A model generated the notes under the pieces. It saw nothing but the letters and a program-made list of their open reading frames with translations, did not search any database and was not told where the DNA came from. The position numbers were made by a program, and so were the translations under genes. From assembly GCA_003134685.1 (NCBI GenBank), contig PLCA01000003.1, positions 124,001 through 188,000 of the forward strand: 64,000 nt of DNA, in the 5' to 3' direction. Positions 1 to 64,000 of this stretch are shown here, piece after piece (the first letter of the stretch is position 1; every line of letters starts with the position of its first letter). The stretch comes from Gemmatimonadota bacterium. GTDB taxonomy: Bacteria > Gemmatimonadota > Gemmatimonadetes > Gemmatimonadales > Gemmatimonadaceae.

Positions 1-338
1 GGTCAGCCGCACGCGAATCGAATGGAGCTACCACGATCCAGTGCGGCGACCTAAAGCTGGATCTCGACGCCCGGGCGCTTACCCGCAGCGGTGCCCTGGT
101 ACACCTGACGCCCACTGAGTGGGAGCTCCTGCGCGTCCTCATGACGCACGCCGGCAAGACGATGACGCACAGGCAGCTTTTTTCCGCGGTCTGGGCGGGG
201 CGGGCTTACGGCGACGCCCAGCAGTATCTTCGCGTCCACATTGCCAACCTTCGTCGGAAGATCGAACCCGATCCTCTGAGTCCCTGCTACATCTTCACCG
301 AGCCGGGAGTAGGGTATCGGTTCGCTTCGTGCGAGTGA
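1..338 (+). CDS. kdpE: KdpE-like OmpR-family response regulator, C-terminal part (5' truncated by window edge)
   Basis: The frame is open from base 3 and ends in TGA at 336-338. What remains is the winged-helix effector domain of an OmpR/PhoB regulator: a recognisable LTPTEWELLRVL helix, the LRVHIANLRRKIEP recognition helix and a terminal GVGYRF wing. The receiver domain lies outside the window. The following gene encodes a DUF4118 histidine kinase and starts inside this stop codon (GTGA overlap), an arrangement typical of kdpDE pairs. It is therefore probably the DNA-binding partner controlling the kdp operon at 19-26 kb. The KdpE identity rests on this context; as a family member, OmpR-type is certain. 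Confidence 0.8.
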   Translation, partial: SAARESNGATTIQCGDLKLDLDARALTRSGALVHLTPTEWELLRVLMTHAGKTMTHRQLFSAVWAGRAYGDAQQYLRVHIANLRRKIEPDPLSPCYIFTEPGVGYRFASCE

Positions 339-1417
339 TCCATGACGAATCGGGTTCCGTCATGAGCAGAGTCGCTGGTGGCTGGATTCGCTCCCGGAAC
401 GTGGTATGGATTCTGGCCTTCTCCAGCCTCGCGGTCGCGGCTTTGATCCTATTCGTGTTCCGGCGAGACCTCGATAAGGCGCACGTCGCGCTGGTTTTTC
501 TCCTCGTCGTCCTCGCGTCCAGTGCATCGGGCGGCCGCGTACTGGGAGTGGCGATTGCACTAACGGCATTCCTCCTATTTGACTGGTTCTTCCTTCCGCC
601 CTACAACACCCTACTGGTTCGCAATCCGCTCGACTGGGTGGTCCTCGTCGCGTTTCTCATAACAAGCTTTGTCGCCGCCGAGCTTCTTTATCGCGCGCGC
701 GCCGAGCGTGCGGCGGTCGAGAGAGCGGAAGCGCTGCGCGAAGCCGATAAGCTCAAGGACGCGCTTCTCGCTTCCCTCTCACACGATCTGAGAACGCCGC
801 TGACTACGATCAAAGCTCTCGCCCACGAGCTCCAGCCGCTGGGTGACGAGCGGACACTCATCATCGAAGAGCAGGCGGATCGGCTGAATCGGCTCGTCAC
901 GGACTTGCTCGATGTCGCGCGCCTCGACGGCGGCGCGCTGCCGCTGGATATCCAGGTCAATGCCGCCGACGATCTGCTCGGTGCCGTCGGGCAGCACGTG
1001 TCCGGCCGGCCAGATCGGAACCGATTGAATGTCGCTCTCGACGATCCTGCCGCGCTTTCGCTAGGTCGCTTCGATTTTGTTCACTCGCTGCGAATTCTCA
1101 CGAACCTGGTAGATAACGCGCTCAAGTATGCCCCCGTCGACACGCCCGTCGAAGTGACGGGCGGTCTCGATAACGGCGAGATCGTGTTTCGCGTGGCCGA
1201 TCGCGGCGCTGGGATTCCCGCGACCGAGCGTGATCGACTCTTCACGCCGTTTTACCGTGCTTCAGGGCGAGTTCCCGACGCGGGCTCGGTCGGCCTCGGG
1301 CTTTCGATCGCGCGCCGGCTGGCGGAAGCTCAACGCGGGACTCTCGGATATAGCGACCGGCCAGGCGGCGGATCGGTGTTCGAGCTCCGGCTTCCGGCCG
1401 CGGACACGTCGCCCTAG
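335..1417 (+). CDS. Sensor histidine kinase with KdpD-type DUF4118 membrane domain (lacks the KdpD N-terminal sensor)
   Basis: An inner-membrane kinase. About four hydrophobic segments (residues 20-120) match the DUF4118 module of KdpD, including a LFDWFFLPPYNTL loop. They are followed by a HisKA dimerisation domain with the phospho-accepting His in LSHDLRTPL, an N-box (NLVDNALKYA), a G1 box (DRGAGIP) and a G2 region (GLGLSIARRL). The catalytic core looks intact. The KdpD/Usp sensor half and the GAF domain of classical KdpD (about 890 aa) are absent; a stand-alone KdpD sensor protein is encoded at 24855-26081. The start is either GTG 335, overlapping the kdpE stop and suggesting translational coupling, or ATG 362. 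Neither has a strong ribosome site. An intrinsic terminator follows. Confidence 0.85.
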   Translation: MIHDESGSVMSRVAGGWIRSRNVVWILAFSSLAVAALILFVFRRDLDKAHVALVFLLVVLASSASGGRVLGVAIALTAFLLFDWFFLPPYNTLLVRNPLDWVVLVAFLITSFVAAELLYRARAERAAVERAEALREADKLKDALLASLSHDLRTPLTTIKALAHELQPLGDERTLIIEEQADRLNRLVTDLLDVARLDGGALPLDIQVNAADDLLGAVGQHVSGRPDRNRLNVALDDPAALSLGRFDFVHSLRILTNLVDNALKYAPVDTPVEVTGGLDNGEIVFRVADRGAGIPATERDRLFTPFYRASGRVPDAGSVGLGLSIARRLAEAQRGTLGYSDRPGGGSVFELRLPAADTSP

Positions 1418-1457
1418 TGTCAGACCTAGCCATATTCGAGCAATCGACGTGAGGGTC

Positions 1458-1481
1458 GCGCAGACATTGCGCCTTTTTTTT
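1458..1481 (+). terminator. Intrinsic terminator after the kdpE-kinase pair
   Basis: A perfect 5-bp stem (GCGCA/TGCGC, 1458-1462 and 1468-1472) with a 5-nt loop is followed after one C by eight T residues (1474-1481). It separates the two-component genes from the ATP-grasp cluster, so that cluster probably has its own promoter within 1482-1571. Confidence 0.7.
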
Positions 1482-1571
1482 CGCCCCATTCCAGGACTGC
1501 GCTCAAACCCGCGTTTTCCCCACACGCCACGCCGCGTTATGTTCTTCCAGCCACTACGGAGCGCACACCCC

Positions 1572-2495
1572 ATGGAACTGAAGATCGGACTCCTCGTCGG
1601 CCGGGAGTGGTCCTTTCCACCGGCGTTCATCGAGGAAGTGAACCGCCGCAAGGCCGGGGTCACCGCCGAGTACGTGTCGCTGGACATCACACGCATGGGC
1701 GTGCCGGGTGAATACGCCGTGATCATCGATCGCATCTCGCATGAAGTCGGCTTCTACCGCGCGTATCTCAAGCACGCGTCGCTCATGGGGACCAAGGTCG
1801 TGAACAATCCGTTCATGTGGTCGGCCGACGACAAGTTCTTCGACGCGTCGCTCGCGACCGTGCTTGGCGTGGCGAGTCCCAAAACCGTCGTGCTCCCCAA
1901 CAAGAAGTACATCCCCGCCATCTCGCACTCGGAGAGCCTCCGCAATCTCAAGTACCCGATGGACTGGAAGGGCGCGATCGAGTACGTAGGGCTCCCATGC
2001 GTGCTCAAGGACGCGCACGGCGGTGGATGGCGGGACGTCTACATTTGCCGCTCCCTCGATGAGGTGATGCGGCACTACAACGACAGCGGCCTGCTCACGA
2101 TGCTCCTCCAGGAGTTCATCGAGTGGGACAAGTACATCCGCTGCCTCTGCCTCGGACAGGAGTACGTGCTCCCCATGCAGTACGACCCGAAGGCACGCCG
2201 CTACATCGAGGACGAGAGCTACCTGCAGCCCTCGCTCAGGAAGCGGATCATCGACGATGCGCTGACGCTGGTGCGCGCGCTCGGCTACGATATGAACAGC
2301 GTGGAGTTCGCGGTGCGCGGCGACGTGCCGTATGCCATCGACTTCATGAATCCCGCGCCGGACATGGACATCAACTCGCTGACCCGTCCCTTCTTCGACT
2401 GGACGGTGCAGCACATGGCCGACATGGCTATCCGCATGGCGCTGGCGCCACTCACGTCGCCGCAGCCGGCGAAGTTCGCGACGGTGCGGGGGTGA
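1572..2495 (+). CDS. ATP-grasp (RimK-like) amide ligase, first gene of the ligase cluster
   Basis: A 307-aa soluble protein with an ATP-grasp fold. Residues 140-200 carry the nucleotide-binding segment (LPCVLKDAHGGGWRDV, Lys146) and the LLQEFIEWDKYIRCLCLG segment seen in RimK/ATP-grasp ligases. Near residue 265 FMNPAPDMD occupies the place of the usual metal-binding E-x-N motif. Such enzymes activate a carboxylate as acyl-phosphate and join it to an amine. The substrate is unknown. The start at ATG 1572 has GGAG about 10 nt upstream. The stop codon overlaps the next start (GTGA). The next genes encode a second ATP-grasp-like protein and a GCS2 ligase, suggesting joint synthesis of one product. 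Confidence 0.75.
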   Translation: MELKIGLLVGREWSFPPAFIEEVNRRKAGVTAEYVSLDITRMGVPGEYAVIIDRISHEVGFYRAYLKHASLMGTKVVNNPFMWSADDKFFDASLATVLGVASPKTVVLPNKKYIPAISHSESLRNLKYPMDWKGAIEYVGLPCVLKDAHGGGWRDVYICRSLDEVMRHYNDSGLLTMLLQEFIEWDKYIRCLCLGQEYVLPMQYDPKARRYIEDESYLQPSLRKRIIDDALTLVRALGYDMNSVEFAVRGDVPYAIDFMNPAPDMDINSLTRPFFDWTVQHMADMAIRMALAPLTSPQPAKFATVRG

Positions 2496-3844
2496 AGTCC
2501 GCGGTCGCGCGCTACCACGACCTGCTCACGCCCGAAGCGGCGGCGGACTCGCACGACTGGTTCGTGCGCGAGCTCGGCGCGAAAGGTCTCGAGTTCGGCG
2601 GGCGCCCGCTCTGCTCCGTTCTTCGTCCGCGCTTTCTGACGGTGGAGCAGTACCGGCTGATCGCCGATCGCTCGGCGCTCGTACTGTCGGCGCTCGAAAC
2701 CGCCCGCGTGGCGGCGATGTCCGACAAGGTCCTTCGCGCCCAGTTCCGCCTGCATGACTGGGAGGAGTCGCTCCTCCACGAGGATCCGGGATTTCGCGAC
2801 GCCAGCCCCACCTCCCGTCTCGACGCTTTTTTTGACGAGGGCGCCGACGCGTCGGGACTCAAGTTCACCGAATACAACGCCGAGACGCCGGCGGGAGCAG
2901 GGTACGGCGACGAGCTCACCACGCTTTTCATGTCGCTCCCCGTCATGTCGAAGTTCAGGCGCGAGTATCACTGCTGGCCGCTGCCGGCGACGCCGGGCGT
3001 GGCGCACGCGCTGCTCGCCGCGCACCGTGAGTGGAGCGGCACCCGTGAGGCCCCGCGCATCGCGATCGTGGACTGGTCAGACGTCCCGACCCAGAGCGAG
3101 TTCGTCATCTTTCGCGACTTCTTTCAGGGGAACGGGTTGGAATGCGTGATCGCCGATCCGCGGGAGATGGAGTACAGGAACGGAAAGCTCTTCGCCAGCG
3201 ACGTGCACGTGACGCTGATCTACAAGCGCGTGCTCATCGACGAGCTGGTGAAGGAGTGCGGGCTTGAACACGACGTGATTCGCGCCGTGCGGGAAGGCGC
3301 CGTATGCATGGTCAACCCTTTTCGGTGCAAGCTGCTGCACAAGAAGGCGAGCCTCGCCGTCATCGGGGATGAGCGTAACGCGAGACTGTTCAGTGAAGCG
3401 GAGCGGCGCGCGGTCGCGCTGCATGTACCGTGGACGCGCGTCGTCGAGGAGCGCTCCACGGAAGTCGATGGAAAGCGAATCGACCTGCTGCCGTGGATGG
3501 CGGAGAACCGGGAGCGGCTGGTGCTCAAACCGAACGACGATTACGGGGGACGTGGTATCGTGCTCGGCTGGGCGGTCAGCGGCGACAAGTGGCAGAACGC
3601 CATCCGCACGGCGGTCGACGAGCCCTACATCGTGCAGCAGCGGGTGACGATCCCAGAGGAGCCGTTTCCATCGTGGGTCAACGGCGCGCTGGACATCCAC
3701 GATCGTTCTCTCGATACCGCTCCCTATGTTTCACACGGCCGCTTCGTGGAGGGATGCCTCACGCGCATCTCCACCGACGAGTTGTTGAACGTTACCGCCG
3801 GCGGCGGCTCGAACGTCCCAACCGTTCTGCTGGAGAAGCGATGA
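2492..3844 (+). CDS. ATP-grasp-like protein resembling circularly permuted/glutathionylspermidine-synthase-type ligases
   Basis: A 450-aa protein starting at GTG 2492, four bases into the preceding stop codon. The C-terminal third contains an ATP-binding segment [18 protein letters not shown] (Lys346) and PYIVQQRV, followed by an acidic stretch and a glycine-rich end ([12 protein letters not shown]). The N-terminal two thirds include a conserved-looking [17 protein letters not shown] region. This order, with the nucleotide-binding lysine late in the chain, resembles circularly permuted ATP-grasp ligases such as the glutathionylspermidine synthase group, but I cannot assign a precise family. 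It ends in an ATGA overlap with the GCS2 gene, so the two are probably translated together. Confidence 0.65.
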
Positions 3845-4983
3845 AGTCGTCACAGCTGAACCCTCCTTCTCTCACGGTCGGCATCGAGGAGGAGTACCAG
3901 ATCATCGATCCCGTGACGCGGGAGCTGCAGAACGGTATCGAGAAAATCATGAAGTCCGACCTGCTGCTGCTGCGCGACGTAAAGCCGGAGCTGCACCAGT
4001 GTCAGGTGGAGGTCGGCACGCGCGTCTGCAACACGATCCAGGAAGCGCGCGACGAGTTGGTGAAGCTGCGCCGCGCGATCATCGAGGTGGCGGCCACGTA
4101 TGGCCTCGCGATCGGCGCCGCCGGGACCCATCCGATCTCCAACTGGCAGCTGCAGCACGTGACGCCGCTCGAGCGCTACCTCGGCGTGAAGGAGGAGCTG
4201 CAGGATCTGGCGGACCGTCTGCTCATCTTCGGCACCCACGTGCACATCGGCATCGAGGATCCCGAGTTCCGCATCGACTGCCTTAACGCGGCTCGATACG
4301 TGCTTCCCCACATCCTCTGCCTGTCCACCAGCTCTCCGTTCTGGGCTGGCCGCAACACGGGACTGCGCTCGTACCGGAGCATCGTCTTCAAGAACTTCCC
4401 GCGCAGCGGCGTGCCGCGAATTTTCTCGAGCAACGCGGACTACCTTGACCTCGTGGACACGCTCGTCCGGACGAAGAGCATCCCCGACGCGTCCAAGCTC
4501 TGGTGGGACATCCGGCCGCACTACAAGTACCCGACGCTCGAGTTCCGAAACTGCGACGTCTGCACGCGCGTTGACGAAGCGATTTGCGTCGCCGCAATCC
4601 TGCAGGCGGTGGTGGCGAAGATGTGGAAGCTGAGGCGCGACAATCTGGCCTTCCGGGTGTACCGCTCCGAGCTCATCGAGGAGAACAAGTGGCGCGCCGT
4701 CCGTTGGGGCCTGACGGGCAAGCTGATAGATTTCGGCAAGAAGCAGGAGCTCCCGGCTCCGGTGCTCATCAAGGAGCTGATCGAGTGGTTCCTGGGTGAC
4801 GTGATGGACGAGCTGGGCACGCGGAAGGAGATCGAGTACGCCTACCGCATCATGGAAGAAGGGTCGAGCGCCGACCGGCAGCTCGCGACGTTCAAGCGGA
4901 CCGGAGACTTGAAGAGTGTCGTGGATCAGATCATCGCAGAGACTGCCGAGGGCGTCATGACGCCGGCGAGCGGCGCCACATGA
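3841..4983 (+). CDS. Carboxylate-amine ligase of the glutamate-cysteine ligase 2 (GCS2/YbdK) family
   Basis: A 380-aa member of the GCS2 family, glutamine-synthetase-fold enzymes that couple the gamma-carboxylate of glutamate (or a similar acid) to an amine using ATP. Visible hallmarks are [11 protein letters not shown] at residues 13-23 (metal-binding glutamates), GTHVHIG, and a strand [15 protein letters not shown]. Length matches YbdK/EgtA-like proteins (about 370-400 aa). The start ATG 3841 overlaps the upstream stop, and the stop overlaps the next start (ATGA). True glutathione synthesis is possible, but the four ATP-grasp neighbours and a gamma-glutamyl hydrolase suggest a specialised metabolite. 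The amine partner cannot be read from the sequence. Confidence 0.85.
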
Positions 4984-5786
4984 GGCGCGCGCCAAGGCCC
5001 GTGATTGGCGTTACGACGCAGACGCTCGAGGAGATTCCGGACGAGTTGCCGCGCTGCTGGATCATGAGCCAGCGGTACGTGAGCACGCTGACCGCGTCGG
5101 GTGCCGTCCCCTGGATCGTCCCGCTCCTCGACGATCCCGAGACGTTGCGCGCGATCTACGACCGGCTGGACGGCATCTTCCTCCCAGGCGGCGTTGACAT
5201 CGATCCCAGCTCGTACAACGAGACTCGCACCAGCGCCTGCGGCCGCGTCGACCCCGACCGCGACAAGACGGAGATCATGCTCGCGGAGTGGGCGATGCAC
5301 GACCGGAAACCAATCCTGGCCGTGTGCCGCGGGGCACAACTGCTGTCCGTCGCGGTCGGCGGAACGCTCTACCAGGACGTGGGCTCGGAGCATCCGGGCG
5401 CGATCAAGCACGACTATTTCCCCAAGGCGGGCGCGAACACGCGGCAGGACCTCGTGCATCCCGTAACGATCGTCGCGAACACGCAGTTGAGCCGCGTGCT
5501 CGGAACGGACACCGTGCTCGTGAACAGCATGCACCACCAGGGCATCAAGCGGCTCGCGCCGACCCTGGTCGCAAACGCCTTCGCGCCAGACGGTCTGATC
5601 GAGGGCGTCGAGTCCGCCGAGTCCGCCGAGGACGACTTCGTGCTCGGCGTGCAGTGGCATCCGGAGGACCTGGCGGACTCCGAGCCGAAGATGCGGAAGC
5701 TCTTCGACGCGTTCATCGAGGCGGCGGCGGCGCGGCGGCGCGGATCGCGGCCGCACCGCACCCCAACGGCAGCTCGCGGTTCGTGA
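4980..5786 (+). CDS. Class I glutamine amidotransferase-like hydrolase, PuuD/peptidase C26 family
   Basis: A 268-aa protein with the full catalytic triad of gamma-glutamyl-GABA hydrolases: nucleophile Cys116 in AVCRGAQLL, and His227/Glu229 in VQWHPED. The oxyanion-type segment [14 protein letters not shown] is typical of PuuD. Family members hydrolyse gamma-glutamyl amides; in this cluster it could trim or recycle a gamma-glutamylated intermediate made by the adjacent GCS2 ligase. The C-terminal 20 residues are basic and unconserved-looking. The start overlaps the GCS2 stop by 4 nt. A short repeat (ESAESAED) comes from a duplicated GAGTCCGCC at about 5607-5630. Confidence 0.85.
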
Positions 5787-5837
5787 TCTCGCCCGGCGCT
5801 TCCGGGCACTGAGCATCGCCGACATCGGGAGATCCTC

Positions 5838-6596
5838 TTGAAATTCGTGGACGACCGCCTTCCGCGTCGCCTCGACGGTTGGCGAAGCCCGAGACTCGGG
5901 CTGCAGATGCCGATCGTCACCTACGGCACACGCGGCCGGCCCATCCTGCTCTTTCCGACCGCGGCGGCCGACTACCTGGAGAACGAGCGCTTCTTCCTCG
6001 TGAAAGCGGTGGAACCCGCGATCATGGCGGGCCGGATCAGACTCTTCTCCATCGACAGCATCAACCAGTACGCCTGGATGGACCGCTCGCTCCCCGTGCG
6101 CGAGCAGGCGCGCCGACAGGCGCTCTATTCGGGCTACGTAGAGGAGGAGGTCGTCCCCTACATCCGTGCCGCCGTGGGCAACAAGTCGGAGAGGATCGCC
6201 ACCACTGGCGCGAGCTTCGGCGCTTTCCACGCAGCGAACGCATTCTTCCGGCGGCCCGATCTGTTCGACACGGTGATCGGCATGAGCGGCTTCTACGATC
6301 TAGGGCCCTCCTATCTGCTCGGTTACTCGGACGAGAACTGCTTCTTCAACAACCCCGCGTGGTATCTGCCGGGACTCTCGGGCGCGCCGCTGCGCACGCT
6401 CCAGCATCACGGCCGCATCGTGATCGCGACGGGCCAGGGTGCCTACGAAGCGCCCGATGCGTCGCGGAATCTCTCGGAGATCCTCCATCGAAAAGGCATT
6501 CCGCACTGGCTCGACGTATGGGGACACGACGTGAACCACGACTGGCCCTGGTGGCGGAAGATGCTGCCGCACTTCATCGACAAGCTCGGCTACTAG
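5838..6596 (+). CDS. Alpha/beta-hydrolase esterase of the esterase D-like group
   Basis: A 252-aa soluble protein with a TTG start at 5838, preceded by GGGAGA at a good spacing. The nucleophile elbow is TGASFGAFHA (Ser126), in a fold resembling PF00756 putative esterases, with late His residues (HDVNHDW) as candidates for the catalytic histidine. No signal peptide is visible, so it acts in the cytoplasm. It lies 51 nt after the PuuD-like gene and 7 nt before another ATP-grasp gene, inside the ligase cluster. It may hydrolyse, or transfer, an acyl group on the cluster's product. The stop is a tandem TAGTAG. Confidence 0.75.
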   Translation: MKFVDDRLPRRLDGWRSPRLGLQMPIVTYGTRGRPILLFPTAAADYLENERFFLVKAVEPAIMAGRIRLFSIDSINQYAWMDRSLPVREQARRQALYSGYVEEEVVPYIRAAVGNKSERIATTGASFGAFHAANAFFRRPDLFDTVIGMSGFYDLGPSYLLGYSDENCFFNNPAWYLPGLSGAPLRTLQHHGRIVIATGQGAYEAPDASRNLSEILHRKGIPHWLDVWGHDVNHDWPWWRKMLPHFIDKLGY

Positions 6597-6603
6597 TAGC
6601 CTG

Positions 6604-7824
6604 ATGCCGACGGCGGTGTTCGTGGCTCCCATCTTGTCCGAAAATGCGACGCGCATGATCGAGGCTGTGGCAAGTCTGCCCGGTGTCAGGCTCGGTGTTA
6701 TCACGCAGGATCCCGCGGAAAAACTCTCGCCCGGCCTCGCGGCGAAGGTGGCCGCGCACTGGCGCGTGGACGACGTGCTCGACCACTGGCAGCTCTCGTG
6801 GGCGGCGGAAGAGCTGACGCGACGCATCGGTCCCATCGACCGCCTCTTCGGTGCCTACGAACAGCTGCAGGTTCCGCTGGCCGAGGTTCGTGAGAAGATG
6901 GGCATCAGCGGGATGGGCGCCGCGGTGGCGCGCCGTTTCCGCGACAAGTCTGAAATGAAGGACGCGCTGCGCGCGGCCGGTCTTCCGTGCGCCAGGCACG
7001 CTCTCGTGGAAAGCGCCGACGAGGCCGTCGCGTTCACGCGAAAGGTCGGCTATCCGGTCGTGATCAAGCCGCCAGCGGGAGCCGGCGCGATTGCGACGTT
7101 CCGCGCCGACGACGAGGCATCACTACGCGCGGCCGTCGCAAAGGCGGCGCCGCGCGCGGGTCACGCGGCGCTCGTGGAGGAATTCATCACCGGCGACGAG
7201 CACTCGCTGGAGACGATTTCCATTGGAGGGCGCGCGGTGTGGCATTCACTAACGCACTACTACCCGACCCCACTGGACGTTGTGCGCAATCCGTGGATTC
7301 AGTGGTGCGTGCTGTGCCCGCGTGAAGTGGACGACGCGCGCTACGACGACATTCGGAAGGCCGGCTCGCGCGCGCTGGAGGTCCTCGGCATGGAGACCGG
7401 GCTGAGTCACATGGAATGGTTCCGACGCGCTGACGGCACTATTGCGATCTCCGAAGTGGCGGCTCGCCCGCCGGGCGCCCAGATTACGACGCTCAATTCC
7501 CGCGCGCACGACATCGACTTCGTCCGCGCCTGGGCGCAACTGATGGTGTTCGGCACCTTCGAGCGTCCGACCCGAAAGTACGCGGTGGGCGCGGCTTTCC
7601 TGCGTGGCCATGGAAGCGGAAGGATCCAGCACGTACACGGCCTCGACCAGATCGGCCGCGAGATGGGGCCGCTCGTCGTGGACGTGAAGCTTCCGTCTCT
7701 CGGGCAGGCTCCGGCCGCGAGCTACGAGGGTGACGGTTACATTATCTTGCGTCATCCCGAGACAGCCGTAGTCATGCGCGCGCTGCAGCGGCTGATTTCG
7801 GTCGTGAAGGTCGAGCTCGGATGA
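6604..7824 (+). CDS. ATP-grasp ligase (carbamoyl-phosphate-synthase-like type), paralogue A
   Basis: A 406-aa enzyme with a Rossmann-like pre-ATP-grasp N-terminus and a standard ATP-grasp core: YPVVIKPPAGAGAIATF (Lys155), ALVEEFITGDEHSLETI, and the metal-binding ISEVAARPPGAQ. It is clearly paralogous to the next gene: both share the P-[VI]-[VI]-I-K-P-x-A-G-A-G segment, E-x-A-A-R-P-x-G-A and a C-terminal G-R-I-Q...D-G-Y-[IV] module. It probably forms an amide bond on the same scaffold as its twin, with different substrate specificity. Position between two esterases and 7 nt after the first supports a common operon. Confidence 0.8.
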   Translation: MPTAVFVAPILSENATRMIEAVASLPGVRLGVITQDPAEKLSPGLAAKVAAHWRVDDVLDHWQLSWAAEELTRRIGPIDRLFGAYEQLQVPLAEVREKMGISGMGAAVARRFRDKSEMKDALRAAGLPCARHALVESADEAVAFTRKVGYPVVIKPPAGAGAIATFRADDEASLRAAVAKAAPRAGHAALVEEFITGDEHSLETISIGGRAVWHSLTHYYPTPLDVVRNPWIQWCVLCPREVDDARYDDIRKAGSRALEVLGMETGLSHMEWFRRADGTIAISEVAARPPGAQITTLNSRAHDIDFVRAWAQLMVFGTFERPTRKYAVGAAFLRGHGSGRIQHVHGLDQIGREMGPLVVDVKLPSLGQAPAASYEGDGYIILRHPETAVVMRALQRLISVVKVELG

Positions 7825-7864
7825 AGCGCCCCGACTCTCCACGCATCTGCGCACGGAGTTGACG

Positions 7865-9082
7865 ATGAATGTCATGATGATCGCCCCGGGCTATCCCGAT
7901 GAGATGCCATTATTCGTTCGCGGGCTCGCGCTCGAGGGCGCCGCGGTGATCGGCGTCGGCGACCAACCCGAAGGAGACGTGCCGCCGCTGGCGAAGCAGC
8001 ATCTCGCGGCTTACGTGCGAGTGCCCAGCCTTCAGGACGAGGACGGAGTCGTCAAGGCGGCGACGCAGTGGGCCAAAGGCAAGAAGATCGATCGGGTGAT
8101 CTGTCTCTGGGAGCCGGGTGTGCTCCTGGCCGCGCGGCTGCGCGAGGAGCTCGGCACCGGCGGCATGACCGTCGAGGAGTGCCTGCCGTTCCGCAGCAAG
8201 GACCTGATGAAGGAGAAGGTCGCGGCGGCGGGGATCAGGATTCCGAAGTACAAGTCGGCGAAGAGCGCCGCGGGCGTGCGCGCGGCCGCGAAGAAGATCG
8301 GTTTCCCGATCATCATCAAGCCGATCGCCGGCGCCGGCTCGATGGACACCTACCGCGCGGATAACGCAGCGGAGCTGAAGACCGCGATCTCCAAGATGGG
8401 TCATATCGATGAGGTGAACGTCGAGGAGTTCATCGACGGCGAGGAGTACACCTACGACACGATCTGCATCGACGGTAAGATCGTGTACACCAACATCGGC
8501 TACTACAGGCCGCGGCCGCTCGCGGGGCGGAGCCAGGAGTGGATCAGCCCGCAGACGCTCTGCCTGCGCGACCTGGACCTGCCCCACCTGGCCGGCGGCC
8601 ACCAAATGGGACACGCCGTGCTCAAAGCACTGCAGTTCAAGACTGGCTTCACGCACATGGAGTGGTATAGAAAATCCAATGGAGAGGTAGTGTTCGGCGA
8701 GATCGCCGCACGGCCGGCCGGAGCGCGCACCGTCGACCTCATGAACTTCGTCTCCGATATCGATCTCTTCCGCGGCTACGCGGAGGCCGAAGTTCACGGC
8801 CGCTTCACGGCCAACGTCGAGCGGAAGTACAACACCGCAAACGTCTTCAAGCGCGCGGAGGGGACGGGACGCATCCAACGCATCGAAGGCCTCGATCGGC
8901 TGCGGGCGAGGTACGGACCGCACATCGTGCACGTCGACCTGCTTCCGATCGGCGCGGCGCGCCGCAACTGGGTGCAGACGCTTCTGTCCGATGGCTACGT
9001 TTGCGTGCGGCATCCGGATCTGCAGACCACGATGGACATCGCCGATGCGGTAGGTACCGACCTGCATTTGTACGCGGGCTGA
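7865..9082 (+). CDS. ATP-grasp ligase, paralogue B
   Basis: A 405-aa enzyme with the ATP-grasp signature FPIIIKPIAGAGSMDTY (Lys152), VNVEEFIDGEEYTYDT and FGEIAARPAGARTVDL. I chose ATG 7865 because GGAG lies 6 nt upstream; a TTG at 7859 is in frame but worse placed. The domain order matches the preceding gene along the whole length, so the two arose by tandem duplication and then diverged strongly, which suggests two successive ligation steps. The substrate is unknown. It is followed after 6 nt by the last gene of the cluster. Confidence 0.8.
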   Translation: MNVMMIAPGYPDEMPLFVRGLALEGAAVIGVGDQPEGDVPPLAKQHLAAYVRVPSLQDEDGVVKAATQWAKGKKIDRVICLWEPGVLLAARLREELGTGGMTVEECLPFRSKDLMKEKVAAAGIRIPKYKSAKSAAGVRAAAKKIGFPIIIKPIAGAGSMDTYRADNAAELKTAISKMGHIDEVNVEEFIDGEEYTYDTICIDGKIVYTNIGYYRPRPLAGRSQEWISPQTLCLRDLDLPHLAGGHQMGHAVLKALQFKTGFTHMEWYRKSNGEVVFGEIAARPAGARTVDLMNFVSDIDLFRGYAEAEVHGRFTANVERKYNTANVFKRAEGTGRIQRIEGLDRLRARYGPHIVHVDLLPIGAARRNWVQTLLSDGYVCVRHPDLQTTMDIADAVGTDLHLYAG

Positions 9083-9088
9083 GCTCTC

Positions 9089-10012
9089 GTGGCCTCGCTA
9101 ACTGATTTCCTGCGCCGTTTGCGCGCGGGACCCAAAACAACGTTCGGCACGATCGAGCGGATCGCAGCCGTTTACAGCCCTCAGCTCGACAACGAGCGGG
9201 ATCTGCTCATTTCACTGCCAAGCCGGTATGGCGCCTGGGAAACGCGGTACCCCGTGATCTACATGCACGATGGCCAGAACCTGTTCGATCCGGCCATGAG
9301 CTTCTCGGGCTCCTGGAACGTCGACATCGCGATGGCGGAGGTGAGCCTCGGAGGGCTGGAGGCGATCGTCGTCGGCATCCCGAACATGGGACACCAGCGG
9401 CTCTCCGAGTATTCTCCCTTCGATCATGCCGAGTTCGGCGCCGGACGCGGCGATCTCTATCTCGAGTTCCTGATCAAAACCGTCAAGCCGCTCATAGACA
9501 AACGGTATATGACGCTAACCGACCGCGCGCACACGGGTATCGTGGGCTCGTCGATGGGCGGCCTGATCAGTCTATACGCATTCTTCCGCCATCCTGACGT
9601 GTTCGGCTTTGCAGGCGTGCTCAGTCCATCACTCTGGCTCACCGAGGATGCCACCTTCGACTTCATCGAGCGCGCCCCTTTCTTTCCCGGTAGGCTCTAT
9701 CTGGACGTCGGCACGCGCGAAGGCGAGCGACACGTCCTCAGCGCGCAGCGAATGCGCGATCTACTCGAGGCGAAGGGCTATCGCCAGGGACACGATCTGC
9801 TTTGGGTGGAGGACGAGATAGGGCATCACCACGAGGCGGCCTGGGCGCGCCGTTTCCAGATGGCGCTTCCCTTTCTCGTCCCGCCCGCCGAGCCCGCCCG
9901 CAGCGATCGCATCGCCAGGCTGATCGCCAGGACGGCGCGGGCCGTGAATGTCATCGAATCCCCCGAACAACAAGCTTTGCGTTTCCAACGGTGGCGCTCC
10001 AAAGGAGAGTGA
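9089..10012 (+). CDS. Putative esterase (PF00756, enterochelin-esterase-like)
   Basis: A 307-aa alpha/beta hydrolase with a GTG start at 9089. It shows the family's YMHDGQNLFDP segment, the nucleophile elbow GIVGSSMGGL (Ser155) and a HHHEAAW region that may supply the catalytic His. Relatives hydrolyse ester or amide bonds in metabolites such as siderophores or acyl-thiols. No signal peptide is seen. It closes the ligase cluster, and its 3' end overlaps the convergent GH57 gene by 62 nt. It is only distantly similar to the esterase at 5838, with a different elbow and a longer N-terminus. Confidence 0.8.
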   Translation: MASLTDFLRRLRAGPKTTFGTIERIAAVYSPQLDNERDLLISLPSRYGAWETRYPVIYMHDGQNLFDPAMSFSGSWNVDIAMAEVSLGGLEAIVVGIPNMGHQRLSEYSPFDHAEFGAGRGDLYLEFLIKTVKPLIDKRYMTLTDRAHTGIVGSSMGGLISLYAFFRHPDVFGFAGVLSPSLWLTEDATFDFIERAPFFPGRLYLDVGTREGERHVLSAQRMRDLLEAKGYRQGHDLLWVEDEIGHHHEAAWARRFQMALPFLVPPAEPARSDRIARLIARTARAVNVIESPEQQALRFQRWRSKGE

Positions 10013-11957
10013 CGGACTCTCCCTGAATCGTGCGGTCGAGTCCCTTCTCGGATTTCGCGACGGTCTCGATAGGAGCGACCCACCGAGTTGCGCCTGGTGT
10101 GGCTTCGAGCTCGAGAGGACGGAAGAGCGAACATTCCGAGGTGAAGCGTGTGCCGGGGTCGAACGCCGATCCATCCCAGCTCCACATCACCGTGGTCGAG
10201 CCATCTTCCGAAAAACGAATCCGTTTTACCAGGGCGTCGCCGGTGCAGACGATCTCCACGGCGTCTTCTTCCTCAATCACCGCGAAGCTCATTGCCGCGC
10301 GCGCCCAGCTCTTGACCGGCTTATACGCCGCAAGCACATGCCGCTCCGCCGTTACCTCCGCGCCGAGCATCCGATCGACGAAGAGCGCGCGGTCGTCCAG
10401 ATCGACAGGTGGGCGCTCGACCAGCGTCATCGCGCGCTCGAGATCATGGATGCTCGCCACGCCGCCGGGTTCCGCGTGCGGCGTAGCCGCGGCGTGGGAA
10501 GCTTCCTCCGCCGCGCGCGCCGCTTCGGCGAGAGCCGCGTCGTGGTACGCTTCCCAACGCCGGGTAAGAACATCGGCGTAGTTGATCCCAGCCTCGAAAA
10601 TCGTGTACTCAACGACGGCGCCACCGCGGGCGGGCGACACGACCGCCGAGAAGCGCGACGAATGGACCCACACCTCGTCGCTTCCGTCTGCGTCGAAGTC
10701 CAATGTTTCGGCTGTCAGGCGTTCTCCGGCGCGGAGCACGCCTTCTGCACGCGCGAGATTCAGCCAGATTGCCTCGCGCAAGTGTGGGAGATAGAGACCC
10801 CCGAACACTCCATGCCACGACGCGTCGTTGCACTGCGCGCGGCCGATGGCGCGTCGCGCTTCGACCGGATCGCCGCGCCGGCGACAGAGTGCGGAGAGCG
10901 CCATCATTTTCTTGTGAGCGCGATTTGACTCGGGATACTTGACAAGGAAGTTCCGCCAATGCGCGCCGCGCACGAATGCGGTGTCGCCAGCCGCAAGGCG
11001 CTCGGCGCCCAGCTCCGTCTCGAGCGCGCCGAGCCTGTGGGCGGCGGCCGCGGGCAGCGACCATGTTTCCATCTCGCGGTACGAAGCGGTAGGCAGATAC
11101 GCGAGCCCGCCGGGTCGCACCGCCTGAAGCGCCTCGGTGCAGGTGCTCATCACGATCTCCCCCGAATCCACCAACTTCTCCATCACGTTGAGGAAATCGC
11201 GCAGCCATCCCTTCTCGTATACCCACTCGCGCGTGCCGGGCCAGCCGCCAAACTTCTCGCCGTCGTCGGCAAAGAGCGCGAGTCGGTGGCCATCGGCGCG
11301 GAGATCGCGAACATAGTCCGCGATTTCCGTAGGCGGCCGAAAGGGAATCAGGTAGCGAAGGCGTTCGTCGATGGCGAGCACGTCGACGTATTTGCCGTCG
11401 CTCTCGGTGCGCCAGGGCACGTGCAGCTGATGACGCTCAAACCCGCTCACCAGAAAATGACGGTCGTCGACGAGCACGTAGCGCACACCCGAATCCGCGA
11501 GGTCAGCGGCGAGCTCTGGCTCCCATACCCGCTCGGTCAGCCACAGGCCGGTAGCGCTCACGCCGAAGCGCGACTTGAGCGCGTCTCGCATCCAAAGGAT
11601 TTGCTCAACGCGGTCGTCGCGCGGCAGCGCCACGAGTACCGGCTCGTAGTAGCCGGAGAGCAGCAGCTCAACCTTTCCGGCCGCGACCAACTCGCCAACG
11701 AGATCGAGATAACTGCTGTGGCTCGACTCCAGCCACTCCAGCAGCGGACCCGACAGATGCATCACGATCGGAAAGAACTGCCGCTCCACGAACCGATCGA
11801 GCAGCGGACGGTAGACGTCGCGAGTGTGCTCTTCGAAGACGTATCCAAAGTTCCCGACAGGCTGATGCTGATGCACGCCAAATACGAATCGGAGGGGATC
11901 CTTCGCGGCCTCAGGCTGCGGGGAAGAGTCCAACTGCGTCTCCGACTGTTGCCTCAT
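9951..11957 (-). CDS. GH57 4-alpha-glucanotransferase / alpha-amylase-like enzyme
   Basis: A 668-aa GH57 protein, close to the length of archaeal 4-alpha-glucanotransferases (about 660 aa). Visible are VHQHQP near residue 29, the nucleophile Glu142 in GLWLTERVWEP and the acid/base Asp231/232 in LFADDGEKFG. The C-terminal half resembles the beta-sandwich domains (DUF1925/DUF1926) of this group. It should rearrange or shorten alpha-1,4-glucans in the cytoplasm. The start ATG 11957 overlaps the stop of the upstream gene (ATGA), so it is translationally coupled. It is the last gene of the glycogen operon, converging on the esterase gene. Confidence 0.85.
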   Translation of the reverse strand: MRQQSETQLDSSPQPEAAKDPLRFVFGVHQHQPVGNFGYVFEEHTRDVYRPLLDRFVERQFFPIVMHLSGPLLEWLESSHSSYLDLVGELVAAGKVELLLSGYYEPVLVALPRDDRVEQILWMRDALKSRFGVSATGLWLTERVWEPELAADLADSGVRYVLVDDRHFLVSGFERHQLHVPWRTESDGKYVDVLAIDERLRYLIPFRPPTEIADYVRDLRADGHRLALFADDGEKFGGWPGTREWVYEKGWLRDFLNVMEKLVDSGEIVMSTCTEALQAVRPGGLAYLPTASYREMETWSLPAAAAHRLGALETELGAERLAAGDTAFVRGAHWRNFLVKYPESNRAHKKMMALSALCRRRGDPVEARRAIGRAQCNDASWHGVFGGLYLPHLREAIWLNLARAEGVLRAGERLTAETLDFDADGSDEVWVHSSRFSAVVSPARGGAVVEYTIFEAGINYADVLTRRWEAYHDAALAEAARAAEEASHAAATPHAEPGGVASIHDLERAMTLVERPPVDLDDRALFVDRMLGAEVTAERHVLAAYKPVKSWARAAMSFAVIEEEDAVEIVCTGDALVKRIRFSEDGSTTVMWSWDGSAFDPGTRFTSECSLFRPLELEATPGATRWVAPIETVAKSEKGLDRTIQGESVTLLWSATVGNAKLVVRGIR

Positions 11958-13459
11958 GCCCGGAGGGAAGCCGCCGGATGGTGCGGCTTCACCTTCGTGA
12001 GCCAGATGTCTCGTCCTGTGCCCTCCGCGGAGTCGTTGCTCCTGGCGTCGCCGATGCGAGCAAGCAGCCCCGCCTCGAGTCGCGCCGCATCCCCCGACAG
12101 CTCGATCGCGAAAGCGGCGTATCTGAGGACCTGGATAGTCTCGATTCGCGCGAGATCGTCGAAGAACCATGCGCACGATGTGAACATGCGGAGCGCGCCG
12201 CGCTCGATCTCGAGCAGCTCGGCCGCACGCTCTGTTCGGGCGCTATCAGCCGGTGGCTTGATTGATCGTGCCGCGAACGCCCGCGCCGCTTCCTCTGAAG
12301 AACCCATCACCTCGCCGTAGCGGTCGCGAACTTTCCAGGGATCTTCGGAGAAGATGTTCCGTCCTTCGCGCTCGAATATTTTGTGCAGCTCACCGGCCAG
12401 CCACTCGAGCGCATCGCGTAGAGGGCCGCGCCACGCCTGGCTGTTGGACTTTCCCGGCGTCATTCGGCACCCGCAGTCGGACCGCCACCGCTCGACGCCG
12501 TGAGTGCAGCTCCACGATGTCGGCGACACAAGGGCCGCGTCCTCACGCGGCGGATTCCTGGCCAGGAACGACGCAAAGTTCTCGATGCGGATATCTTCAC
12601 GCTCGCCCACAATCCGAAAGGCGCGGGCGAGGGCCATCTCGCCGAAGTGGTGATGATGTCCAAAGGTCTCGCCGTCCGTCGCTGCCGCAGTGAGCTCGAC
12701 TGCTTTGGACGACGTCTTGGCGCCACTGCCACGCGCGACACCAATCGCAGGAGTCGCTGGCGCGAGACGACTCGCGAGCAACGCACCGTCGGTGAGCAGG
12801 CGGCCGAATGCGATTTCTCCCGAGAGCACAGCGTCATATATACACAGCGCGAGCTCGCGACCGCGGCCGGCGCGAAAGCGCAGCGGTAGGCCGCTCGCCG
12901 AGCGTGACGCGACCTGGTGCGGCGCAAGCACCGTGAAGCGGATGCCTTCTTCAGCGAGCACCTCGAGCGTCTCTTCGTCGACTCCAGTCTCAGGCAGCCA
13001 CATCCCTTCCGGCTCGCGGGCGAAGCGCCGCCGGAAATCGGCGATCCCCCACCGCACTTCCGTCACCTTGTCGCGTCGCGACGCGAGCGGGAGGATCGTA
13101 TGGTGGTACGGCATCGCGATCGCGTTGCCATGTCCGAGCTTGACCGCACTCGACCGATCTGCTTCGATGATGGCGGCGTACGTCGCGGGCGCGCTCTTCT
13201 CCAGCCACTCGAAAAGCGTTGGCCCGACGTCGAAGCTCATCGCGGCGTACAGGTTGTCGCGGCTCGCGATGCTCCCGTCGGGACCGAGCACCCGCGCGCT
13301 GGCCATCGGCGCATAGCACTCGCTCTCGATGCGCTGATTCCAGTCGTGAAAGGGCGCGGCCGACGGTTCCCTATCCACCACGCCGGTCCATGGGCTCTCG
13401 CGAGGTGGCTGGTAGAAGTGGCCGTGCACCACCACCGATCGCGTCACGCGCGCAGGCAC
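11954..13459 (-). CDS. GH57-like glycoside hydrolase with DUF3536-type C-terminus
   Basis: A 501-aa protein. The N-terminal half has GH57 motifs: VHGHFYQPPRE, the nucleophile-type GMWLPETGVDEE and the acid/base-type TDGETFGHHHHFGE. The C-terminal half (from about residue 330) is helical and resembles DUF3536, which accompanies such domains in uncharacterised proteins. Activity is probably on alpha-glucans, judging from the operon, but no substrate is established. The annotated start is GTG 13459, overlapping the branching-enzyme gene by 16 nt; a GTG at 13447 is also possible. The Glu and Asp expected for catalysis are both present. Confidence 0.75.
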   Translation of the reverse strand: MPARVTRSVVVHGHFYQPPRESPWTGVVDREPSAAPFHDWNQRIESECYAPMASARVLGPDGSIASRDNLYAAMSFDVGPTLFEWLEKSAPATYAAIIEADRSSAVKLGHGNAIAMPYHHTILPLASRRDKVTEVRWGIADFRRRFAREPEGMWLPETGVDEETLEVLAEEGIRFTVLAPHQVASRSASGLPLRFRAGRGRELALCIYDAVLSGEIAFGRLLTDGALLASRLAPATPAIGVARGSGAKTSSKAVELTAAATDGETFGHHHHFGEMALARAFRIVGEREDIRIENFASFLARNPPREDAALVSPTSWSCTHGVERWRSDCGCRMTPGKSNSQAWRGPLRDALEWLAGELHKIFEREGRNIFSEDPWKVRDRYGEVMGSSEEAARAFAARSIKPPADSARTERAAELLEIERGALRMFTSCAWFFDDLARIETIQVLRYAAFAIELSGDAARLEAGLLARIGDARSNDSAEGTGRDIWLTKVKPHHPAASLRA

Positions 13460-15111
13460 TCTTTCAACGAATCGAGAATGTTTGGGAAGATGGCGTCGCG
13501 AACTGCGAGCTCGGCCGCGAGGCGTCGCGCGCTCTCGAGATCGCCGTCACCGCCGCGCAGGCCGGCCATCAATTTCGCGCAGTCCGAGATGTGGAGGTTG
13601 ATGCGCGCCTCCGCGTAGTCCGCGGCCTCGCCAGTGGTGATGATGAACTGCCAGTCGGACGACTGAGCGAGCAGCAGCTCGCGCGCGGCCTGTGCCAGCA
13701 CCGAATGCTGCTCCGGCCGCCGTAGCGCGTCGGGCGCGAGGCGCCAAAACTCTTCCTCGAGCGGCCAGAGTTTTTCCCAGGTCCACTCGGTCTCCGGATT
13801 GATCCACATGCTCCAGTCACCGTCTTTCCCCCACGACCCGGCGCTCAGTCGCAGCGCGTCGTCGGAGCGCGCGCTGTCCAGGTGGGACGAGGCAGTGAGC
13901 GGTCGGACTCCGCCCTGTAAATCAATCTCCCGGTATAGCTCCTCGACAAAGTCGACGCCCTCGAACCACCAGTGCCCAAAGAGCTCGGTGTCGAAGGGGG
14001 CCACGATCAACTCGCCTCCCTGCAGCCGTACCGTGGCACCGACGCGGCCGAGCAGCTTCGCGAAGTGCTTCGCGTGACGCAGCACCTGCTTGCCCGCGAG
14101 CTCCGGCTCGTACGCCAGCTTGGCGCCGAGCCCCGCGGTCTCCGATGTGACGCGCCACATCTTGAGGCCACCGGGCTGCCTGATCTTGTGGAATTCGAGA
14201 TACGCGCCGTCGCCGGGGTATCCGCCGTGGCGCGACCACACCTGCATGGAAGAGCGCGGGTCGCGGATGAGAGCGCGGGGAGCGATCCGCCGCCCGTGCT
14301 CGCCGATCCAGTAGGGACGATAAGGCGAGTGTAGTGCGCGGGGCTCTCTCATTTGCCGCGCTTGTATCATGTCGTGCGGCGACGTCGGAAGCTCCCCGTA
14401 CACGCCGAGTGGCTGGCCCGCGCTCGCGAGGTGCGCGTCGACGAAGACGAATCGCACGCCGCCCTCCATCAGGAACGTCTCCAGGCCGTCGCGATACTTG
14501 TAAGCGCGAGCGCTCGTGAGCGGCTGCCATGGTCCCGCCGGACGATAGGCGCACTCCGGCATCCAGAGCCCCGCCGCTCGCCGCCCGAACAGGCGCACGT
14601 GCTCGTCCCGGCCGACCGCCAGCTGAAAGCGGATGCTCTCGTCCCGCGCCAGCAACGGCAGGAACCCATGCGTCGCCGCCGATGTGATCAGCTCGAGTCG
14701 TCCGTTCTCTTCCAGCTTCCTGAACGCGCCGAGAATTCCACCGTCGAGCGACTCATGGAGCTCGAGAAGACGCTTCAGCCGATCGCGCCAGTAGCGGGCG
14801 ACCGGAATCAGGGGCGCGTCGTAAGTGTTGCGCATCTCGACTTCGGCTTCGTCGCACGCGCCGAGTCGCTGCTGGAAGAACTGGTGCAGCTCGCTCTCGA
14901 AGACCGGACTCGCCAGCTGGTTCGCGAGGATCGGCGTGATGCCCACGGTCACGGGCGCGGCGATATCCTCTTCCGCGAGCGCTTGCAGCGAATCGACCAG
15001 AGGCAGATAGGAGTCCACAGCCGCTTCGCAGATCCAGTCGCTGCCGTGCGGCCAGCGCCCGTGATTGAGCACGTAAGGCAGGTGGCTGTGGAGCGCGAGG
15101 ACGAAATCCAT
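13444..15111 (-). CDS. GH57-family 1,4-alpha-glucan branching enzyme (DUF1957 type)
   Basis: A 555-aa enzyme with LALHSHLPYV at the N-terminus, the nucleophile region GLWMPECAYRP and the acid/base region APFDTELFGHWWFEG, as in thermophile GH57 branching enzymes, followed by a helical DUF1957-like C-terminus. It introduces alpha-1,6 branches into glycogen made by the GlgA encoded directly upstream (9-nt gap). It stands in for the usual GH13 GlgB, which is absent from this operon. Confidence 0.85.
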   Translation of the reverse strand: MDFVLALHSHLPYVLNHGRWPHGSDWICEAAVDSYLPLVDSLQALAEEDIAAPVTVGITPILANQLASPVFESELHQFFQQRLGACDEAEVEMRNTYDAPLIPVARYWRDRLKRLLELHESLDGGILGAFRKLEENGRLELITSAATHGFLPLLARDESIRFQLAVGRDEHVRLFGRRAAGLWMPECAYRPAGPWQPLTSARAYKYRDGLETFLMEGGVRFVFVDAHLASAGQPLGVYGELPTSPHDMIQARQMREPRALHSPYRPYWIGEHGRRIAPRALIRDPRSSMQVWSRHGGYPGDGAYLEFHKIRQPGGLKMWRVTSETAGLGAKLAYEPELAGKQVLRHAKHFAKLLGRVGATVRLQGGELIVAPFDTELFGHWWFEGVDFVEELYREIDLQGGVRPLTASSHLDSARSDDALRLSAGSWGKDGDWSMWINPETEWTWEKLWPLEEEFWRLAPDALRRPEQHSVLAQAARELLLAQSSDWQFIITTGEAADYAEARINLHISDCAKLMAGLRGGDGDLESARRLAAELAVRDAIFPNILDSLKECLRA

Positions 15112-15120
15112 GGCGACGGC

Positions 15121-16560
15121 TCAGTGCTGGGGATTGGCCGCCGCGAGCGCGCGGCGATAGAGCTGAACGTAGCGGCTCGCCGAGCTTTCCCATCCGAAGT
15201 CGCGGCCCATCGCCTCGTACATGCGGGGCACCCATGCCTCCTGATCCTGGTAGCGCTGCAGCGACCGGCCGATCGCCTGGTCGAAGGCGCCCGGCGTGAA
15301 CGCATCGAACAGGAACCCGGTGGCGTCGTCGTGCACGGTATCGCTGATTCCGCCGACACGTCTGCCTATGATAAGGGCACCGTAGCGCTGCGCACGCATC
15401 TGCGTCAGCCCGCAGGGCTCGTACTCCGATGGCATGAGCAGCAGGTCGCAGCCGGCGATCAGCCGGTGCTCGACGTTGTCCGTGAAAGTGAACTCCGAGC
15501 TCACGTGCTGCGGACGCCTGGCGGCGATGCTTCTGAGCTGCGCCTTGTAGCGCTCATCACCCGCACCCAGAAATACGAACTGCGCGTCGAGCACGTTCAG
15601 CGCGCCGCTGGCGAGAATGATGTCGAATCCTTTCTGCTTTACCAGTCGGCTGCACATACCGAAGATCGGGACACGCTTGCGTTGCGGCAACCCGAAGGTG
15701 CGCTGCAGCGCGGCCTTGCACGTCGCCTTGCTCGACGTGTCTCGGCGGGTGAAGTTCGCGGCGATCTGTGTGTCCGTAGCTGGATTCCAGATGCTCTGGT
15801 CGATTCCGTTCGTGATTCCCTGGAATCGATCGCCCATCGACGTGAACACGGAGTGGAGACCGAATCCTCCCTCGGGCGTACGCAGCTCGTCGGCATGGCT
15901 CGGGCTTACGGTGACTGCGAGGTCGCAGAAGGCGAGACCGCCCTTGAGGAGGTTCACCTTCCCGTACCACTCGAGCTGATGGTAGTTGAACGTCTCGGGA
16001 GGAATTCCAAGATCGCCGATGACCGCCGGCGAAAAGTGCCCCTGGTAGCCGGCGTTGTGGACCGACATGATGGCCGGCGTCCCGCTAAAGCGCTGGCGCA
16101 GATCGCCGTACGATCGCATGTAGACGAGCGCGAGCGCAGAGTGCCAGTCGTGCGCGTGCACCAGCACCGGGCCCTTCACCAGCATCGAGATCGCCTCGAG
16201 CGCGGCACGCGTGAAGAGGGCGAAACGGCGGGGATTGTCCGGGTAGTCGGCGCCGCGTTCCACGTAGATTCCTTCGCGGTCGAAATACCCGGGATGATCG
16301 ACGAAGATGATCGTGGGACCGCTGTGAACGTCGGCGTCGCGGAAGAAACGGACCTGCTCCCGGCGCGGACCGACGTACACGGTGATTGGCTCTCCGACCT
16401 GTATGAGGTTCTTGGCGGCGCTGCGCACCGTCCGGTAGAGCGGGATCATGACGACGACCGAGATTCCCTGCTTCGTCTGGATCGTCGCGAGGCCCCGGAC
16501 CGCCTCGGCGAGTCCGCCGGTGCGCGCGTACGGGGTGTATTCCGCCGTGAGATGAACCAC
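15121..16560 (-). CDS. glgA: Glycogen synthase (GT5)
   Basis: A 479-aa GT5 glycosyltransferase that adds glucose from ADP- or UDP-glucose to growing alpha-1,4-glucan. The N-terminal HLTAEYTPYARTGGLAEAV corresponds to the family's KTGGL substrate loop, and later segments HAHDWHSAL, HNAGYQG, SRLVKQKGFD and MPSEYEPCGLTQMRA are diagnostic. The usual lysine of the loop is replaced by Arg. I chose GTG 16560 because the protein then begins just before the conserved first strand; the frame stays open to 16785, but that extension overlaps glgP and is low-complexity, so a start slightly upstream cannot be excluded. No glgC (ADP-glucose pyrophosphorylase) lies nearby. Confidence 0.85.
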   Translation of the reverse strand: MVHLTAEYTPYARTGGLAEAVRGLATIQTKQGISVVVMIPLYRTVRSAAKNLIQVGEPITVYVGPRREQVRFFRDADVHSGPTIIFVDHPGYFDREGIYVERGADYPDNPRRFALFTRAALEAISMLVKGPVLVHAHDWHSALALVYMRSYGDLRQRFSGTPAIMSVHNAGYQGHFSPAVIGDLGIPPETFNYHQLEWYGKVNLLKGGLAFCDLAVTVSPSHADELRTPEGGFGLHSVFTSMGDRFQGITNGIDQSIWNPATDTQIAANFTRRDTSSKATCKAALQRTFGLPQRKRVPIFGMCSRLVKQKGFDIILASGALNVLDAQFVFLGAGDERYKAQLRSIAARRPQHVSSEFTFTDNVEHRLIAGCDLLLMPSEYEPCGLTQMRAQRYGALIIGRRVGGISDTVHDDATGFLFDAFTPGAFDQAIGRSLQRYQDQEAWVPRMYEAMGRDFGWESSASRYVQLYRRALAAANPQH

Positions 16561-16643
16561 TGTGACGCCATCGCCCGCTGCCGACCGGAGCGGTGATGCA
16601 CGGGTGGTTCCTCTGGGACGCGCTGGCGGTCTGGGCACTGTTG

Positions 16644-18791
16644 TCAGCCGGTTGGTGGATCGTCCGGGGTCGCCGCGCCCGTCATCGAAGGGACGTAGTA
16701 ACCTTCCACGTACTCCTCGAGCATGCGGCGCGCCGTAAACTTCTGGCCGGCGACGCGTACGGCGTTCTTCATCATCTTCACCCACTCACGCGGGATTCCC
16801 TCGGTCCTGTCATAGAAGCGTGGAATCACCTCGTTCTCGAGGAGCGAATACAGGTGATTCGCCGTCTCTTCGTCCGCCATGTCGTCGCTCGAGGCGGCCG
16901 GGATCGCCCAGCCGTTCGTTCCGTCGAACCCTTCCTCCCACCAGCCGTCGATCGTGCTCAGCTGCGGAACCCCGTTGAGCGCCGCCTTCATCCCGCTCGT
17001 GCCCGACGCCTCGAGCGGAACCTTGGGCAGGTTCAGCCAGAGATCCACGCCCTGCACGAGCAGATGACCGATGTGCATGTCGTAGTCTTCCAGGAACGCC
17101 ACGCGTCCTTCGAAACGTGGATCCCGCGTGAATTGGTGAACGGTCTGCAGCACTTGCTTGCCTGGGGTGTCCTCGGGATGTGCCTTGCCAGCGAATATTA
17201 TCTGCACCGGTCGCGACGAATTCACCAGTAGGGCCCGCAGCCGCTCGACATCGCGGAATATGAGATTGGCGCGCTTGTAGGTCGCAAACCGCCGCGCAAA
17301 CCCGATCGTAAGCGCGTGCGGGTCGAGCAGGAGGCCGGAGCCCACCAGCTGTGCGGCCTCGTGCGAGCGGATCGTGAATGCGTGCCTGGCTTCCTCGCGT
17401 ACGAGCCGCATGAGCGCGCGCTTGAGGTCCAGATGAACGCGCCAGAGCTTGGTGTCGTCGATCGAAAGCACCCGGTCCCACACGCCCGGCTCGGAATCGT
17501 GCGCGGCCGAGTGGGACCCGAGCCGCTCGTCGAGAAGCGCCATTACCGGATTGGCCATCCATGTTGCCAGATGCACGCCGTTCGTGACGTGCCCGATCGG
17601 TACAGAGCTGGCGTCGCGGCCCGGCCAAAGCGCCTTCCATAGCTCGCGCGTCACCACGCCGTGCCGGCGAGAGACCGCGTTCACGCGCCGGGACAGCCGG
17701 ATCGCCGTCGACGTCATGTGGAAAGTGTTGTTACCGGGGGCCGGGTGCTTGCCGATCGCGAGGAACTTGTCGGCGTCGATGCCCATCTCCTCCCACACCG
17801 GGCCGGTGCAGCTCGTGATCTGCTCGCGGGCGAAGATGTCGTGCCCCGCGGGAACCGGCGTGTGCGTCGTGAAAGTGCTCGCCGCGCGCACGTTGCTCAC
17901 CGCTTCGTCAAATGGCATTCCACCAACGGTGAGCTCGCGCAAGCGCTCTACCAACATGAACGACGCGTGGCCTTCGTTCGCGTGCCACGCCGATGGGTCA
18001 TAGCCGAGCGCGCGGAGCACGCGCACTCCGCCGACGCCGAGCAGCCACTCTTGGCGGAGCCGTAGCGCTGGCCCGCCCGCGTAGAGCTTGCTCAGGAGGT
18101 CCCGGTCGTCCGCGTGATTCTGCTCGAGGTCGGTGTCGAGGAGAATGATGGGCGTCCGTCCCACCATCAGGCGCGACGCACGCACGCGGACATCGCGCCC
18201 GAACGTATTGACCACGGCGAGATAGGGCTCTCCGCCAGGCCCCGTCAACGCGGTAATCGGGGTCCGCGCCGTGTCGAAGTTGACGTTGGTGTCCTCCTGC
18301 CACCCGTCGATCCGGATGCGCTGATCGAAGTAGCCCTCGCGATAGAGAATGCCCACACCGACAAGTGGGACGCCGAGATCAGACGCCGCCTTGCAGTGAT
18401 CGCCCGCGAGCACGCCGAGCCCGCCGCTGTAGATCGGCACTGAGCTGTGCACGCCGAACTCGGCGCAAAAATAGGCAATCGTCTTTCCTCGCAAATCGGG
18501 ATGCGTGCGGCTGAACCAGGTCTCGTCGAACGATGTCTCGGCGGCGAGCCAGCGCATCACCGCATCGTATCGCTCGAGAAAGAGCGGGTCCGCCGCGAGC
18601 GCGATCAGCCGCGCCGGATCGATGTTCCTGAGCAGATCGGCGGGATTGTGGCGGTAGAGGTGCCAGAGGTTTTCGTCGATGCTGCGGAACAGGGCGCGAG
18701 CTTCGCGGTGCCAGCTCCACGCCAGATTGTTCGCGACGTCGGCCAGGCCGCGAATGCGCTCGGGAGTGGCGGGCGGGGTCTCTGCTACCAT
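16644..18791 (-). CDS. glgP: Alpha-glucan (glycogen) phosphorylase, short GT35 type
   Basis: A 715-aa phosphorylase of the compact bacterial/archaeal class with an N-terminal DUF3417-like segment (NNLAWSWHREA). It releases glucose-1-phosphate from glycogen. Key regions are FCAEFGVHSSVPIYSGGLGV, WHANEGHASF, FARRFATYKRA, and the pyridoxal-phosphate lysine in EASGTSGMKAALNG (Lys602). It is the first gene of a five-gene operon carrying synthesis (glgA, branching) and remodelling (GH57) enzymes. Its promoter must lie in the 261-bp region shared with the divergent kdp operon. Confidence 0.9.
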   Translation of the reverse strand: MVAETPPATPERIRGLADVANNLAWSWHREARALFRSIDENLWHLYRHNPADLLRNIDPARLIALAADPLFLERYDAVMRWLAAETSFDETWFSRTHPDLRGKTIAYFCAEFGVHSSVPIYSGGLGVLAGDHCKAASDLGVPLVGVGILYREGYFDQRIRIDGWQEDTNVNFDTARTPITALTGPGGEPYLAVVNTFGRDVRVRASRLMVGRTPIILLDTDLEQNHADDRDLLSKLYAGGPALRLRQEWLLGVGGVRVLRALGYDPSAWHANEGHASFMLVERLRELTVGGMPFDEAVSNVRAASTFTTHTPVPAGHDIFAREQITSCTGPVWEEMGIDADKFLAIGKHPAPGNNTFHMTSTAIRLSRRVNAVSRRHGVVTRELWKALWPGRDASSVPIGHVTNGVHLATWMANPVMALLDERLGSHSAAHDSEPGVWDRVLSIDDTKLWRVHLDLKRALMRLVREEARHAFTIRSHEAAQLVGSGLLLDPHALTIGFARRFATYKRANLIFRDVERLRALLVNSSRPVQIIFAGKAHPEDTPGKQVLQTVHQFTRDPRFEGRVAFLEDYDMHIGHLLVQGVDLWLNLPKVPLEASGTSGMKAALNGVPQLSTIDGWWEEGFDGTNGWAIPAASSDDMADEETANHLYSLLENEVIPRFYDRTEGIPREWVKMMKNAVRVAGQKFTARRMLEEYVEGYYVPSMTGAATPDDPPTG

Positions 18792-18935
18792 CGGAAGGAT
18801 TGGGAGGGCTGGAGTTTAATTGTGCAGCGTAGCGCCCGCTGCAGCACCGCGTGGGGCTGACGTGCGTTGTCGTTGAATTAAGGCGTTTTTCGGCGGCACA
18901 GCTAGGCATTCGCACCGACTTCCTGCGCGGTTGTC

Positions 18936-18975
18936 TCTTTGTGAAATCTTTGTAGCCGCTCCCCCCTTCTTTGTG
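18936..18975 (+). promoter_or_regulatory. Three phased TCTTTGTG/A direct repeats: candidate KdpE operator
   Basis: TCTTTGTG occurs at 18936-18943, TCTTTGTA at 18947-18954 and TCTTTGTG at 18968-18975. The copies start 11 and 21 bp apart, so all lie on one face of the helix. OmpR-family regulators such as KdpE bind tandem direct repeats with this kind of phasing. The array sits 78 bp before the first gene of the kdp operon, in the only intergenic region between kdp and divergent glgP. Binding by KdpE is an inference. Confidence 0.5.
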
Positions 18976-19052
18976 CGGCCTTAATGACTGCGCTCGTATC
19001 ATGTGATCCGAACCCCGGGCCCGTTGAATCTCCCCGGTTTCCTGAGGAGCAC

Positions 19053-19178
19053 ATGATCGATCTGCTGTACATCGCTCTCACGCTGTTTGCATTCACCGCG
19101 CTGATAGCCTACGTGCGCGGATGCGCCGCGCTCGGCCGCGAAGACAACACTGACCCGCGGGGAAAAGATGAACGCTGA
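19053..19178 (+). CDS. Single-span membrane microprotein at the head of the kdp operon
   Basis: A 41-aa protein, with GAGGAG 5 nt before ATG 19053. One hydrophobic helix (LLYIALTLFAFTALIAYV) is followed by RGCAALGRE and a charged tail. It is not KdpF, which is encoded separately just downstream with an 11-nt overlap. From memory, similar YVRGC-type microproteins occur before kdpF in other bacteria, but I know of no function. It may help assemble or regulate the Kdp pump in the membrane. Confidence 0.65.
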   Translation: MIDLLYIALTLFAFTALIAYVRGCAALGREDNTDPRGKDER

Positions 19179-19257
19179 GAACATCGTCGCCGCAGTCGCG
19201 ACGATCCTGCTGCTCGTCTACCTGTTCTATTCGTTGCTTCGTCCGGAGAAGTTCTGA
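19168..19257 (+). CDS. kdpF: Potassium-transporting ATPase subunit KdpF
   Basis: A 29-aa single-helix subunit: MNAENIV, a hydrophobic core with [11 protein letters not shown], and the typical RPEKF end. KdpF stabilises the KdpABC complex in the inner membrane. It is preceded by GGGGAAAAG and overlaps both the upstream microprotein and kdpA, whose ATG 19257 sits in the stop (TGATGA). Confidence 0.85.
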
Positions 19258-20972
19258 TGACAGCGAACGGTTGGGTCCAGATCCTCTTCTTCTGTGTCGT
19301 GCTGTTCGCGATCACGAAGCCGATGGGCATTTACATGCTCAAGGTCTTCGACGGCTCTTATCGTTGGCTCGGATTCCTCGAGCGTCCGATTTACCGCATC
19401 TGCGGCATCGATGAAAAGGAAGACCAGCACTGGACGAGTTATGCCGTGGGCATGCTCCTGTTCAGCGCCGTCACGATGCTGGTCACCTATGTCGCGTTGA
19501 GGCTGCAGGGCACGCTTCCACTAAACCCGCAGCACTTTCCTGGCGTCGTGGACAGACAATCGTTCGAGACGGCGGCGTCTTTCGCGACGAACACCAATTG
19601 GCAGTCGTATTCCGGCGAGTCGACGATGTCCTATCTCTCGCAGATGTCGCAGCTGGCGATGCACAACTTCGCGTCGGCCGCGGTTGGAATTGCCATCGCG
19701 ATCGCCGTCATTCGCGGAATTTCAAGGCGGTCGGCCGGCAGGATCGGCAACTTCTGGGTCGATACCATAAGGGGCACACTCTACATCCTGATCCCCTTCG
19801 CGTTCGTGCTGGCCCTGCTGATGGTGCAGCAAGGAGCGATTCAGAACTTCAGCCCGTACCTCACGGTCCCGACGCTAGAAGGAGCCAAGCAGACGATCGC
19901 GATGGGTCCCGTCGCCAGCCAGGAAGCCATCAAGCAGCTCGGCACCAACGGCGGTGGATTCTTCAACGCCAACTCCGCGCACCCGTTCGAGAACCCGACA
20001 CCTTGGTCCAACTTCCTGCAGATGATCGCGATCTTCGTGATTCCGGCAGGTTTGACCTACACGCTCGGCCGAATGGTGAAGCATCAGCGGCACGGATGGG
20101 CTGTGTGGGCCGCGATGTTCATTCTCTTCTTCGCGGGCACCACAACGGCCTACTGGGCCGAGGCCCGCGGTAATCCCATCCATGCCGCTGAAGGACTCGA
20201 CGTCAAGGCTTCATCGCTCCAGTCCGGCGGCAACATGGAAGGAAAGGAAGTCCGCTTCGGAATCGCGAATTCCGCCCTCTTTGCCGTGATCACGACGGAC
20301 GCATCATGCGGAGCTGTGAACGCGATGCATGACTCCTTCACCGCGATCGGCGGAATGGTTCCGCTCGTCAACATCCAGCTCGGTGAGGTGGTGTTCGGGG
20401 GCGTGGGAGCGGGAATGTACGGCATGCTATTGATGGTAATCCTCACGGTGTTCATCGCCGGCCTGATGGTCGGACGCACTCCCGAATACCTGGGCAAGAA
20501 AATTCAAAGCCGTGAGATCCGCATGGTGATGCTGGCCGTCCTCGCGTCTCCGCTGGTCATTCTCGGATTCACGGCGATTGCCAGCGTGCTTCCGGCCGGC
20601 CTCAAGGGTCTCAACAATTCGGGCCCGCACGGATTCTCCGAAATCCTGTACGCGTACACCTCTGCGTTCGGCAACAATGGGAGCGCTTTCGCCGGTCTCA
20701 CCGGCGGCAGCTACTTCTACAACACCACGCTCGGCATTGCCACGTTAATCGGTCGCTTTGCGGTGATCGTTCCCGCTCTCGCGCTCGCCGGATTCCTTTC
20801 TGAGCGAAAAGTGGTAGCCGAGTCAGTGGGGACGTTCCCAGTAGCGACGCCGCTGTTCGTGGGTCTGCTTATCAGTGTCATCCTGATCGTCGGCGCTCTC
20901 ACCTTTTTCCCTGCACTCGCTCTCGGGCCGATCGTTGAGCACTTCCTCACGTCGGCGAGGGTCCTTTTCTAA
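19257..20972 (+). CDS. kdpA: Potassium-transporting ATPase subunit KdpA (K+ channel-like subunit)
   Basis: A 571-aa polytopic inner-membrane protein, the potassium-selective translocation subunit of the KdpFABC pump. Diagnostic segments include [33 protein letters not shown] and [21 protein letters not shown], which form selectivity-filter loops. Length is normal (about 560-570 aa). The start overlaps the kdpF stop and the stop overlaps the kdpB start by one base. Confidence 0.95.
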
Positions 20973-23041
20973 TGGCCGCTCTCACTCATTCGTTGTTCGA
21001 TCAGAAGTTGATGACCATCGCGGCGCGTGATGCCTTCCGCAAACTTTCGCCGCGCCACATGGTCCGCAACCCAGTCATGTTTGTGGTGCTCGTCGGGAGC
21101 GTGCTCACGACGCTCTCGCTCGTTCACACGATTGTGACGGGCGGCGGCTCGATCGGCTTCACCCTTCAGATCTCGCTCTGGCTCTGGTTCACCGTTCTGT
21201 TCGCGAACTTCGCGGAGGCAATGGCGGAGGGCCGGGGCAAGGCACAGGCTGACTCATTGCGCAAATCGCGCCAGGAGGCAATGGCAAAACTGCTTGCCGA
21301 CCCGAGCAATCACCTCGATTTCGAGCTGGTGCCAGCCACCAAGCTTCGGACCGGCGACTACGTGATCTGCGTTGCGGGGAATGTCATTCCTGGCGACGGA
21401 GAAGTCGTCGAGGGCGTCGCATCAGTCGACGAATCGGCAATCACGGGCGAAAGTGCTCCGGTCGTTCGCGAATCAGGCGGCGACCGCTCTGCCGTCACCG
21501 GTGGTACCAAGGTCCTCTCCGACTGGTTGATCATTCGGATCACGGCCAATCCGGGAGAGACGTTCATCGATCGCATGATTGCGCTGGTCGAAGGCGCGAC
21601 GCGGCAGAAGACGCCGAACGAGATCGCACTGACGATCCTCCTGTCGGCGCTCACGATCATCTTCATGCTCGCCGTCGTGACTCTTCAGCCATTCGCCATA
21701 TATGCGGGAACGTCGCTGAGCGTGCCGGTTCTCGTCTCGCTGCTCGTCTGCCTCATTCCCACGACTATCGGCGGGCTCCTCTCGGCGATCGGCATCGCCG
21801 GCATGGACCGGCTCATTCAGCAGAACGTGATCGCGGTGAGTGGACGCAGCGTAGAGGCGGCCGGTGACGTCAACACACTGCTCCTCGACAAGACCGGTAC
21901 GATAACGCTGGGGAATCGGCAGGCGGTCGAGTTCTTCCCGGTCCCCGGCACGACCGTCGAACAGCTCGCGGACCGCGCGCAGCTCTCCTCGCTACCTGAT
22001 GAAACTCCAGAAGGCCGCAGCATCGTCGTCCTGGCGAAAGAGCGCTTCAAGCTCCGTGGCCGGGAAGTCGGAGCTGGCGAGGGTCACGGCGAGATGAAGT
22101 TCGTCCCGTTCTCGGCAGCGACAAGAATGAGTGGGGTCGATTTCAACTCGACCATGCTCCGTAAGGGCGCGGGCGACTCGATCGCCAAATGGGTGCGTGA
22201 GAATGGAGGCACCGTTCCGCGCGAGATCGACGCGATCGTCGAGCGCATTTCGCGGGAAGGCGGGACGCCACTCGTTGTCGCCGAAAGCGAGCACGGCAAA
22301 GCACGTGTTCTCGGCGCGATTTATCTCAAGGACATCGTGAAAGGCGGGATGCGCGAGAGGTTCGACCGTCTCCGCGCAATGGGTATTCGCACGATCATGA
22401 TCACAGGAGACAACCCGCTCACGGCGGCCGCTATCGCAAAGGAAGCGGGCGTCGATGATTTCCTCGCTGAGGCGAAGCCTGAAGACAAAATGCAGCTGAT
22501 TCGCCGCGAACAGAGCGGCGGACGTTTGGTCGCAATGACTGGCGACGGCACCAACGACGCACCGGCCCTTGCTCAGGCCGATGTTGGAGTCGCGATGAAC
22601 ACCGGCACCCAGGCGGCGCGCGAAGCCGGCAACATGGTCGACCTCGACTCGAACCCGACCAAGCTGATCGAGATCGTGGAGATCGGGAAACAGTTGCTGA
22701 TGACGCGCGGATCATTGACGACGTTTTCGATCGCGAACGATGTCGCCAAGTACTTCGCGATCATTCCTGCTCTCTTTCTGGCCACCTATCCCGCCCTTGG
22801 CGCGCTAAACCTGATGCGCCTTCACTCGCCTCAGTCCGCAATTCTGGCCAGCGTGATCTTCAATGCGCTGATCATCATCGCCCTGATTCCCTTGGCGCTG
22901 CGCGGCGTGAAGTATCGCCCGGCACCCGCGGGGATCATCCTGCGCCGAAACCTGGTCATCTACGGCATCGGCGGCATCATCATCCCATTCATCGGCATCA
23001 AGCTCATCGATGTCATTCTCGTTTTCGTCCACGCAGTTTAG
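20972..23041 (+). CDS. kdpB: Potassium-transporting ATPase subunit KdpB (P-type ATPase)
   Basis: A 689-aa P-type ATPase that powers high-affinity K+ uptake. The phosphorylated Asp306 lies in [16 protein letters not shown]; the actuator motif is ITGESAPV and the hinge is [22 protein letters not shown]. Length and membrane topology match the family (about 680 aa). It begins within the kdpA stop codon (TAATG) and is followed by kdpC after 14 nt. Confidence 0.95.
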
Positions 23042-23055
23042 CGGACGCTCATTCC

Positions 23056-23652
23056 ATGATAAGAAATCAACTTCGGCCCGCCATTCTCCTCACCCTCGTT
23101 TTCATCGTCGTCACCGGCCTCATCTATCCGGGAGTTGTGACGGCTGTCGCACGGCTGGTGTTTCCGAATCAAGCCAGCGGATCACTCGTGACGGTGAACG
23201 GTCAGGTAATCGGCAGCAGACTCATCGGGCAACAGTTCACACAGCCCTGGTACTTTCACCCACGGCCGTCCGCAGCTGGTAGCGGATACGACCCGACTGC
23301 ATCGGGCGGCACAAACAAGGGACCAACCGACAGAAAGCTTGCGGATACGCTCATCGCCGGCGCAATCGCACAGGCGGAAAGTGCCGGTGTGCCGAAGGGA
23401 AGGATCCCGACGGATATGGCGACCTCGTCAGCCTCGGGGCTCGATCCCCACATTTCACCCGCCAACGCCCTGTTCCAGGTGGCTCGAGTGGCGGCTGCCC
23501 GCGGAGTCGACAGCACGCAAGTGCGAGATCTCGCGCTCCACTACGTGGAGTCCCGCCAATTCGGTTTCCTCGGCGAGCCCCGAGTTAACGTGCTCGCGCT
23601 CAACCTCGCGCTGGATAATGCGTTTCCCCGTCCAGCTTCCGCGCGCAAGTAG
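23056..23652 (+). CDS. kdpC: Potassium-transporting ATPase subunit KdpC
   Basis: A 198-aa subunit with one N-terminal membrane helix (residues 7-29) and a periplasmic domain. Conserved KdpC blocks are visible: SRLIGQQF, YFHPRPSAAGSGYDP, ASGLDPHISPANA and LGEPRVNVLALNLAL. It increases the affinity of KdpFAB for potassium and ATP. Length is normal. The next gene encodes a porin 26 nt downstream. Confidence 0.95.
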   Translation: MIRNQLRPAILLTLVFIVVTGLIYPGVVTAVARLVFPNQASGSLVTVNGQVIGSRLIGQQFTQPWYFHPRPSAAGSGYDPTASGGTNKGPTDRKLADTLIAGAIAQAESAGVPKGRIPTDMATSSASGLDPHISPANALFQVARVAAARGVDSTQVRDLALHYVESRQFGFLGEPRVNVLALNLALDNAFPRPASARK

Positions 23653-23678
23653 CGCGCTCTCCTCAATTCGCCAACTCC

Positions 23679-24839
23679 ATGAAGAATATGACGTTTTTTC
23701 GAATTATTCCGATGTTGCCGTTTGCATTTGCCGGACAAATAGCCTCGGCTCAAACGCCTGGACCGTCCGCGGCAGCTCCCGCGGCGCACGACACTGCGGC
23801 CGCTCACTCGTCGCCTGACACGGCGGTCACAGTCTCTTTCGGTGGCTTCGTCGACAACTACTACGCTTATGATTTTGGCCGTCCAGTGAATTTCGACCGG
23901 CCCTTTACTACTCAGGCGGTGCGACACAACGAATTCAACGTGAATCTCGCCTGGGTTGAGGTCAAAGTCACCGGCCTGCGTGTACGGGGCCGGCTGGCGC
24001 TCCAGGCCGGGACGTCGGTGCAATCGAATTACGGCGGAGAGCCCGCTATTGGAACGGTCAGCGGCCCGAGCCTCTCGCGGTTCATTCAGGAAGCAGTTGG
24101 GGGATATCAGATCGCCCCAACTTTGTGGGTGGACGGAGGAATCTTCCTCTCTCACATCGGTATGGAAAACTGGACCTCTCGCGATAACCCTACCTACACT
24201 CGCTCTCTGAGCTTTGACTTCACGCCGGCCTATGAGAGTGGAGTGAAACTTACGTGGCAGGCGACGCCCAAACTGAGTGCGCTGATCACCGTTGTGAACG
24301 GCTGGCAGAACATTTCGGAGAACAATCAGGACAAAGCGGTAGGCGCCCGGCTCGACTACGCGCGAAGCTCGAGTACGACGTTCTCCTACTACAACTTCGT
24401 AGGCAATGAGGTGTCTTCAAGCCGTCTTCGCGTCTTCAACGGAGTGGGATTCAAGAGTGGCCTGACCTCCGCCTTCACGCTGCAAGGCAATGTCGACTAC
24501 GGTACACAGCAGCAGGCGGGGACCGGGAGCTCCTCGTGGTGGTCAGCTGGCCTCATCGGCAAGCTGCAAGTGACACCGGTTGTTGGAATCTCCGGGCGCG
24601 CCGAGCGGTATCAGGATCCGGATCAGGTCATAGTCGTCACGGGATCCCCGGACGGATTCCAGGCGACCATGGCCTCTCTGGGGCTCGATGTCTCCCCACT
24701 CGGCAACACGCGCGTTCTCTGGCGAAGTGAGCTGCGTGGAACATGGGCTGGCGATCCGATCTTTCCCAACCGTTCGGCCTCGACTGGAGTATCCAAAAGC
24801 AACACACTCCTTGTAACTTCCTTGGCACTCACCTTCTGA
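23679..24839 (+). CDS. Outer-membrane beta-barrel porin in the kdp operon
   Basis: A 386-aa secreted protein with a signal peptide (cleavage near ASAQT, residue 25), an Ala/Pro-rich linker, then alternating strands with many aromatic/Gly pairs and a C-terminal Phe (LALTF), as expected for BAM-assembled barrels. It resembles the beta-barrel outer-membrane proteins (BBP2/DUF1597-like) annotated as porins. Its place between kdpC and the KdpD sensor half suggests it lets K+ or small solutes across the outer membrane under potassium limitation. The barrel assignment is strong, the K+ role is inferred. Confidence 0.75.
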   Translation: MKNMTFFRIIPMLPFAFAGQIASAQTPGPSAAAPAAHDTAAAHSSPDTAVTVSFGGFVDNYYAYDFGRPVNFDRPFTTQAVRHNEFNVNLAWVEVKVTGLRVRGRLALQAGTSVQSNYGGEPAIGTVSGPSLSRFIQEAVGGYQIAPTLWVDGGIFLSHIGMENWTSRDNPTYTRSLSFDFTPAYESGVKLTWQATPKLSALITVVNGWQNISENNQDKAVGARLDYARSSSTTFSYYNFVGNEVSSSRLRVFNGVGFKSGLTSAFTLQGNVDYGTQQQAGTGSSSWWSAGLIGKLQVTPVVGISGRAERYQDPDQVIVVTGSPDGFQATMASLGLDVSPLGNTRVLWRSELRGTWAGDPIFPNRSASTGVSKSNTLLVTSLALTF

Positions 24840-24854
24840 GAGGCTCCGCAGCGC

Positions 24855-26081
24855 ATGCCCGACGACCTCGAACAGGGACACGGGAATGCGGCTGCGCCGG
24901 TAGATAGGCGGGTAGCGCCGCGCCCGGAAACGTCGGAATTCGTCGAGCTCCTCAAGAGCCGCGAGCGGGGGAAGCTCAAGGTATACATCGGCTCCGCGGC
25001 GGGGGTCGGCAAGACATACCGCATGCTTCAGGAGGCGCACGATCTACGGCGACGCGATATCGACGTCGTCATCGGATTCATTGAGACTCACGGGCGCGCT
25101 GAGACTGCATCGCAGTTGGGGGATCTGGAAGTCGTTCCGCGCCGTCAGATCGCGTATCGCGGGGTGACGCTCGAAGAAATGGACGTCGACGCGGTGATTG
25201 CCCGCGCACCCGGAGTGGTGATCGTCGACGAGCTCGCGCACACCAACGTGCCCGGCTCCCGTCACGCCAAGCGCTGGCAGGACGTGGAGCTTCTCCGCGA
25301 TGAAGGAGTCAGCGTCATTTCGGCCGTCAACGTCCAGCACCTCGAATCCCTCAACAACATCATCGCCGAGACACTCGGCGTAACGGTCCGCGAGACGATA
25401 CCTGATTGGGTCGTGACGGACGCCGACCAGGTCGTGAACCTCGACATCAGCGCCGAAGACCTACGGCAGCGACTGACCGACGGAAAGATCTACGCGGCTG
25501 AAAAGATTCCCGCGGCGCTGGCGAATTTCTTCACCGAGGAGAATCTCACCACACTTCGCGAGCTGGCGCTCCGCGAAGTGGCCAGCAACGTCGATCGTCT
25601 CAGGGAGAGCATCACCCGCGGCGAAATACACAAGACGCCGCAATCGGTGCGCACGGTCGACAGGATTTTGGTCGCACTCCCGAGTCGTCTGACACTGACC
25701 GAGGAGCTGCTGCGGACGTCGAGCCGCATTGCTGGACGCCTCAATCTCGACTGGTACTGCGTCTACGTGCAGACGCCCGATGAAAGGGCGGATCGCATTG
25801 ACGCGACGGTGCAGCGGAAGCTGGTCGACAACATTCAGAAGGCCCAGAGCATGGGCGCTGAGGTCGTTAAACTGGAGGGGACAGACGTAGCTGCAACTCT
25901 CTGCCAGTTCGCGGTCGAGCACGGCGTGACGCTCATCGTCGCCGGACAATCGAGACGAAGCTGGTGGCAGCACATCACGCGCAGTTCGGTAATTGACAAG
26001 CTCGTGAACAACACCATGGATATCGACATACTGGTTGTTTCGTTCAACGACCAGGATCCTAACAAGGCTCGGCGCCCGTGA
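24855..26081 (+). CDS. kdpD: Stand-alone KdpD sensor half (KdpD domain plus Usp domain)
   Basis: A 408-aa cytoplasmic protein equal to the N-terminal half of KdpD. Residues 38-245 form the KdpD domain with a Walker A motif (GSAAGVGKTY, Lys53) and the conserved VDELAHTNVPGSRH. Residues 270-400 form a universal-stress-protein domain, the region that senses K+/c-di-AMP in characterised KdpD. The membrane and kinase parts are absent; the DUF4118 kinase at 335-1417 could supply them. It is joined by a GTGA overlap to a degenerate kinase instead. Domain identity is certain; partner choice is inferred. Confidence 0.9.
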   Translation: MPDDLEQGHGNAAAPVDRRVAPRPETSEFVELLKSRERGKLKVYIGSAAGVGKTYRMLQEAHDLRRRDIDVVIGFIETHGRAETASQLGDLEVVPRRQIAYRGVTLEEMDVDAVIARAPGVVIVDELAHTNVPGSRHAKRWQDVELLRDEGVSVISAVNVQHLESLNNIIAETLGVTVRETIPDWVVTDADQVVNLDISAEDLRQRLTDGKIYAAEKIPAALANFFTEENLTTLRELALREVASNVDRLRESITRGEIHKTPQSVRTVDRILVALPSRLTLTEELLRTSSRIAGRLNLDWYCVYVQTPDERADRIDATVQRKLVDNIQKAQSMGAEVVKLEGTDVAATLCQFAVEHGVTLIVAGQSRRSWWQHITRSSVIDKLVNNTMDIDILVVSFNDQDPNKARRP

Positions 26082-27031
26082 AGATCTCGCACCGGCTGTT
26101 CCTCGGGGTGATACCGTCGGTCGTGGGACTCTTCACGGTCGCGGGCCTCGCCTACTGGGGTCAGTACCATCACGCGGCACCGGAAATGGTCGTTTGGGCC
26201 GCTGGCGCCGCGACGATTATCTCACTCGTCGTAGCGTGGCGGGAAACGCGCTACGTCGCGCGCCGAGTCGAGCGTCTCGCTTCCACGAAAGGTGGAGACG
26301 AAAAGGTGGACGAGCTGGATGTCATCGAGCAGCGAGTCGAATCGCTCGGAGAAGCGGCAACGGCGGCCAAAGCAGACGCGGCCCGCGCCGCGGAAGACGC
26401 GGGGCGACGTAACATTGAGTACGCCACGCTTCTCGCTGAAGCCGCGACCTCGGCGTCGAAGCAGCTCGCCGAAGCGCGCCTGTCTCTGCACGTGCTGCAG
26501 GACAATCATTTCGGCGAGCTGAACGACAACCAGGAAGAGATGATCGGCGCCGCGCGCGAGGCGACGGAGGCGGCGGAGGTGGAGCTGGTTCACCTCCGCG
26601 AAATCGCGGACATCGACCGCGGAGCTTTGACACTCCGCCGGGACCTGGTGAAACCCGGCGAGCTAATCAAGTCGCTGCTGCCAATACTTAACGCGCAGGC
26701 AACAAGGCAGGGCGTCCGGATCCTCTCCGAGCTGGAGCCTGCATTGCCCCGAGTGGTCGGCGACCGCGGAAGACTGCAGGACGCCCTTGGATTGATACTC
26801 AAGGACGCGGTACGCTACGCCATCCCCGGAACGTCGGTCTCGATTCATGCGGCAAGCGAGCCGACGAGGATCAAGATCATAGTGAACCATGGTTCTCCGC
26901 ACTCGTACACCGGGGACGTCGCGCTCGCGGACAGACTGATCGCCGCACAGGGCGGATCGGTGACGCACCAGCCAGAGGGGACAACGATCTCATTGGAGCG
27001 GGCAGGTGTGAGGAGCACGACTCCAGGGTAG
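26078..27031 (+). CDS. Degenerate histidine-kinase-like membrane protein (predicted pseudokinase)
   Basis: A 317-aa protein starting at GTG 26078 within the kdpD-N stop. Two N-terminal helices (residues 7-55) and a HAMP-like segment lead into a long coiled coil. A HisKA-like helix pair follows, but at the H-box place there is LHVLQDNHFGEL rather than SHELRTPL. The ATPase-like domain has LILKDAVRYA where the N-box asparagine should be, no recognisable DxGxG motif, and an end (AAQGGSVTHQPEGTTISL) that still looks like a kinase C-terminus. It probably signals without phosphorylation, for instance by relaying or restraining the KdpD sensor half. Confidence 0.7.
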   Translation: MKISHRLFLGVIPSVVGLFTVAGLAYWGQYHHAAPEMVVWAAGAATIISLVVAWRETRYVARRVERLASTKGGDEKVDELDVIEQRVESLGEAATAAKADAARAAEDAGRRNIEYATLLAEAATSASKQLAEARLSLHVLQDNHFGELNDNQEEMIGAAREATEAAEVELVHLREIADIDRGALTLRRDLVKPGELIKSLLPILNAQATRQGVRILSELEPALPRVVGDRGRLQDALGLILKDAVRYAIPGTSVSIHAASEPTRIKIIVNHGSPHSYTGDVALADRLIAAQGGSVTHQPEGTTISLERAGVRSTTPG

Positions 27032-27094
27032 ATTCTTGGCCGCAGGTCCGGATTAAACCGCCGCTGGTATTTCCCAAAACAATCTCCCCATCTG

Positions 27095-29425
27095 ATGCGC
27101 AAGCTTTTACAAGGGCTCCTGTTGCTGTTCGCCGCTCTTCCCCTCGCCGCGCAGCAATCCAGGCCCTTCGACTTCTCCATCAAGAACATCATGCGCGGGC
27201 CGGAGCTGTACGGCCGCCAGCCCGACAACGTCCGCTGGAGCGCCGACAGCAGGTGGATCTACTTCACCTGGCTCGAGCCGGGCACGGATTGGCGGGAGAC
27301 GCCGAAACAGTTCCGCGTCCGCGCGGTCCCAGCCGCAAAACCCGAACGAGTCTCGATTCAGCAAGTCGATTCGACCGGCTATCGGTTCGCGCCGAGCGAG
27401 AGATCGCACAACGGCAGGTATTCAGTAGTCGAGTTCAACGGCGACCTGTTCATCAACGATCTCACGGCCGGCACGATCAGGCGCCTCACCCAAACGGTCG
27501 AAGCAGAGCACAGTCCGCAGTTCTCGGCCAATGACAGAGAGATCTTTTTCGTTCGTAGCAACAACATCTACTCGATCGATCTGTCCTCCGGCTTCCTGCG
27601 GCAGGTGACCGATATCCGGCAGGGGCCCGCGCCGGCGGACTCGTCGCGAGCACAGGGACAGCGTGGACGCCTCGAGCAGCAGCAGCGCGACCTGTTCGAG
27701 TCAGTGCGCGACCGCATTCGCGCCGACAGCATCGCGCGCCTGGATCGACTGCAGCGCGACTCGCTCGGCCTCAGACCCGTTTATCTGCAGAGCACGGAGC
27801 AGGTCGCAGACTTCTCGATCTCGCCCACCGGCACGTCGCTGCTGATCACGACCCGTACTCCGGCCGCTGGAAACCGGACGACCGACATTCCGCAGTACGT
27901 CACCCGCACGGGGTATACCGAGGAGCTTCGAGTTCGCACCAAGGTCGGCGATGCCGAGCAGCGAGGACGTGTCGCGCTCATCACGCTTCCGGCGGCGACC
28001 GTCACCTGGCTCAAGACTTTTTCCTCGGACACGACCACCGGCGCCTTCGACCTGCTCGGCTGGAACGACGCGGGAACGAGAGCGGTGCTCTACGCCTACA
28101 GCGGCGACAACAAGACGCGTCTCCTCCAGACCGTAGATCCGGCTGGAAAGCTCACGACGCTGGAGGAGGCCCGCGACACGGCGTGGATCGGCGGCCCCTG
28201 CAGCGAGTGCGGAGGCTGGTACGGCGGCGGTGCGGGCCGCGTCTGGTACGTCTCCGAAGCCGATGGATTCTCTCACCTCTATACGATCTCGCCCGACGGA
28301 ACCGGAAAGCAGCAGCTGACCAGGGGCAAATGGGAGGTACGCGAAGTCACGGTCTCGCCCGACGACCGCTGGTTCCATCTGCTGACGAACCAGGTTTCCC
28401 CTTTCGAGCAGCATCTCTATCGCATGCCGACCGCGGGCGGCCCGATGGAGAAAATCACGACCCGAGTCGGGAAGCACAACGCGGTCGTATCACCGGATGG
28501 CCTGCTCGTCGCCGATGTCTACTCGTACGTGAATCGTCCGCCCGATCTGTTTCTGCTGAACGACAGGCCGGGTGCCGAGATGTCGCAGCTGACCGTGTCA
28601 CCGAGCGCGGAGTGGCTGTCGTTTGCGTGGATCGTACCGGAGATCGTGCTGATTCCGGCGTCCGACGGCGTCCAGGTGCCCGCGCACATTTACAAGCCGA
28701 GCGACGTGCACGCGCAGCCGAATGGAGCAGCGGTGATTTTCGTGCACGGCGCCGGATACCTGCACAACGTGGGGAATTTCTGGTCCGAGTACCCGCGCGA
28801 GTACATGTTCAACCAGTTTCTCGCGTCGAAGGGCTACACGGTCGTCGATCTCGATTATCGCGGGTCCGATGGGTATGGGCGCGACTGGCGGACAGCGATC
28901 TACCGGCACATGGGTGGGCGGGACCTCCAGGATCAGGTGGATGCGTCCAAATACCTGGTCCAGAGCGTCGGAGTTGACCCCAAGCGCATCGGCATCTACG
29001 GCGGCAGCTACGGCGGGTTCATCACGCTTATGGCCCTGTTTACGGAGTCTCCCCACTTTGGCGCGGGCGCGGCCTTGAGGAGCGTCACCGACTGGGCGCA
29101 CTACAATCAGGGTTATACCTCAAACATCCTCAATCTTCCGCAAAACGATACGCTGGCGTACCGTCAATCGTCACCTATTTACTACGCGCAAGGTCTGCAG
29201 GATCCGCTGCTGATGGCGCACGGGATGGTAGACACCAACGTCCATTTTCAGGATATCGTAAGGCTCACCCAACGGTTCATCGAGCTCGGCAAAACGCGGT
29301 GGGAGCTTGCGGCGTATCCGGTCGAGGATCATGCGTTCGTAAGACCCTCGTCGTGGGCGGACGAGTACCGCCGCATCTACGAGTTGTTCGAAAGATATTT
29401 GCCGGCTCGTAATTCATCCAAATGA
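27095..29425 (+). CDS. S9-family serine peptidase (dipeptidyl-peptidase IV-like)
   Basis: A 776-aa secreted enzyme with a signal peptide ending at about residue 20 (LAAQQ), an eight-bladed WD40-like propeller region (repeats of SPDDRWFHLLTN type), and a C-terminal alpha/beta hydrolase with nucleophile Ser638 in YGGSYGGF. The Asp is in HGMVDTNVHF and the His in VEDHAFV, completing the triad. It removes dipeptides from proline-containing peptides in the periplasm. The stop overlaps the start of a YbdD/YjiX microprotein (ATGA), linking it to peptide uptake or use. Confidence 0.9.
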   Translation: MRKLLQGLLLLFAALPLAAQQSRPFDFSIKNIMRGPELYGRQPDNVRWSADSRWIYFTWLEPGTDWRETPKQFRVRAVPAAKPERVSIQQVDSTGYRFAPSERSHNGRYSVVEFNGDLFINDLTAGTIRRLTQTVEAEHSPQFSANDREIFFVRSNNIYSIDLSSGFLRQVTDIRQGPAPADSSRAQGQRGRLEQQQRDLFESVRDRIRADSIARLDRLQRDSLGLRPVYLQSTEQVADFSISPTGTSLLITTRTPAAGNRTTDIPQYVTRTGYTEELRVRTKVGDAEQRGRVALITLPAATVTWLKTFSSDTTTGAFDLLGWNDAGTRAVLYAYSGDNKTRLLQTVDPAGKLTTLEEARDTAWIGGPCSECGGWYGGGAGRVWYVSEADGFSHLYTISPDGTGKQQLTRGKWEVREVTVSPDDRWFHLLTNQVSPFEQHLYRMPTAGGPMEKITTRVGKHNAVVSPDGLLVADVYSYVNRPPDLFLLNDRPGAEMSQLTVSPSAEWLSFAWIVPEIVLIPASDGVQVPAHIYKPSDVHAQPNGAAVIFVHGAGYLHNVGNFWSEYPREYMFNQFLASKGYTVVDLDYRGSDGYGRDWRTAIYRHMGGRDLQDQVDASKYLVQSVGVDPKRIGIYGGSYGGFITLMALFTESPHFGAGAALRSVTDWAHYNQGYTSNILNLPQNDTLAYRQSSPIYYAQGLQDPLLMAHGMVDTNVHFQDIVRLTQRFIELGKTRWELAAYPVEDHAFVRPSSWADEYRRIYELFERYLPARNSSK

Positions 29426-29616
29426 TCAACTACCTCACCTCAATGTTTAATCGCGCCGCCTCCATGGTCCGAGCAGTGCTCGGCGTTCCTGATTACGAGC
29501 GCTACCTTGGGCACATGCGCTCCGCTCATCCCGGCGATCGGATAATGACCGAGACCGAATTCCGGCACACGCGTATGAACGACCGCTACAACAAGGCGGG
29601 ATCGAAGTGCTGCTGA
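29422..29616 (+). CDS. YbdD/YjiX-family microprotein (PF04328)
   Basis: A 64-aa protein with the family's core: VLGVPDYERYLGHMRSAHPG, the TETEFRHTRMNDRY stretch and a terminal Cys-Cys (GSKCC). Relatives are usually encoded directly after cstA/btsT peptide or pyruvate transporters and are required for their activity. Here there is no such transporter in the window; the gene is translationally coupled to an S9 dipeptidyl peptidase instead. Confidence 0.85.
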   Translation: MINYLTSMFNRAASMVRAVLGVPDYERYLGHMRSAHPGDRIMTETEFRHTRMNDRYNKAGSKCC

Positions 29617-29680
29617 AGCCGTAGCTGTGCAACAACTGATTCGGTTGGCGTCTCCACTGAGACCTCAACCGAGTCAGAAA

Positions 29681-30658
29681 ATGAAAGCACTAGCCTTGCT
29701 CGTTATCGCCGCCTGCGCCCTCACCGGGTGTGGCGGCGATTCTCCTTCCGCGGCCGATAGCAGCGGTGTCGCCACCAACAGACAGGACGCTCTTTCCAAA
29801 GCACTGGGCCAGCGCGCCGGAGCGCCAGCTCCCGGCTTGCCGGCCAGACAATCCGGCGCCCTGAGCGGCTTCGTAGCGGATGCCGCGACGGCCACGTCCA
29901 ACATCGTTGCCGAATCCCGGGCGCCCTCGACCGACGGAGGGGCATCACAGGAGAACTCCGGCCCCGACGCACTTCAAGGTGTGAACGGTGCCGCCGCGAT
30001 CGCGCCCACAATGGTGATTCGGAACGGCCAGGCATTCATCGAAGTGGACAAGGTCGATCCGGCCATTCTCAAAATTCGCCAGCTCACTGCCCAGGTCGGA
30101 GGCTACATCACCAACTCCTCGATCAGCGGGGGCCGCGACCAGCTTCGGCAGGCGACGCTCGAGCTCAAGATTCCCGCGCTCAAATACGATCAGGCAGTGG
30201 GATCTCTATCCACGATCGGAAGAGTCGAGACCGTCAATACCACGGCCGAGGACGTCGGCGAAGAGTTCGTCGATGTCACGGCTCGCGTGAGCAACGCACG
30301 GCGTCTCGAGGACCGACTGATCAACTTGCTTTCCACCAGAACCGGGAAGCTCGACGAAGTTCTGCGCGTCGAGCACGAGTTGGCGCGCGTGCGCGAAGAG
30401 ATCGAGCGATACCAGGGGAGACTTCGTTATCTGAGCTCGCGCGCTGCGATCAGCACGCTCACCATCACCGTCCACGAGCCGGTGCCGATACTGGGCAACA
30501 GACCGGGCGAGAATCCGATCGCCGCGGCGCTGAATCGCGCCTGGAGGAACTTCGTTGCGCTCGTCGCCGAATTTGTCGCGTCGCTTGGAATCGTCATCCC
30601 GCTAGCTCTCGTCGCCGTGGCCGGATGGATGGGTTACCGGCGCTGGAAAAGGCGCTAG
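29681..30658 (+). CDS. DUF4349-type lipoprotein
   Basis: A 325-aa lipoprotein: a signal peptide with lipobox LTGC (Cys18 from ATG 29681), a low-complexity Ala/Ser-rich segment, then from about residue 120 a region (AFIEVDKVDPAILKIRQL, VTARVSNARRLEDRL, coiled coil EHELARVREEIERYQG) typical of DUF4349, and a C-terminal membrane helix with a WKRR anchor. The function of DUF4349 is unknown; it may span between the membrane and periplasm. The start was chosen to place the signal peptide; the frame is open a further 54 nt upstream. Its end abuts the convergent gene by 1 nt. Confidence 0.75.
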   Translation: MKALALLVIAACALTGCGGDSPSAADSSGVATNRQDALSKALGQRAGAPAPGLPARQSGALSGFVADAATATSNIVAESRAPSTDGGASQENSGPDALQGVNGAAAIAPTMVIRNGQAFIEVDKVDPAILKIRQLTAQVGGYITNSSISGGRDQLRQATLELKIPALKYDQAVGSLSTIGRVETVNTTAEDVGEEFVDVTARVSNARRLEDRLINLLSTRTGKLDEVLRVEHELARVREEIERYQGRLRYLSSRAAISTLTITVHEPVPILGNRPGENPIAAALNRAWRNFVALVAEFVASLGIVIPLALVAVAGWMGYRRWKRR

Positions 30659-30659
30659 G

Positions 30660-31205
30660 TCAGCGCGTGAGATCCCGATTGTACCACCACAGAGTCCTGG
30701 ACAAGGCCGAGTACCCCATGTTCAGATGCTGGACGCCCCACGCAACTGCGAGGGAGCCCGCGACGATGAGGATCGGACTGGCCGCGTTGTTCGAGCTGTT
30801 ACTCGTGAGAATCGCGCCGACCACCACCGTGGTCGCTCCCAGGACGCCTACGAGAGATCCGCGTAAGTTGTTCGTCTTGAACTCGCGGGCTGCCGTCACC
30901 GCCTGCGGCGACGATCCGACCAGCTGGGTCACGTCGAAGCTTCGGAACAATCCGGCGGTGCCGATTACGGGTCCCTCGGCTCCGCGAATGATGTAAGCGC
31001 TGCCCCAACGCGACTCGAAGCGCAGCGCCTGAGCGTCGTAGCTGTGGGACGAATCGCTCTGCGGGCGAGTGCGCGCAGGACCTGCGACGTTTCCTGATTC
31101 CGAGTTTGCAACGGGCGGCGCCGCATGACTTGTCGTCTGCGCGCCGGCCGTCGCTCCACTAACAGTGGCGCCAATCAGCAGCGCCCGAAAAAATGTCGAA
31201 TTCAT
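30660..31205 (-). CDS. Uncharacterised secreted/membrane protein ending in WWYNRDLTR (paralogue 1)
   Basis: A 181-aa protein with a signal peptide (cleavage near TAGAQ), a polar linker with an RFESRWGSAYIIRG strand, a conserved SFDVTQLVGSSPQAV block, two hydrophobic helices (residues 115-160) and a C-terminal LWWYNRDL. GAGG precedes the ATG. The adjacent gene encodes a shorter relative with the same blocks in the same order, so the pair is a tandem duplication. I do not recognise the family. Confidence 0.6.
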   Translation of the reverse strand: MNSTFFRALLIGATVSGATAGAQTTSHAAPPVANSESGNVAGPARTRPQSDSSHSYDAQALRFESRWGSAYIIRGAEGPVIGTAGLFRSFDVTQLVGSSPQAVTAAREFKTNNLRGSLVGVLGATTVVVGAILTSNSSNNAASPILIVAGSLAVAWGVQHLNMGYSALSRTLWWYNRDLTR

Positions 31206-31275
31206 TGAACCTCATTGATAGCCCGTTTGTCCTTTACAGACGACTGAGCGACCCGAGGAACACATCGCGGTAGAG

Positions 31276-31740
31276 CTACTTCAGATCACGATTGTACCAC
31301 CAGATTGCCCTGGCAAGGGCTCGATGCGCGGTCTCCAGCTTAACCCCTCCAACGGTGATCAACGAGACGCTCACAATGGTCAACGAGGTGGGAACCGCGC
31401 GGTTCAAGCCGGAAATTCGAGAGGCTCCTATCGCGGCGCCAAGAGTCGCTATTCCAAGAGATGCCAGCCACGTCCCCGGGCGGTAGTTTCGCTGAAAAAC
31501 CGTTGCCTCCGCTATCGCCTTGGGAGACGGACTTACAACGGCCGCCACATCGACTGCCCGGAAAACTCCTATCTTCGCTACCACTGTTTCCGAGGCGCCC
31601 TTGACGATTCTGATCGTGCCCCCGTGCTCGTCGATCCGAAGCGCGTTTTCGTCGTAGTTCCGCTCCTGAGCAGTCATTAGAGTCGGCCCCATCGTGAGTA
31701 TGCAGGACCCGGTGCAAAGTGCCAGCAGAAAACGTGACAT
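31276..31740 (-). CDS. Uncharacterised secreted/membrane protein ending in WWYNRDLK (paralogue 2)
   Basis: A 154-aa protein with a signal peptide (cleavage near MTAQE), a segment GGTIRIVKGASETVVAKIGV, an FRAVDVAAVVSPSPKAI block, two hydrophobic helices and the terminal IWWYNRDLK. A strong GGGAGGAG ribosome site precedes the ATG. It aligns by eye with paralogue 1 across these blocks at low identity. It lies 70 nt upstream of paralogue 1 and 15 nt downstream of a lipoprotein gene, so the three may be one operon. Function unknown. Confidence 0.6.
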   Translation of the reverse strand: MSRFLLALCTGSCILTMGPTLMTAQERNYDENALRIDEHGGTIRIVKGASETVVAKIGVFRAVDVAAVVSPSPKAIAEATVFQRNYRPGTWLASLGIATLGAAIGASRISGLNRAVPTSLTIVSVSLITVGGVKLETAHRALARAIWWYNRDLK

Positions 31741-31755
31741 CTCTCCTCCCGTTCG

Positions 31756-33066
31756 CTATTGCCGGTAGACGATCGTCGCGCGCCCATTGAGCGTGGTTCC
31801 ATCCATGATCACGTGCGTGTTGCCAGGGTAGTAGTAACCGGCGCTTGCCTGATTCACAGCGGCCCCCAGAAAATCATCGTTCGTGAGTAGCCACGCCCCA
31901 GGGTTTGAAAAGAACGTGCCCAGGAAAACTCCAGCCATCACTGGAAGCGACGCCCCGGGAAATACCTTGATGGCCACCGTGCTGAATGCATTCGCAGTGG
32001 ATTTTAGCAGGTCGACCAAGGCGTTGGAATCGAGCTTGAGCACGCATGGCACATTGTCGTCCTCCCAGAAGAGAACGTGGAACCCTTGGTTGAACTTGTT
32101 TGTGAATGCCACCGTTTCATCAGCCGAAAACAGCATCACCCTTCCTTCCCAGAACGCGCCGTCCTGATTGAACACCTTCCTGAAATCATACGCGTGCTCG
32201 CCCGAGCACGACAGATCCTCGCCGTAGGCGGGAGCGGCCTGAGTCGTCGGCCCCTGGATGTGGACCTCTATCTCTGGATCGCCGCGAAACCACGGCTCCT
32301 TGGCATCCAGAATCCGCGAATACTCCAGATAGAGTCCCGGCGGGATTGAAGGCGGAGGGGCGCCACCATCACCGGCACCACCGCAGTCGCCGCAGAGGAC
32401 CAGGCTGGATCCTTTGGGGACCATCCGCTCGAGCGTTCCGATCGCGTTGCCGCCCTGATCACGAACGTTTCGCGACGCGGCCGCAGTCATCGGCTGGTCG
32501 AATCGCGTTTCCACGGGCACGATCGAGAGTGTCGGCTGATCCGGCGCGACTTTCCGGTCGAGCGCGACCTCGCTCCCCCTCTCGTCGAACGCGACGATCT
32601 GCTCCGATTCATCCAGCTGCGACACCACGAGAACGTCCGCTTTGCCCGTCCACGATTCGCGATGCTTCTTCACCGGCATGTAGAACTCGAGCGGCCGAAT
32701 CGCGGCCAGCGCGCCAAACACGTCGCCCTCGCCACCGCGGGTCACCCGCGCCATGCCCTCGAGCAGCGCTCGACCGTCCTTCGATCGCAGATAAGTCGCG
32801 AGCTCCAGCTTGTGCTCCTTATACGGCGCCGCGCGCATGTCGCGCTTGAGACGCTGCCGCGCCGGCTCGTTGTCCATCGCCTCCGCCATCAGCCGCGCGA
32901 TCTTGCTCAGCGCGACGCGCTCCTCACTCGCTGACGCGGGCGTAGGCTCGGCTACAACCTCTTTCGACCCGGTAGGGCCGACTGTGCGGGTGGCGGGATC
33001 GGCGCAGGCAGTGAGCGCCGCGAACAACGCGAGAAAACGAACTCCATCGCCACGTGTGTGTCTCAT
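31756..33066 (-). CDS. Uncharacterised lipoprotein
   Basis: A 436-aa protein with a lipobox LTAC (Cys21) and a strong GGAGGGAG ribosome site. After a charged helical region (residues 50-110) comes a predicted beta-rich domain with an odd glycine/proline insert (CGDCGGAGDGGAPPPSIPP). A block YSRILDAKEPWFRGDPEIEVHI follows, and then a C-terminal region with WEDDNVP, an FFSNPG turn and INGRATIVYR-like end strands. I cannot name the family. It is probably surface- or periplasm-facing. Confidence 0.6.
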   Translation of the reverse strand: MRHTRGDGVRFLALFAALTACADPATRTVGPTGSKEVVAEPTPASASEERVALSKIARLMAEAMDNEPARQRLKRDMRAAPYKEHKLELATYLRSKDGRALLEGMARVTRGGEGDVFGALAAIRPLEFYMPVKKHRESWTGKADVLVVSQLDESEQIVAFDERGSEVALDRKVAPDQPTLSIVPVETRFDQPMTAAASRNVRDQGGNAIGTLERMVPKGSSLVLCGDCGGAGDGGAPPPSIPPGLYLEYSRILDAKEPWFRGDPEIEVHIQGPTTQAAPAYGEDLSCSGEHAYDFRKVFNQDGAFWEGRVMLFSADETVAFTNKFNQGFHVLFWEDDNVPCVLKLDSNALVDLLKSTANAFSTVAIKVFPGASLPVMAGVFLGTFFSNPGAWLLTNDDFLGAAVNQASAGYYYPGNTHVIMDGTTLNGRATIVYRQ

Positions 33067-33153
33067 ACTCCCTCCTCGGCGAGTGCGGTTGGTGAAGCGC
33101 GCACTCTATTCGCTCGTGGAGAGTCAAGCGTAATCCGCGAACCGCTTACGAGA

Positions 33154-34386
33154 TCACTTCGCCTCGCTCAGTTGCGATGAAGGAGCGACCACCGCCATGA
33201 GGATCGCCGCGACGAGCGCCAGCGTCGCGCCAAACACGAATGCGCTCGGCGATCCGGAACGGTCCCAGATCCAGCCGAAGAGGAGAGACGCCGGCAGCGC
33301 GCCCAGGCCAATGGCGAGGTTATACCATCCGAAGGCAGCCCCGCGCCGAACCGCGGGAACGATGTCGGCGACGAGCGCCTTCTCCGTGCCTTCCGTCATG
33401 CCGTAGAAAATTCCATAGACGGCGAACAACGCCCACGCCTGCCACGGCGCGCCCGCCCACGCGAACGCGAAGTACACCACGGAGTAGAGGAGCCATCCTC
33501 CCACGATCAGCGGTTTGCGACCGATCCTATCGGAGAGCTGCCCGCCGTAAGTGCCCGTCGCGGACTTCACGAAGTTGAGCAGGGCCCAGAGTATCGGCGC
33601 CAGCGCGACCGGCACGCCGAGCTGATTTGCGCGAAGCAGCAAAAACGCGTCGGTGGAATTTCCGAGCGTGAAAAGCAGGACGACGACGAGGTACCCCCAG
33701 AAGCGGCCGCCCAGACTCGCCGATCCGCCAGCCGCCCCTGGTTTGGCGCCGCCGTCGCGGCGCGGTATGTCGCGCACAACTACGATCAGAATCACAATCG
33801 CGATTGCCGCGGGAATCGCCGACAGCCAGAACACCTCCCTCATCGCGTGCTCATCGTGTGGAAGGAAGTGCGTGCCGGCTTTGAGAGAGCCGACGCCGTG
33901 AAGCCTGAGAATAAAAAACGCGACGAGAGGTCCCAATACGGCGCCCGCGTTGTCGGCCGCCGCATGAAAGCCGAACGCGCGTCCGCGCGCTTCGGGGACC
34001 GCCGAGTCGGCAAGCAGCGCATCACGAGCGGAGCTGCGGATGCCCTTGCCCACCCGGTCGGTGACGCGAATCCCCAGCACTTGCGTAGCACTGTGCGTGG
34101 CCGCGGTGAACGGGCGCACGATCGATGCAATGAGATATCCGGCCACGACGAAAGGCTTCCTGGTCGAGACTTTGTCCGACCACCATCCACTCAGCAGCTT
34201 GAGCAGCGACGCGGTCGTCTCAGCCGCCCCCTCGATCGCGCCGATGAAGCTGGCGTTGGCGCCCAACACTCCGGCCAGAAACACCGGCAGCAGCGGATAA
34301 ATCATCTCCGTCGAGACGTCGGTGAAGAAGCTCACCGCGCTCAGCCCGATGACGTTGCGTCCGAGCTTCGGACGTGGCTTCTGCAC
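33154..34386 (-). CDS. Major facilitator superfamily transporter
   Basis: A 410-aa inner-membrane protein with about 12 hydrophobic segments and MFS loop motifs: GWWSDKVSTRKPFVVAGY after TM2-3 and GQLSDRIGRKPLIVGGW in the second half. It resembles drug/sugar-type proton antiporters; no substrate can be read. It starts at GTG 34386, 11 nt after the nucleotidyltransferase gene, so it is probably the third gene of that operon. Confidence 0.85.
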   Translation of the reverse strand: MQKPRPKLGRNVIGLSAVSFFTDVSTEMIYPLLPVFLAGVLGANASFIGAIEGAAETTASLLKLLSGWWSDKVSTRKPFVVAGYLIASIVRPFTAATHSATQVLGIRVTDRVGKGIRSSARDALLADSAVPEARGRAFGFHAAADNAGAVLGPLVAFFILRLHGVGSLKAGTHFLPHDEHAMREVFWLSAIPAAIAIVILIVVVRDIPRRDGGAKPGAAGGSASLGGRFWGYLVVVLLFTLGNSTDAFLLLRANQLGVPVALAPILWALLNFVKSATGTYGGQLSDRIGRKPLIVGGWLLYSVVYFAFAWAGAPWQAWALFAVYGIFYGMTEGTEKALVADIVPAVRRGAAFGWYNLAIGLGALPASLLFGWIWDRSGSPSAFVFGATLALVAAILMAVVAPSSQLSEAK

Positions 34387-34397
34387 TGCCGCCGGGT

Positions 34398-35381
34398 TTA
34401 CGATCCCCGCACCTCCGAGTGATCGCCCATCGTCACCTCGCCCTTCACGCCTTCGACCACCGTATCGTCGCCGACCAGCGAGTTCTTGAGCACCGAATTC
34501 GTGATTGTCGCGTTCGTTCCAACTATTGAATGACTGATTTCAGTGCCATCGAGAACAGAGCCCGCGCCGATCGAGACGTTGGGCCCGATCTTCGATTTCT
34601 TCAACGTGACATTGTCTTCGATGTAAACGGGATCGATGATCGTCGAGTCACCGGTGTTCTTAGGCCGGCGGGCGTGGCCGCGCGCGAGCATCGCCTGGTT
34701 GGTCTCGATCATCGTGTCGATCTTTCCGGCGTCGTACCACCCTTCGACGTCTATGACTCTGATCTTCGCGCCCTTGTCGATCATGTACTGGAACGCGTCG
34801 GTGAGAAAATACTCGCCCTGGTTCTTCGGCTGCTTGAGAACCCACTCGATTCCCTCGAACAACAGCTTCCAGTTCCTGATGTAGTACAGCCCGATGTTGG
34901 CCCTCTTGGAGATCGGCGTCTTCGGCTTCTCGATGATCTTCGTCATGTTGCCGTCCTTGTCCGTCACGACGACACCGAAGCGCTGATAGTCCTCGACCTC
35001 CTTCACCCAGATGATGCCGTCGGCGTCCACGCTCTTCACTTTGGAAAGATCCGCGTCGAAGATCGTGTCGACGAAGATGATCAGGACGGGCTGATCAACG
35101 TAGGGGCGCGCGAGCGCGATCGCGCCCGCCGTCCCATCCTGCACCTTCTGCTCGACGAACACCGAGGGCACGTCCATCTCGGCGCGCGCGTACGCCTCGA
35201 TCCTTTCCTTGAGATGGCCCGTGATGTAAACGATCTGCTCGACATTGCCGAGTTTCTTCAGCTCGTCGAGGACGTAAGACATCACCGGCTTGCCCGCGAC
35301 CTTCATCATCGGCTTGGGCGTCAGGTGGGTGTGCGGGCGAAGACGCGTTCCCTTCCCCGCCAGCGGGATGATTACTTTCAT
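34398..35381 (-). CDS. Sugar-phosphate nucleotidyltransferase
   Basis: A 327-aa enzyme with the N-terminal nucleotide-binding loop PLAGKGTRLRPHT and TPKPMMKVAGKP, the DTIFDAD metal site, IEKPKTP and a C-terminal left-handed beta-helix (hexapeptide-like IGPNVSIGAGSVLDG). It activates a sugar-1-phosphate with a nucleotide, as in the RmlA/GlmU/ManC group; glucose- or mannose-1-phosphate is likely but not proven. Its start overlaps by 4 nt the stop of a cupin related to phosphomannose isomerase, which suggests GDP-mannose or a related nucleotide sugar for envelope glycans. Confidence 0.85.
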   Translation of the reverse strand: MKVIIPLAGKGTRLRPHTHLTPKPMMKVAGKPVMSYVLDELKKLGNVEQIVYITGHLKERIEAYARAEMDVPSVFVEQKVQDGTAGAIALARPYVDQPVLIIFVDTIFDADLSKVKSVDADGIIWVKEVEDYQRFGVVVTDKDGNMTKIIEKPKTPISKRANIGLYYIRNWKLLFEGIEWVLKQPKNQGEYFLTDAFQYMIDKGAKIRVIDVEGWYDAGKIDTMIETNQAMLARGHARRPKNTGDSTIIDPVYIEDNVTLKKSKIGPNVSIGAGSVLDGTEISHSIVGTNATITNSVLKNSLVGDDTVVEGVKGEVTMGDHSEVRGS

Positions 35382-35827
35382 GGCTCGCTTGTCCCCTCTC
35401 TTCCGTATTTGTCGCTCAGCCGGACGACGTCGTCAATTTCCGGCGTGGATACTTCCAGCACATCGCAGTCCGTCAGCGCGATCATCTGATGGATCGTCCC
35501 CGGTATGATTCTGAATGACTCTCCGACCTTGAGCTTCATGTCGTCGAGAACGTCGTCGCCTTCTCTCTGAACGCGATACACGATCTCACCCGAGAGCAGG
35601 TAGACGGTTTCATCCTTCCTGTTGTGATATTGCACCGACAGCTCGTGGCCGGCGTTGATATGCAGAATCTTCCCCACGTACCGTTCCGACTGCGCCCAGA
35701 TGGTCTCGTGCCCCCACGGCTTCGGTACCCGCGTGACTCCTACCCGACCGGACCTGGGTCGGACTGCGCGTCGCTTGGCCGCCGAGCGCGACTTGGTGGC
35801 GTTCTTGGCTGTCTTCTTCTTCGGCAT
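35378..35827 (-). CDS. Phosphomannose-isomerase-type cupin with a basic N-terminal tail
   Basis: A 149-aa protein. Residues 31-149 form a single cupin resembling the C-terminal domain of type II mannose-6-phosphate isomerases: PKPWGHETIWAQ, LSVQYHNRKDETVYLLSGE (metal ligands His/Glu) and PGTIHQMIALTD. The first 29 residues are Lys/Arg/Ala-rich (PKKKTAKNATKSRSAAKRR), unusual for this fold and like a nucleic-acid-binding tail. No alternative start removes the tail. ATG 35827 has no obvious ribosome site. Confidence 0.75.
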   Translation of the reverse strand: MPKKKTAKNATKSRSAAKRRAVRPRSGRVGVTRVPKPWGHETIWAQSERYVGKILHINAGHELSVQYHNRKDETVYLLSGEIVYRVQREGDDVLDDMKLKVGESFRIIPGTIHQMIALTDCDVLEVSTPEIDDVVRLSDKYGREGTSEP

Positions 35828-35865
35828 GCATAAATATCTATGTTGAGGTCACGCGCAGCCAATTG

Positions 35866-36039
35866 GTGTCCGCGACACTGAAGTCGGGTGGATTGCTCGT
35901 GGCGAGCGGTCTGCTCATGGCGTACAAGCCCCGACTCGGAATCGTGGGCTTTCTTATCGCAGCGATAATTGGGCTGTGGATGGTTGCGACGATTCTGATC
36001 CAGGATCGGCGGAGTAGGAAACGGAAGGGAAAGAGCTGA
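35866..36039 (+). pseudogene. Short membrane reading frame resembling the C-terminus of UbiB/ABC1 proteins (possible gene remnant)
   Basis: From GTG 35866 an open frame of 57 codons encodes a basic start (SATLKSGG), two hydrophobic stretches with the pattern LLVASGLLMAY...LGIVGFLIAAIIGLWMV, and a very basic end (DRRSRKRKGKS). This resembles the last two membrane helices of UbiB/AarF (ABC1) proteins, whose kinase-like body is missing: only 38 nt separate it from the cupin start. It overlaps the 3' end of the convergent phosphotransferase gene by 86 nt. It could be a relic or an independent microprotein. Confidence 0.4.
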
Positions 36040-36946
36040 GCCGCGTCACCACGCTCGCGACGTAGAGATCGATGCGCTGGCGAATGAGCGCGTCGTCAAT
36101 CTCCGGAACTCCGCCAGCCCGCCAGCCCTCATACATCGATGGTGGTCCTGGCAGCAGCTCCACCACCGACATCAGATCCCAATAGGGGTGATACTCGAAC
36201 GCCGGTCCCGCGGCCGCGCTGTACTGCGAGAGAAATTCGTCCGCGGCCAGCAGGCCGTGCAGACTCGCCAGGTTGTGCCGGCACCAGGCGACGTCTATCC
36301 CCGCGGGCCCTCTGCAGCCATTCACCCAGTCGACGACGCCGCTGACTCGCCCATTCCACCAGAGGACATTGCTCGGATGAAAATCGCGGTGCACGAAGCA
36401 CTCGGTGTAGACAGGCTCGGGCTCCTGAACGACCTCGATCGCCCTCCTCCACGCCTCCGGTTGCTCTGACCACTTGGGTACGGCAAGCTTGGCACGATCG
36501 TTATACCGGCGATACTTCCACCGGAATCCCTCGGCCTCAACTTTATGAATCCGCGCCGCGACATGGGCCAGACCCTGAAGCCACTCGGTCCAGCTTTCGG
36601 GCTGCAGGACTACTTCGCCGCGAACCATCGTTACGAGCGTCGCCGGCGCTCCGCACTTTGAACCATCGGCATCACACCCCACGAGTTGCGGAACAGGAAG
36701 GCCGGCTTCCGTCGCGTGCACCACACTCTTGGCTTCGCGGGTTGCGATATCCGGCTCTTTCTTTACCCAATCCTTGTTCGTGAACCGCCGAAGAACGAGG
36801 CTCATGGTCTCACCGTCCGCGGTTTCGACGTCGACCGCGTGCAACGACGAAGAAGTAGCGCCCGGTAGCGCCGCGACGGAAACCACGCGGCCCCCGGCCA
36901 CTTTCTCTATCCAGGTCCGCGCGTTGTCAGGAATCACGGCTGCCAC
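35954..36946 (-). CDS. APH-family phosphotransferase
   Basis: A 330-aa cytoplasmic kinase-fold protein with the catalytic loop FVHRDFHPSNVLW and the metal-binding GVVDWVNGC of aminoglycoside/choline phosphotransferases, and LVLRRF for the ATP lysine region. No resistance function is implied; many such proteins phosphorylate small molecules. It starts at GTG 36946, overlapping the upstream oxidoreductase gene by 13 nt. The last 30 residues are Ser/Pro-rich and overlap the UbiB-like fragment on the other strand, so the true 3' end may be a recent extension. Confidence 0.8.
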   Translation of the reverse strand: MAAVIPDNARTWIEKVAGGRVVSVAALPGATSSSLHAVDVETADGETMSLVLRRFTNKDWVKKEPDIATREAKSVVHATEAGLPVPQLVGCDADGSKCGAPATLVTMVRGEVVLQPESWTEWLQGLAHVAARIHKVEAEGFRWKYRRYNDRAKLAVPKWSEQPEAWRRAIEVVQEPEPVYTECFVHRDFHPSNVLWWNGRVSGVVDWVNGCRGPAGIDVAWCRHNLASLHGLLAADEFLSQYSAAAGPAFEYHPYWDLMSVVELLPGPPSMYEGWRAGGVPEIDDALIRQRIDLYVASVVTRLSSFPSVSYSADPGSESSQPSTAQLSLR

Positions 36947-37920
36947 GCGAGCACGATTTTCCCGAACGTCTCGTTCGATTCCATGAGCTTGTGCGCCGCA
37001 CGGATTTCGTCGAATGCAAACACCCGGTCGACGACAGGCTTGAGCCGGCCCGCGTCGAAAAGGGGAAGAATGTGCTCGGAGAGATCACGCGTCACCGCGA
37101 TTTTTTCTTCCAGAGGTCTCCCGCGCAGCGTCGTTCCGACAATGGTGAGCCTCTTTACGAGAAGCACGCCCAGGTTGAATGGCGCGGTCGCACCACCGGT
37201 TAGGCCGACGACGACGATCCGGCCGCGCAACGCGAGTACGCGCACATTGCCTTCGAGATAGTTCCCACCCACGAGGTCCACCACTGCATGCACGCGCTGA
37301 GCGCCGATCGCCGCCTCGACCTGCGCGGGCCAATCCCCGCGCGAAGCATCGATCCCGACATCGAGACCAAGCTTCTTCGCGCGCCCCAGCTTGTCGGCGG
37401 AGCGCGCGGTCCCGACCACCCTCGCTCCCGCCGCCCGCGCGATCTGCAGGGCTGCGGTTCCGACTCCGCTCCCTACCGCGTGAATGAGCAGCGTTTCACC
37501 AGTGCGAAGCGCCAGCCGGTTGAAGAGCGCGTCGTACGCCGTAAGAAAAACTTCGGGAATCGCGGCAGCGTCCTCCCACGACATCCCTTTGGGAACCGGC
37601 ATCGCTTCTCTCTCGTGCACGCACAAAAACTCCGCGTGACCCGCGCCGCCGATGATCCCCATCACCCGGTCCCCGGTCTTCCAAAGGGTCGCGGACGCCC
37701 CGAGGGAATCAACCTCTCCGGTGTATTCCATCCCGCTGATATCCGCCGACACGCCGGCCGGCACGGGATAATTTCCCTCGCGCTGCATGAGATCCGCGCG
37801 ATTGAGCGCGGAGGCCCTCACCCGCACACGAATCTGCCCGAGCCCGGGTTCCGGTTTCGGTCGCTCCTGCACTTCGAGCACCTCCGGCCCGCCCGGCCGC
37901 GTGATGATGACCGCTTTCAT
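36934..37920 (-). CDS. NAD(P)H:quinone oxidoreductase, zinc-independent medium-chain dehydrogenase family
   Basis: A 328-aa enzyme resembling PIG3/QorB-type quinone oxidoreductases. Residues 1-120 form the GroES-like domain (SALNRADLMQREGNYP), followed by the Rossmann NADPH site LLIHAVGSGVGTAALQIARAAG, and VVDLVGGNYLEGN later. The cysteine zinc ligands of alcohol dehydrogenases are absent. It probably reduces quinones or enones in the cytoplasm. A terminator-like hairpin separates it from the M16 genes upstream. Confidence 0.9.
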   Translation of the reverse strand: MKAVIITRPGGPEVLEVQERPKPEPGLGQIRVRVRASALNRADLMQREGNYPVPAGVSADISGMEYTGEVDSLGASATLWKTGDRVMGIIGGAGHAEFLCVHEREAMPVPKGMSWEDAAAIPEVFLTAYDALFNRLALRTGETLLIHAVGSGVGTAALQIARAAGARVVGTARSADKLGRAKKLGLDVGIDASRGDWPAQVEAAIGAQRVHAVVDLVGGNYLEGNVRVLALRGRIVVVGLTGGATAPFNLGVLLVKRLTIVGTTLRGRPLEEKIAVTRDLSEHILPLFDAGRLKPVVDRVFAFDEIRAAHKLMESNETFGKIVLAWQP

Positions 37921-37949
37921 AGCTCCAAGTTAGTAGTACCGCATAAATG

Positions 37950-37977
37950 AAGGGCCGGCCCTTTCGAGCCGGCCCTT
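37950..37977 (-). terminator. Strong GC hairpin after the M16 peptidase operon
   Basis: A perfect 10-bp inverted repeat (AAGGGCCGGC at 37950-37959, GCCGGCCCTT at 37968-37977) with an 8-nt loop lies 22 nt past the stop of the minus-strand M16 gene. There is no T-run, so termination would be weak or Rho-assisted; it could also protect the 3' end. Confidence 0.55.
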
Positions 37978-37998
37978 CGGGATACCGTGCTGCTACCT

Positions 37999-39441
37999 CT
38001 ACCGAACCTTATTGCCATTTGGATCCCACACCTCGACCGTCCCCAGATTCCGCGCGCGAATCGGGGCCTCGATCTTGGACAGATCGCCCGCCACGACGAC
38101 GACGAGATTGTCCGGGGTGAGCTTGCCCGCCGCGACGCGATGTACATCGTCCGGCGTTACTGCCGCAAGCCGCTCGCGATACGTCGCGTAGAAATCCATC
38201 GGCAGACCCCAAACAATCAGATTCTGAAGCCGGCCCGTAAGACCCTGGACGCTCTGTACCGCGTTCGGAAATCCGGACACGAGGTTATTTACCGCGCCTC
38301 CCAGTTCCGGCGCGGGAACCGGCTCGGTCACGATGCGGCGGTACTCGCCGATCGCTTCCACCAGCGAAGAATCGGTGGCGCCCGTCCGCACCTCCGATTG
38401 CATCTGGAATGAACCCGCGCCCGGCCTCAAATCGAGACCACTGAAGATTCCGTAAGTGTAGCCGTGCTTCTCGCGCAGGTTCGTGTTGAGACGTGAGCTC
38501 ACCGCTCCGCCCAGCACATGGTTCAATGCCAGCATCGAGATGTAATCCGGATCGGTCGCGCGGAATCCCGCCTGGCCGACGACGATTGACGACTGCACCG
38601 AGCCCGGCCGATCGACGAGAATCACTCTCGTTCCGCTGCTCTGGCGAATCGGATTCACTACCGGCGCCATTGCCGCCCGCGTCACGGTCCAGCCACCAAA
38701 CGCCTGCTGCGCCACCGAGCGCGCTTCGGCGGGAGTGATGTCGCCGACCAAAAGCAATGTCGCGCCCGCTGGCGCGAACATCGTGCGATGCCAGGCGACG
38801 ACGTCGTCGCGGGTCAATCCGCCGATCGTCGCCATCGTGCCGGCCGCCGGACGCGAGAACGGCGCTGTGCTGTCGAACGCAGCGCGAATGAAAGCATCCG
38901 CTGCCAGGCCAGCGGCGCGCGCGTGACTCTGCTGATACGCCGCCAACGCCTGGTTCTTCACGCGAATGAATTCGGTGGCCGGAAAGCTCGGCGAGATCAC
39001 CGTCTTTGCCGCGAGCTGCATCGCCTGCGGGAACACGTTCTTGAGCGCGACGACATCGGCGAACGAGGTAGAGAACCCCCCGCCCGTCGAATATTGCGCA
39101 CCCAGCGCATCCATCTGCCGCGCGATCTCGGCGCCCGACATGTCGGCAGTGCCCTCGGAAAGCAATCTCCCCGTCAGCGAAGCGAGACCATTCTTCGCCG
39201 CCGGCTCGCGCATCGCGCCTGCATCGAGAATCAGGCGGCCCTCGATCACGGGCAACGTGTGCTTCTCGACCAGAATTACCTTCAGGCCGTTATTCAGCTG
39301 GAACTGCTCTACGCTCGGAAAAACGTAAGGACGCAATGGTCCTGGTGCCGGTGGCGTGACTGTCTGCGCCCCCGCGGTGCCGAGAGCGCCCATCGCGAGC
39401 GACAGCGCGGCGATTCTCATGCGGAAAGTAGCGGTACGCAT
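37999..39441 (-). CDS. M16 peptidase-like protein, inactive subunit
   Basis: A 480-aa secreted protein with a signal peptide (cleavage near TAGAQ) and two M16 domains, including the RLNTNLREKHGYTYGIFS segment of the substrate-binding half. The zinc motif HxxEH is replaced (ASLTGRLLSEGT), so it cannot hydrolyse peptides alone. It is coupled by a one-base TAATG overlap to the catalytic M16 gene upstream, as in heterodimeric M16B peptidases (mitochondrial processing peptidase-like), where the inactive subunit binds substrate. Confidence 0.85.
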   Translation of the reverse strand: MRTATFRMRIAALSLAMGALGTAGAQTVTPPAPGPLRPYVFPSVEQFQLNNGLKVILVEKHTLPVIEGRLILDAGAMREPAAKNGLASLTGRLLSEGTADMSGAEIARQMDALGAQYSTGGGFSTSFADVVALKNVFPQAMQLAAKTVISPSFPATEFIRVKNQALAAYQQSHARAAGLAADAFIRAAFDSTAPFSRPAAGTMATIGGLTRDDVVAWHRTMFAPAGATLLLVGDITPAEARSVAQQAFGGWTVTRAAMAPVVNPIRQSSGTRVILVDRPGSVQSSIVVGQAGFRATDPDYISMLALNHVLGGAVSSRLNTNLREKHGYTYGIFSGLDLRPGAGSFQMQSEVRTGATDSSLVEAIGEYRRIVTEPVPAPELGGAVNNLVSGFPNAVQSVQGLTGRLQNLIVWGLPMDFYATYRERLAAVTPDDVHRVAAGKLTPDNLVVVVAGDLSKIEAPIRARNLGTVEVWDPNGNKVR

Positions 39442-40856
39442 TACGGCACCCTCGTCGTAGGCGGTGAGGCGGTCTTCTTCGGCGGAACGTAAATCAGGAC
39501 GACGCGGTTCTCGGGAACGAGTCGTTCATGCGCCAACGCATTGAGATCCGCGAGCGTCACCCGGTCGTAATCGCGTAGCACCGTGTTGACGTAATTCGGA
39601 TCGTGGAAGTACGTCCAACCCTCTGCCAGACGATCGGCGCGCCCACCAAACCCACCGGTGGTCTGCAGTCCGTTCACGAACGCAAACCGCTCGGACGCGC
39701 GCGCTCGGTCGAGCTCTCCCTGGGTGAAACTGCTCGCCCCCGCGAGCTCCGCGAGCATGGAAACTTCCAGCGAGTCGGGATTGCTTCCCGGCTTGCCGGT
39801 GGCGGTGAAGACGAGCATGTCCGCACCGTCGGCGAGTCCGAAATTGAAACCGCCGACATTCGTTGCGAGCTGCTCGCGGCGCACCAGCGCGTCGTACAAA
39901 CGCGATGAGCGCCCACCGCCCATCACGTCGCCCAGCAAGGAGACGAGAGGAGCACGACTGTCCTTTGCCGATGGCGCTCTGTAACCGACGTAGATCGCCG
40001 GCGCCGGAATCTGCGAATCGACCACCACGTACCGCTGCTGGTGCCCCACGATCTCCGGCAGTCTCATGCTGGCCAGCGCCGGAACCTTGGGACCGCGCGG
40101 GATCGGACCGAAATACTTCCGCACGAATTGCTTCGCCTGTGGCACGTCAATGTCGCCCGCGATCACCAGCACGGCGTTGTTGGGCGCGTAGTACGTCTTG
40201 AAGAAGTTCTCGACGTCCGTGAGGCTCGCCGCCGACAGGTCGGCCATCGACCCGATTACGTCGTGATGGTAAGGATGCCCTTGCGGGAACAGCGCCTCTT
40301 CCATCTTCTCCGGCCAGGTACCGTACGGCTGATTGTCTATGCCCTGACGACGCTCGTTCTTCACCACTTCGCGCTGGTTATCGAGCTTCGCCTGGTCCAT
40401 TGCGTCGAGCAGCGTGCCCATGCGGTCGGCCTCGAGCCAGAGCGCGAGCTCGAGCTGATTCGATGGAAGCTGCTCGAAGTAATTCGTGCGGTCCCAGTTG
40501 GTGGTGCCATTGATGTCGGCGCCGCCGCGCCCGCCCGCTGCCTCGAGCAGAGAGAAGTGCTGGCCCTTGGCGACGTTCTTCGATCCCTGGAACATCATGT
40601 GCTCGAAGAGATGCGCGAAGCCGGTGCGACCGGGCTGCTCCATCTTCGATCCGACGTTATACCAGAGAAGAACAGCGGCGACAGGCGTCGAGTGATCCAC
40701 GTGATAGATCACGTTGAGCCCGTTGGGCAGCGTCTCCTTGGTATAGTCGACGCGCAGCTCGGGACTCCTTCCCGCCTGTGCATTCTTGCCTGCCTGAGCA
40801 CCCGCGTTAACGGCGAAAAGGCACAACAGAGAGACCGCAAAGTAGCGGAGTCTCAT
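39441..40856 (-). CDS. M16 zinc metallopeptidase, catalytic subunit
   Basis: A 471-aa periplasmic peptidase with a signal peptide (cleavage near NAGAQ, residue 21). The inverted zinc motif is FAHLFEHMMF (His82, Glu85, His86), with the downstream glutamate in the NQREVVKNERRQ helix. GGAGG precedes the ATG. It pairs with the inactive subunit directly downstream to digest unfolded peptides in the periplasm. Confidence 0.9.
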   Translation of the reverse strand: MRLRYFAVSLLCLFAVNAGAQAGKNAQAGRSPELRVDYTKETLPNGLNVIYHVDHSTPVAAVLLWYNVGSKMEQPGRTGFAHLFEHMMFQGSKNVAKGQHFSLLEAAGGRGGADINGTTNWDRTNYFEQLPSNQLELALWLEADRMGTLLDAMDQAKLDNQREVVKNERRQGIDNQPYGTWPEKMEEALFPQGHPYHHDVIGSMADLSAASLTDVENFFKTYYAPNNAVLVIAGDIDVPQAKQFVRKYFGPIPRGPKVPALASMRLPEIVGHQQRYVVVDSQIPAPAIYVGYRAPSAKDSRAPLVSLLGDVMGGGRSSRLYDALVRREQLATNVGGFNFGLADGADMLVFTATGKPGSNPDSLEVSMLAELAGASSFTQGELDRARASERFAFVNGLQTTGGFGGRADRLAEGWTYFHDPNYVNTVLRDYDRVTLADLNALAHERLVPENRVVLIYVPPKKTASPPTTRVP

Positions 40857-40995
40857 TCGACCTCCATGAGATTTGGATTGCCGGCTGCTGGACGGGAGCG
40901 GCCGGAATGGATGGACAAAATAGGAGCAATCAGGCTCGCCGTCGAGCGGTAAAGTCGCGCTCTCCAGCGCCGATCCCGAATAGGCGGCCGTGCCG

Positions 40996-42216
40996 CTATT
41001 CGTAGCGCAGCGATTGTATCGGATCGAGACCGGCCGCCCTTCTCGCCGGCCAAACGCCGAAAAGTATTCCCACGAATCCCGAGAAGAAAAACGCCAGCAG
41101 AATGGACGACGGCGCCACCGAAGTATTGAAGTTTCCGAACTTCGACAGCGCGTACGCAGCGCCCCAACCGAAGATGATTCCCCCCGCTCCGCCCAGCAGG
41201 CACAGCACTACGGCCTCGATGAGAAACTGGAGCAGAATGTTCTTGGGCGTCGCACCGAGAGCCTTTCTCACGCCGATCTCGCGCGTCCGCTCAGTAACCG
41301 ACACGAGCATGATGTTCATGATGCCGATTCCGCCGACGAGGAGGCTCACCGCCGCGATTCCCGAGAGGAGAAACGTGAAGATTTGCGTCGTCTCGCCGAG
41401 CGTGTTCAGGAAGTCGGCCTGATTGCGGATCTGGAAATCGTCAGGAATACCGACCCGCAGCCTGTGCAGCCGCCGAAGCGTTTTCTGGATTTCCGCCATC
41501 GCGTTCGGAATCTCCGCTTCTGACGATGCCAGCACGCCAATCTGCCGCAACCGGTCGGTGCCGAACACCCGGAACTGCGCCGTGGTGAGCGGAATCAAAA
41601 CCTGATCGTCCGGGTTTCCGAATCCGCCGCCGCTTCCCTTGCTGGCGAGAACGCCAAGAACCTGAAAGAGGAATCCACCGATGCGGACGTTCTGTCCGAC
41701 GAGACTGGCCGCCGGTACTCCGAGGTTGTCGGGAATCGCCGCGCCAAGCACGGCGACACTCCGGCTGGCCCGATCGTCACCCGCCGTGAACATTTTCCCC
41801 TCAGCCATCGTGTACTTGCGCACATCGAGATAGTTCGGCGAGGTGCCGAGGACAGTCGTGTTCGTGTTCGTGGCCAGATACTGTACCTGCAGCTGCTTCT
41901 GCATCTCCGGCTCGACCGCCGCAACCGCTGATCCTGCCGAATCGAGCGCTCTCGCGTCGGCTACCACCATCGGCGCGCGATCGTTCCCCGACGAGACACC
42001 ACCCGGCGCGTAAATCTGCCCTGGCTGCACTGTGAGAAGCGTCGTTCCGAGCGCGCTGATTCTCGCGTTGACGGATTCCTGCGCGCCCCGCCCAAGTGCG
42101 ACTACGGCGATCACGGCTCCCACTCCAATGACGACGCCGAGCATCGTCAGAAACGAGCGAAGCTTGTTCGCTCTGAGCGCACCGAGCGCTACGCCAATCG
42201 TCTCTCCAAGCAGCAT
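40996..42216 (-). CDS. MacB/FtsX-type ABC transporter permease (no attached ATPase)
   Basis: A 406-aa membrane protein with one N-terminal helix after ALRANKLRSFLTMLGVVIGV, a large periplasmic domain (residues 45-270) and three C-terminal helices with the family signature SVTERTREIGVRKALGATPKNIL. It matches the membrane half of MacB but lacks the ATPase domain, and no separate ABC ATPase gene is present in the operon. It is the third gene of a TolC-MacA-MacB-like set, with a strong GAGGAGG ribosome site. Confidence 0.85.
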   Translation of the reverse strand: MLLGETIGVALGALRANKLRSFLTMLGVVIGVGAVIAVVALGRGAQESVNARISALGTTLLTVQPGQIYAPGGVSSGNDRAPMVVADARALDSAGSAVAAVEPEMQKQLQVQYLATNTNTTVLGTSPNYLDVRKYTMAEGKMFTAGDDRASRSVAVLGAAIPDNLGVPAASLVGQNVRIGGFLFQVLGVLASKGSGGGFGNPDDQVLIPLTTAQFRVFGTDRLRQIGVLASSEAEIPNAMAEIQKTLRRLHRLRVGIPDDFQIRNQADFLNTLGETTQIFTFLLSGIAAVSLLVGGIGIMNIMLVSVTERTREIGVRKALGATPKNILLQFLIEAVVLCLLGGAGGIIFGWGAAYALSKFGNFNTSVAPSSILLAFFFSGFVGILFGVWPARRAAGLDPIQSLRYE

Positions 42217-42228
42217 GGTCCTACCTCC

Positions 42229-43794
42229 TCAATTGCCAGGCGGCCGTCCGCCGCCGCCGCCCCCGCCGCCACCGGCAGCGCCGCCCGCGGCGGGAGTGGT
42301 GGCTTGCTGGAGTCCTCCACCCGTCCCGGCTCTCACGCGGGCCTGAAGCTGTTGTCGCTGGGCCTCCAATACCGCGGGTCCAAGGAGTGCCACCTGCTCG
42401 CCTTGCTGTACGCCGCTCAAAACCTCGGTGTAGTCGAAATCGCTGACTCCAACCCGAACCACCCGTGGCGAGTACTTGCCATCCTTACTCTTCACGAACA
42501 CGAACATCGCGCCGCCGGTCCGGCCGGTTCCTCCCGCTCCTCCACCCGCCGCACCGCCGCCGCCGCCACCACCGCCCCCGCCGCCACCGCCGCGCCGGCC
42601 AGTCGATGAAGCAGTACCCGGCGCCCCGCCCTGTGTGCCTGACGCCCCAGGCGTCGAGCTCGCCGCACCGGATCTCCGGCCACCCGTTGTGTCTCGAGAA
42701 GAGGCTGTAGAGGATGCTGTCCCACCCGCTCCAAAGCCCCGTGCCGCCCGCGCCGCTGCCTGCGCCGACTTCAATGAATCCGGACTGACCCCTAAGACCG
42801 GAGCGACCGTCGTCGCGTCGCGAGCGATTCGGATCGCGTCACTCGGCACCGCGAGAACGTTGTCTTTCCGCAGGATGTCCATCACCACCTGTCCGTTCAT
42901 GCCGGGCATGAGGGCTCCGTCGGAGTTGTTGAGACTCACGAGGACCGGGAACATGGTGACGCTCGATTGCACGACCGCCTCCGGCTGGACTTGTTCCACG
43001 ATACCGACGAATTTCCGATTCGGGAACGCGTCGACGGCAACAGTGGCCGTCTGGCCCGCCTTGACGTTGCCGATGTCCGTTTCGTTCACGAACGCGCGCA
43101 TCCGGACCTTGCTGAGGTCGGCCATGTCGAGAATCGTCGTACCACCGCTCGCCGCGGTCGAGGCTGACGTGATTACCGTCCCTACCGAGACCGGCCGTAG
43201 GATGACGGTCCCGTTCGTCGGCGCGGTAATCGTGGCATCCTCTAACTGGAGTTTCGCGGTCGAGAGATTCGTCCGCGCTTTGATGACAGCTGCATCCGCG
43301 CTCGCGAACGCGACCGTCGCCGCCTCCATCTCCGTCGCCGTGATGATAGCCTGCTTGTACAGGTCCGCGGACCGGTTGCGTTGCGTCAGTGCCACAGCCC
43401 TCGCTACGGTCGACGACGCGAGATCAGCCGCCGCTTGGTCGTACGCATTCTGCACTGTGCGCGGATCGATCTGAACCAGCAGATCGCCGACTTTTACTAC
43501 CGATCCGACGTCGACGGGCATCTTGATGATCGTGCCCGACGCTTTCGACTTTACTTCGACGATGTCGATGGGTTCGACGGTCCCGTTCGCCTGCGCGCTC
43601 AGCACGATGCTGCGGCGGTCGACAGGCGCAGTCTCGATGACGAGCGTTGGATCCGTCGTCTTCTTGCACGCCGCGAGCGCCACAACCAGCGCAATCGCAA
43701 TGGTTCTCGATCTCTGAACGCCAGGCCCGCGGCGGCGCGCGAACGGTTTCTCTTTCTCGGTCATTGTCTTGCTGGAGGTTTCGGGACTGTTCAC
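42229..43794 (-). CDS. MacA/HlyD-type periplasmic adaptor lipoprotein with polyglycine insert
   Basis: A 521-aa adaptor starting at GTG 43794 inside the TolC stop. It has a basic N-terminus, lipobox LAAC, a biotinyl-lipoyl half-motif (SKASGTIIKMPVDVGSVVKVGD), a helical hairpin, the beta-barrel domain (FVNETDIGNVKAGQ) and a C-terminal membrane-proximal domain. Between these is a low-complexity insert at about residues 365-420 with 13 consecutive glycines, and another Gly tract ends the protein. The insert is encoded by a slippage-prone CCG-type run near 42540-42600. It joins the permease to the outer-membrane channel. Confidence 0.85.
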   Translation of the reverse strand: MNSPETSSKTMTEKEKPFARRRGPGVQRSRTIAIALVVALAACKKTTDPTLVIETAPVDRRSIVLSAQANGTVEPIDIVEVKSKASGTIIKMPVDVGSVVKVGDLLVQIDPRTVQNAYDQAAADLASSTVARAVALTQRNRSADLYKQAIITATEMEAATVAFASADAAVIKARTNLSTAKLQLEDATITAPTNGTVILRPVSVGTVITSASTAASGGTTILDMADLSKVRMRAFVNETDIGNVKAGQTATVAVDAFPNRKFVGIVEQVQPEAVVQSSVTMFPVLVSLNNSDGALMPGMNGQVVMDILRKDNVLAVPSDAIRIARDATTVAPVLGVSPDSLKSAQAAARAARGFGAGGTASSTASSRDTTGGRRSGAASSTPGASGTQGGAPGTASSTGRRGGGGGGGGGGGGGAAGGGAGGTGRTGGAMFVFVKSKDGKYSPRVVRVGVSDFDYTEVLSGVQQGEQVALLGPAVLEAQRQQLQARVRAGTGGGLQQATTPAAGGAAGGGGGGGGGRPPGN

Positions 43795-45164
43795 TGCAGA
43801 TCCCGTCCGATGAGCGCCTCGAGCTGCGCTCGTGCGATCCGGTAATCGTACCGTGCCTGAATCAAAGCCTGTTCTGCGGTTGCCAATGCCGCTTGCGACG
43901 TGATGAGGTCGAGGAGCACCGAAGCACCGATGTTATAACGCTGTTGCTGCACCCGAACATCCTCCTCGGCTGCCGCGACCGATGCGACCTGCACCGCCAC
44001 CCGCTGTGATGCGCCGCGTATCGCTCCAATGTTTTGCGTCAACAGCTGAACCGCCGCGAGCTGCGCGTCCCGAAACGCCGCCTGCGCGTTGACCTCGGCG
44101 ACCTTCGCGACGACGACTTGCTGCTCGCGCTGGAAGTTGTTGAACACTGGATACGAAAGCGAGAAGGAGAGTCGGCCGCTATAGGTGAAAGGATCGCTCC
44201 CGAACCCGAACCGCGGATCGGTTCCACTGCCGCTGCGCGAATAGTTCGCGCTCAACGATGGGAGATAGGTAGCCTTGGATGCCTTCCGGGATTCCTCCGC
44301 CACGTCCACGCCGGCTTGTGCCTGCCGCACCGCAGGTCCAGTCAAAGCCAGCAGCGCCAGCTGCGCGCTATCCGGAAGGGCCGACATGTTTTCTTGCACC
44401 GAAGCGGGATCCGCCGTGACAGGCACGGGCGATCCGACGAGTCTGGTGAGCGCCGCGTCTGCCGCTTCCTTATTGCTCGCCGCGGTGATCATAGCGAGCT
44501 GCGCGTTACCAACCTGGATCACGCCGCGCAATGAATCTGACCTGGTTGCTGCTCCGGCTCTCACCTTGGCGACGGAAACTTTGAACTGCTCGGCCGCCTG
44601 CGCCATCTGGAGCGCCGCGGCATCCTGGCTCTCGATGGCGGCCAGAACAGCGTAGTACTGCTGCTTCACGCCGAGAGCCACATTGTATTTGACCGCTATG
44701 CGATTGGCTTCCGCGGCCGCGATTTGATAGTTCGACGTGCGCAGGTCATAAAGGCGCTGTCCTCCGTCGAAGAGCGTCATGTTGAGCGAGAGGCCGTCGT
44801 TGTTGGTCGGCTTCTGCGCGACTGTGACCTGCTCCCCATTCTGATTCAGTCGCGTCCCGGCGCCACCAAACTGGATGACGTGTCCCGCACTGAGCGTTGC
44901 ACTCGGCAAAATCGCCCCGAACGCGGAAACTCGCGCCGCCTTGGCCGTTCGCTCGGTTCCCGACGCCTGGATCGCATCGGGAGAGTTCTGCTGGGCCATC
45001 GCTATGGCCTCGCTCAGCGAGATCTTTCGCACGCTGTCCGGGGCTCGCGTAAGCCCTGGCTGCAATCCGGGCTTGAGAACCTGGGCGCCCAGTGTGGGAA
45101 CAGCCACGAATACCAGCGCGATAGCCGTGAGTAGTCTCATCGGCGTCTTTGGAATGAACGACAT
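43791..45164 (-). CDS. TolC-family outer-membrane efflux protein
   Basis: A 457-aa protein with a signal peptide (cleavage near TLGAQ) and two OEP repeats of long coiled helices, each ending in strand regions (SFSLSYPVFNNFQRE, SLNMTLFDGGQRLYD). The C-terminal ARYDYRIARAQLEALIGRDL is typical of TolC/OprM relatives. It forms the trans-periplasmic channel for the MacA- and MacB-like proteins in the same operon. ATG 45164 or 45140 could be the start; the second places the signal peptide at the very N-terminus. Confidence 0.85.
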   Translation of the reverse strand: MSFIPKTPMRLLTAIALVFVAVPTLGAQVLKPGLQPGLTRAPDSVRKISLSEAIAMAQQNSPDAIQASGTERTAKAARVSAFGAILPSATLSAGHVIQFGGAGTRLNQNGEQVTVAQKPTNNDGLSLNMTLFDGGQRLYDLRTSNYQIAAAEANRIAVKYNVALGVKQQYYAVLAAIESQDAAALQMAQAAEQFKVSVAKVRAGAATRSDSLRGVIQVGNAQLAMITAASNKEAADAALTRLVGSPVPVTADPASVQENMSALPDSAQLALLALTGPAVRQAQAGVDVAEESRKASKATYLPSLSANYSRSGSGTDPRFGFGSDPFTYSGRLSFSLSYPVFNNFQREQQVVVAKVAEVNAQAAFRDAQLAAVQLLTQNIGAIRGASQRVAVQVASVAAAEEDVRVQQQRYNIGASVLLDLITSQAALATAEQALIQARYDYRIARAQLEALIGRDLQ

Positions 45165-45263
45165 ATGTAAGAAGACGGGGCTCGTTGAATACGAAAGGGC
45201 CGCACCAGACCGCGACCATTCAATAAATACGCCCAGACGTGTCGTTTTGCTGGGGTAGCGCCC

Positions 45264-45812
45264 TTATCGTGCCACGGTTGCCAGCATTCTCTGCCTGAGC
45301 GACGCCAGCCGGCGCCGCACCGATCCGTCCATGACCGTATCTCCGACTTTCACAATCACGCCACCCAGAATCCCCGGGTTGAGCGAGATGTGCGGGACGA
45401 CCCGCTTGCCGAACAGCCGCCCCAGCTGCCGCGCCAGCGCATCCTTCTCCGGCCCGGCCAGCTCGCGCGCGACCATCACATTGACGTGAACCCGGTCCTC
45501 CGACTCGTCGATCAGTTTGCGGTACTCCGATGCAATCTCCGGAATCAGCATCTGCCGGCGCTTCATGATTACCGTCTCGACGAAGCGCATGAACAGCTTC
45601 GGAGCTCCGCGACCCAACGCCTTGTCCACAATCTGGATCTTGCGCGCTGCTGACAGCTTCGGCGACTCGAGAAACGTCCTCAACGTCGGATCTTCGCTCA
45701 TCCCAACAGAGATCGCCTCGATCAGCGCGCCCCACTCCTCTTGCTCCTCGCTCTTCCGAGCGAGCGTCAGGAGTGCTTCGGCGTAGTTGCGGCCGATTCG
45801 TTCGTCGTTCAT
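45264..45812 (-). CDS. atpH: ATP synthase delta subunit
   Basis: A 182-aa F1 stalk subunit with the N-terminal helical domain (IGRNYAEALLTLARK) and the C-terminal GGVIVKVGDTVMDGSVRRRL signature of delta/OSCP. It links F1 to the b subunits. Its start overlaps the atpF stop (4 nt). It is the last gene of this atp operon: the alpha, gamma, beta and epsilon genes do not follow. Confidence 0.9.
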   Translation of the reverse strand: MNDERIGRNYAEALLTLARKSEEQEEWGALIEAISVGMSEDPTLRTFLESPKLSAARKIQIVDKALGRGAPKLFMRFVETVIMKRRQMLIPEIASEYRKLIDESEDRVHVNVMVARELAGPEKDALARQLGRLFGKRVVPHISLNPGILGGVIVKVGDTVMDGSVRRRLASLRQRMLATVAR

Positions 45813-46381
45813 CCGCGCTTGGTCTCCGTCACCGGAATCGAGGCGAGAAAGCTCTCGACGATTTTCCTGTTCGCCTGGTCATCGAGATTCTTCTCGATCA
45901 CCTTGCTCGCGCCGGCGATGGCCAGCTCGATCGCCTCACGTCGCAGCTCGGCGATCGCCCGCTCCTTCTCCTGCTCGATCTCGCGGCGGGCGCGCTCCAG
46001 CAGCTGCTGCTGCTGTTGATGCGTCTCCTCGATCATCTGCGCGCGCAGCTTCTCACCAACCTGTCTGCCTTCGACGATGATCTTCTGAGCCTCCACCCTC
46101 GCCGCCTCGATCTGCTTGATCTGCTCGGCCAGTGCCCGCGCGGCTTCCTCGCGGTCGCGTTTCGCTGCTTCGATCGCTTCCTCGAGCGCTTTTTCGCGCG
46201 CCTCGACCGCGGCTGTGATCTTCGGGAAGACAAGCTTCCCGAGGATGGCGAAGAGGACCACGAAGACGAGGAGCGTCCAGAACATCAGCCCGCCATTCGG
46301 CGTCAGAAGATCGCCCGACTGTGCGGATTCTTCCGGTGCTACGGTCGCTTGCTGCAGGAGTGCGAAGATGAAAGGCGTCAT
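45809..46381 (-). CDS. atpF: ATP synthase b subunit
   Basis: A 190-aa peripheral-stalk subunit: a membrane helix at residues 28-50 (GLMFWTLLVFVVLFAILGKLVFP) followed by a long charged coiled coil rich in Ala/Glu/Lys/Arg to the C-terminus (about residue 165). An N-terminal segment of about 25 residues precedes the helix. It holds delta and the alpha subunits against rotation. It follows atpE after 112 nt. Confidence 0.9.
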   Translation of the reverse strand: MTPFIFALLQQATVAPEESAQSGDLLTPNGGLMFWTLLVFVVLFAILGKLVFPKITAAVEAREKALEEAIEAAKRDREEAARALAEQIKQIEAARVEAQKIIVEGRQVGEKLRAQMIEETHQQQQQLLERARREIEQEKERAIAELRREAIELAIAGASKVIEKNLDDQANRKIVESFLASIPVTETKRG

Positions 46382-46493
46382 GGTTGCGTCGTGATTTTTG
46401 CGGATCGACTCCGCTTGAGTTTGCGTTGAAGAAATTGTCGGGTCGCGGACCGCGGCGCGCGAAGTAGCCGCCGCGTTCCGCGCCCTTGAAACC

Positions 46494-46799
46494 TTAGAAC
46501 TTGAACTTACCCTGAATCAGGAACGAGATGACGATCGCGAACAGCGCGATTCCTTCGATGAGCGCTGCGAAGATGATCGCGCCCGTCTGAATGCGCGCGG
46601 CCATCTCCGGCTGACGCGCCATTCCATCCATCGCCTGCCCGGCAAGGCGCCCGATACCGATGCCCGCGCCGATTGTGGTGAGACCAGCGCCAATGCCGGC
46701 GCCGAGCATTGCCCAGGCACCTGAGTACGAGCGGTTGAAAGCGCCCGGCTCAGATGCCACCTGCATTGCACCCTGCAAAAGCGGATAGATCGAAACCAT
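46494..46799 (-). CDS. atpE: ATP synthase c subunit (proton-type ring)
   Basis: A 101-aa proteolipid with a glycine-rich first helix (AMLGAGIGAGLTTIGAGIG), the polar loop ARQPE and the ion-binding Glu82 in ALIEGIALF. The glutamine and serine ligands of sodium-type c subunits are replaced (Ile and Gly), so the ring is predicted to use protons. An N-terminal extension of about 28 residues precedes the first helix. Two hairpins lie just upstream in the atpB-atpE interval. Confidence 0.9.
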   Translation of the reverse strand: MVSIYPLLQGAMQVASEPGAFNRSYSGAWAMLGAGIGAGLTTIGAGIGIGRLAGQAMDGMARQPEMAARIQTGAIIFAALIEGIALFAIVISFLIQGKFKF

Positions 46800-46837
46800 T
46801 TGAGAATCCCCGTCTTGCGTCGTGATATGTCATGCTC

Positions 46838-46885
46838 GCGACCCTCCGGTCGCTGTCCGTCAGCGGGACTCTCGTCCCAACGGAC
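46838..46885 (-). promoter_or_regulatory. Two intercistronic hairpins between atpB and atpE
   Basis: Within the 137-nt gap there is a 6-bp stem with a 4-nt loop (GCGACC/GGTCGC, 46838-46853) and a nested structure (GTCCGT/ACGGAC outer, GGGAC/GTCCC inner with a TCTC loop, 46855-46885). They may set the higher translation or stability of the c-subunit message, which is needed in many copies; E. coli also has a special signal here. The role is inferred. Confidence 0.5.
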
Positions 46886-46936
46886 TTCTCCAGCCCGCTC
46901 GGCCGGATACCTACGCGAAGTTGAGCAAGCTCCGCG

Positions 46937-47812
46937 TCAGTGCGCACCCTCGCGAATCAGTCCAATGAACACACTGGACAGAAGCATGAAGATGAACGCC
47001 TGCAGAAATGCGACGAACAATTCCAGAAGCGAGATGCCAAGCGCCATCGCGATCGGCACCGGCACCAGAATCCAGGTGGCAAAAGTGAATATGAGGCTGA
47101 TGAGCGCCAGCAGGACGACGTGGCCCGAGACCATGTTGGCGAAGAGACGTATCGCCAGCGCGAACGGCTTCGTGAGCTTCCCGATGATCTCGATTGGCGT
47201 AAGAATCGGCGAGATAAAGATCTTCATCGGGAGCGACATGTCCTGCGGCCAGAAGACGATCGTGTTGATGTACCCCCAACCCTGGGCCTTCATGCCCGCG
47301 AACTCGATCACGATGAAGGTGATGATCGCGAGCGTCGCCGTGACGGAGATGTTCCCGGTCGCGGTCGCGCCGTAGGGAACGAGCCCCAGCAGATTCGCGA
47401 ACAGAATGAAGAAGAAGAGGGTCAGCAGGAACGGTACATAGCCGTTCCCGTGAGGGCCCACGTTGGGCAGCACGACTTCGTTCCGCAGGTAGAGCACCAG
47501 CGCCTCCAGCCCATTCCCGAATCCGCTCGGCGCTTTCCCCTCGCGCGTTCTGCGATTGTGCGCGCGGAGCGCGAGCAGCGTCGTGACGATGCAGAGGAGA
47601 GCCGCGATCCAGAGCATGACGACGTGCCTGGTGGGCGAGATGTCGAGGGCGAATCGGCCGATGTGGATCGGTGCCCACCGTGGCAGCTCGTACTCACAGG
47701 CCTGTGGAATTATGCGCTGATACCAGTGCGCCCCCTGTGCGAAACACGGGTGGTCGAGCGTGTGCGCGTCGGTGATGTGCGGCGTGATGAAGTCTTTTTG
47801 ATCAGCGATCAT
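46937..47812 (-). CDS. atpB: ATP synthase a subunit
   Basis: A 291-aa polytopic membrane protein, the stator half-channel. The essential arginine lies in FALAIRLFANMVSGH, and the late helix has the Gln-containing ELFVAFLQAFIFMLL. It has an N-terminal periplasmic stretch with DAHTLDHPCFAQG before the first helix. It overlaps the upstream AtpI-like gene by 11 nt. Confidence 0.9.
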   Translation of the reverse strand: MIADQKDFITPHITDAHTLDHPCFAQGAHWYQRIIPQACEYELPRWAPIHIGRFALDISPTRHVVMLWIAALLCIVTTLLALRAHNRRTREGKAPSGFGNGLEALVLYLRNEVVLPNVGPHGNGYVPFLLTLFFFILFANLLGLVPYGATATGNISVTATLAIITFIVIEFAGMKAQGWGYINTIVFWPQDMSLPMKIFISPILTPIEIIGKLTKPFALAIRLFANMVSGHVVLLALISLIFTFATWILVPVPIAMALGISLLELFVAFLQAFIFMLLSSVFIGLIREGAH

Positions 47813-48176
47813 ATTCGAGCAGGAGTGGTTCGGCCATCATCGTCATGAAAAAAAACGTCACCAGACTTACCAGCGCAGCCTCGACCGAGAGGTTGATGAT
47901 TCTCGCCAGCGGCGCATACAGCACCAGCACGAACAATCTCATCACCGCTCCAATCGCCCAGCGGATCATCAGCTCGCCCGGCTTGCCGCGCCCCGCCCGC
48001 GCCGGCCGTAGCAGCGCGTATGAGCCCAGCTGTACTGCGAAAGCCAGTCCAGCAGAAACCAGCATCGCGTTGTGCTGATCCACCGTCCTGAAGTACGTCC
48101 GCAGCACGACTGTAGAGATGATGATGAGAGCGGCCGAGACTCCGGCAAAGTATCCCAGTGCTCTCCTTTCTTTCAC
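47802..48176 (-). CDS. AtpI-like membrane protein of the ATP synthase operon
   Basis: A 124-aa protein with four predicted helices starting at GTG 48176 in the atpZ stop. Size, topology and position between atpZ and atpB match AtpI-like proteins, which help assemble the c ring, though sequence in this family is poorly conserved. A tail ending LLLEYDR follows the last helix. Confidence 0.65.
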   Translation of the reverse strand: MKERRALGYFAGVSAALIIISTVVLRTYFRTVDQHNAMLVSAGLAFAVQLGSYALLRPARAGRGKPGELMIRWAIGAVMRLFVLVLYAPLARIINLSVEAALVSLVTFFFMTMMAEPLLLEYDR

Positions 48177-48433
48177 CTTCCCCGCCGTCTCTCTTCGTCG
48201 TCCTGCTTCTGCGCCGCCGAGATCTTGCGGTACATGTTGTAGAACGCTGCTCCCGCCCCGATGAAGACGCCGGCGATGGTGAACAACCCATTGGTGCCAA
48301 GCCGGTTATCGAGCCACTGTCCGGCGTAGAGGAAGAGGATGATGGCGAACGCGAACTGGATTCCGAGGCCCGCGAAATCGGCGCCGGCGAGACCCTTTTT
48401 GGAGCTCTGTTGCGTCCGCTTTTCGTCTTCCAT
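48173..48433 (-). CDS. atpZ: AtpZ/AtpI (PF09527) small membrane protein
   Basis: An 86-aa protein with two helices separated by a short loop (QWLDNRLGTNG) and charged ends, as in the AtpZ group encoded first in many atp operons. These proteins are implicated in Mg2+ handling or ring assembly. It is the first gene of the operon; a CRP-type palindrome lies 20 nt upstream of its start. Confidence 0.75.
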   Translation of the reverse strand: MEDEKRTQQSSKKGLAGADFAGLGIQFAFAIILFLYAGQWLDNRLGTNGLFTIAGVFIGAGAAFYNMYRKISAAQKQDDEERRRGR

Positions 48434-48452
48434 TTGTGGCTAGAAAATAACC

Positions 48453-48474
48453 GCTTGTGAAGATTTTCACAAGC
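48453..48474. promoter_or_regulatory. CRP-type palindrome upstream of the atp operon
   Basis: GCTTGTGAA and TTCACAAGC form a perfect 9-bp inverted repeat with a 4-nt spacer. It contains TGTGA-N6-TCACA, the exact CRP/FNR-family consensus half-site spacing. It lies 20 bp from the atpZ start and 187 bp from the divergent BsuPI-like gene, so it could control either. It could equally act as an RNA hairpin. No CRP gene is in the window. Confidence 0.5.
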
Positions 48475-48660
48475 AAATGGGCAAGTCCATTCCGAACAGA
48501 GGCCGAACATTCCAGGCGGGTCGCAAGTCCAAGACTCAAGCGGAGTTAGTCTGTGACTTCAGTGTTGACCGTTCGTCAATAGAACGATATGTTGCGAGTC
48601 TCACGTGAAGTGAGAACCGCCCCGCCCGCCCACCAAGAATCCGACGCACTGACTGACGTA

Positions 48661-49131
48661 ATGGATAACCGCCTAATTCTCCCCCTGCTGTGTGCCGCAG
48701 CCTCAGTCGCCTTCGCCGCCGCTCCCTTTTCCCACGCTGAAAAGCCGATCGCCACAGCGAAGCACGCCGTTGAAAAGACAGCCCCGATCGTCACCACATT
48801 CGACATTACGCGACCCAAGAACGATGCGGACAAGCTCCGCTTCACCCTCAACGTCCGCAACAACACGTCGAAGATGCTCGAGATTCAGTTCCCCGACGGT
48901 CAGACCCACGACTTCGCGGTGAAGGATTTCGCCGGCAAGGAAGTGTGGCGCTGGAGTCATGGCCGCATGTTCACGTCGGCGATGCGCAGCGAAACTCTGA
49001 AGGGCAAAGGCGAGACAGCGTTCGAGGAGAGCTGGAACTCTAAGGGCCAGCACGGATCATTTACCGCCGTAGCGGTTCTCCGAAGCAACAACTTCCCGGT
49101 CGAGAGCACGGTTCAGTTCGTCCTGCCATAG
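48661..49131 (+). CDS. Secreted BsuPI-domain protein
   Basis: A 156-aa protein starting at ATG 48661 (72 nt downstream of a longer in-frame start), chosen because the signal peptide LPLLCAAASVAFAAAPFSHA follows directly. The mature part matches the BsuPI proteinase-inhibitor-like fold: FTLNVRNNTSKMLEI, DGQTHDFAVKDFAGKEVWRWSHGR and a late SFTAVAVLRS strand. Such domains are not all inhibitors; here it is a periplasmic protein of unknown partner. A classic intrinsic terminator follows. Confidence 0.75.
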   Translation: MDNRLILPLLCAAASVAFAAAPFSHAEKPIATAKHAVEKTAPIVTTFDITRPKNDADKLRFTLNVRNNTSKMLEIQFPDGQTHDFAVKDFAGKEVWRWSHGRMFTSAMRSETLKGKGETAFEESWNSKGQHGSFTAVAVLRSNNFPVESTVQFVLP

Positions 49132-49154
49132 GTACGCACCGTTTCGCGACAACT

Positions 49155-49185
49155 AACCCGATCAATACATGATCGGGTTTTTTTT
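49155..49185 (+). terminator. Intrinsic terminator after the BsuPI-domain gene
   Basis: A perfect 10-bp stem (AACCCGATCA 49155-49164, TGATCGGGTT 49170-49179) with a 5-nt loop, ending in a T-run (to 49185). It is a textbook Rho-independent terminator 24 nt past the stop. Confidence 0.85.
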
Positions 49186-49244
49186 CGGCCGCGAGACTGA
49201 GGCACAGGCGCGTTGCGCCCGCTGGCCGGCACCTGTCTACAATC

Positions 49245-50036
49245 ATGAGACTTCTACCACTGGCGCTTGCATCGACGGCTGTCCTCGCCCTCGCCGCATG
49301 TGAGCGTCCAACGGGACCCGAGCTCGTTGCGAGGATAGACCAGGCCGAGCGGGACATGCTGTCGGACACCACCGCCGAACGCACGATGACCTGGAATTTT
49401 GCCGGGAGCTGGGAATTGATCAGGCTTCTGCCCAACGGTCGCGTCGAGCCAAACCTTCTTGCCAACATCGATGGCAAGGAGCATCGGTTCAAGGCGTTTG
49501 TGTTCGAGCGCGTGGTCATCCGCTTCGACCAAAGTGACGGCTATTCATGCCCCCTCCAGCTTCGCGAGCTGCTCGCGATAGAGGGAGGCAGCCAGGGCTT
49601 CATGCTCAAAGGCTCGGACTTCAGTCAACCCATAGGCGAGAGTTCATACTGTCAGCAAAGTGTCGCCAATTTCGGAGGCGCTTCGGGGGCGGCACCGACT
49701 TTCTGGGTGGCACGACCGGGCAATGCCCTCGGCATGGTGGGAGTGTCGGGAAACGCACGCATCGATGACGCCGCTAGAACCGGCGACTGCAGCTTCCTCA
49801 AAGTCGACCGGAGCTTCCCGCTCAAAGTCGACTGCGAGCTCCGGGACTACGAAGTCCAACTGGCCGTCAGAACACGAACGGGGAAGGACGGTCCATTGAA
49901 TGGTCTTTTGGCGGCGAAGCCGTTCTTCACCGTGTCCACTCAGCGCGTTCCCGGACTTCGGCTCGTAATCCATTGTGACAAGAAACCGGATACGATCGGC
50001 GGCTGCGAGCCCGTGCCAGGCCGATCGCGGGAGTAG
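49245..50036 (+). CDS. Uncharacterised lipoprotein
   Basis: A 263-aa protein with lipobox LAAC (Cys19). The mature part is predicted beta-rich with several cysteines (YSCPLQL, YCQQSV, GDCSF, DCELR, HCDKK, GGCEP), which could form disulfides in the periplasm. I see no recognisable domain. It follows the terminator, so it must have its own promoter, and it converges on the receptor-Kelch gene; a 12-bp palindrome (TCTCGATCGAGA, 50040-50051) lies in the gap. Confidence 0.6.
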   Translation: MRLLPLALASTAVLALAACERPTGPELVARIDQAERDMLSDTTAERTMTWNFAGSWELIRLLPNGRVEPNLLANIDGKEHRFKAFVFERVVIRFDQSDGYSCPLQLRELLAIEGGSQGFMLKGSDFSQPIGESSYCQQSVANFGGASGAAPTFWVARPGNALGMVGVSGNARIDDAARTGDCSFLKVDRSFPLKVDCELRDYEVQLAVRTRTGKDGPLNGLLAAKPFFTVSTQRVPGLRLVIHCDKKPDTIGGCEPVPGRSRE

Positions 50037-50111
50037 AATCTCGATCGAGAGTGCGCCAACGTGACGAATGGCCGACAAACGATGCAACGCTAAGCTCCGC
50101 GCGATCGACCG

Positions 50112-53100
50112 TCAGGGCCTGCGACAGTCCGCGTCGAACCGCTCGACCAATGTGCTCCCCGCCGCCGAGTGACTCGCGGCCACGACGGGATTGCCCCCAA
50201 TCAAATAGACGCTGTTGCCAAGTAGCGCGGCCCGCGCGTAGTTCCGCGCGCTGGGCATCGGTTGCGCGGTGCGCCACCCGGTCCCGCTCGAATCCAGTCT
50301 CAGGACGTCGCTGAGCACAGCGTTCTTCGCCTGCGACTCTCCGCCGAAGACGTAGATCGTACCGCAATAAAGCGCCGCACCCGCGGTACCACGCGGTTCG
50401 ACGGGCGGGCCTTCCCCCCAACGGTCGGTCGCGGGATCGTAGATGTAGACGTTTCCGAAATCCGACCCGCCACTGCGCCCGCCGATCGCGTACAGTTTTC
50501 CGTTGAATGCAACGGCTGCGGGACTTCCTTCCGAGCGCGGAAGCGGCGCGCGCTCGGTCCAGGTGTTGGCCCCGGGATCGTACTCGGAATGATCCGCGAG
50601 CGTCGACCGCGAGTTTCCGCCACCAACGACGTGAATCTTTCCGTCGAGCACCGCCGCCGCGTGACCGCCCCTCGGTGCTGGCAGTGGGGCTGCATTGCTC
50701 CACACGTGGGTCGCGATGTCGTAGACCAACACTTCGGTGGTGGGAACGTTGGTGACCGTCTTGAAGCCGCCGATGACATAGATGCGCTGGCCGATGGCGA
50801 CAGCGGCGGGCGCGTTCAACCCCTCGCCCGGCAAACTCGTCTCGTCGCGCCACTGATTGCCGTCGTAGCGTTCCACCTGCAACACCGGTGCGCCCCCTTC
50901 ACCGGTTCCCCCAATCGCGTAAATCGCGTCCCCGGTGCTGACGATCGCATGCGCGGAGCGGGCATGGAGCATTGGTGCCGCGCCGTGCCATGATTCCGCG
51001 ACTGACTCCGGCGCGCTCGCAGAAGGAGCTTGAGTAGGCTTCTTGGCGAACGTCACCGGATGATCGAACTGCCACTGGCTGTGCTCCCGCTCCTTCATCG
51101 GAACGCCCAGCATGCTCTTGAACATCGGCATCAGCTCCCGCTGAGACGGTGTCACGATCGCGCCCGCGATCTCCGGCTGCTCCCAGAAGACCTTCCAGTA
51201 CATCTTCTGCGTCGCCTGCACGCTATCCAGCTCCGCCTTTCCCGCCCCACCCTGCCCGACCGCGAGGAACTGACCTAACGGCACGTACAGCTCCCGCACG
51301 CGCGCCGAGAACACTGAATCGGCGCTCTCGAGCGATGCCACCTGCGCCTTGCTCAGGAACAGCGAATCGCTCTGCTCGATCAGCATCTTGTGGATACTGG
51401 AAGTGTTCGACAGATAAAACGCGGCGAGCGAATCGGCCGAGCGGCGTTGCCAGCCCACTGATCCCTTCACCGGTTCCACCGCGCGCCGCAGCTGCTGCAG
51501 ATCGAAGTCAGTAGACAGGTTGAACGAGAAATCGATCACGATCCGGAAGGGATTCCTCAGCAGCGTCCGCGCCGGACGCGTGTCCGCGAATCGCGGATTC
51601 ACGTCGTAGTTGAATCTCCCGTTCGCCGCATCGAACCCGCTCGGAATGAGCAGCACCGGATCCGCCGCCGCGGGCGATCCCCAGCCACGCAGCGCATTCC
51701 CGTGCAACAGCTGGTCTACTCCCGCCAGCACATTCTGGAGATAGACGTTGGGCGTCACACGATAGCCCCAGCGTTTGGGCGTCGGCGGACTCCACTGGAT
51801 GTTGAGCGACTCCGTCCATGGCCCCCTGCACCCATTCCTGGGCGCCACTCTGCCCAGGTTAGCGAGCAGACAACCCCGCGCAGTCGGAGAGCCAGTGGCG
51901 AGGAGCGTACGCAGCTCGCCCGCCAGATTCGCATCCGTCTCCGTCGCGGGATTCGGAATGAACGCGCGATCCCCGCTCAATCCGTCGCCATTCACATCGC
52001 CCTGCACAAGCGGCGTGAATGGCAATCCCGATTGCGCCCGGGCAAACAGCGTCACCGTTCCTATCTTTCCCGTCGAGAACGCGCTCGACACCACGAAGAT
52101 ATGATGTGCATCGTTCGGTCCAGCCGCCCACTCGAGCAAACGTGGATCCCCGAACGCCGCGCCATCGAACCCGCGGTACTTGCGCTTCGTCGCCTGCAGC
52201 GTGTAGGAAACCGATCCGTAGAACGACGCGCCGCCCCTGAACGTGAACACGTCGGGCGACAGCGCGACGTTGAGCTGCCCGCCATACCCGCGCAGATCGC
52301 TCACGCGGCTGGCCACTCGGCCGTACTGATCCGACCTCCTCGACTCCACGGCGGACACGGCTCCGCTCGCGGGATCGATCGACGCCTCTGACACGAAGAC
52401 CGGACGATTCGCTTCACCGGCAAGCGTCAGCTTGCTCACGCCGCTGAAGTTCGCGTCCACCACTCCGGGCTGTGAGAGATCGTACGACCCGAGAGTGCCC
52501 ACGCGAAGGAGCCAGCCCCTCATGCTCGTGTTCCAATCGAGCGACGCGCGCCAGCTCCTCGGCACATCGTACGATGGATCAATCAGCGTCACGGCCGGCG
52601 CGCGATCCGATAACACCCCGCTGCCGTCCACACACTGCGTGGGTATCGAGCCAGGATCCGTGGCGAACAGCGACCAATCAGGAGTCGGCACCGCGGCGCC
52701 CACGCAGTTGAGAAACGACGTGCCGCCCGGGAGACCTGTTGACGCCGCAGCGTCAGCGAGAATGCCCGGATGCAACAAGTCGCGAAATTCTCCGATTCCA
52801 CCGCGGAGCGTGCCCGACATGCTTCGATAGTATCGCCCGGTATTGTTCTGCATCGTGCCGGAGCCGTTGTCCCTGTCGCGATTGTAGGTGAAGGTGAAGC
52901 CGACGCGCGGACTCAGATGAACGCGCGACGGCGCGACTCCCGTGCGGACGCCGAGCGCCTGCTCGAGCGCCGTGTTTCTGGCCGGCTTGTCGCCGAATCC
53001 GTCCGCCTCCAGTCGCGCGCCGTAGAGGAGACTGAAGTAGCGCGACGGCGCGAAGTTGTGCGCGAGCGCGGTCGCGGCGTTCCACACCCGTCCTTCGCGC

Positions 53101-54758
53101 GTGGGTTGCGACAGCGTGCGCGAGAAGCTGCTCGCGCGTCCAGCCGTGAAATCTTCGATCGAGTTGAAGGCGAAGCTACCGAGTCCGTTCGAGAATCCCT
53201 CCTCGCGTTGACCATCCAGGCGGCCCCACAGCAGTCCCTTGAACCGGTGCGTTCTGCCGTGGGCGTTCCACTCCGTTTGATTCCCCGCTTCGAGCGTCCA
53301 GCGCGATTCCTCGGTCGGCAGGAAAGATCCGCCGCCCAACAGGAGTGAGCCGACGTCGGTCCCGCCGCCGATATCGTCGGAGCGGACAAGCACCGTCGCT
53401 CCCGGCAACGTCTGATACGGGGACACAGTCGTGCGTACGCCGCTCACCGCGACGCGGGTCTCGTTGAGCGTTCTCCGCCCCGGGCCGAGGTACGAACCGA
53501 GCGTAAGCTGCGCTCCCAGTGTGCGCTCTCGCCGCTCGCTGGCGGCGGACGGGGCGGAGAGCGGTCCGAAGCCCAGCGCGCCATCGCGGGTGAATCCGGC
53601 GTAGCTGGTCAGCGCGCGTGTGCTCAGCGTGTCGCGCGTGTCGTCGAGGCGTCCGAGCCAGGTGACCGCGTCGTGCTGGCGATTTGTCGGCACCCCGGAG
53701 GCGGCGAGAGAAAAGCCGGGCGGAGTGGCGAAAGCAATGAGGCGCGCGACAGAGTCGGGCGCGACGCCGGCGTTGATCAGCGACTGAGCGTCGGCATTGA
53801 GCAGCGTCGATGGCTCGCTCAGCGATCGCCCGAGGTCGAGAGCGACATTGTACGTCATCGCCCCGCGAATGAGCTCGCCGTCGGCGCCGACGCTTCCGCG
53901 GGCGCCGCCACTCGTCGCGCCAAGAGAGCGGCCGGTGGCGTCGGTGAACTGGAGATAGCGTGGATCGAAGGTGAGGAAAGCGTTCCGGCGCTGGTAATTG
54001 CGATCGCCCGGCCCGAGGCGCACGTCTACGTTCACGCCGGAGAATCCGCCGCGCGTCGGATCGAACGTAGCGCCGGTGACGCGCGTTTCGGTGCGCGCTG
54101 CGCGCGGAATCGAGCCGGCGGCGAGCCCCATTCCATTCAGAGTGTTGAGATTGGACTCTGATCCCGCGCCGAGGATTGCGGGCCCGCTCCCTGTCATGGT
54201 GACGTTGGACATTGTGCCGGCGATAGCGCCGAGGTCACCGGCGACCGTGAGCGGAATCTGACCGTTGACGCCATCGCCCCACTTCTCGGCCGAGCCCGTC
54301 TCGAGCTGCGTGGGGCCGATCGAATTGTCGGCGCGAACGGGTTTTCTTCCCTCGATTTTCACGGCGTCGAGTGTCGCGACCGGCGCGCGCGGAAGAACGA
54401 AGTTGGCGACCAGCTCGTGCTCGTCCGCCTGTCGCTGCACGCGACGCCGCGCCGAGGAGAATCCGGCGGCACTGACGTAGACGAGATAGTCGCCGGTGCC
54501 CTGATCGAAGCGGACATTGAAGTTGCCGGCGCTGTCAGTGGTGGCTTGTTGCGTGAGCCGGTCGGGACCGCGTGTCACCATGACGGTGGCGACTATTGCG
54601 CGCGAAGAATCGTCGGTTACCCGTCCGCGGATTACGTCGGGGTTGGTGCCCTGCGCTTGCGCCATTCCCGCCGCGAGCTGCAGCGAGACAGTCCCAAGGG
54701 CCAGGCAACGCGCGACTACGCGTGCGCGTTGAGCGAATCGAGTTTTGTTTGACGCCAT
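50112..54758 (-). CDS. Oar/TonB-receptor-like outer-membrane protein fused to a C-terminal Kelch propeller
   Basis: A 1548-aa protein in one unbroken frame. After the signal peptide (cleavage near MAQAQ, residue 36) come a carboxypeptidase-regulatory-like domain (IRGRVTDDSSRAIVATV, residues 42-115), a plug-like region (115-240) and a long beta-barrel (about 240-1085) with Oar-type features. A helical segment rich in SADS/ESADSVFSARVREL follows (about 1090-1240). The end (about 1255-1545) has six Kelch repeats, each with a double-glycine turn such as AIGGTGEG, YVIGGFK and FGGESQA. The fusion puts a propeller after the barrel, so the last barrel strand is not the protein end. It may bind surface carbohydrate or protein. 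Confidence 0.8.
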   Translation of the reverse strand: MASNKTRFAQRARVVARCLALGTVSLQLAAGMAQAQGTNPDVIRGRVTDDSSRAIVATVMVTRGPDRLTQQATTDSAGNFNVRFDQGTGDYLVYVSAAGFSSARRRVQRQADEHELVANFVLPRAPVATLDAVKIEGRKPVRADNSIGPTQLETGSAEKWGDGVNGQIPLTVAGDLGAIAGTMSNVTMTGSGPAILGAGSESNLNTLNGMGLAAGSIPRAARTETRVTGATFDPTRGGFSGVNVDVRLGPGDRNYQRRNAFLTFDPRYLQFTDATGRSLGATSGGARGSVGADGELIRGAMTYNVALDLGRSLSEPSTLLNADAQSLINAGVAPDSVARLIAFATPPGFSLAASGVPTNRQHDAVTWLGRLDDTRDTLSTRALTSYAGFTRDGALGFGPLSAPSAASERRERTLGAQLTLGSYLGPGRRTLNETRVAVSGVRTTVSPYQTLPGATVLVRSDDIGGGTDVGSLLLGGGSFLPTEESRWTLEAGNQTEWNAHGRTHRFKGLLWGRLDGQREEGFSNGLGSFAFNSIEDFTAGRASSFSRTLSQPTREGRVWNAATALAHNFAPSRYFSLLYGARLEADGFGDKPARNTALEQALGVRTGVAPSRVHLSPRVGFTFTYNRDRDNGSGTMQNNTGRYYRSMSGTLRGGIGEFRDLLHPGILADAAASTGLPGGTSFLNCVGAAVPTPDWSLFATDPGSIPTQCVDGSGVLSDRAPAVTLIDPSYDVPRSWRASLDWNTSMRGWLLRVGTLGSYDLSQPGVVDANFSGVSKLTLAGEANRPVFVSEASIDPASGAVSAVESRRSDQYGRVASRVSDLRGYGGQLNVALSPDVFTFRGGASFYGSVSYTLQATKRKYRGFDGAAFGDPRLLEWAAGPNDAHHIFVVSSAFSTGKIGTVTLFARAQSGLPFTPLVQGDVNGDGLSGDRAFIPNPATETDANLAGELRTLLATGSPTARGCLLANLGRVAPRNGCRGPWTESLNIQWSPPTPKRWGYRVTPNVYLQNVLAGVDQLLHGNALRGWGSPAAADPVLLIPSGFDAANGRFNYDVNPRFADTRPARTLLRNPFRIVIDFSFNLSTDFDLQQLRRAVEPVKGSVGWQRRSADSLAAFYLSNTSSIHKMLIEQSDSLFLSKAQVASLESADSVFSARVRELYVPLGQFLAVGQGGAGKAELDSVQATQKMYWKVFWEQPEIAGAIVTPSQRELMPMFKSMLGVPMKEREHSQWQFDHPVTFAKKPTQAPSASAPESVAESWHGAAPMLHARSAHAIVSTGDAIYAIGGTGEGGAPVLQVERYDGNQWRDETSLPGEGLNAPAAVAIGQRIYVIGGFKTVTNVPTTEVLVYDIATHVWSNAAPLPAPRGGHAAAVLDGKIHVVGGGNSRSTLADHSEYDPGANTWTERAPLPRSEGSPAAVAFNGKLYAIGGRSGGSDFGNVYIYDPATDRWGEGPPVEPRGTAGAALYCGTIYVFGGESQAKNAVLSDVLRLDSSGTGWRTAQPMPSARNYARAALLGNSVYLIGGNPVVAASHSAAGSTLVERFDADCRRP

Positions 54759-54865
54759 TCCCGCAGTACGGATGGGAGTTCGGATGGTTTCCTTCCGATC
54801 TTTGACAGCGAGGTGGGGAAAAGCGTTGGCCGCGTGTCAGCAGCGTCCGGTCGATCTCTCGCGCA

Positions 54866-55345
54866 CTATCGCCTTCCCGGCGCCCAGACTCCTAGGCTCC
54901 TAGGCGAAAAGCGGTTCAGCAACGATGGATTCCGCGCAGGGAATTCGACGACGCCCGAATCGTACCGAATGGGATTCCGCAGCCACTCCTCGGCGTCGCC
55001 GGTGCTATGGAACGCGCGGATCGTGATCTTCGTGCCATCGGACATCGCCTCGAGCGCGCGGGCCCTTCCGAAGTCGGCCGGATTGTGACACACGATCGCC
55101 CAGGAGTGGGGGCCAACCCTCTCGGCCAGCATTTGGAAAAAGTAGAGCATCTCGCGCAGGAATTCGACCGATGCGGGGTTTGCGGCGCCCGGCTTCCGAT
55201 CCCACAGAAAGTTCATTCCGGGCTTGAACTCCGGATTCGCTACGGCTGCTTCGACGACGTCTCTCAGCTGCGCCGCGCAGGGGAACTCGATCCAATACAG
55301 CGCTACGAACCCGCGTGCGGCGTCGATCCGATACACTGTGTGCAT
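54866..55345 (-). CDS. STAS/SpoIIAA-like domain protein
   Basis: A 159-aa protein (ATG 55345; the frame is open to 55393). It shows the alternating pattern of SpoIIAA-like domains (PF11964): RGFVALYWIEFP, PEFKPGMNFLWDRKPG, a helix VEFLREMLYFFQMLAE, SWAIVCHNPADFG and HSTGDAEEWL near the end. Such domains bind partner proteins or lipids; no partner is visible here. The final 20 residues are Arg/Ser-rich, and their DNA carries a duplicated CTCCTAGG. Confidence 0.6.
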   Translation of the reverse strand: MHTVYRIDAARGFVALYWIEFPCAAQLRDVVEAAVANPEFKPGMNFLWDRKPGAANPASVEFLREMLYFFQMLAERVGPHSWAIVCHNPADFGRARALEAMSDGTKITIRAFHSTGDAEEWLRNPIRYDSGVVEFPARNPSLLNRFSPRSLGVWAPGRR

Positions 55346-55426
55346 GCAAGCCTGTGATGAGCGGACTGTCTGACGGGGCAAGATCCCCGCCACCTGGGAC
55401 TGTCAAGAACGACGATTGTGGCGTCG

Positions 55427-55882
55427 TTACTGCAACGGCGTCTGCACTTTGAAAGCCGGTGTCTGGAGCTCCGGCTCCGGTGAAGCGTCCTGTTCCGCGA
55501 CCGGCATCGGCATTGTGAGACGGTAGGTCCCGACCGCAGCACCCTCCGGCAGGCGGTATTGATGCACGACGGTCTGACCGGGATCGAGGATGCCGAGCGC
55601 GATAGAGCAGGCAGAAGGGCCTTGGACCGTCTTCCACGTAGTGCCGTCCCTCTTCTGCAGCTCGGTTTTGCAGAAGCCGTCGGGATAGAACAGCGTGACG
55701 TCGCTCAGGTTCGATATCGTGACGTTGACGGACGCACCCGAGAGGTAGGCATCCTGTACCACGCCGGCCACGACCCGTTTTCCTGGACCAGGATCGTAGG
55801 GTCGCATCGAGGCGCATCCCGAACCGACAAGTAAGAATGCAGCGATTAAGCCCAGGTTCTGCCGTCTCAACGTCCCCCGCAT
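55427..55882 (-). CDS. Small lipoprotein with predicted Ig-like beta domain
   Basis: A 151-aa protein with GGGGAG before the ATG and lipobox GSGC (Cys23). The mature part looks like a small beta-sandwich: VNVTISNLSDVTLFYPDGF, TWKTVQGPS, LDPGQTVVHQYRL and VGTYRLTMPM, a pattern shared with Ig-like or BsuPI-like domains. Two cysteines (CKTEL, ACSIAL) may pair. Function unknown. Confidence 0.6.
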   Translation of the reverse strand: MRGTLRRQNLGLIAAFLLVGSGCASMRPYDPGPGKRVVAGVVQDAYLSGASVNVTISNLSDVTLFYPDGFCKTELQKRDGTTWKTVQGPSACSIALGILDPGQTVVHQYRLPEGAAVGTYRLTMPMPVAEQDASPEPELQTPAFKVQTPLQ

Positions 55883-56081
55883 GACTCCCCCATTCGGATT
55901 TAGGAGCCAACCTCAGCAATAAGATTGCCGCCGCCAGCGCGACCCTGGCGCGGGGCCGCGTTAGGCCCTGGGGAATCACTGCCGCACCCGCGCCACAACC
56001 GGGGTCGATCCGCGACGGCCTTTGGGGGCGCTGCCCGAGTAGTATGATTTGAGGATCGTCTCACCCGTTCTCAGGGGTTGT

Positions 56082-56345
56082 ATGAAAGGAATCTCGATTA
56101 CGATCGGCGTGTCGGCGATGCTTGCTGTCGCGCCGGCACACGCACTCGTGGGCGGCGCGGTCGGTTCAGCACTCATCGGTCGTCTCTCCGGAAACACAGA
56201 CACCGGGGACGGAACAATCACGGCGTCGGACAAAGCGACCATCGGCTTCGTTCTCGGAGGCGCGGCCGGTCTGCTCGGTGGGATAATTTACGGAGCCTGT
56301 TGCTCGTCTTCCTGGGAGCCCGTTCCGCTTACTCGAAGGCAATAG
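56082..56345 (+). CDS. Small glycine-rich secreted protein
   Basis: An 87-aa protein, ATG 56082 with GGGG 6 nt upstream. A signal peptide (cleavage near PAHAL, residue 21) is followed by Gly/Ala-rich stretches GGAVGSALIGRL and FVLGGAAGLLGGIIYGACC that resemble glycine-zipper helices. It probably inserts into or lies along a membrane. I do not recognise a family. Confidence 0.5.
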   Translation: MKGISITIGVSAMLAVAPAHALVGGAVGSALIGRLSGNTDTGDGTITASDKATIGFVLGGAAGLLGGIIYGACCSSSWEPVPLTRRQ

Positions 56346-56367
56346 CTACGAAGATCCACCACCCCCG

Positions 56368-57768
56368 CTAACCGATGGGCGCGACCTGATACTGCTCGAG
56401 TTTCCCGTCCCGCGTCTCGAACGTCCAGACTCGGAGCACTCGGTTGGAGAAAGTCACTCGATACGACCGTGCCGTCATCCCGCCGCGCAGTGACTGGCGC
56501 GTTTGAACGAACCCGGTCGGCGCGCCGAGCGGACCAAGGCTCGATGCGAAATCCTTGAGCGCCTGGTCGCTGAAGTACGCGTTTGCGTTCGAGGTGAACA
56601 GCGACCTGTCGACCGTCCCGCGCTGGAGTCCGTCAAAGATCGCTTTGGCCTGCGCGGTCCTGCTCTCGGCCAGCTTGTCTTCCGTGGCGAAGAGAGCCGT
56701 CGCGATCTGATTCGCGATCGCGCCCGACGCGGGCGCGGCGTCCTGATTCGTCAGCACCACGATCGCCGCGCTGTCCTCCGGAAATACGATGTTCTCGGCC
56801 GTGAAGCCCGAGACTTCCCCGCTGTGCTCGAGCATGAAGCGGCCGCCCTGCATCGCGACGTCGAGTCCGAGCGAGTAGCCGGTGCCCGCTCCGTTGTTGA
56901 GGACGACTTCGCGCTGGAGCTCGCGGTACGATTCGGGCTTGAGCAGCGCGTGTCGGATGATGTTGATATCCCAGTTAGCGAGATCCCTGGCCGTCATGGC
57001 GAGCTCACCCGCCGCCCACATCCATCCCGAGCCCGCGTCGGGTGCCGGGCGCAGGGGGCCGAGTGCGTAGCGGATGTAACCGGTCGCGTTCGCCGCTCTC
57101 GGGCTGGCGTCGAAGTCCGCCGCGCTGGTGAGGCCGGCCGGAACAAGGATCCGTGAGTGAACGAATTGAAAGAAGGGCATGCGGCTCGCCTTCTCGACGA
57201 CCATTCCCGCGAGCGTGTAGTTCGTGTTGCTGTACTGCCAGCGAGATCCGGGGTCGAAGTCGAGTGGCTGCTTGGCCCATACGTCGGCGATCGCCTGAGG
57301 CGTGGTGGCCTTGAGCATCATCGGCATCACGTAGTCCTGCGGCCAGAAGTCCTGGTAGCCGGAGGTGTGGGAGAGGAGCTGGCGGACCGTCACCTCGTTG
57401 CCGCGCGTGAGTCCGGGAATGAAGCGGGAGACCGGATCATCGAGTTTGAGTTTTCCATCCTGCTGGAGCAGCAGGAGTGCGACGGCAGTGAACTGCTTGC
57501 TGATGGAGCCGATCGCGTAGCGCATGTCTGGAGAAGCCGCGAGCCGCGGCTCGAGCTTCGCTGCGCCGTAAGCATTCGCGTAGACCAGTCGCCCGTTCTT
57601 CACGACCGCCACCGAGGCACTCGGCACGCCCGTAGACTGGAGCACCTGGTTGGCAATCGCGTCGATCTGCCGCGCCAGGGCTGTGTCGACCGGAGGGGCC
57701 GACTGCGCCCACATGGGCCCGGCAAACGCGACCAGTAATGCGGCAGCAGGTAGGCCTCGGTTCAGCAT
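56368..57768 (-). CDS. Serine hydrolase of the class C beta-lactamase/esterase fold
   Basis: A 466-aa exported enzyme; ATG 57768 is preceded by GGAG and gives a clean signal peptide (cleavage near MWAQS). The SxxK nucleophile motif is GSISKQ (Ser88, Lys91), the YxN motif lies in YSNTNYTLAG, and the third motif region is EHSGEVSGF. Relatives are esterases, D-amino-acid peptidases or penicillin-binding-like proteins; true beta-lactamase activity is not implied. A C-terminal domain of about 110 residues (from TSNANAYF) resembles the extra domain of such proteins. It is divergent from the AfsR-like regulator. Confidence 0.85.
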   Translation of the reverse strand: MLNRGLPAAALLVAFAGPMWAQSAPPVDTALARQIDAIANQVLQSTGVPSASVAVVKNGRLVYANAYGAAKLEPRLAASPDMRYAIGSISKQFTAVALLLLQQDGKLKLDDPVSRFIPGLTRGNEVTVRQLLSHTSGYQDFWPQDYVMPMMLKATTPQAIADVWAKQPLDFDPGSRWQYSNTNYTLAGMVVEKASRMPFFQFVHSRILVPAGLTSAADFDASPRAANATGYIRYALGPLRPAPDAGSGWMWAAGELAMTARDLANWDINIIRHALLKPESYRELQREVVLNNGAGTGYSLGLDVAMQGGRFMLEHSGEVSGFTAENIVFPEDSAAIVVLTNQDAAPASGAIANQIATALFATEDKLAESRTAQAKAIFDGLQRGTVDRSLFTSNANAYFSDQALKDFASSLGPLGAPTGFVQTRQSLRGGMTARSYRVTFSNRVLRVWTFETRDGKLEQYQVAPIG

Positions 57769-57929
57769 TTGGTCTCCGTAGAGCATTCGATGATTGTCGG
57801 CAATAATTGGAGCCAGAAAAGTATTCGACGCCCGGCCCCATCGCATGCCGACCTGGATTTCTCCCAGTGCAGAGGCCGCTGTCCCGCCGCCCAGGTCGCG
57901 TTAGGGGCCAACTGGGCCAAATCAAAAGG

Positions 57930-57951
57930 ATTCTGACGCAATTCTGACGCA
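57930..57951 (+). promoter_or_regulatory. Perfect 11-bp tandem repeat before the AfsR-like regulator
   Basis: ATTCTGACGCA occurs twice without spacer (57930-57940 and 57941-57951), with part of a third copy (AGACGC) after it. It lies 44 bp before the regulator start and 162 bp before the divergent serine hydrolase. SARP/AfsR-type regulators bind direct repeats with 11-bp periodicity, so this is a candidate autoregulatory operator. Binding is inferred. Confidence 0.5.
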
Positions 57952-57994
57952 AGACGCCTACTGTTCTTCCCGGAGCTTCATAGATGAGGTCTGA

Positions 57995-60900
57995 ATGGTC
58001 ATGCTTCGCGCACTAGGGAAGGCCGAGATCGACACGGGTGTGGCGACATTGACTCCGTCACAGGAGATGGTGTTCGCGACCGCGTTGTATCTGATCCTCG
58101 AGCGCGGGAAGAGTGTGAGCCGAAAGCGCCTCGCCGCCCTGCTCTGGCCGCGGGTGGAGGAGAAACCACGGGCGCACCGGCTCCGCCAAACGATACTGCA
58201 GTTGAAGAAGGTCGGATTCGTGGTGACGGCTGATCGAGACACTCTACAGTGCTCGCCGCATGACTCCGCGAGCGATATCGTCACGCTCTCCGCAGCCTCA
58301 GATTCCGACGCTCTCGCCGCACCTGCCTCCTTGGAGTTCTTGCCCGGGTACAATCCGACTTTTTCCGACGCCTTTCGGGATTGGGTAGATGGGCACCGCG
58401 AAGAGACGCACGCGCTTGTGACGAGGCGCCTCGTGACTGAGATCAACTCGGCGAGGTCAAAGGGGGACTGGTTGACCTGCGACAAATTCGCGAGGCAATG
58501 CCTCAAGCTCGATCCATTCAACGAGTCGGCCGTGCTCGCTCAAGCCGAAGCCAGCGCAGTGAGGGGTGCCAAGACACAGGCAATCCAGATACTGGACCGA
58601 TACCTGGCCGAAGTCGGATCGGACAATCCGAATCTGAGCGTGTCGGCCTCCGTGCTGCGAAGGCGCATCACTGACCGAATCCCGGAGCGCTCGCCGATCA
58701 CTGTCCGAGAGTGCGCCTTTGTCGGGAGAGATCAGGAGATGGAAACGTTGACTTCGGCGCTGGTCGCGGCGCGTCGCGGTAGAGGAGGGGCGCGGCTTGT
58801 AAGGGGAGAGGCCGGCATCGGCAAGAGCAGGCTTGCTTCCGAATTGATCAAGTTCGCGATCCTGGAGGGAGTCCAAACAACCAGGGCGACTTGTCGCAGA
58901 TCAGATGTCGATCGGCCGCTATCGGTCTTTGTCGATCTCGTTCCGCAATTGAGCGAGTTGCGTGGTGCGCTGGGGTGCTCACAGGAAACCATGTCCGTTC
59001 TCAAAGGACTGACAGAGTTTGACGGTCGAGCCACGTTCAGTGCGCCATCGGTCGACGACTCGATGAGTGCGCACGCAAGGATGCGCGCGGCGCTCTTCGA
59101 CTTGCTCGATGCGGTCGCAGACGAAAGGTCTGTGCTTGTCGTCGTCGACGATGTGCAATGGTTGGACGCCTCGTCCGTCAGATTGCTGGCAGAGTTGCTT
59201 CCGTGGGCAAAGACGAGAAAAATTCTTTTCGTCCTGACGGAACGCGCCGGCACCAAGGGCCTGGCAAGTCATCTCTCGCCAGACGATTTGAGGCTGCTGA
59301 CCGTTGGACCTCTTGGGCCTCAGTTCGGCGAGGCGATCATGACAGAGGTCCTCAAGGAGAGTCCCCGACCAACCACCTCGGAACTCATTCGGCGACTCCT
59401 CTCGGTCGGGGAAGGCAATCCCTTCTTTCTGAGGGAATTGGGCAATCATTGGATGGAGACCGGCAAGGATCGTGGCTCACCGCCGTCAGTCACTTCAATT
59501 ATTGACGAACGACTCGCGCGACTATCCAATGAGTCTCTTCTGGTCTTGCAGGCCTGCGCTGTGCTCGATGTAAATGCGACGATCGAGCGCGTGGAGGGAG
59601 TACTGGAATACCAGTCACACGTGCTGCTTTCGGCTGTTCAGGAACTGAGTGTCGCAGGCATGTTGCGCGCCGAGACCCAACCGTGTGTGTCGCCTGATGA
59701 ACCTTTGACCGTCGGCCATGATTTGATCTCAACCGCCGCGCTTAAACGACTTGCGAGGGTGCCCATAGCGTTTTTGCATCGGCGTGCGGGTACAGTCCTG
59801 GAGCGCGAGACTCTCGGTAATAGTGCGAGAACCGGCGTATTATGGGCCTGCGCATTCCATTGGCAGAATGCTGGGGATCGCGAGCGCGCCTTTCGCGCTG
59901 CGTGTGCTTGCGCGGAGCATCTTCTAACGGTTGGTCTGCCACGCGACGCTGCGCGAGCGTTTGAACAGGTTCTCGACTATTGCGTAACCGATGAACAACG
60001 GCTCCTCGTGTTCTCTCGACTGGCCATATCGCTCCAGACCTGCGGACAATGGGAGCAGTCAATAAAGGTCTTGCGCAAAGCACGGAGCGTGCAGACGAAG
60101 GCGACTCCGAACGCCACCGCTCACGACGAGGTTGAACTGGCTCTCTTTGAGACCCGATGGCGGGCGACGATGGAGCACGCCGCATTATTTGAGGATCTCA
60201 AAGCGTGCGTCAATAGTAGCGAAGCATCAGCGAGTCATCGTGTGGCCTGCGGTCTGTTGGGCATGAAGATTGGCTCCGAACAAAATCAGTTCGACGCTTT
60301 CAAGCAGCTGTACTTCACGATAGCGCCCCTCCTAAGCCACCCAACAATTGGTCCCGTAACGCGCATGGAAGTAGAAATGATCTATCACACAAGTTGCGGG
60401 GATATGAAAACGGCGGAACAAGTCGCAGATCAACTTCTTAGAACAGTTCGCACGGAGCGCGATCCGCGCGTCCTTTCACGAGCACTAGGCAACGTCGGCA
60501 CCGCATATCGAAGGATTGGCCGAGACGCCGACGCCGTAACTGTTTTTCTTGAGGCACTGGATCACTCAGTAGCACATGGACTCGTAAACCGTACGTCGTT
60601 TGCTATCTCCGCGCTTGTTCGAATCTACATCGCCAACGGAGAGCTTTCGCGGGCACGAGCCGCGATGCAAAAGCTTGAGGCTCTCACGGATGGTGATGAG
60701 AGCCTGTATCGCAATGCAGATCGTTGTTATTTCGCAACCAGACTCGCGTTGGAAGAGGGGAACATTGAGGAGGCCGAGAAGAGGTATTCGGTGTTGGCAT
60801 CGCAGTCAGGTCTTCCAAGCGTAAATTGGCGAGCCGGAGTCGTAGCCCTCGGAGTACGGATTGCACTTCAACAGAATGCTTCTGTCGAGACAATCCGCCC

Positions 60901-61162
60901 GATGGTAGCCGAGCTCGAAGCCGCACATTTGCAGAATCGAAGCTCAGGTGGGGAGGATTTCGAAGCTTATGCGTTGGCACTAGGCCTCTTGCACTGCGGA
61001 GAGTCTCAGCAATGCTTGCGTTTGCTCTCTGAGTACACTTCGACGTATCGGCGCGAGAAGTGGGGGCTACCGCAACAGCTTAGCGACCTGCTGTTCGAAC
61101 TGCGAGCAGGCCAACGGACTTCGACCGCGCGAAGTACTGAGGCTCTTTCCGCCTTAGTCTGA
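57995..61162 (+). CDS. AfsR/SARP-like transcriptional regulator with AAA+ ATPase and TPR domains
   Basis: A 1055-aa cytoplasmic regulator; GAGG precedes ATG 57995. Domains in order: a winged-helix DNA-binding region (residues 1-90), a bacterial transcriptional activator domain (BTAD, to about 230), a STAND/AAA-type ATPase with GEAGIGKSR (Lys277) and Walker B VVVDDVQWLD, and TPR-like repeats to the end. Such proteins switch on target genes when the ATPase senses a ligand. Base composition is less GC-rich than neighbouring genes, a hint of transfer. The divergent serine hydrolase is a possible target. Ligand unknown. Confidence 0.8.
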   Translation: MVMLRALGKAEIDTGVATLTPSQEMVFATALYLILERGKSVSRKRLAALLWPRVEEKPRAHRLRQTILQLKKVGFVVTADRDTLQCSPHDSASDIVTLSAASDSDALAAPASLEFLPGYNPTFSDAFRDWVDGHREETHALVTRRLVTEINSARSKGDWLTCDKFARQCLKLDPFNESAVLAQAEASAVRGAKTQAIQILDRYLAEVGSDNPNLSVSASVLRRRITDRIPERSPITVRECAFVGRDQEMETLTSALVAARRGRGGARLVRGEAGIGKSRLASELIKFAILEGVQTTRATCRRSDVDRPLSVFVDLVPQLSELRGALGCSQETMSVLKGLTEFDGRATFSAPSVDDSMSAHARMRAALFDLLDAVADERSVLVVVDDVQWLDASSVRLLAELLPWAKTRKILFVLTERAGTKGLASHLSPDDLRLLTVGPLGPQFGEAIMTEVLKESPRPTTSELIRRLLSVGEGNPFFLRELGNHWMETGKDRGSPPSVTSIIDERLARLSNESLLVLQACAVLDVNATIERVEGVLEYQSHVLLSAVQELSVAGMLRAETQPCVSPDEPLTVGHDLISTAALKRLARVPIAFLHRRAGTVLERETLGNSARTGVLWACAFHWQNAGDRERAFRAACACAEHLLTVGLPRDAARAFEQVLDYCVTDEQRLLVFSRLAISLQTCGQWEQSIKVLRKARSVQTKATPNATAHDEVELALFETRWRATMEHAALFEDLKACVNSSEASASHRVACGLLGMKIGSEQNQFDAFKQLYFTIAPLLSHPTIGPVTRMEVEMIYHTSCGDMKTAEQVADQLLRTVRTERDPRVLSRALGNVGTAYRRIGRDADAVTVFLEALDHSVAHGLVNRTSFAISALVRIYIANGELSRARAAMQKLEALTDGDESLYRNADRCYFATRLALEEGNIEEAEKRYSVLASQSGLPSVNWRAGVVALGVRIALQQNASVETIRPMVAELEAAHLQNRSSGGEDFEAYALALGLLHCGESQQCLRLLSEYTSTYRREKWGLPQQLSDLLFELRAGQRTSTARSTEALSALV

Positions 61163-61185
61163 ACCTGGACCGCAGTAACAACCAT

Positions 61186-61203
61186 CGCAAAACTGCCTTT
61201 GCG
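61186..61203. terminator. Short hairpin between convergent regulator and HD-GYP genes
   Basis: CGCAAA and TTTGCG form a 6-bp stem with a 6-nt loop in the 58-bp gap between two stop codons. There is no T-run on either side, so bidirectional termination is only a possibility. Confidence 0.3.
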
Positions 61204-61220
61204 AGTAGCCAGCAGCCGGA

Positions 61221-62534
61221 CTAGGCGCGGCGCGCAATGCTTAGAATTGGTCTCGCGGGCGTATTCGGAGTCACGCGTGGCTCTCGCGTGTCCTCGAAGA
61301 GGACGCTAAAGAGGGGGCTGGCCACCAAGGTGTCGTAAATCTTTGGGTCGAACTGTTTCCCTCTGAACTTTTCAAGCTCCTTGCGCACGGCCGTTTCGCC
61401 CAGGGCGGCTCGATACGGCCTATCCGTTGTCATCGCGTCGATGGTGTCGGCGAACATAACGATTCGTGATCCGAGGGGAATGGTGGCCCCGAAAAGGCCA
61501 TCCGGATATCCCGATCCGTCCCAGTTTTCGTGATGATGACGAATTAGCGGAAGAACATCCTTCAATGAGCTCACGTTACGTGCGAGATCTTCGCTCTTGA
61601 TGGGGTGAGTTCGCATTATCGCGCTCTCTTCTGCCGTCAGCTTCCCAGGCTTACTCAAGATGGGTCCGAAGACCTCATGAATCTTGCCAACGTCATGCAG
61701 CAGAGCCGCAACTACAATTCGTTCGATTTCACGATCGCGTAGACCCATCGCGCGACTAATAACTCGCGCCATGTTAGCGACCCGCCGAGAATGACCGGAG
61801 GTGTATGGATCACGCGCTTCGATGGCTGCAACCATCAGCTCAAGCAGCTCTTGATTCGTCTTTTCTAACTGCCAATTCTTCTTGTAGAGCTCACGCGCCC
61901 CAAGTAGCGGGATCATGAAAATTGCAGCACCTGTTACGCTGAAATGCACATATATGTAGGCGAACACGAACACGAACGGGATTGACAAAAGATCGTACAC
62001 AAGGGTGAAGCGCAGCCGCTTGACCCATAGTCCCAACGCGCTTTGGTCTTCCTGGAGTCCGACAATTCCGCTGATCGTCAGGCTGTTCGTGGCGAAAAAC
62101 AGGAGCACGGCCACGAAGTAGGGAACAAATGCGAACTCCGATAGGGTTAGTAGGGACTCACCACCTAGAAACCGATAAGAGACCACCACCACGCTTGACG
62201 CGAACAGAGATGCTGCTGTATTAAATACGACTTTGATCGGTGGTCGGCGGCGAATCAATTCCGCGACGAGTGCTGACGCAGTTGCGCCAAGAACCCCAGT
62301 CCAATGTGGGACAAGGACGAGCCCTGTGAGTACTGGAAGGTACGCGATCGATCCCGAAGTGTTTCTTGAGGAACGATAGGACATGGAACTCGCCATCACT
62401 CCGAACACGAAGAAACACAGTGCAGGCAGCAGATAGCCAGCCGGAATACTGGGGTCAATCAGATACAACGCGCCGAAAAGTAAAATCCCGGCGATCGTCA
62501 CACCCGTCACGTAGCGTTGAATCTTGGGCTGCAT
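61221..62534 (-). CDS. Membrane HD-GYP domain protein (predicted c-di-GMP phosphodiesterase)
   Basis: A 437-aa protein with six to seven N-terminal helices (residues 8-215) of a MASE-like sensor, then an HD-GYP domain: YTSGHSRRVA, LLHDVGKIHEVFG, THPIKSEDL, HHHENWDGSGYPDG, and DTIDAMTTDRPYR. Metal ligands and the GYP motif are intact, so hydrolysis of cyclic di-GMP is expected. It may respond to a membrane signal. A 327-nt leader region upstream may contain structured RNA. Confidence 0.85.
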   Translation of the reverse strand: MQPKIQRYVTGVTIAGILLFGALYLIDPSIPAGYLLPALCFFVFGVMASSMSYRSSRNTSGSIAYLPVLTGLVLVPHWTGVLGATASALVAELIRRRPPIKVVFNTAASLFASSVVVVSYRFLGGESLLTLSEFAFVPYFVAVLLFFATNSLTISGIVGLQEDQSALGLWVKRLRFTLVYDLLSIPFVFVFAYIYVHFSVTGAAIFMIPLLGARELYKKNWQLEKTNQELLELMVAAIEARDPYTSGHSRRVANMARVISRAMGLRDREIERIVVAALLHDVGKIHEVFGPILSKPGKLTAEESAIMRTHPIKSEDLARNVSSLKDVLPLIRHHHENWDGSGYPDGLFGATIPLGSRIVMFADTIDAMTTDRPYRAALGETAVRKELEKFRGKQFDPKIYDTLVASPLFSVLFEDTREPRVTPNTPARPILSIARRA

Positions 62535-62544
62535 ATGAAAAAAA

Positions 62545-62737
62545 CCCCCGCCCTGGCTAGTCCCATGTTGCCGTATCAGCCCTCAAAAAGCTGAAAAACA
62601 AGGCCAGAAATAAGTTCACTTTGCGTCACCCCCCTAAAGTTCAGTCGCATTCAGCAACTGCTGAAATGCGCTACTAGGTGGCTCCGCTCGTGTAACTCGG
62701 CTTACCCGCTCAACTCGTCTCGTTGCCGGGACGGGGG
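62545..62737. other. Stem-bounded structured region in the 327-nt gap before the HD-GYP gene
   Basis: The gap 62535-62861 has no credible gene. Arms CCCCCGCCCTGGC (62545-62557) and GCCGGGACGGGGG (62725-62737) can close a 13-bp stem (one mismatch, one wobble on the minus-strand RNA) around about 167 nt. A7 lies outside the left arm and a T-rich run (TTTTATTTTT) outside the right, so both strands end in a stem plus T-run. Inside is a hairpin (62647-62669) and, on the minus strand, GACGCAAAG (62619-62627), a sequence found in c-di-GMP-I riboswitches. The rest does not match that class well. It may be a leader RNA, small RNA or mobile-type element. Confidence 0.35.
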
Positions 62738-62844
62738 TTTTATTTTTCCTCTAGGATTCGTGTTAAGGTGAACCTTCTCACAACGATCCCTTCAACTTCA
62801 CCAGGTCGAATCGACCCGCTTTCAATTTCCAGCTATTCCTGCAC

Positions 62845-62860
62845 CGGGCATTTGAGCCCG
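62845..62860 (-). terminator. Hairpin just past the gene at 62862
   Basis: CGGGC/GCCCG with a 6-nt loop, 1 nt past the TAA stop on the minus strand. It lacks a T-run, so it is a weak terminator candidate. Confidence 0.3.
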
Positions 62861-62861
62861 C

Positions 62862-63656
62862 TTACTCTCCCTGATCAACCCATCGGTTCGTCGCCGACAG
62901 TACCGCCAGAGCGCTCGCTGTCTCCGCGCTCCCCTTGATCTCGCAATTCCCTACCAGCAAGTGACTGTCGCGACCCGCGCGCACCGTTACACCCACGAAC
63001 ACGTACTCGCGGTCGAAAGCCTCCATCACCTTCACGCCCTCCACCGCCAGCTGCCCTTCTCTGCCCTCGGCCGAGCCGATCGCGAACACCGTCGCTCGCG
63101 CGGCTAGATCGAGGCGAGATCTGTCCCCCTCGATCCCATGAGCTTCGCCAATGTAGGACTCCTCACCCTTTCTCAGGGTAACTCTGCAGGAGAGCCCTTT
63201 CGTCCGAGACCCCCTGACCTCCACGTCCTCGAAATAGAGCCGGCGGGCCGTATACCGCTTGACCCCGCCCTCCGAGGCCGGACCCACCGCAAACTGGCTC
63301 CGGGGCGTCGGATGCGACGCCTGAGGCTGCGCCGGCGTCGGCCTCAACTTGGCCTCGCTCGTTATCGCTACGGAAATCTTTCGGTGATCCACCCTCATCG
63401 CCAAATGCGCCATCAGCGCACTCTCGATGTTTCTAACCACTTGTTTAGGCGTGAGCTCGGCCGTGGTCAGAACATGAATCTGTTCGACCGCGCCACTCTC
63501 ACTCTCTATGATTTTTGCGGACACCACTCCCGGAAGCGTCAGGATCAGCTCTTCAGCACGCTTGATCGGGAGTACGCTGCCAGCGATGTTGTTCAAATTC
63601 AATTTGTTAGGCGGATTGGAGAGGGCGCGAAACAGGTGACCAATATTGCAGACCAC
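62862..63656 (-). CDS. Uncharacterised two-part protein
   Basis: A 264-aa soluble protein, GTG start at 63656 (a later start before LNLNNIAG is possible). Residues 30-105 form an alpha/beta unit (AEELILTLPGVVSAKII, IHVLTTAELTPKQVVRNIESAL, VDHRKISVAI). I have seen related segments in uncharacterised bacterial proteins but know no function. After a Pro/Ser linker, residues 130-255 look like a second alpha/beta domain (RRLYFEDVEVRG, GEAHGIEGDRSRLDLAARAT, EYVFVGVTVRAGRD). No signal peptide. Function unknown. Confidence 0.6.
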   Translation of the reverse strand: MVCNIGHLFRALSNPPNKLNLNNIAGSVLPIKRAEELILTLPGVVSAKIIESESGAVEQIHVLTTAELTPKQVVRNIESALMAHLAMRVDHRKISVAITSEAKLRPTPAQPQASHPTPRSQFAVGPASEGGVKRYTARRLYFEDVEVRGSRTKGLSCRVTLRKGEESYIGEAHGIEGDRSRLDLAARATVFAIGSAEGREGQLAVEGVKVMEAFDREYVFVGVTVRAGRDSHLLVGNCEIKGSAETASALAVLSATNRWVDQGE

Positions 63657-63863
63657 TGGGGTTTAATCAAGCAATAAATCACGCCAGTCTCCCCCAGGAA
63701 AAATGTGATTTCCGGGGAGCGCGAACGACGCTTCGCCGAGCGCGCAGATGTGTGTTTCATATCACCGGGATGCTTGTTTCATTGCAGCAGAACAGTAGAC
63801 GATGCGAATCGCCGGCAGTAACACGACAATTTTGTTCGCGGTTGTAAAGCCAACCGGGCAGAC

Positions 63864-64000
63864 TCACTTCGCCTCCGCGACTTCCTCTGTCGGAATCCCG
63901 TAGTCGCGAAGCTTCCGGTAAAGAGTCCGCTCGCCGATGTCGAGCATCTCCGCCGCCTTTCTCCGGTTTCCCCGCGTGTCCCTGAGCGCGCCCTCGATCG
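63864..64000 (-). CDS. C-terminus of an NtrC-type regulator (Fis-like HTH; 5' part beyond the window)
   Basis: The minus-strand frame from the window edge to TGA 63864-63866 encodes about 45 residues: EGALRDTRGNRRKAAEMLDI, GERTLYRKLRDYGI and a short EEVAEAK end. This is the Fis-type helix-turn-helix that ends sigma-54-dependent response regulators. The ATPase and receiver domains lie outside the window. Confidence 0.75.
   Translation of the reverse strand, partial: IEGALRDTRGNRRKAAEMLDIGERTLYRKLRDYGIPTEEVAEAK

Follow-up and report, generated by a model that had tools for sequence, protein, structure and literature searches.

Does the gene at positions 50112-54758 of the window (the whole stretch of 64,000 nucleotides that was analysed) really encode a TonB-receptor-like barrel that continues into a Kelch propeller and, if so, on which side of the outer membrane does the propeller lie and what might it do there? 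The gene, whose host is a soil bacterium of the Gemmatimonadota, lies on the minus strand and is one open frame, ATG to stop, of 1548 amino acids without stop or frameshift. Its product runs from a signal peptide through a carboxypeptidase-regulatory domain, a plug with a 22-strand barrel and a helical domain to a six-bladed Kelch propeller. The original prediction of barrel, helical segment and Kelch in one unbroken frame is thus borne out, the same frame being present in a second species (G016). A limited search of the open literature found nothing relevant on Kelch joined with TonB receptors, so that within this search the claim of an undescribed domain order also stands. The single frame, the fold of each part, the end of the barrel, conservation, selection and distribution were all established computationally. 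The features are:

50112..54758, minus strand: whole gene, TonB-receptor-like barrel with LTXXQ-like tail and Kelch propeller (open reading frame, Pfam, models)
54651..54758, minus strand: signal peptide, residues 1-36, ending ...GMAQA before Q (reading of the sequence; orthologues align from residue 1-40)
54393..54632, minus strand: carboxypeptidase regulatory-like domain, residues 43-122, PF13620 (Pfam, E 5.8e-12)
51516..54314, minus strand: plug and 22-strand barrel, residues ~149-1081 (model; VIA-align against whole BtuB and Cir)
51519..51548, minus strand: last barrel strand, residues 1071-1080, FRIVIDFSFN, internal and not C-terminal (model, VIA-align)
51045..51506, minus strand: helical tail, residues ~1085-1238, LTXXQ/Spy-like, common to the receptor family (family alignment, profiles, model)
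50994..51044, minus strand: linker, residues ~1239-1255, corresponding to the natural C-terminus of Kelch-less orthologues, ...KPKPN or ...KTKPN and stop (orthologue comparison)
50115..50993, minus strand: six-bladed Kelch propeller, residues 1256-1548 (Pfam, model, structure search)

Structure was predicted in two parts, residues 60-1255 and the Kelch alone. The first part models as a TonB-dependent-transporter barrel (pLDDT 80.7, with 29 orthologues and paralogues in the alignment) in which, by our own count, there are 22 long barrel strands. VIA-align matches it to Cir, BtuB and other transporters at Z 27-31, model positions 90-1022 being matched at Z 30-31 to BtuB (7-594) and Cir (32-663) over their complete lengths; the predicted receptor-like barrel is confirmed by this whole-length match and by the model, which together display the 22-strand barrel and N-terminal plug characteristic of a TonB-dependent transporter. 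Pfam gives the 1548-residue protein no direct match to PF00593, PF07715 or PF25183 at E 0.1; a barrel paralogue from its own genome (L007), which matches nearly the whole receptor and is 34% identical over the barrel, matches PF25183 at 1e-39 and Plug at 0.0027. In our best explanation the product would be an Oar-like, TonB-dependent outer-membrane importer of a family expanded in the Gemmatimonadota. In that alignment the last strand, which ends at residue 1081, finishes level with the final residues of BtuB (594) and Cir (663). It is thus the counterpart of the true C-terminus in known transporters, and the 467 residues beyond it, close to the "about 460" first estimated, are post-barrel sequence.

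An internal last strand had been presented as the surprising feature of this protein. It is not, because the whole receptor family ends in a helical domain: orthologues and paralogues across the order close with a comparable tail bearing two LTxxQ-like motifs, so that an extension beyond the barrel is normal here. Residues L31, Q35 and Q102 are invariant among 17 tails aligned. PF07813 (LTXXQ) scores above its 24.3-bit cut-off on paralogue tails (G006:C288, G012:C23, G037:C18, G008:C124 and G010:C307); the divergent tail of the 1548-residue protein itself has no LTXXQ match by Pfam. Aligned by hhalign with stand-alone LTXXQ proteins of the same genomes, mixed orthologue and paralogue tails give E 2.9e-6, and orthologue tails only a non-significant 0.016. 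Among PDB sequences the tail profile is matched best, though weakly, by Spy (E 0.009), and Spy-like folds were not among the matches listed in structure searches, which were filled by barrel and Kelch. Long-frame paralogues (G035, G053, G041) were considered as bearers of other C-terminal fusions and rejected, their frames ending in an LTXXQ-like tail. Over the C-terminal 100-150 residues of L007, L010-L037 and L121-L123, an LTXXQ/Spy-like domain behind the barrel seems general in Gemmatimonadota Oar-like receptors. Judged from these sequences, the new and local part of the protein is the Kelch alone, the post-barrel helical domain being common to the receptor family.

The six Kelch repeats claimed for the C-terminus are confirmed by Pfam, which matches residues 1256-1548 (PF24681 at 4e-43, PF01344 at 2e-42, and five Kelch_1 stretches) with repeats spanning about 1260 to 1530, and by a model of 24 strands in six blades with pLDDT 92.9. 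Repeats with GG and conserved Y/W are present, as are the six four-stranded blades of a Kelch propeller, and the closest structures are the KLHL and Keap1 Kelch domains (Z 35-37) and designed Kelch proteins. Membership of the NanM (N-acetylneuraminate epimerase) family was rejected on NCBIfam scores of 49.3 bits against a cut-off of 416 for PRK14131 and 45 against 256 for TIGR03547. A second Kelch gene was not reported from the protein's own genome. Taking as pocket loops those that follow the blades' conserved R and GG, a definition of our own drawn from knowledge of Keap1, we found that of 59 positions in the loops of the propeller face 40 are invariant, whereas elsewhere 80 of 224 are (p 9e-6; Gemmatimonadota and Burkholderiales sequences, fused copies included), and the fused copies keep 18 of 18 polar loop residues. 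Loop invariance across phyla favours a conserved ligand site on this face, with H1270, N1315, H1366, N1382, R1428, E1474 and R1509 as its predicted lining.

Whether the fusion is genuine turns largely on a separate MAG, G016 (JADGQU010000181.1), which carries the same fusion; DNA identity is 86%, and 1048 codons were compared without a gap. Between the two species dN/dS is 0.09 for the barrel, 0.13 for the tail and 0.12 for the Kelch, at dS ~0.5. That sequencing or assembly had fused two neighbouring genes, one of two objections that the original prediction raised against itself, would agree with the lack of Kelch in most orthologues, but an independent genome with the same ungapped frame under purifying selection makes it scarcely credible. 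The other objection, absence of the Kelch from all orthologues, is answered by the same genome, though most orthologues do lack it: the receptor bears a Kelch in 2 of the 19 genomes searched in the genus, and 12 orthologues, 53-97% identical, stop just after the tail, before the Kelch, for which reason we rejected the idea that this receptor generally carries a Kelch. In the Gemmatirosa kalamazoonensis orthologue (NZ_CP007130.1:823408-827043), 63% identical over barrel and tail but Kelch-less, the match ends at query residue 1243. The G014 orthologue, at 96% DNA identity, also has no Kelch and ends ...KTKPN with two stops, followed by a terminator-like hairpin and, directly behind, a BsuPI-domain gene; the G014 draft has frameshifts, but they do not account for the absence of 1.9 kb at a clean junction. 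Given so similar an orthologue, the receptor can do without the Kelch. Of the other long Kelch frames present in the order (G038, G240, G243, G236), none was receptor-like in the parts read.

The Kelch joins where orthologues end, without the hairpin seen after the G014 stop. Both points count against a transient, nearly neutral loss of the stop codon that merely appended a functionless downstream Kelch gene, as do the low dN/dS of the Kelch at this divergence and the complete retention of its polar loop residues; the rarity of the fusion in the genus and its absence from G014, the closest relative of the source species, would fit such an event, which we nevertheless regard as very improbable. 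The fusion is genuine, found in two species, kept by selection and taxonomically narrow. Because unfused G014 is closer to the source species than fused G016 is, either G014 would have lost the fused form when an unfused allele replaced it by exchange, or that form would have been transferred between species.

The interval from the ancestral receptor stop to the BsuPI-domain gene (49131-51046) is variable: here it holds the Kelch and an exported ORF, in G016 the Kelch and unrelated DNA, in G005 ~2 kb with a PepSY-type membrane-protein-like gene, and in G014 nothing. The exported ORF (49245-50036, plus strand) encodes a 263-residue lipoprotein-like protein with no Pfam or NCBIfam match and, among the loci compared, occurs only beside the source species' fused Kelch. 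Further along, 57995-61162 (plus strand) encodes a large regulator that has AAA_16 and TPR regions, looks SARP/AfsR-like and is divergent from a beta-lactamase-family gene; a 43%-identical regulator is directly divergent to the orthologous receptor of G017 (L053).

Related Kelch sequences, at E 1e-38 or better, occur in 4 of 179 genomes of the family. One, in a species of the same genus (G011), is 75% identical and fused to a PQQ quinoprotein (912 amino acids; L050:6232-8970, minus strand, G011:C2), starting exactly at the point where quinoprotein homologues from that genus terminate, ...IAFALPRP and stop. An ORF resembling an IS110-type transposase (L050:4718-5593) lies ~0.6 kb from this gene. 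Stand-alone copies are found in G439, G049, Burkholderiales (L068, L069, L071, G525, G715) and an Anaerolineales MAG (L070), and every relative in the subfamily whose N-terminus was read either carries an export signal or lipobox or forms part of a fusion with an exported protein. In the tree the subfamily stands far from other Kelch proteins (100/100) and the two receptor-fused copies group together (97/99); the G011 Kelch falls with them, provided that the branch leading to the stand-alone copies (92/86) can be relied on. In Albitalea terrae a TonB receptor gene is followed, two genes downstream on that strand, by one for a stand-alone Kelch lipoprotein. The row there (L069:2625-6879) consists of the receptor, a small exported protein that is DUF1579-like by appearance and the Kelch lipoprotein, the last two of which recur in L071. 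A consistent operon of TonB receptor and Kelch was rejected, this being the one such locus among the stand-alone loci examined, with varying neighbours; a receptor neighbour at one locus makes for a weak functional link.

The original prediction left the propeller either in the periplasm or at the surface, and the sequence evidence, as far as it reaches, decides between these alternatives. An even strand number and an LTXXQ/Spy-like tail would together place the C-terminus in the periplasm, Spy and CpxP being periplasmic proteins; the homology of the barrel end to the periplasmic C-terminus of BtuB and the exported Kelch relatives point the same way, so that the periplasmic half of the claim is strengthened and the propeller probably lies there. 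A propeller protein can serve as the surface lipoprotein of a TonB receptor, as BtuG does on BtuB in Bacteroides, which lends some plausibility to a surface-exposed Kelch acting as an adhesin or ligand-catching head. But 22 strands leave both ends of the barrel periplasmic, the last strand ends as in BtuB and Cir, and the tail is LTXXQ/Spy-like, and we consider surface exposure very unlikely.

What the propeller does can be proposed along the same lines. The receptor's C-terminus would be periplasmic and ordinarily close with the LTXXQ/Spy-like helical domain; in the lineage of the source species and G016, a separate exported or lipoprotein Kelch would have been fused in frame to this natural C-terminus. 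Joined at that point, the propeller would hang on the periplasmic side of the receptor pore, where it might bind or convert a small molecule or peptide let in by the receptor, a pairing for which NanC and NanM of E. coli set a precedent. We hold this best explanation as a whole, a Kelch module tethered to an importer, with an even degree of belief, its coupling to import being hypothetical. An alternative that remains strong, although we would not bet on it, is that the Kelch does a periplasmic job of its own unrelated to the cargo, the receptor simply replacing a lipid anchor or signal peptide. The lipoprotein-like nature of stand-alone relatives (G049, G439, L069, L070, L071), the varied genes beside them and the closely related module on an unrelated quinoprotein in G011 all suit a mere change of anchor; the G011 host, a PQQ dehydrogenase-like protein without an evident anchor, suits it less, as does the stand-alone copy near a TonB receptor in Albitalea terrae. 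Extending the tethered-module explanation, we would tentatively entertain, at less than even, the idea that a periplasmic Kelch module moves horizontally and becomes attached, at the natural C-terminus, to envelope proteins that are unrelated to one another: a TonB-type importer in two species and a PQQ dehydrogenase in another. The receptor here would then be the first importer to have a periplasmic Kelch covalently joined to it that receives or converts its ligand. The locus would offer a natural example of an outer-membrane importer with a periplasmic acceptor or enzyme attached, for which an almost identical species without the Kelch is a ready-made control. More generally, a chaperone-like periplasmic domain behind the barrel appears to be a feature of importers in this Gemmatimonadota receptor family.

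Set against known systems, the protein shares its signal peptide, CarboxypepD_reg domain, plug and 22-strand barrel with BtuB, Cir and the Oar-like OMP_b-brl_4 proteins (PF25183); unlike them it has 467 post-barrel residues, comprising the LTXXQ-like domain, a family trait, and the Kelch, seen otherwise only in G016. OmpA too has an internal last strand with a periplasmic domain behind it, a location that is probable in the present case; its barrel, however, is 8-stranded and its extra domain binds peptidoglycan. The tail resembles Spy and CpxP (PF07813) in its two LTxxQ-type motifs in register and its helical model but is tethered behind a barrel, and its own copy goes undetected by the Pfam model. 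KLHL and Keap1 have the same six-bladed Kelch fold but are eukaryotic cytosolic ubiquitin-ligase adaptors, and the likeness implies no common function. In E. coli the Kelch mutarotase NanM and the outer-membrane channel NanC are encoded in one operon (PMC3658417). There too outer-membrane import is partnered with a periplasmic Kelch propeller, but NanC and NanM are separate proteins and NanC is a porin, not a TonB receptor.
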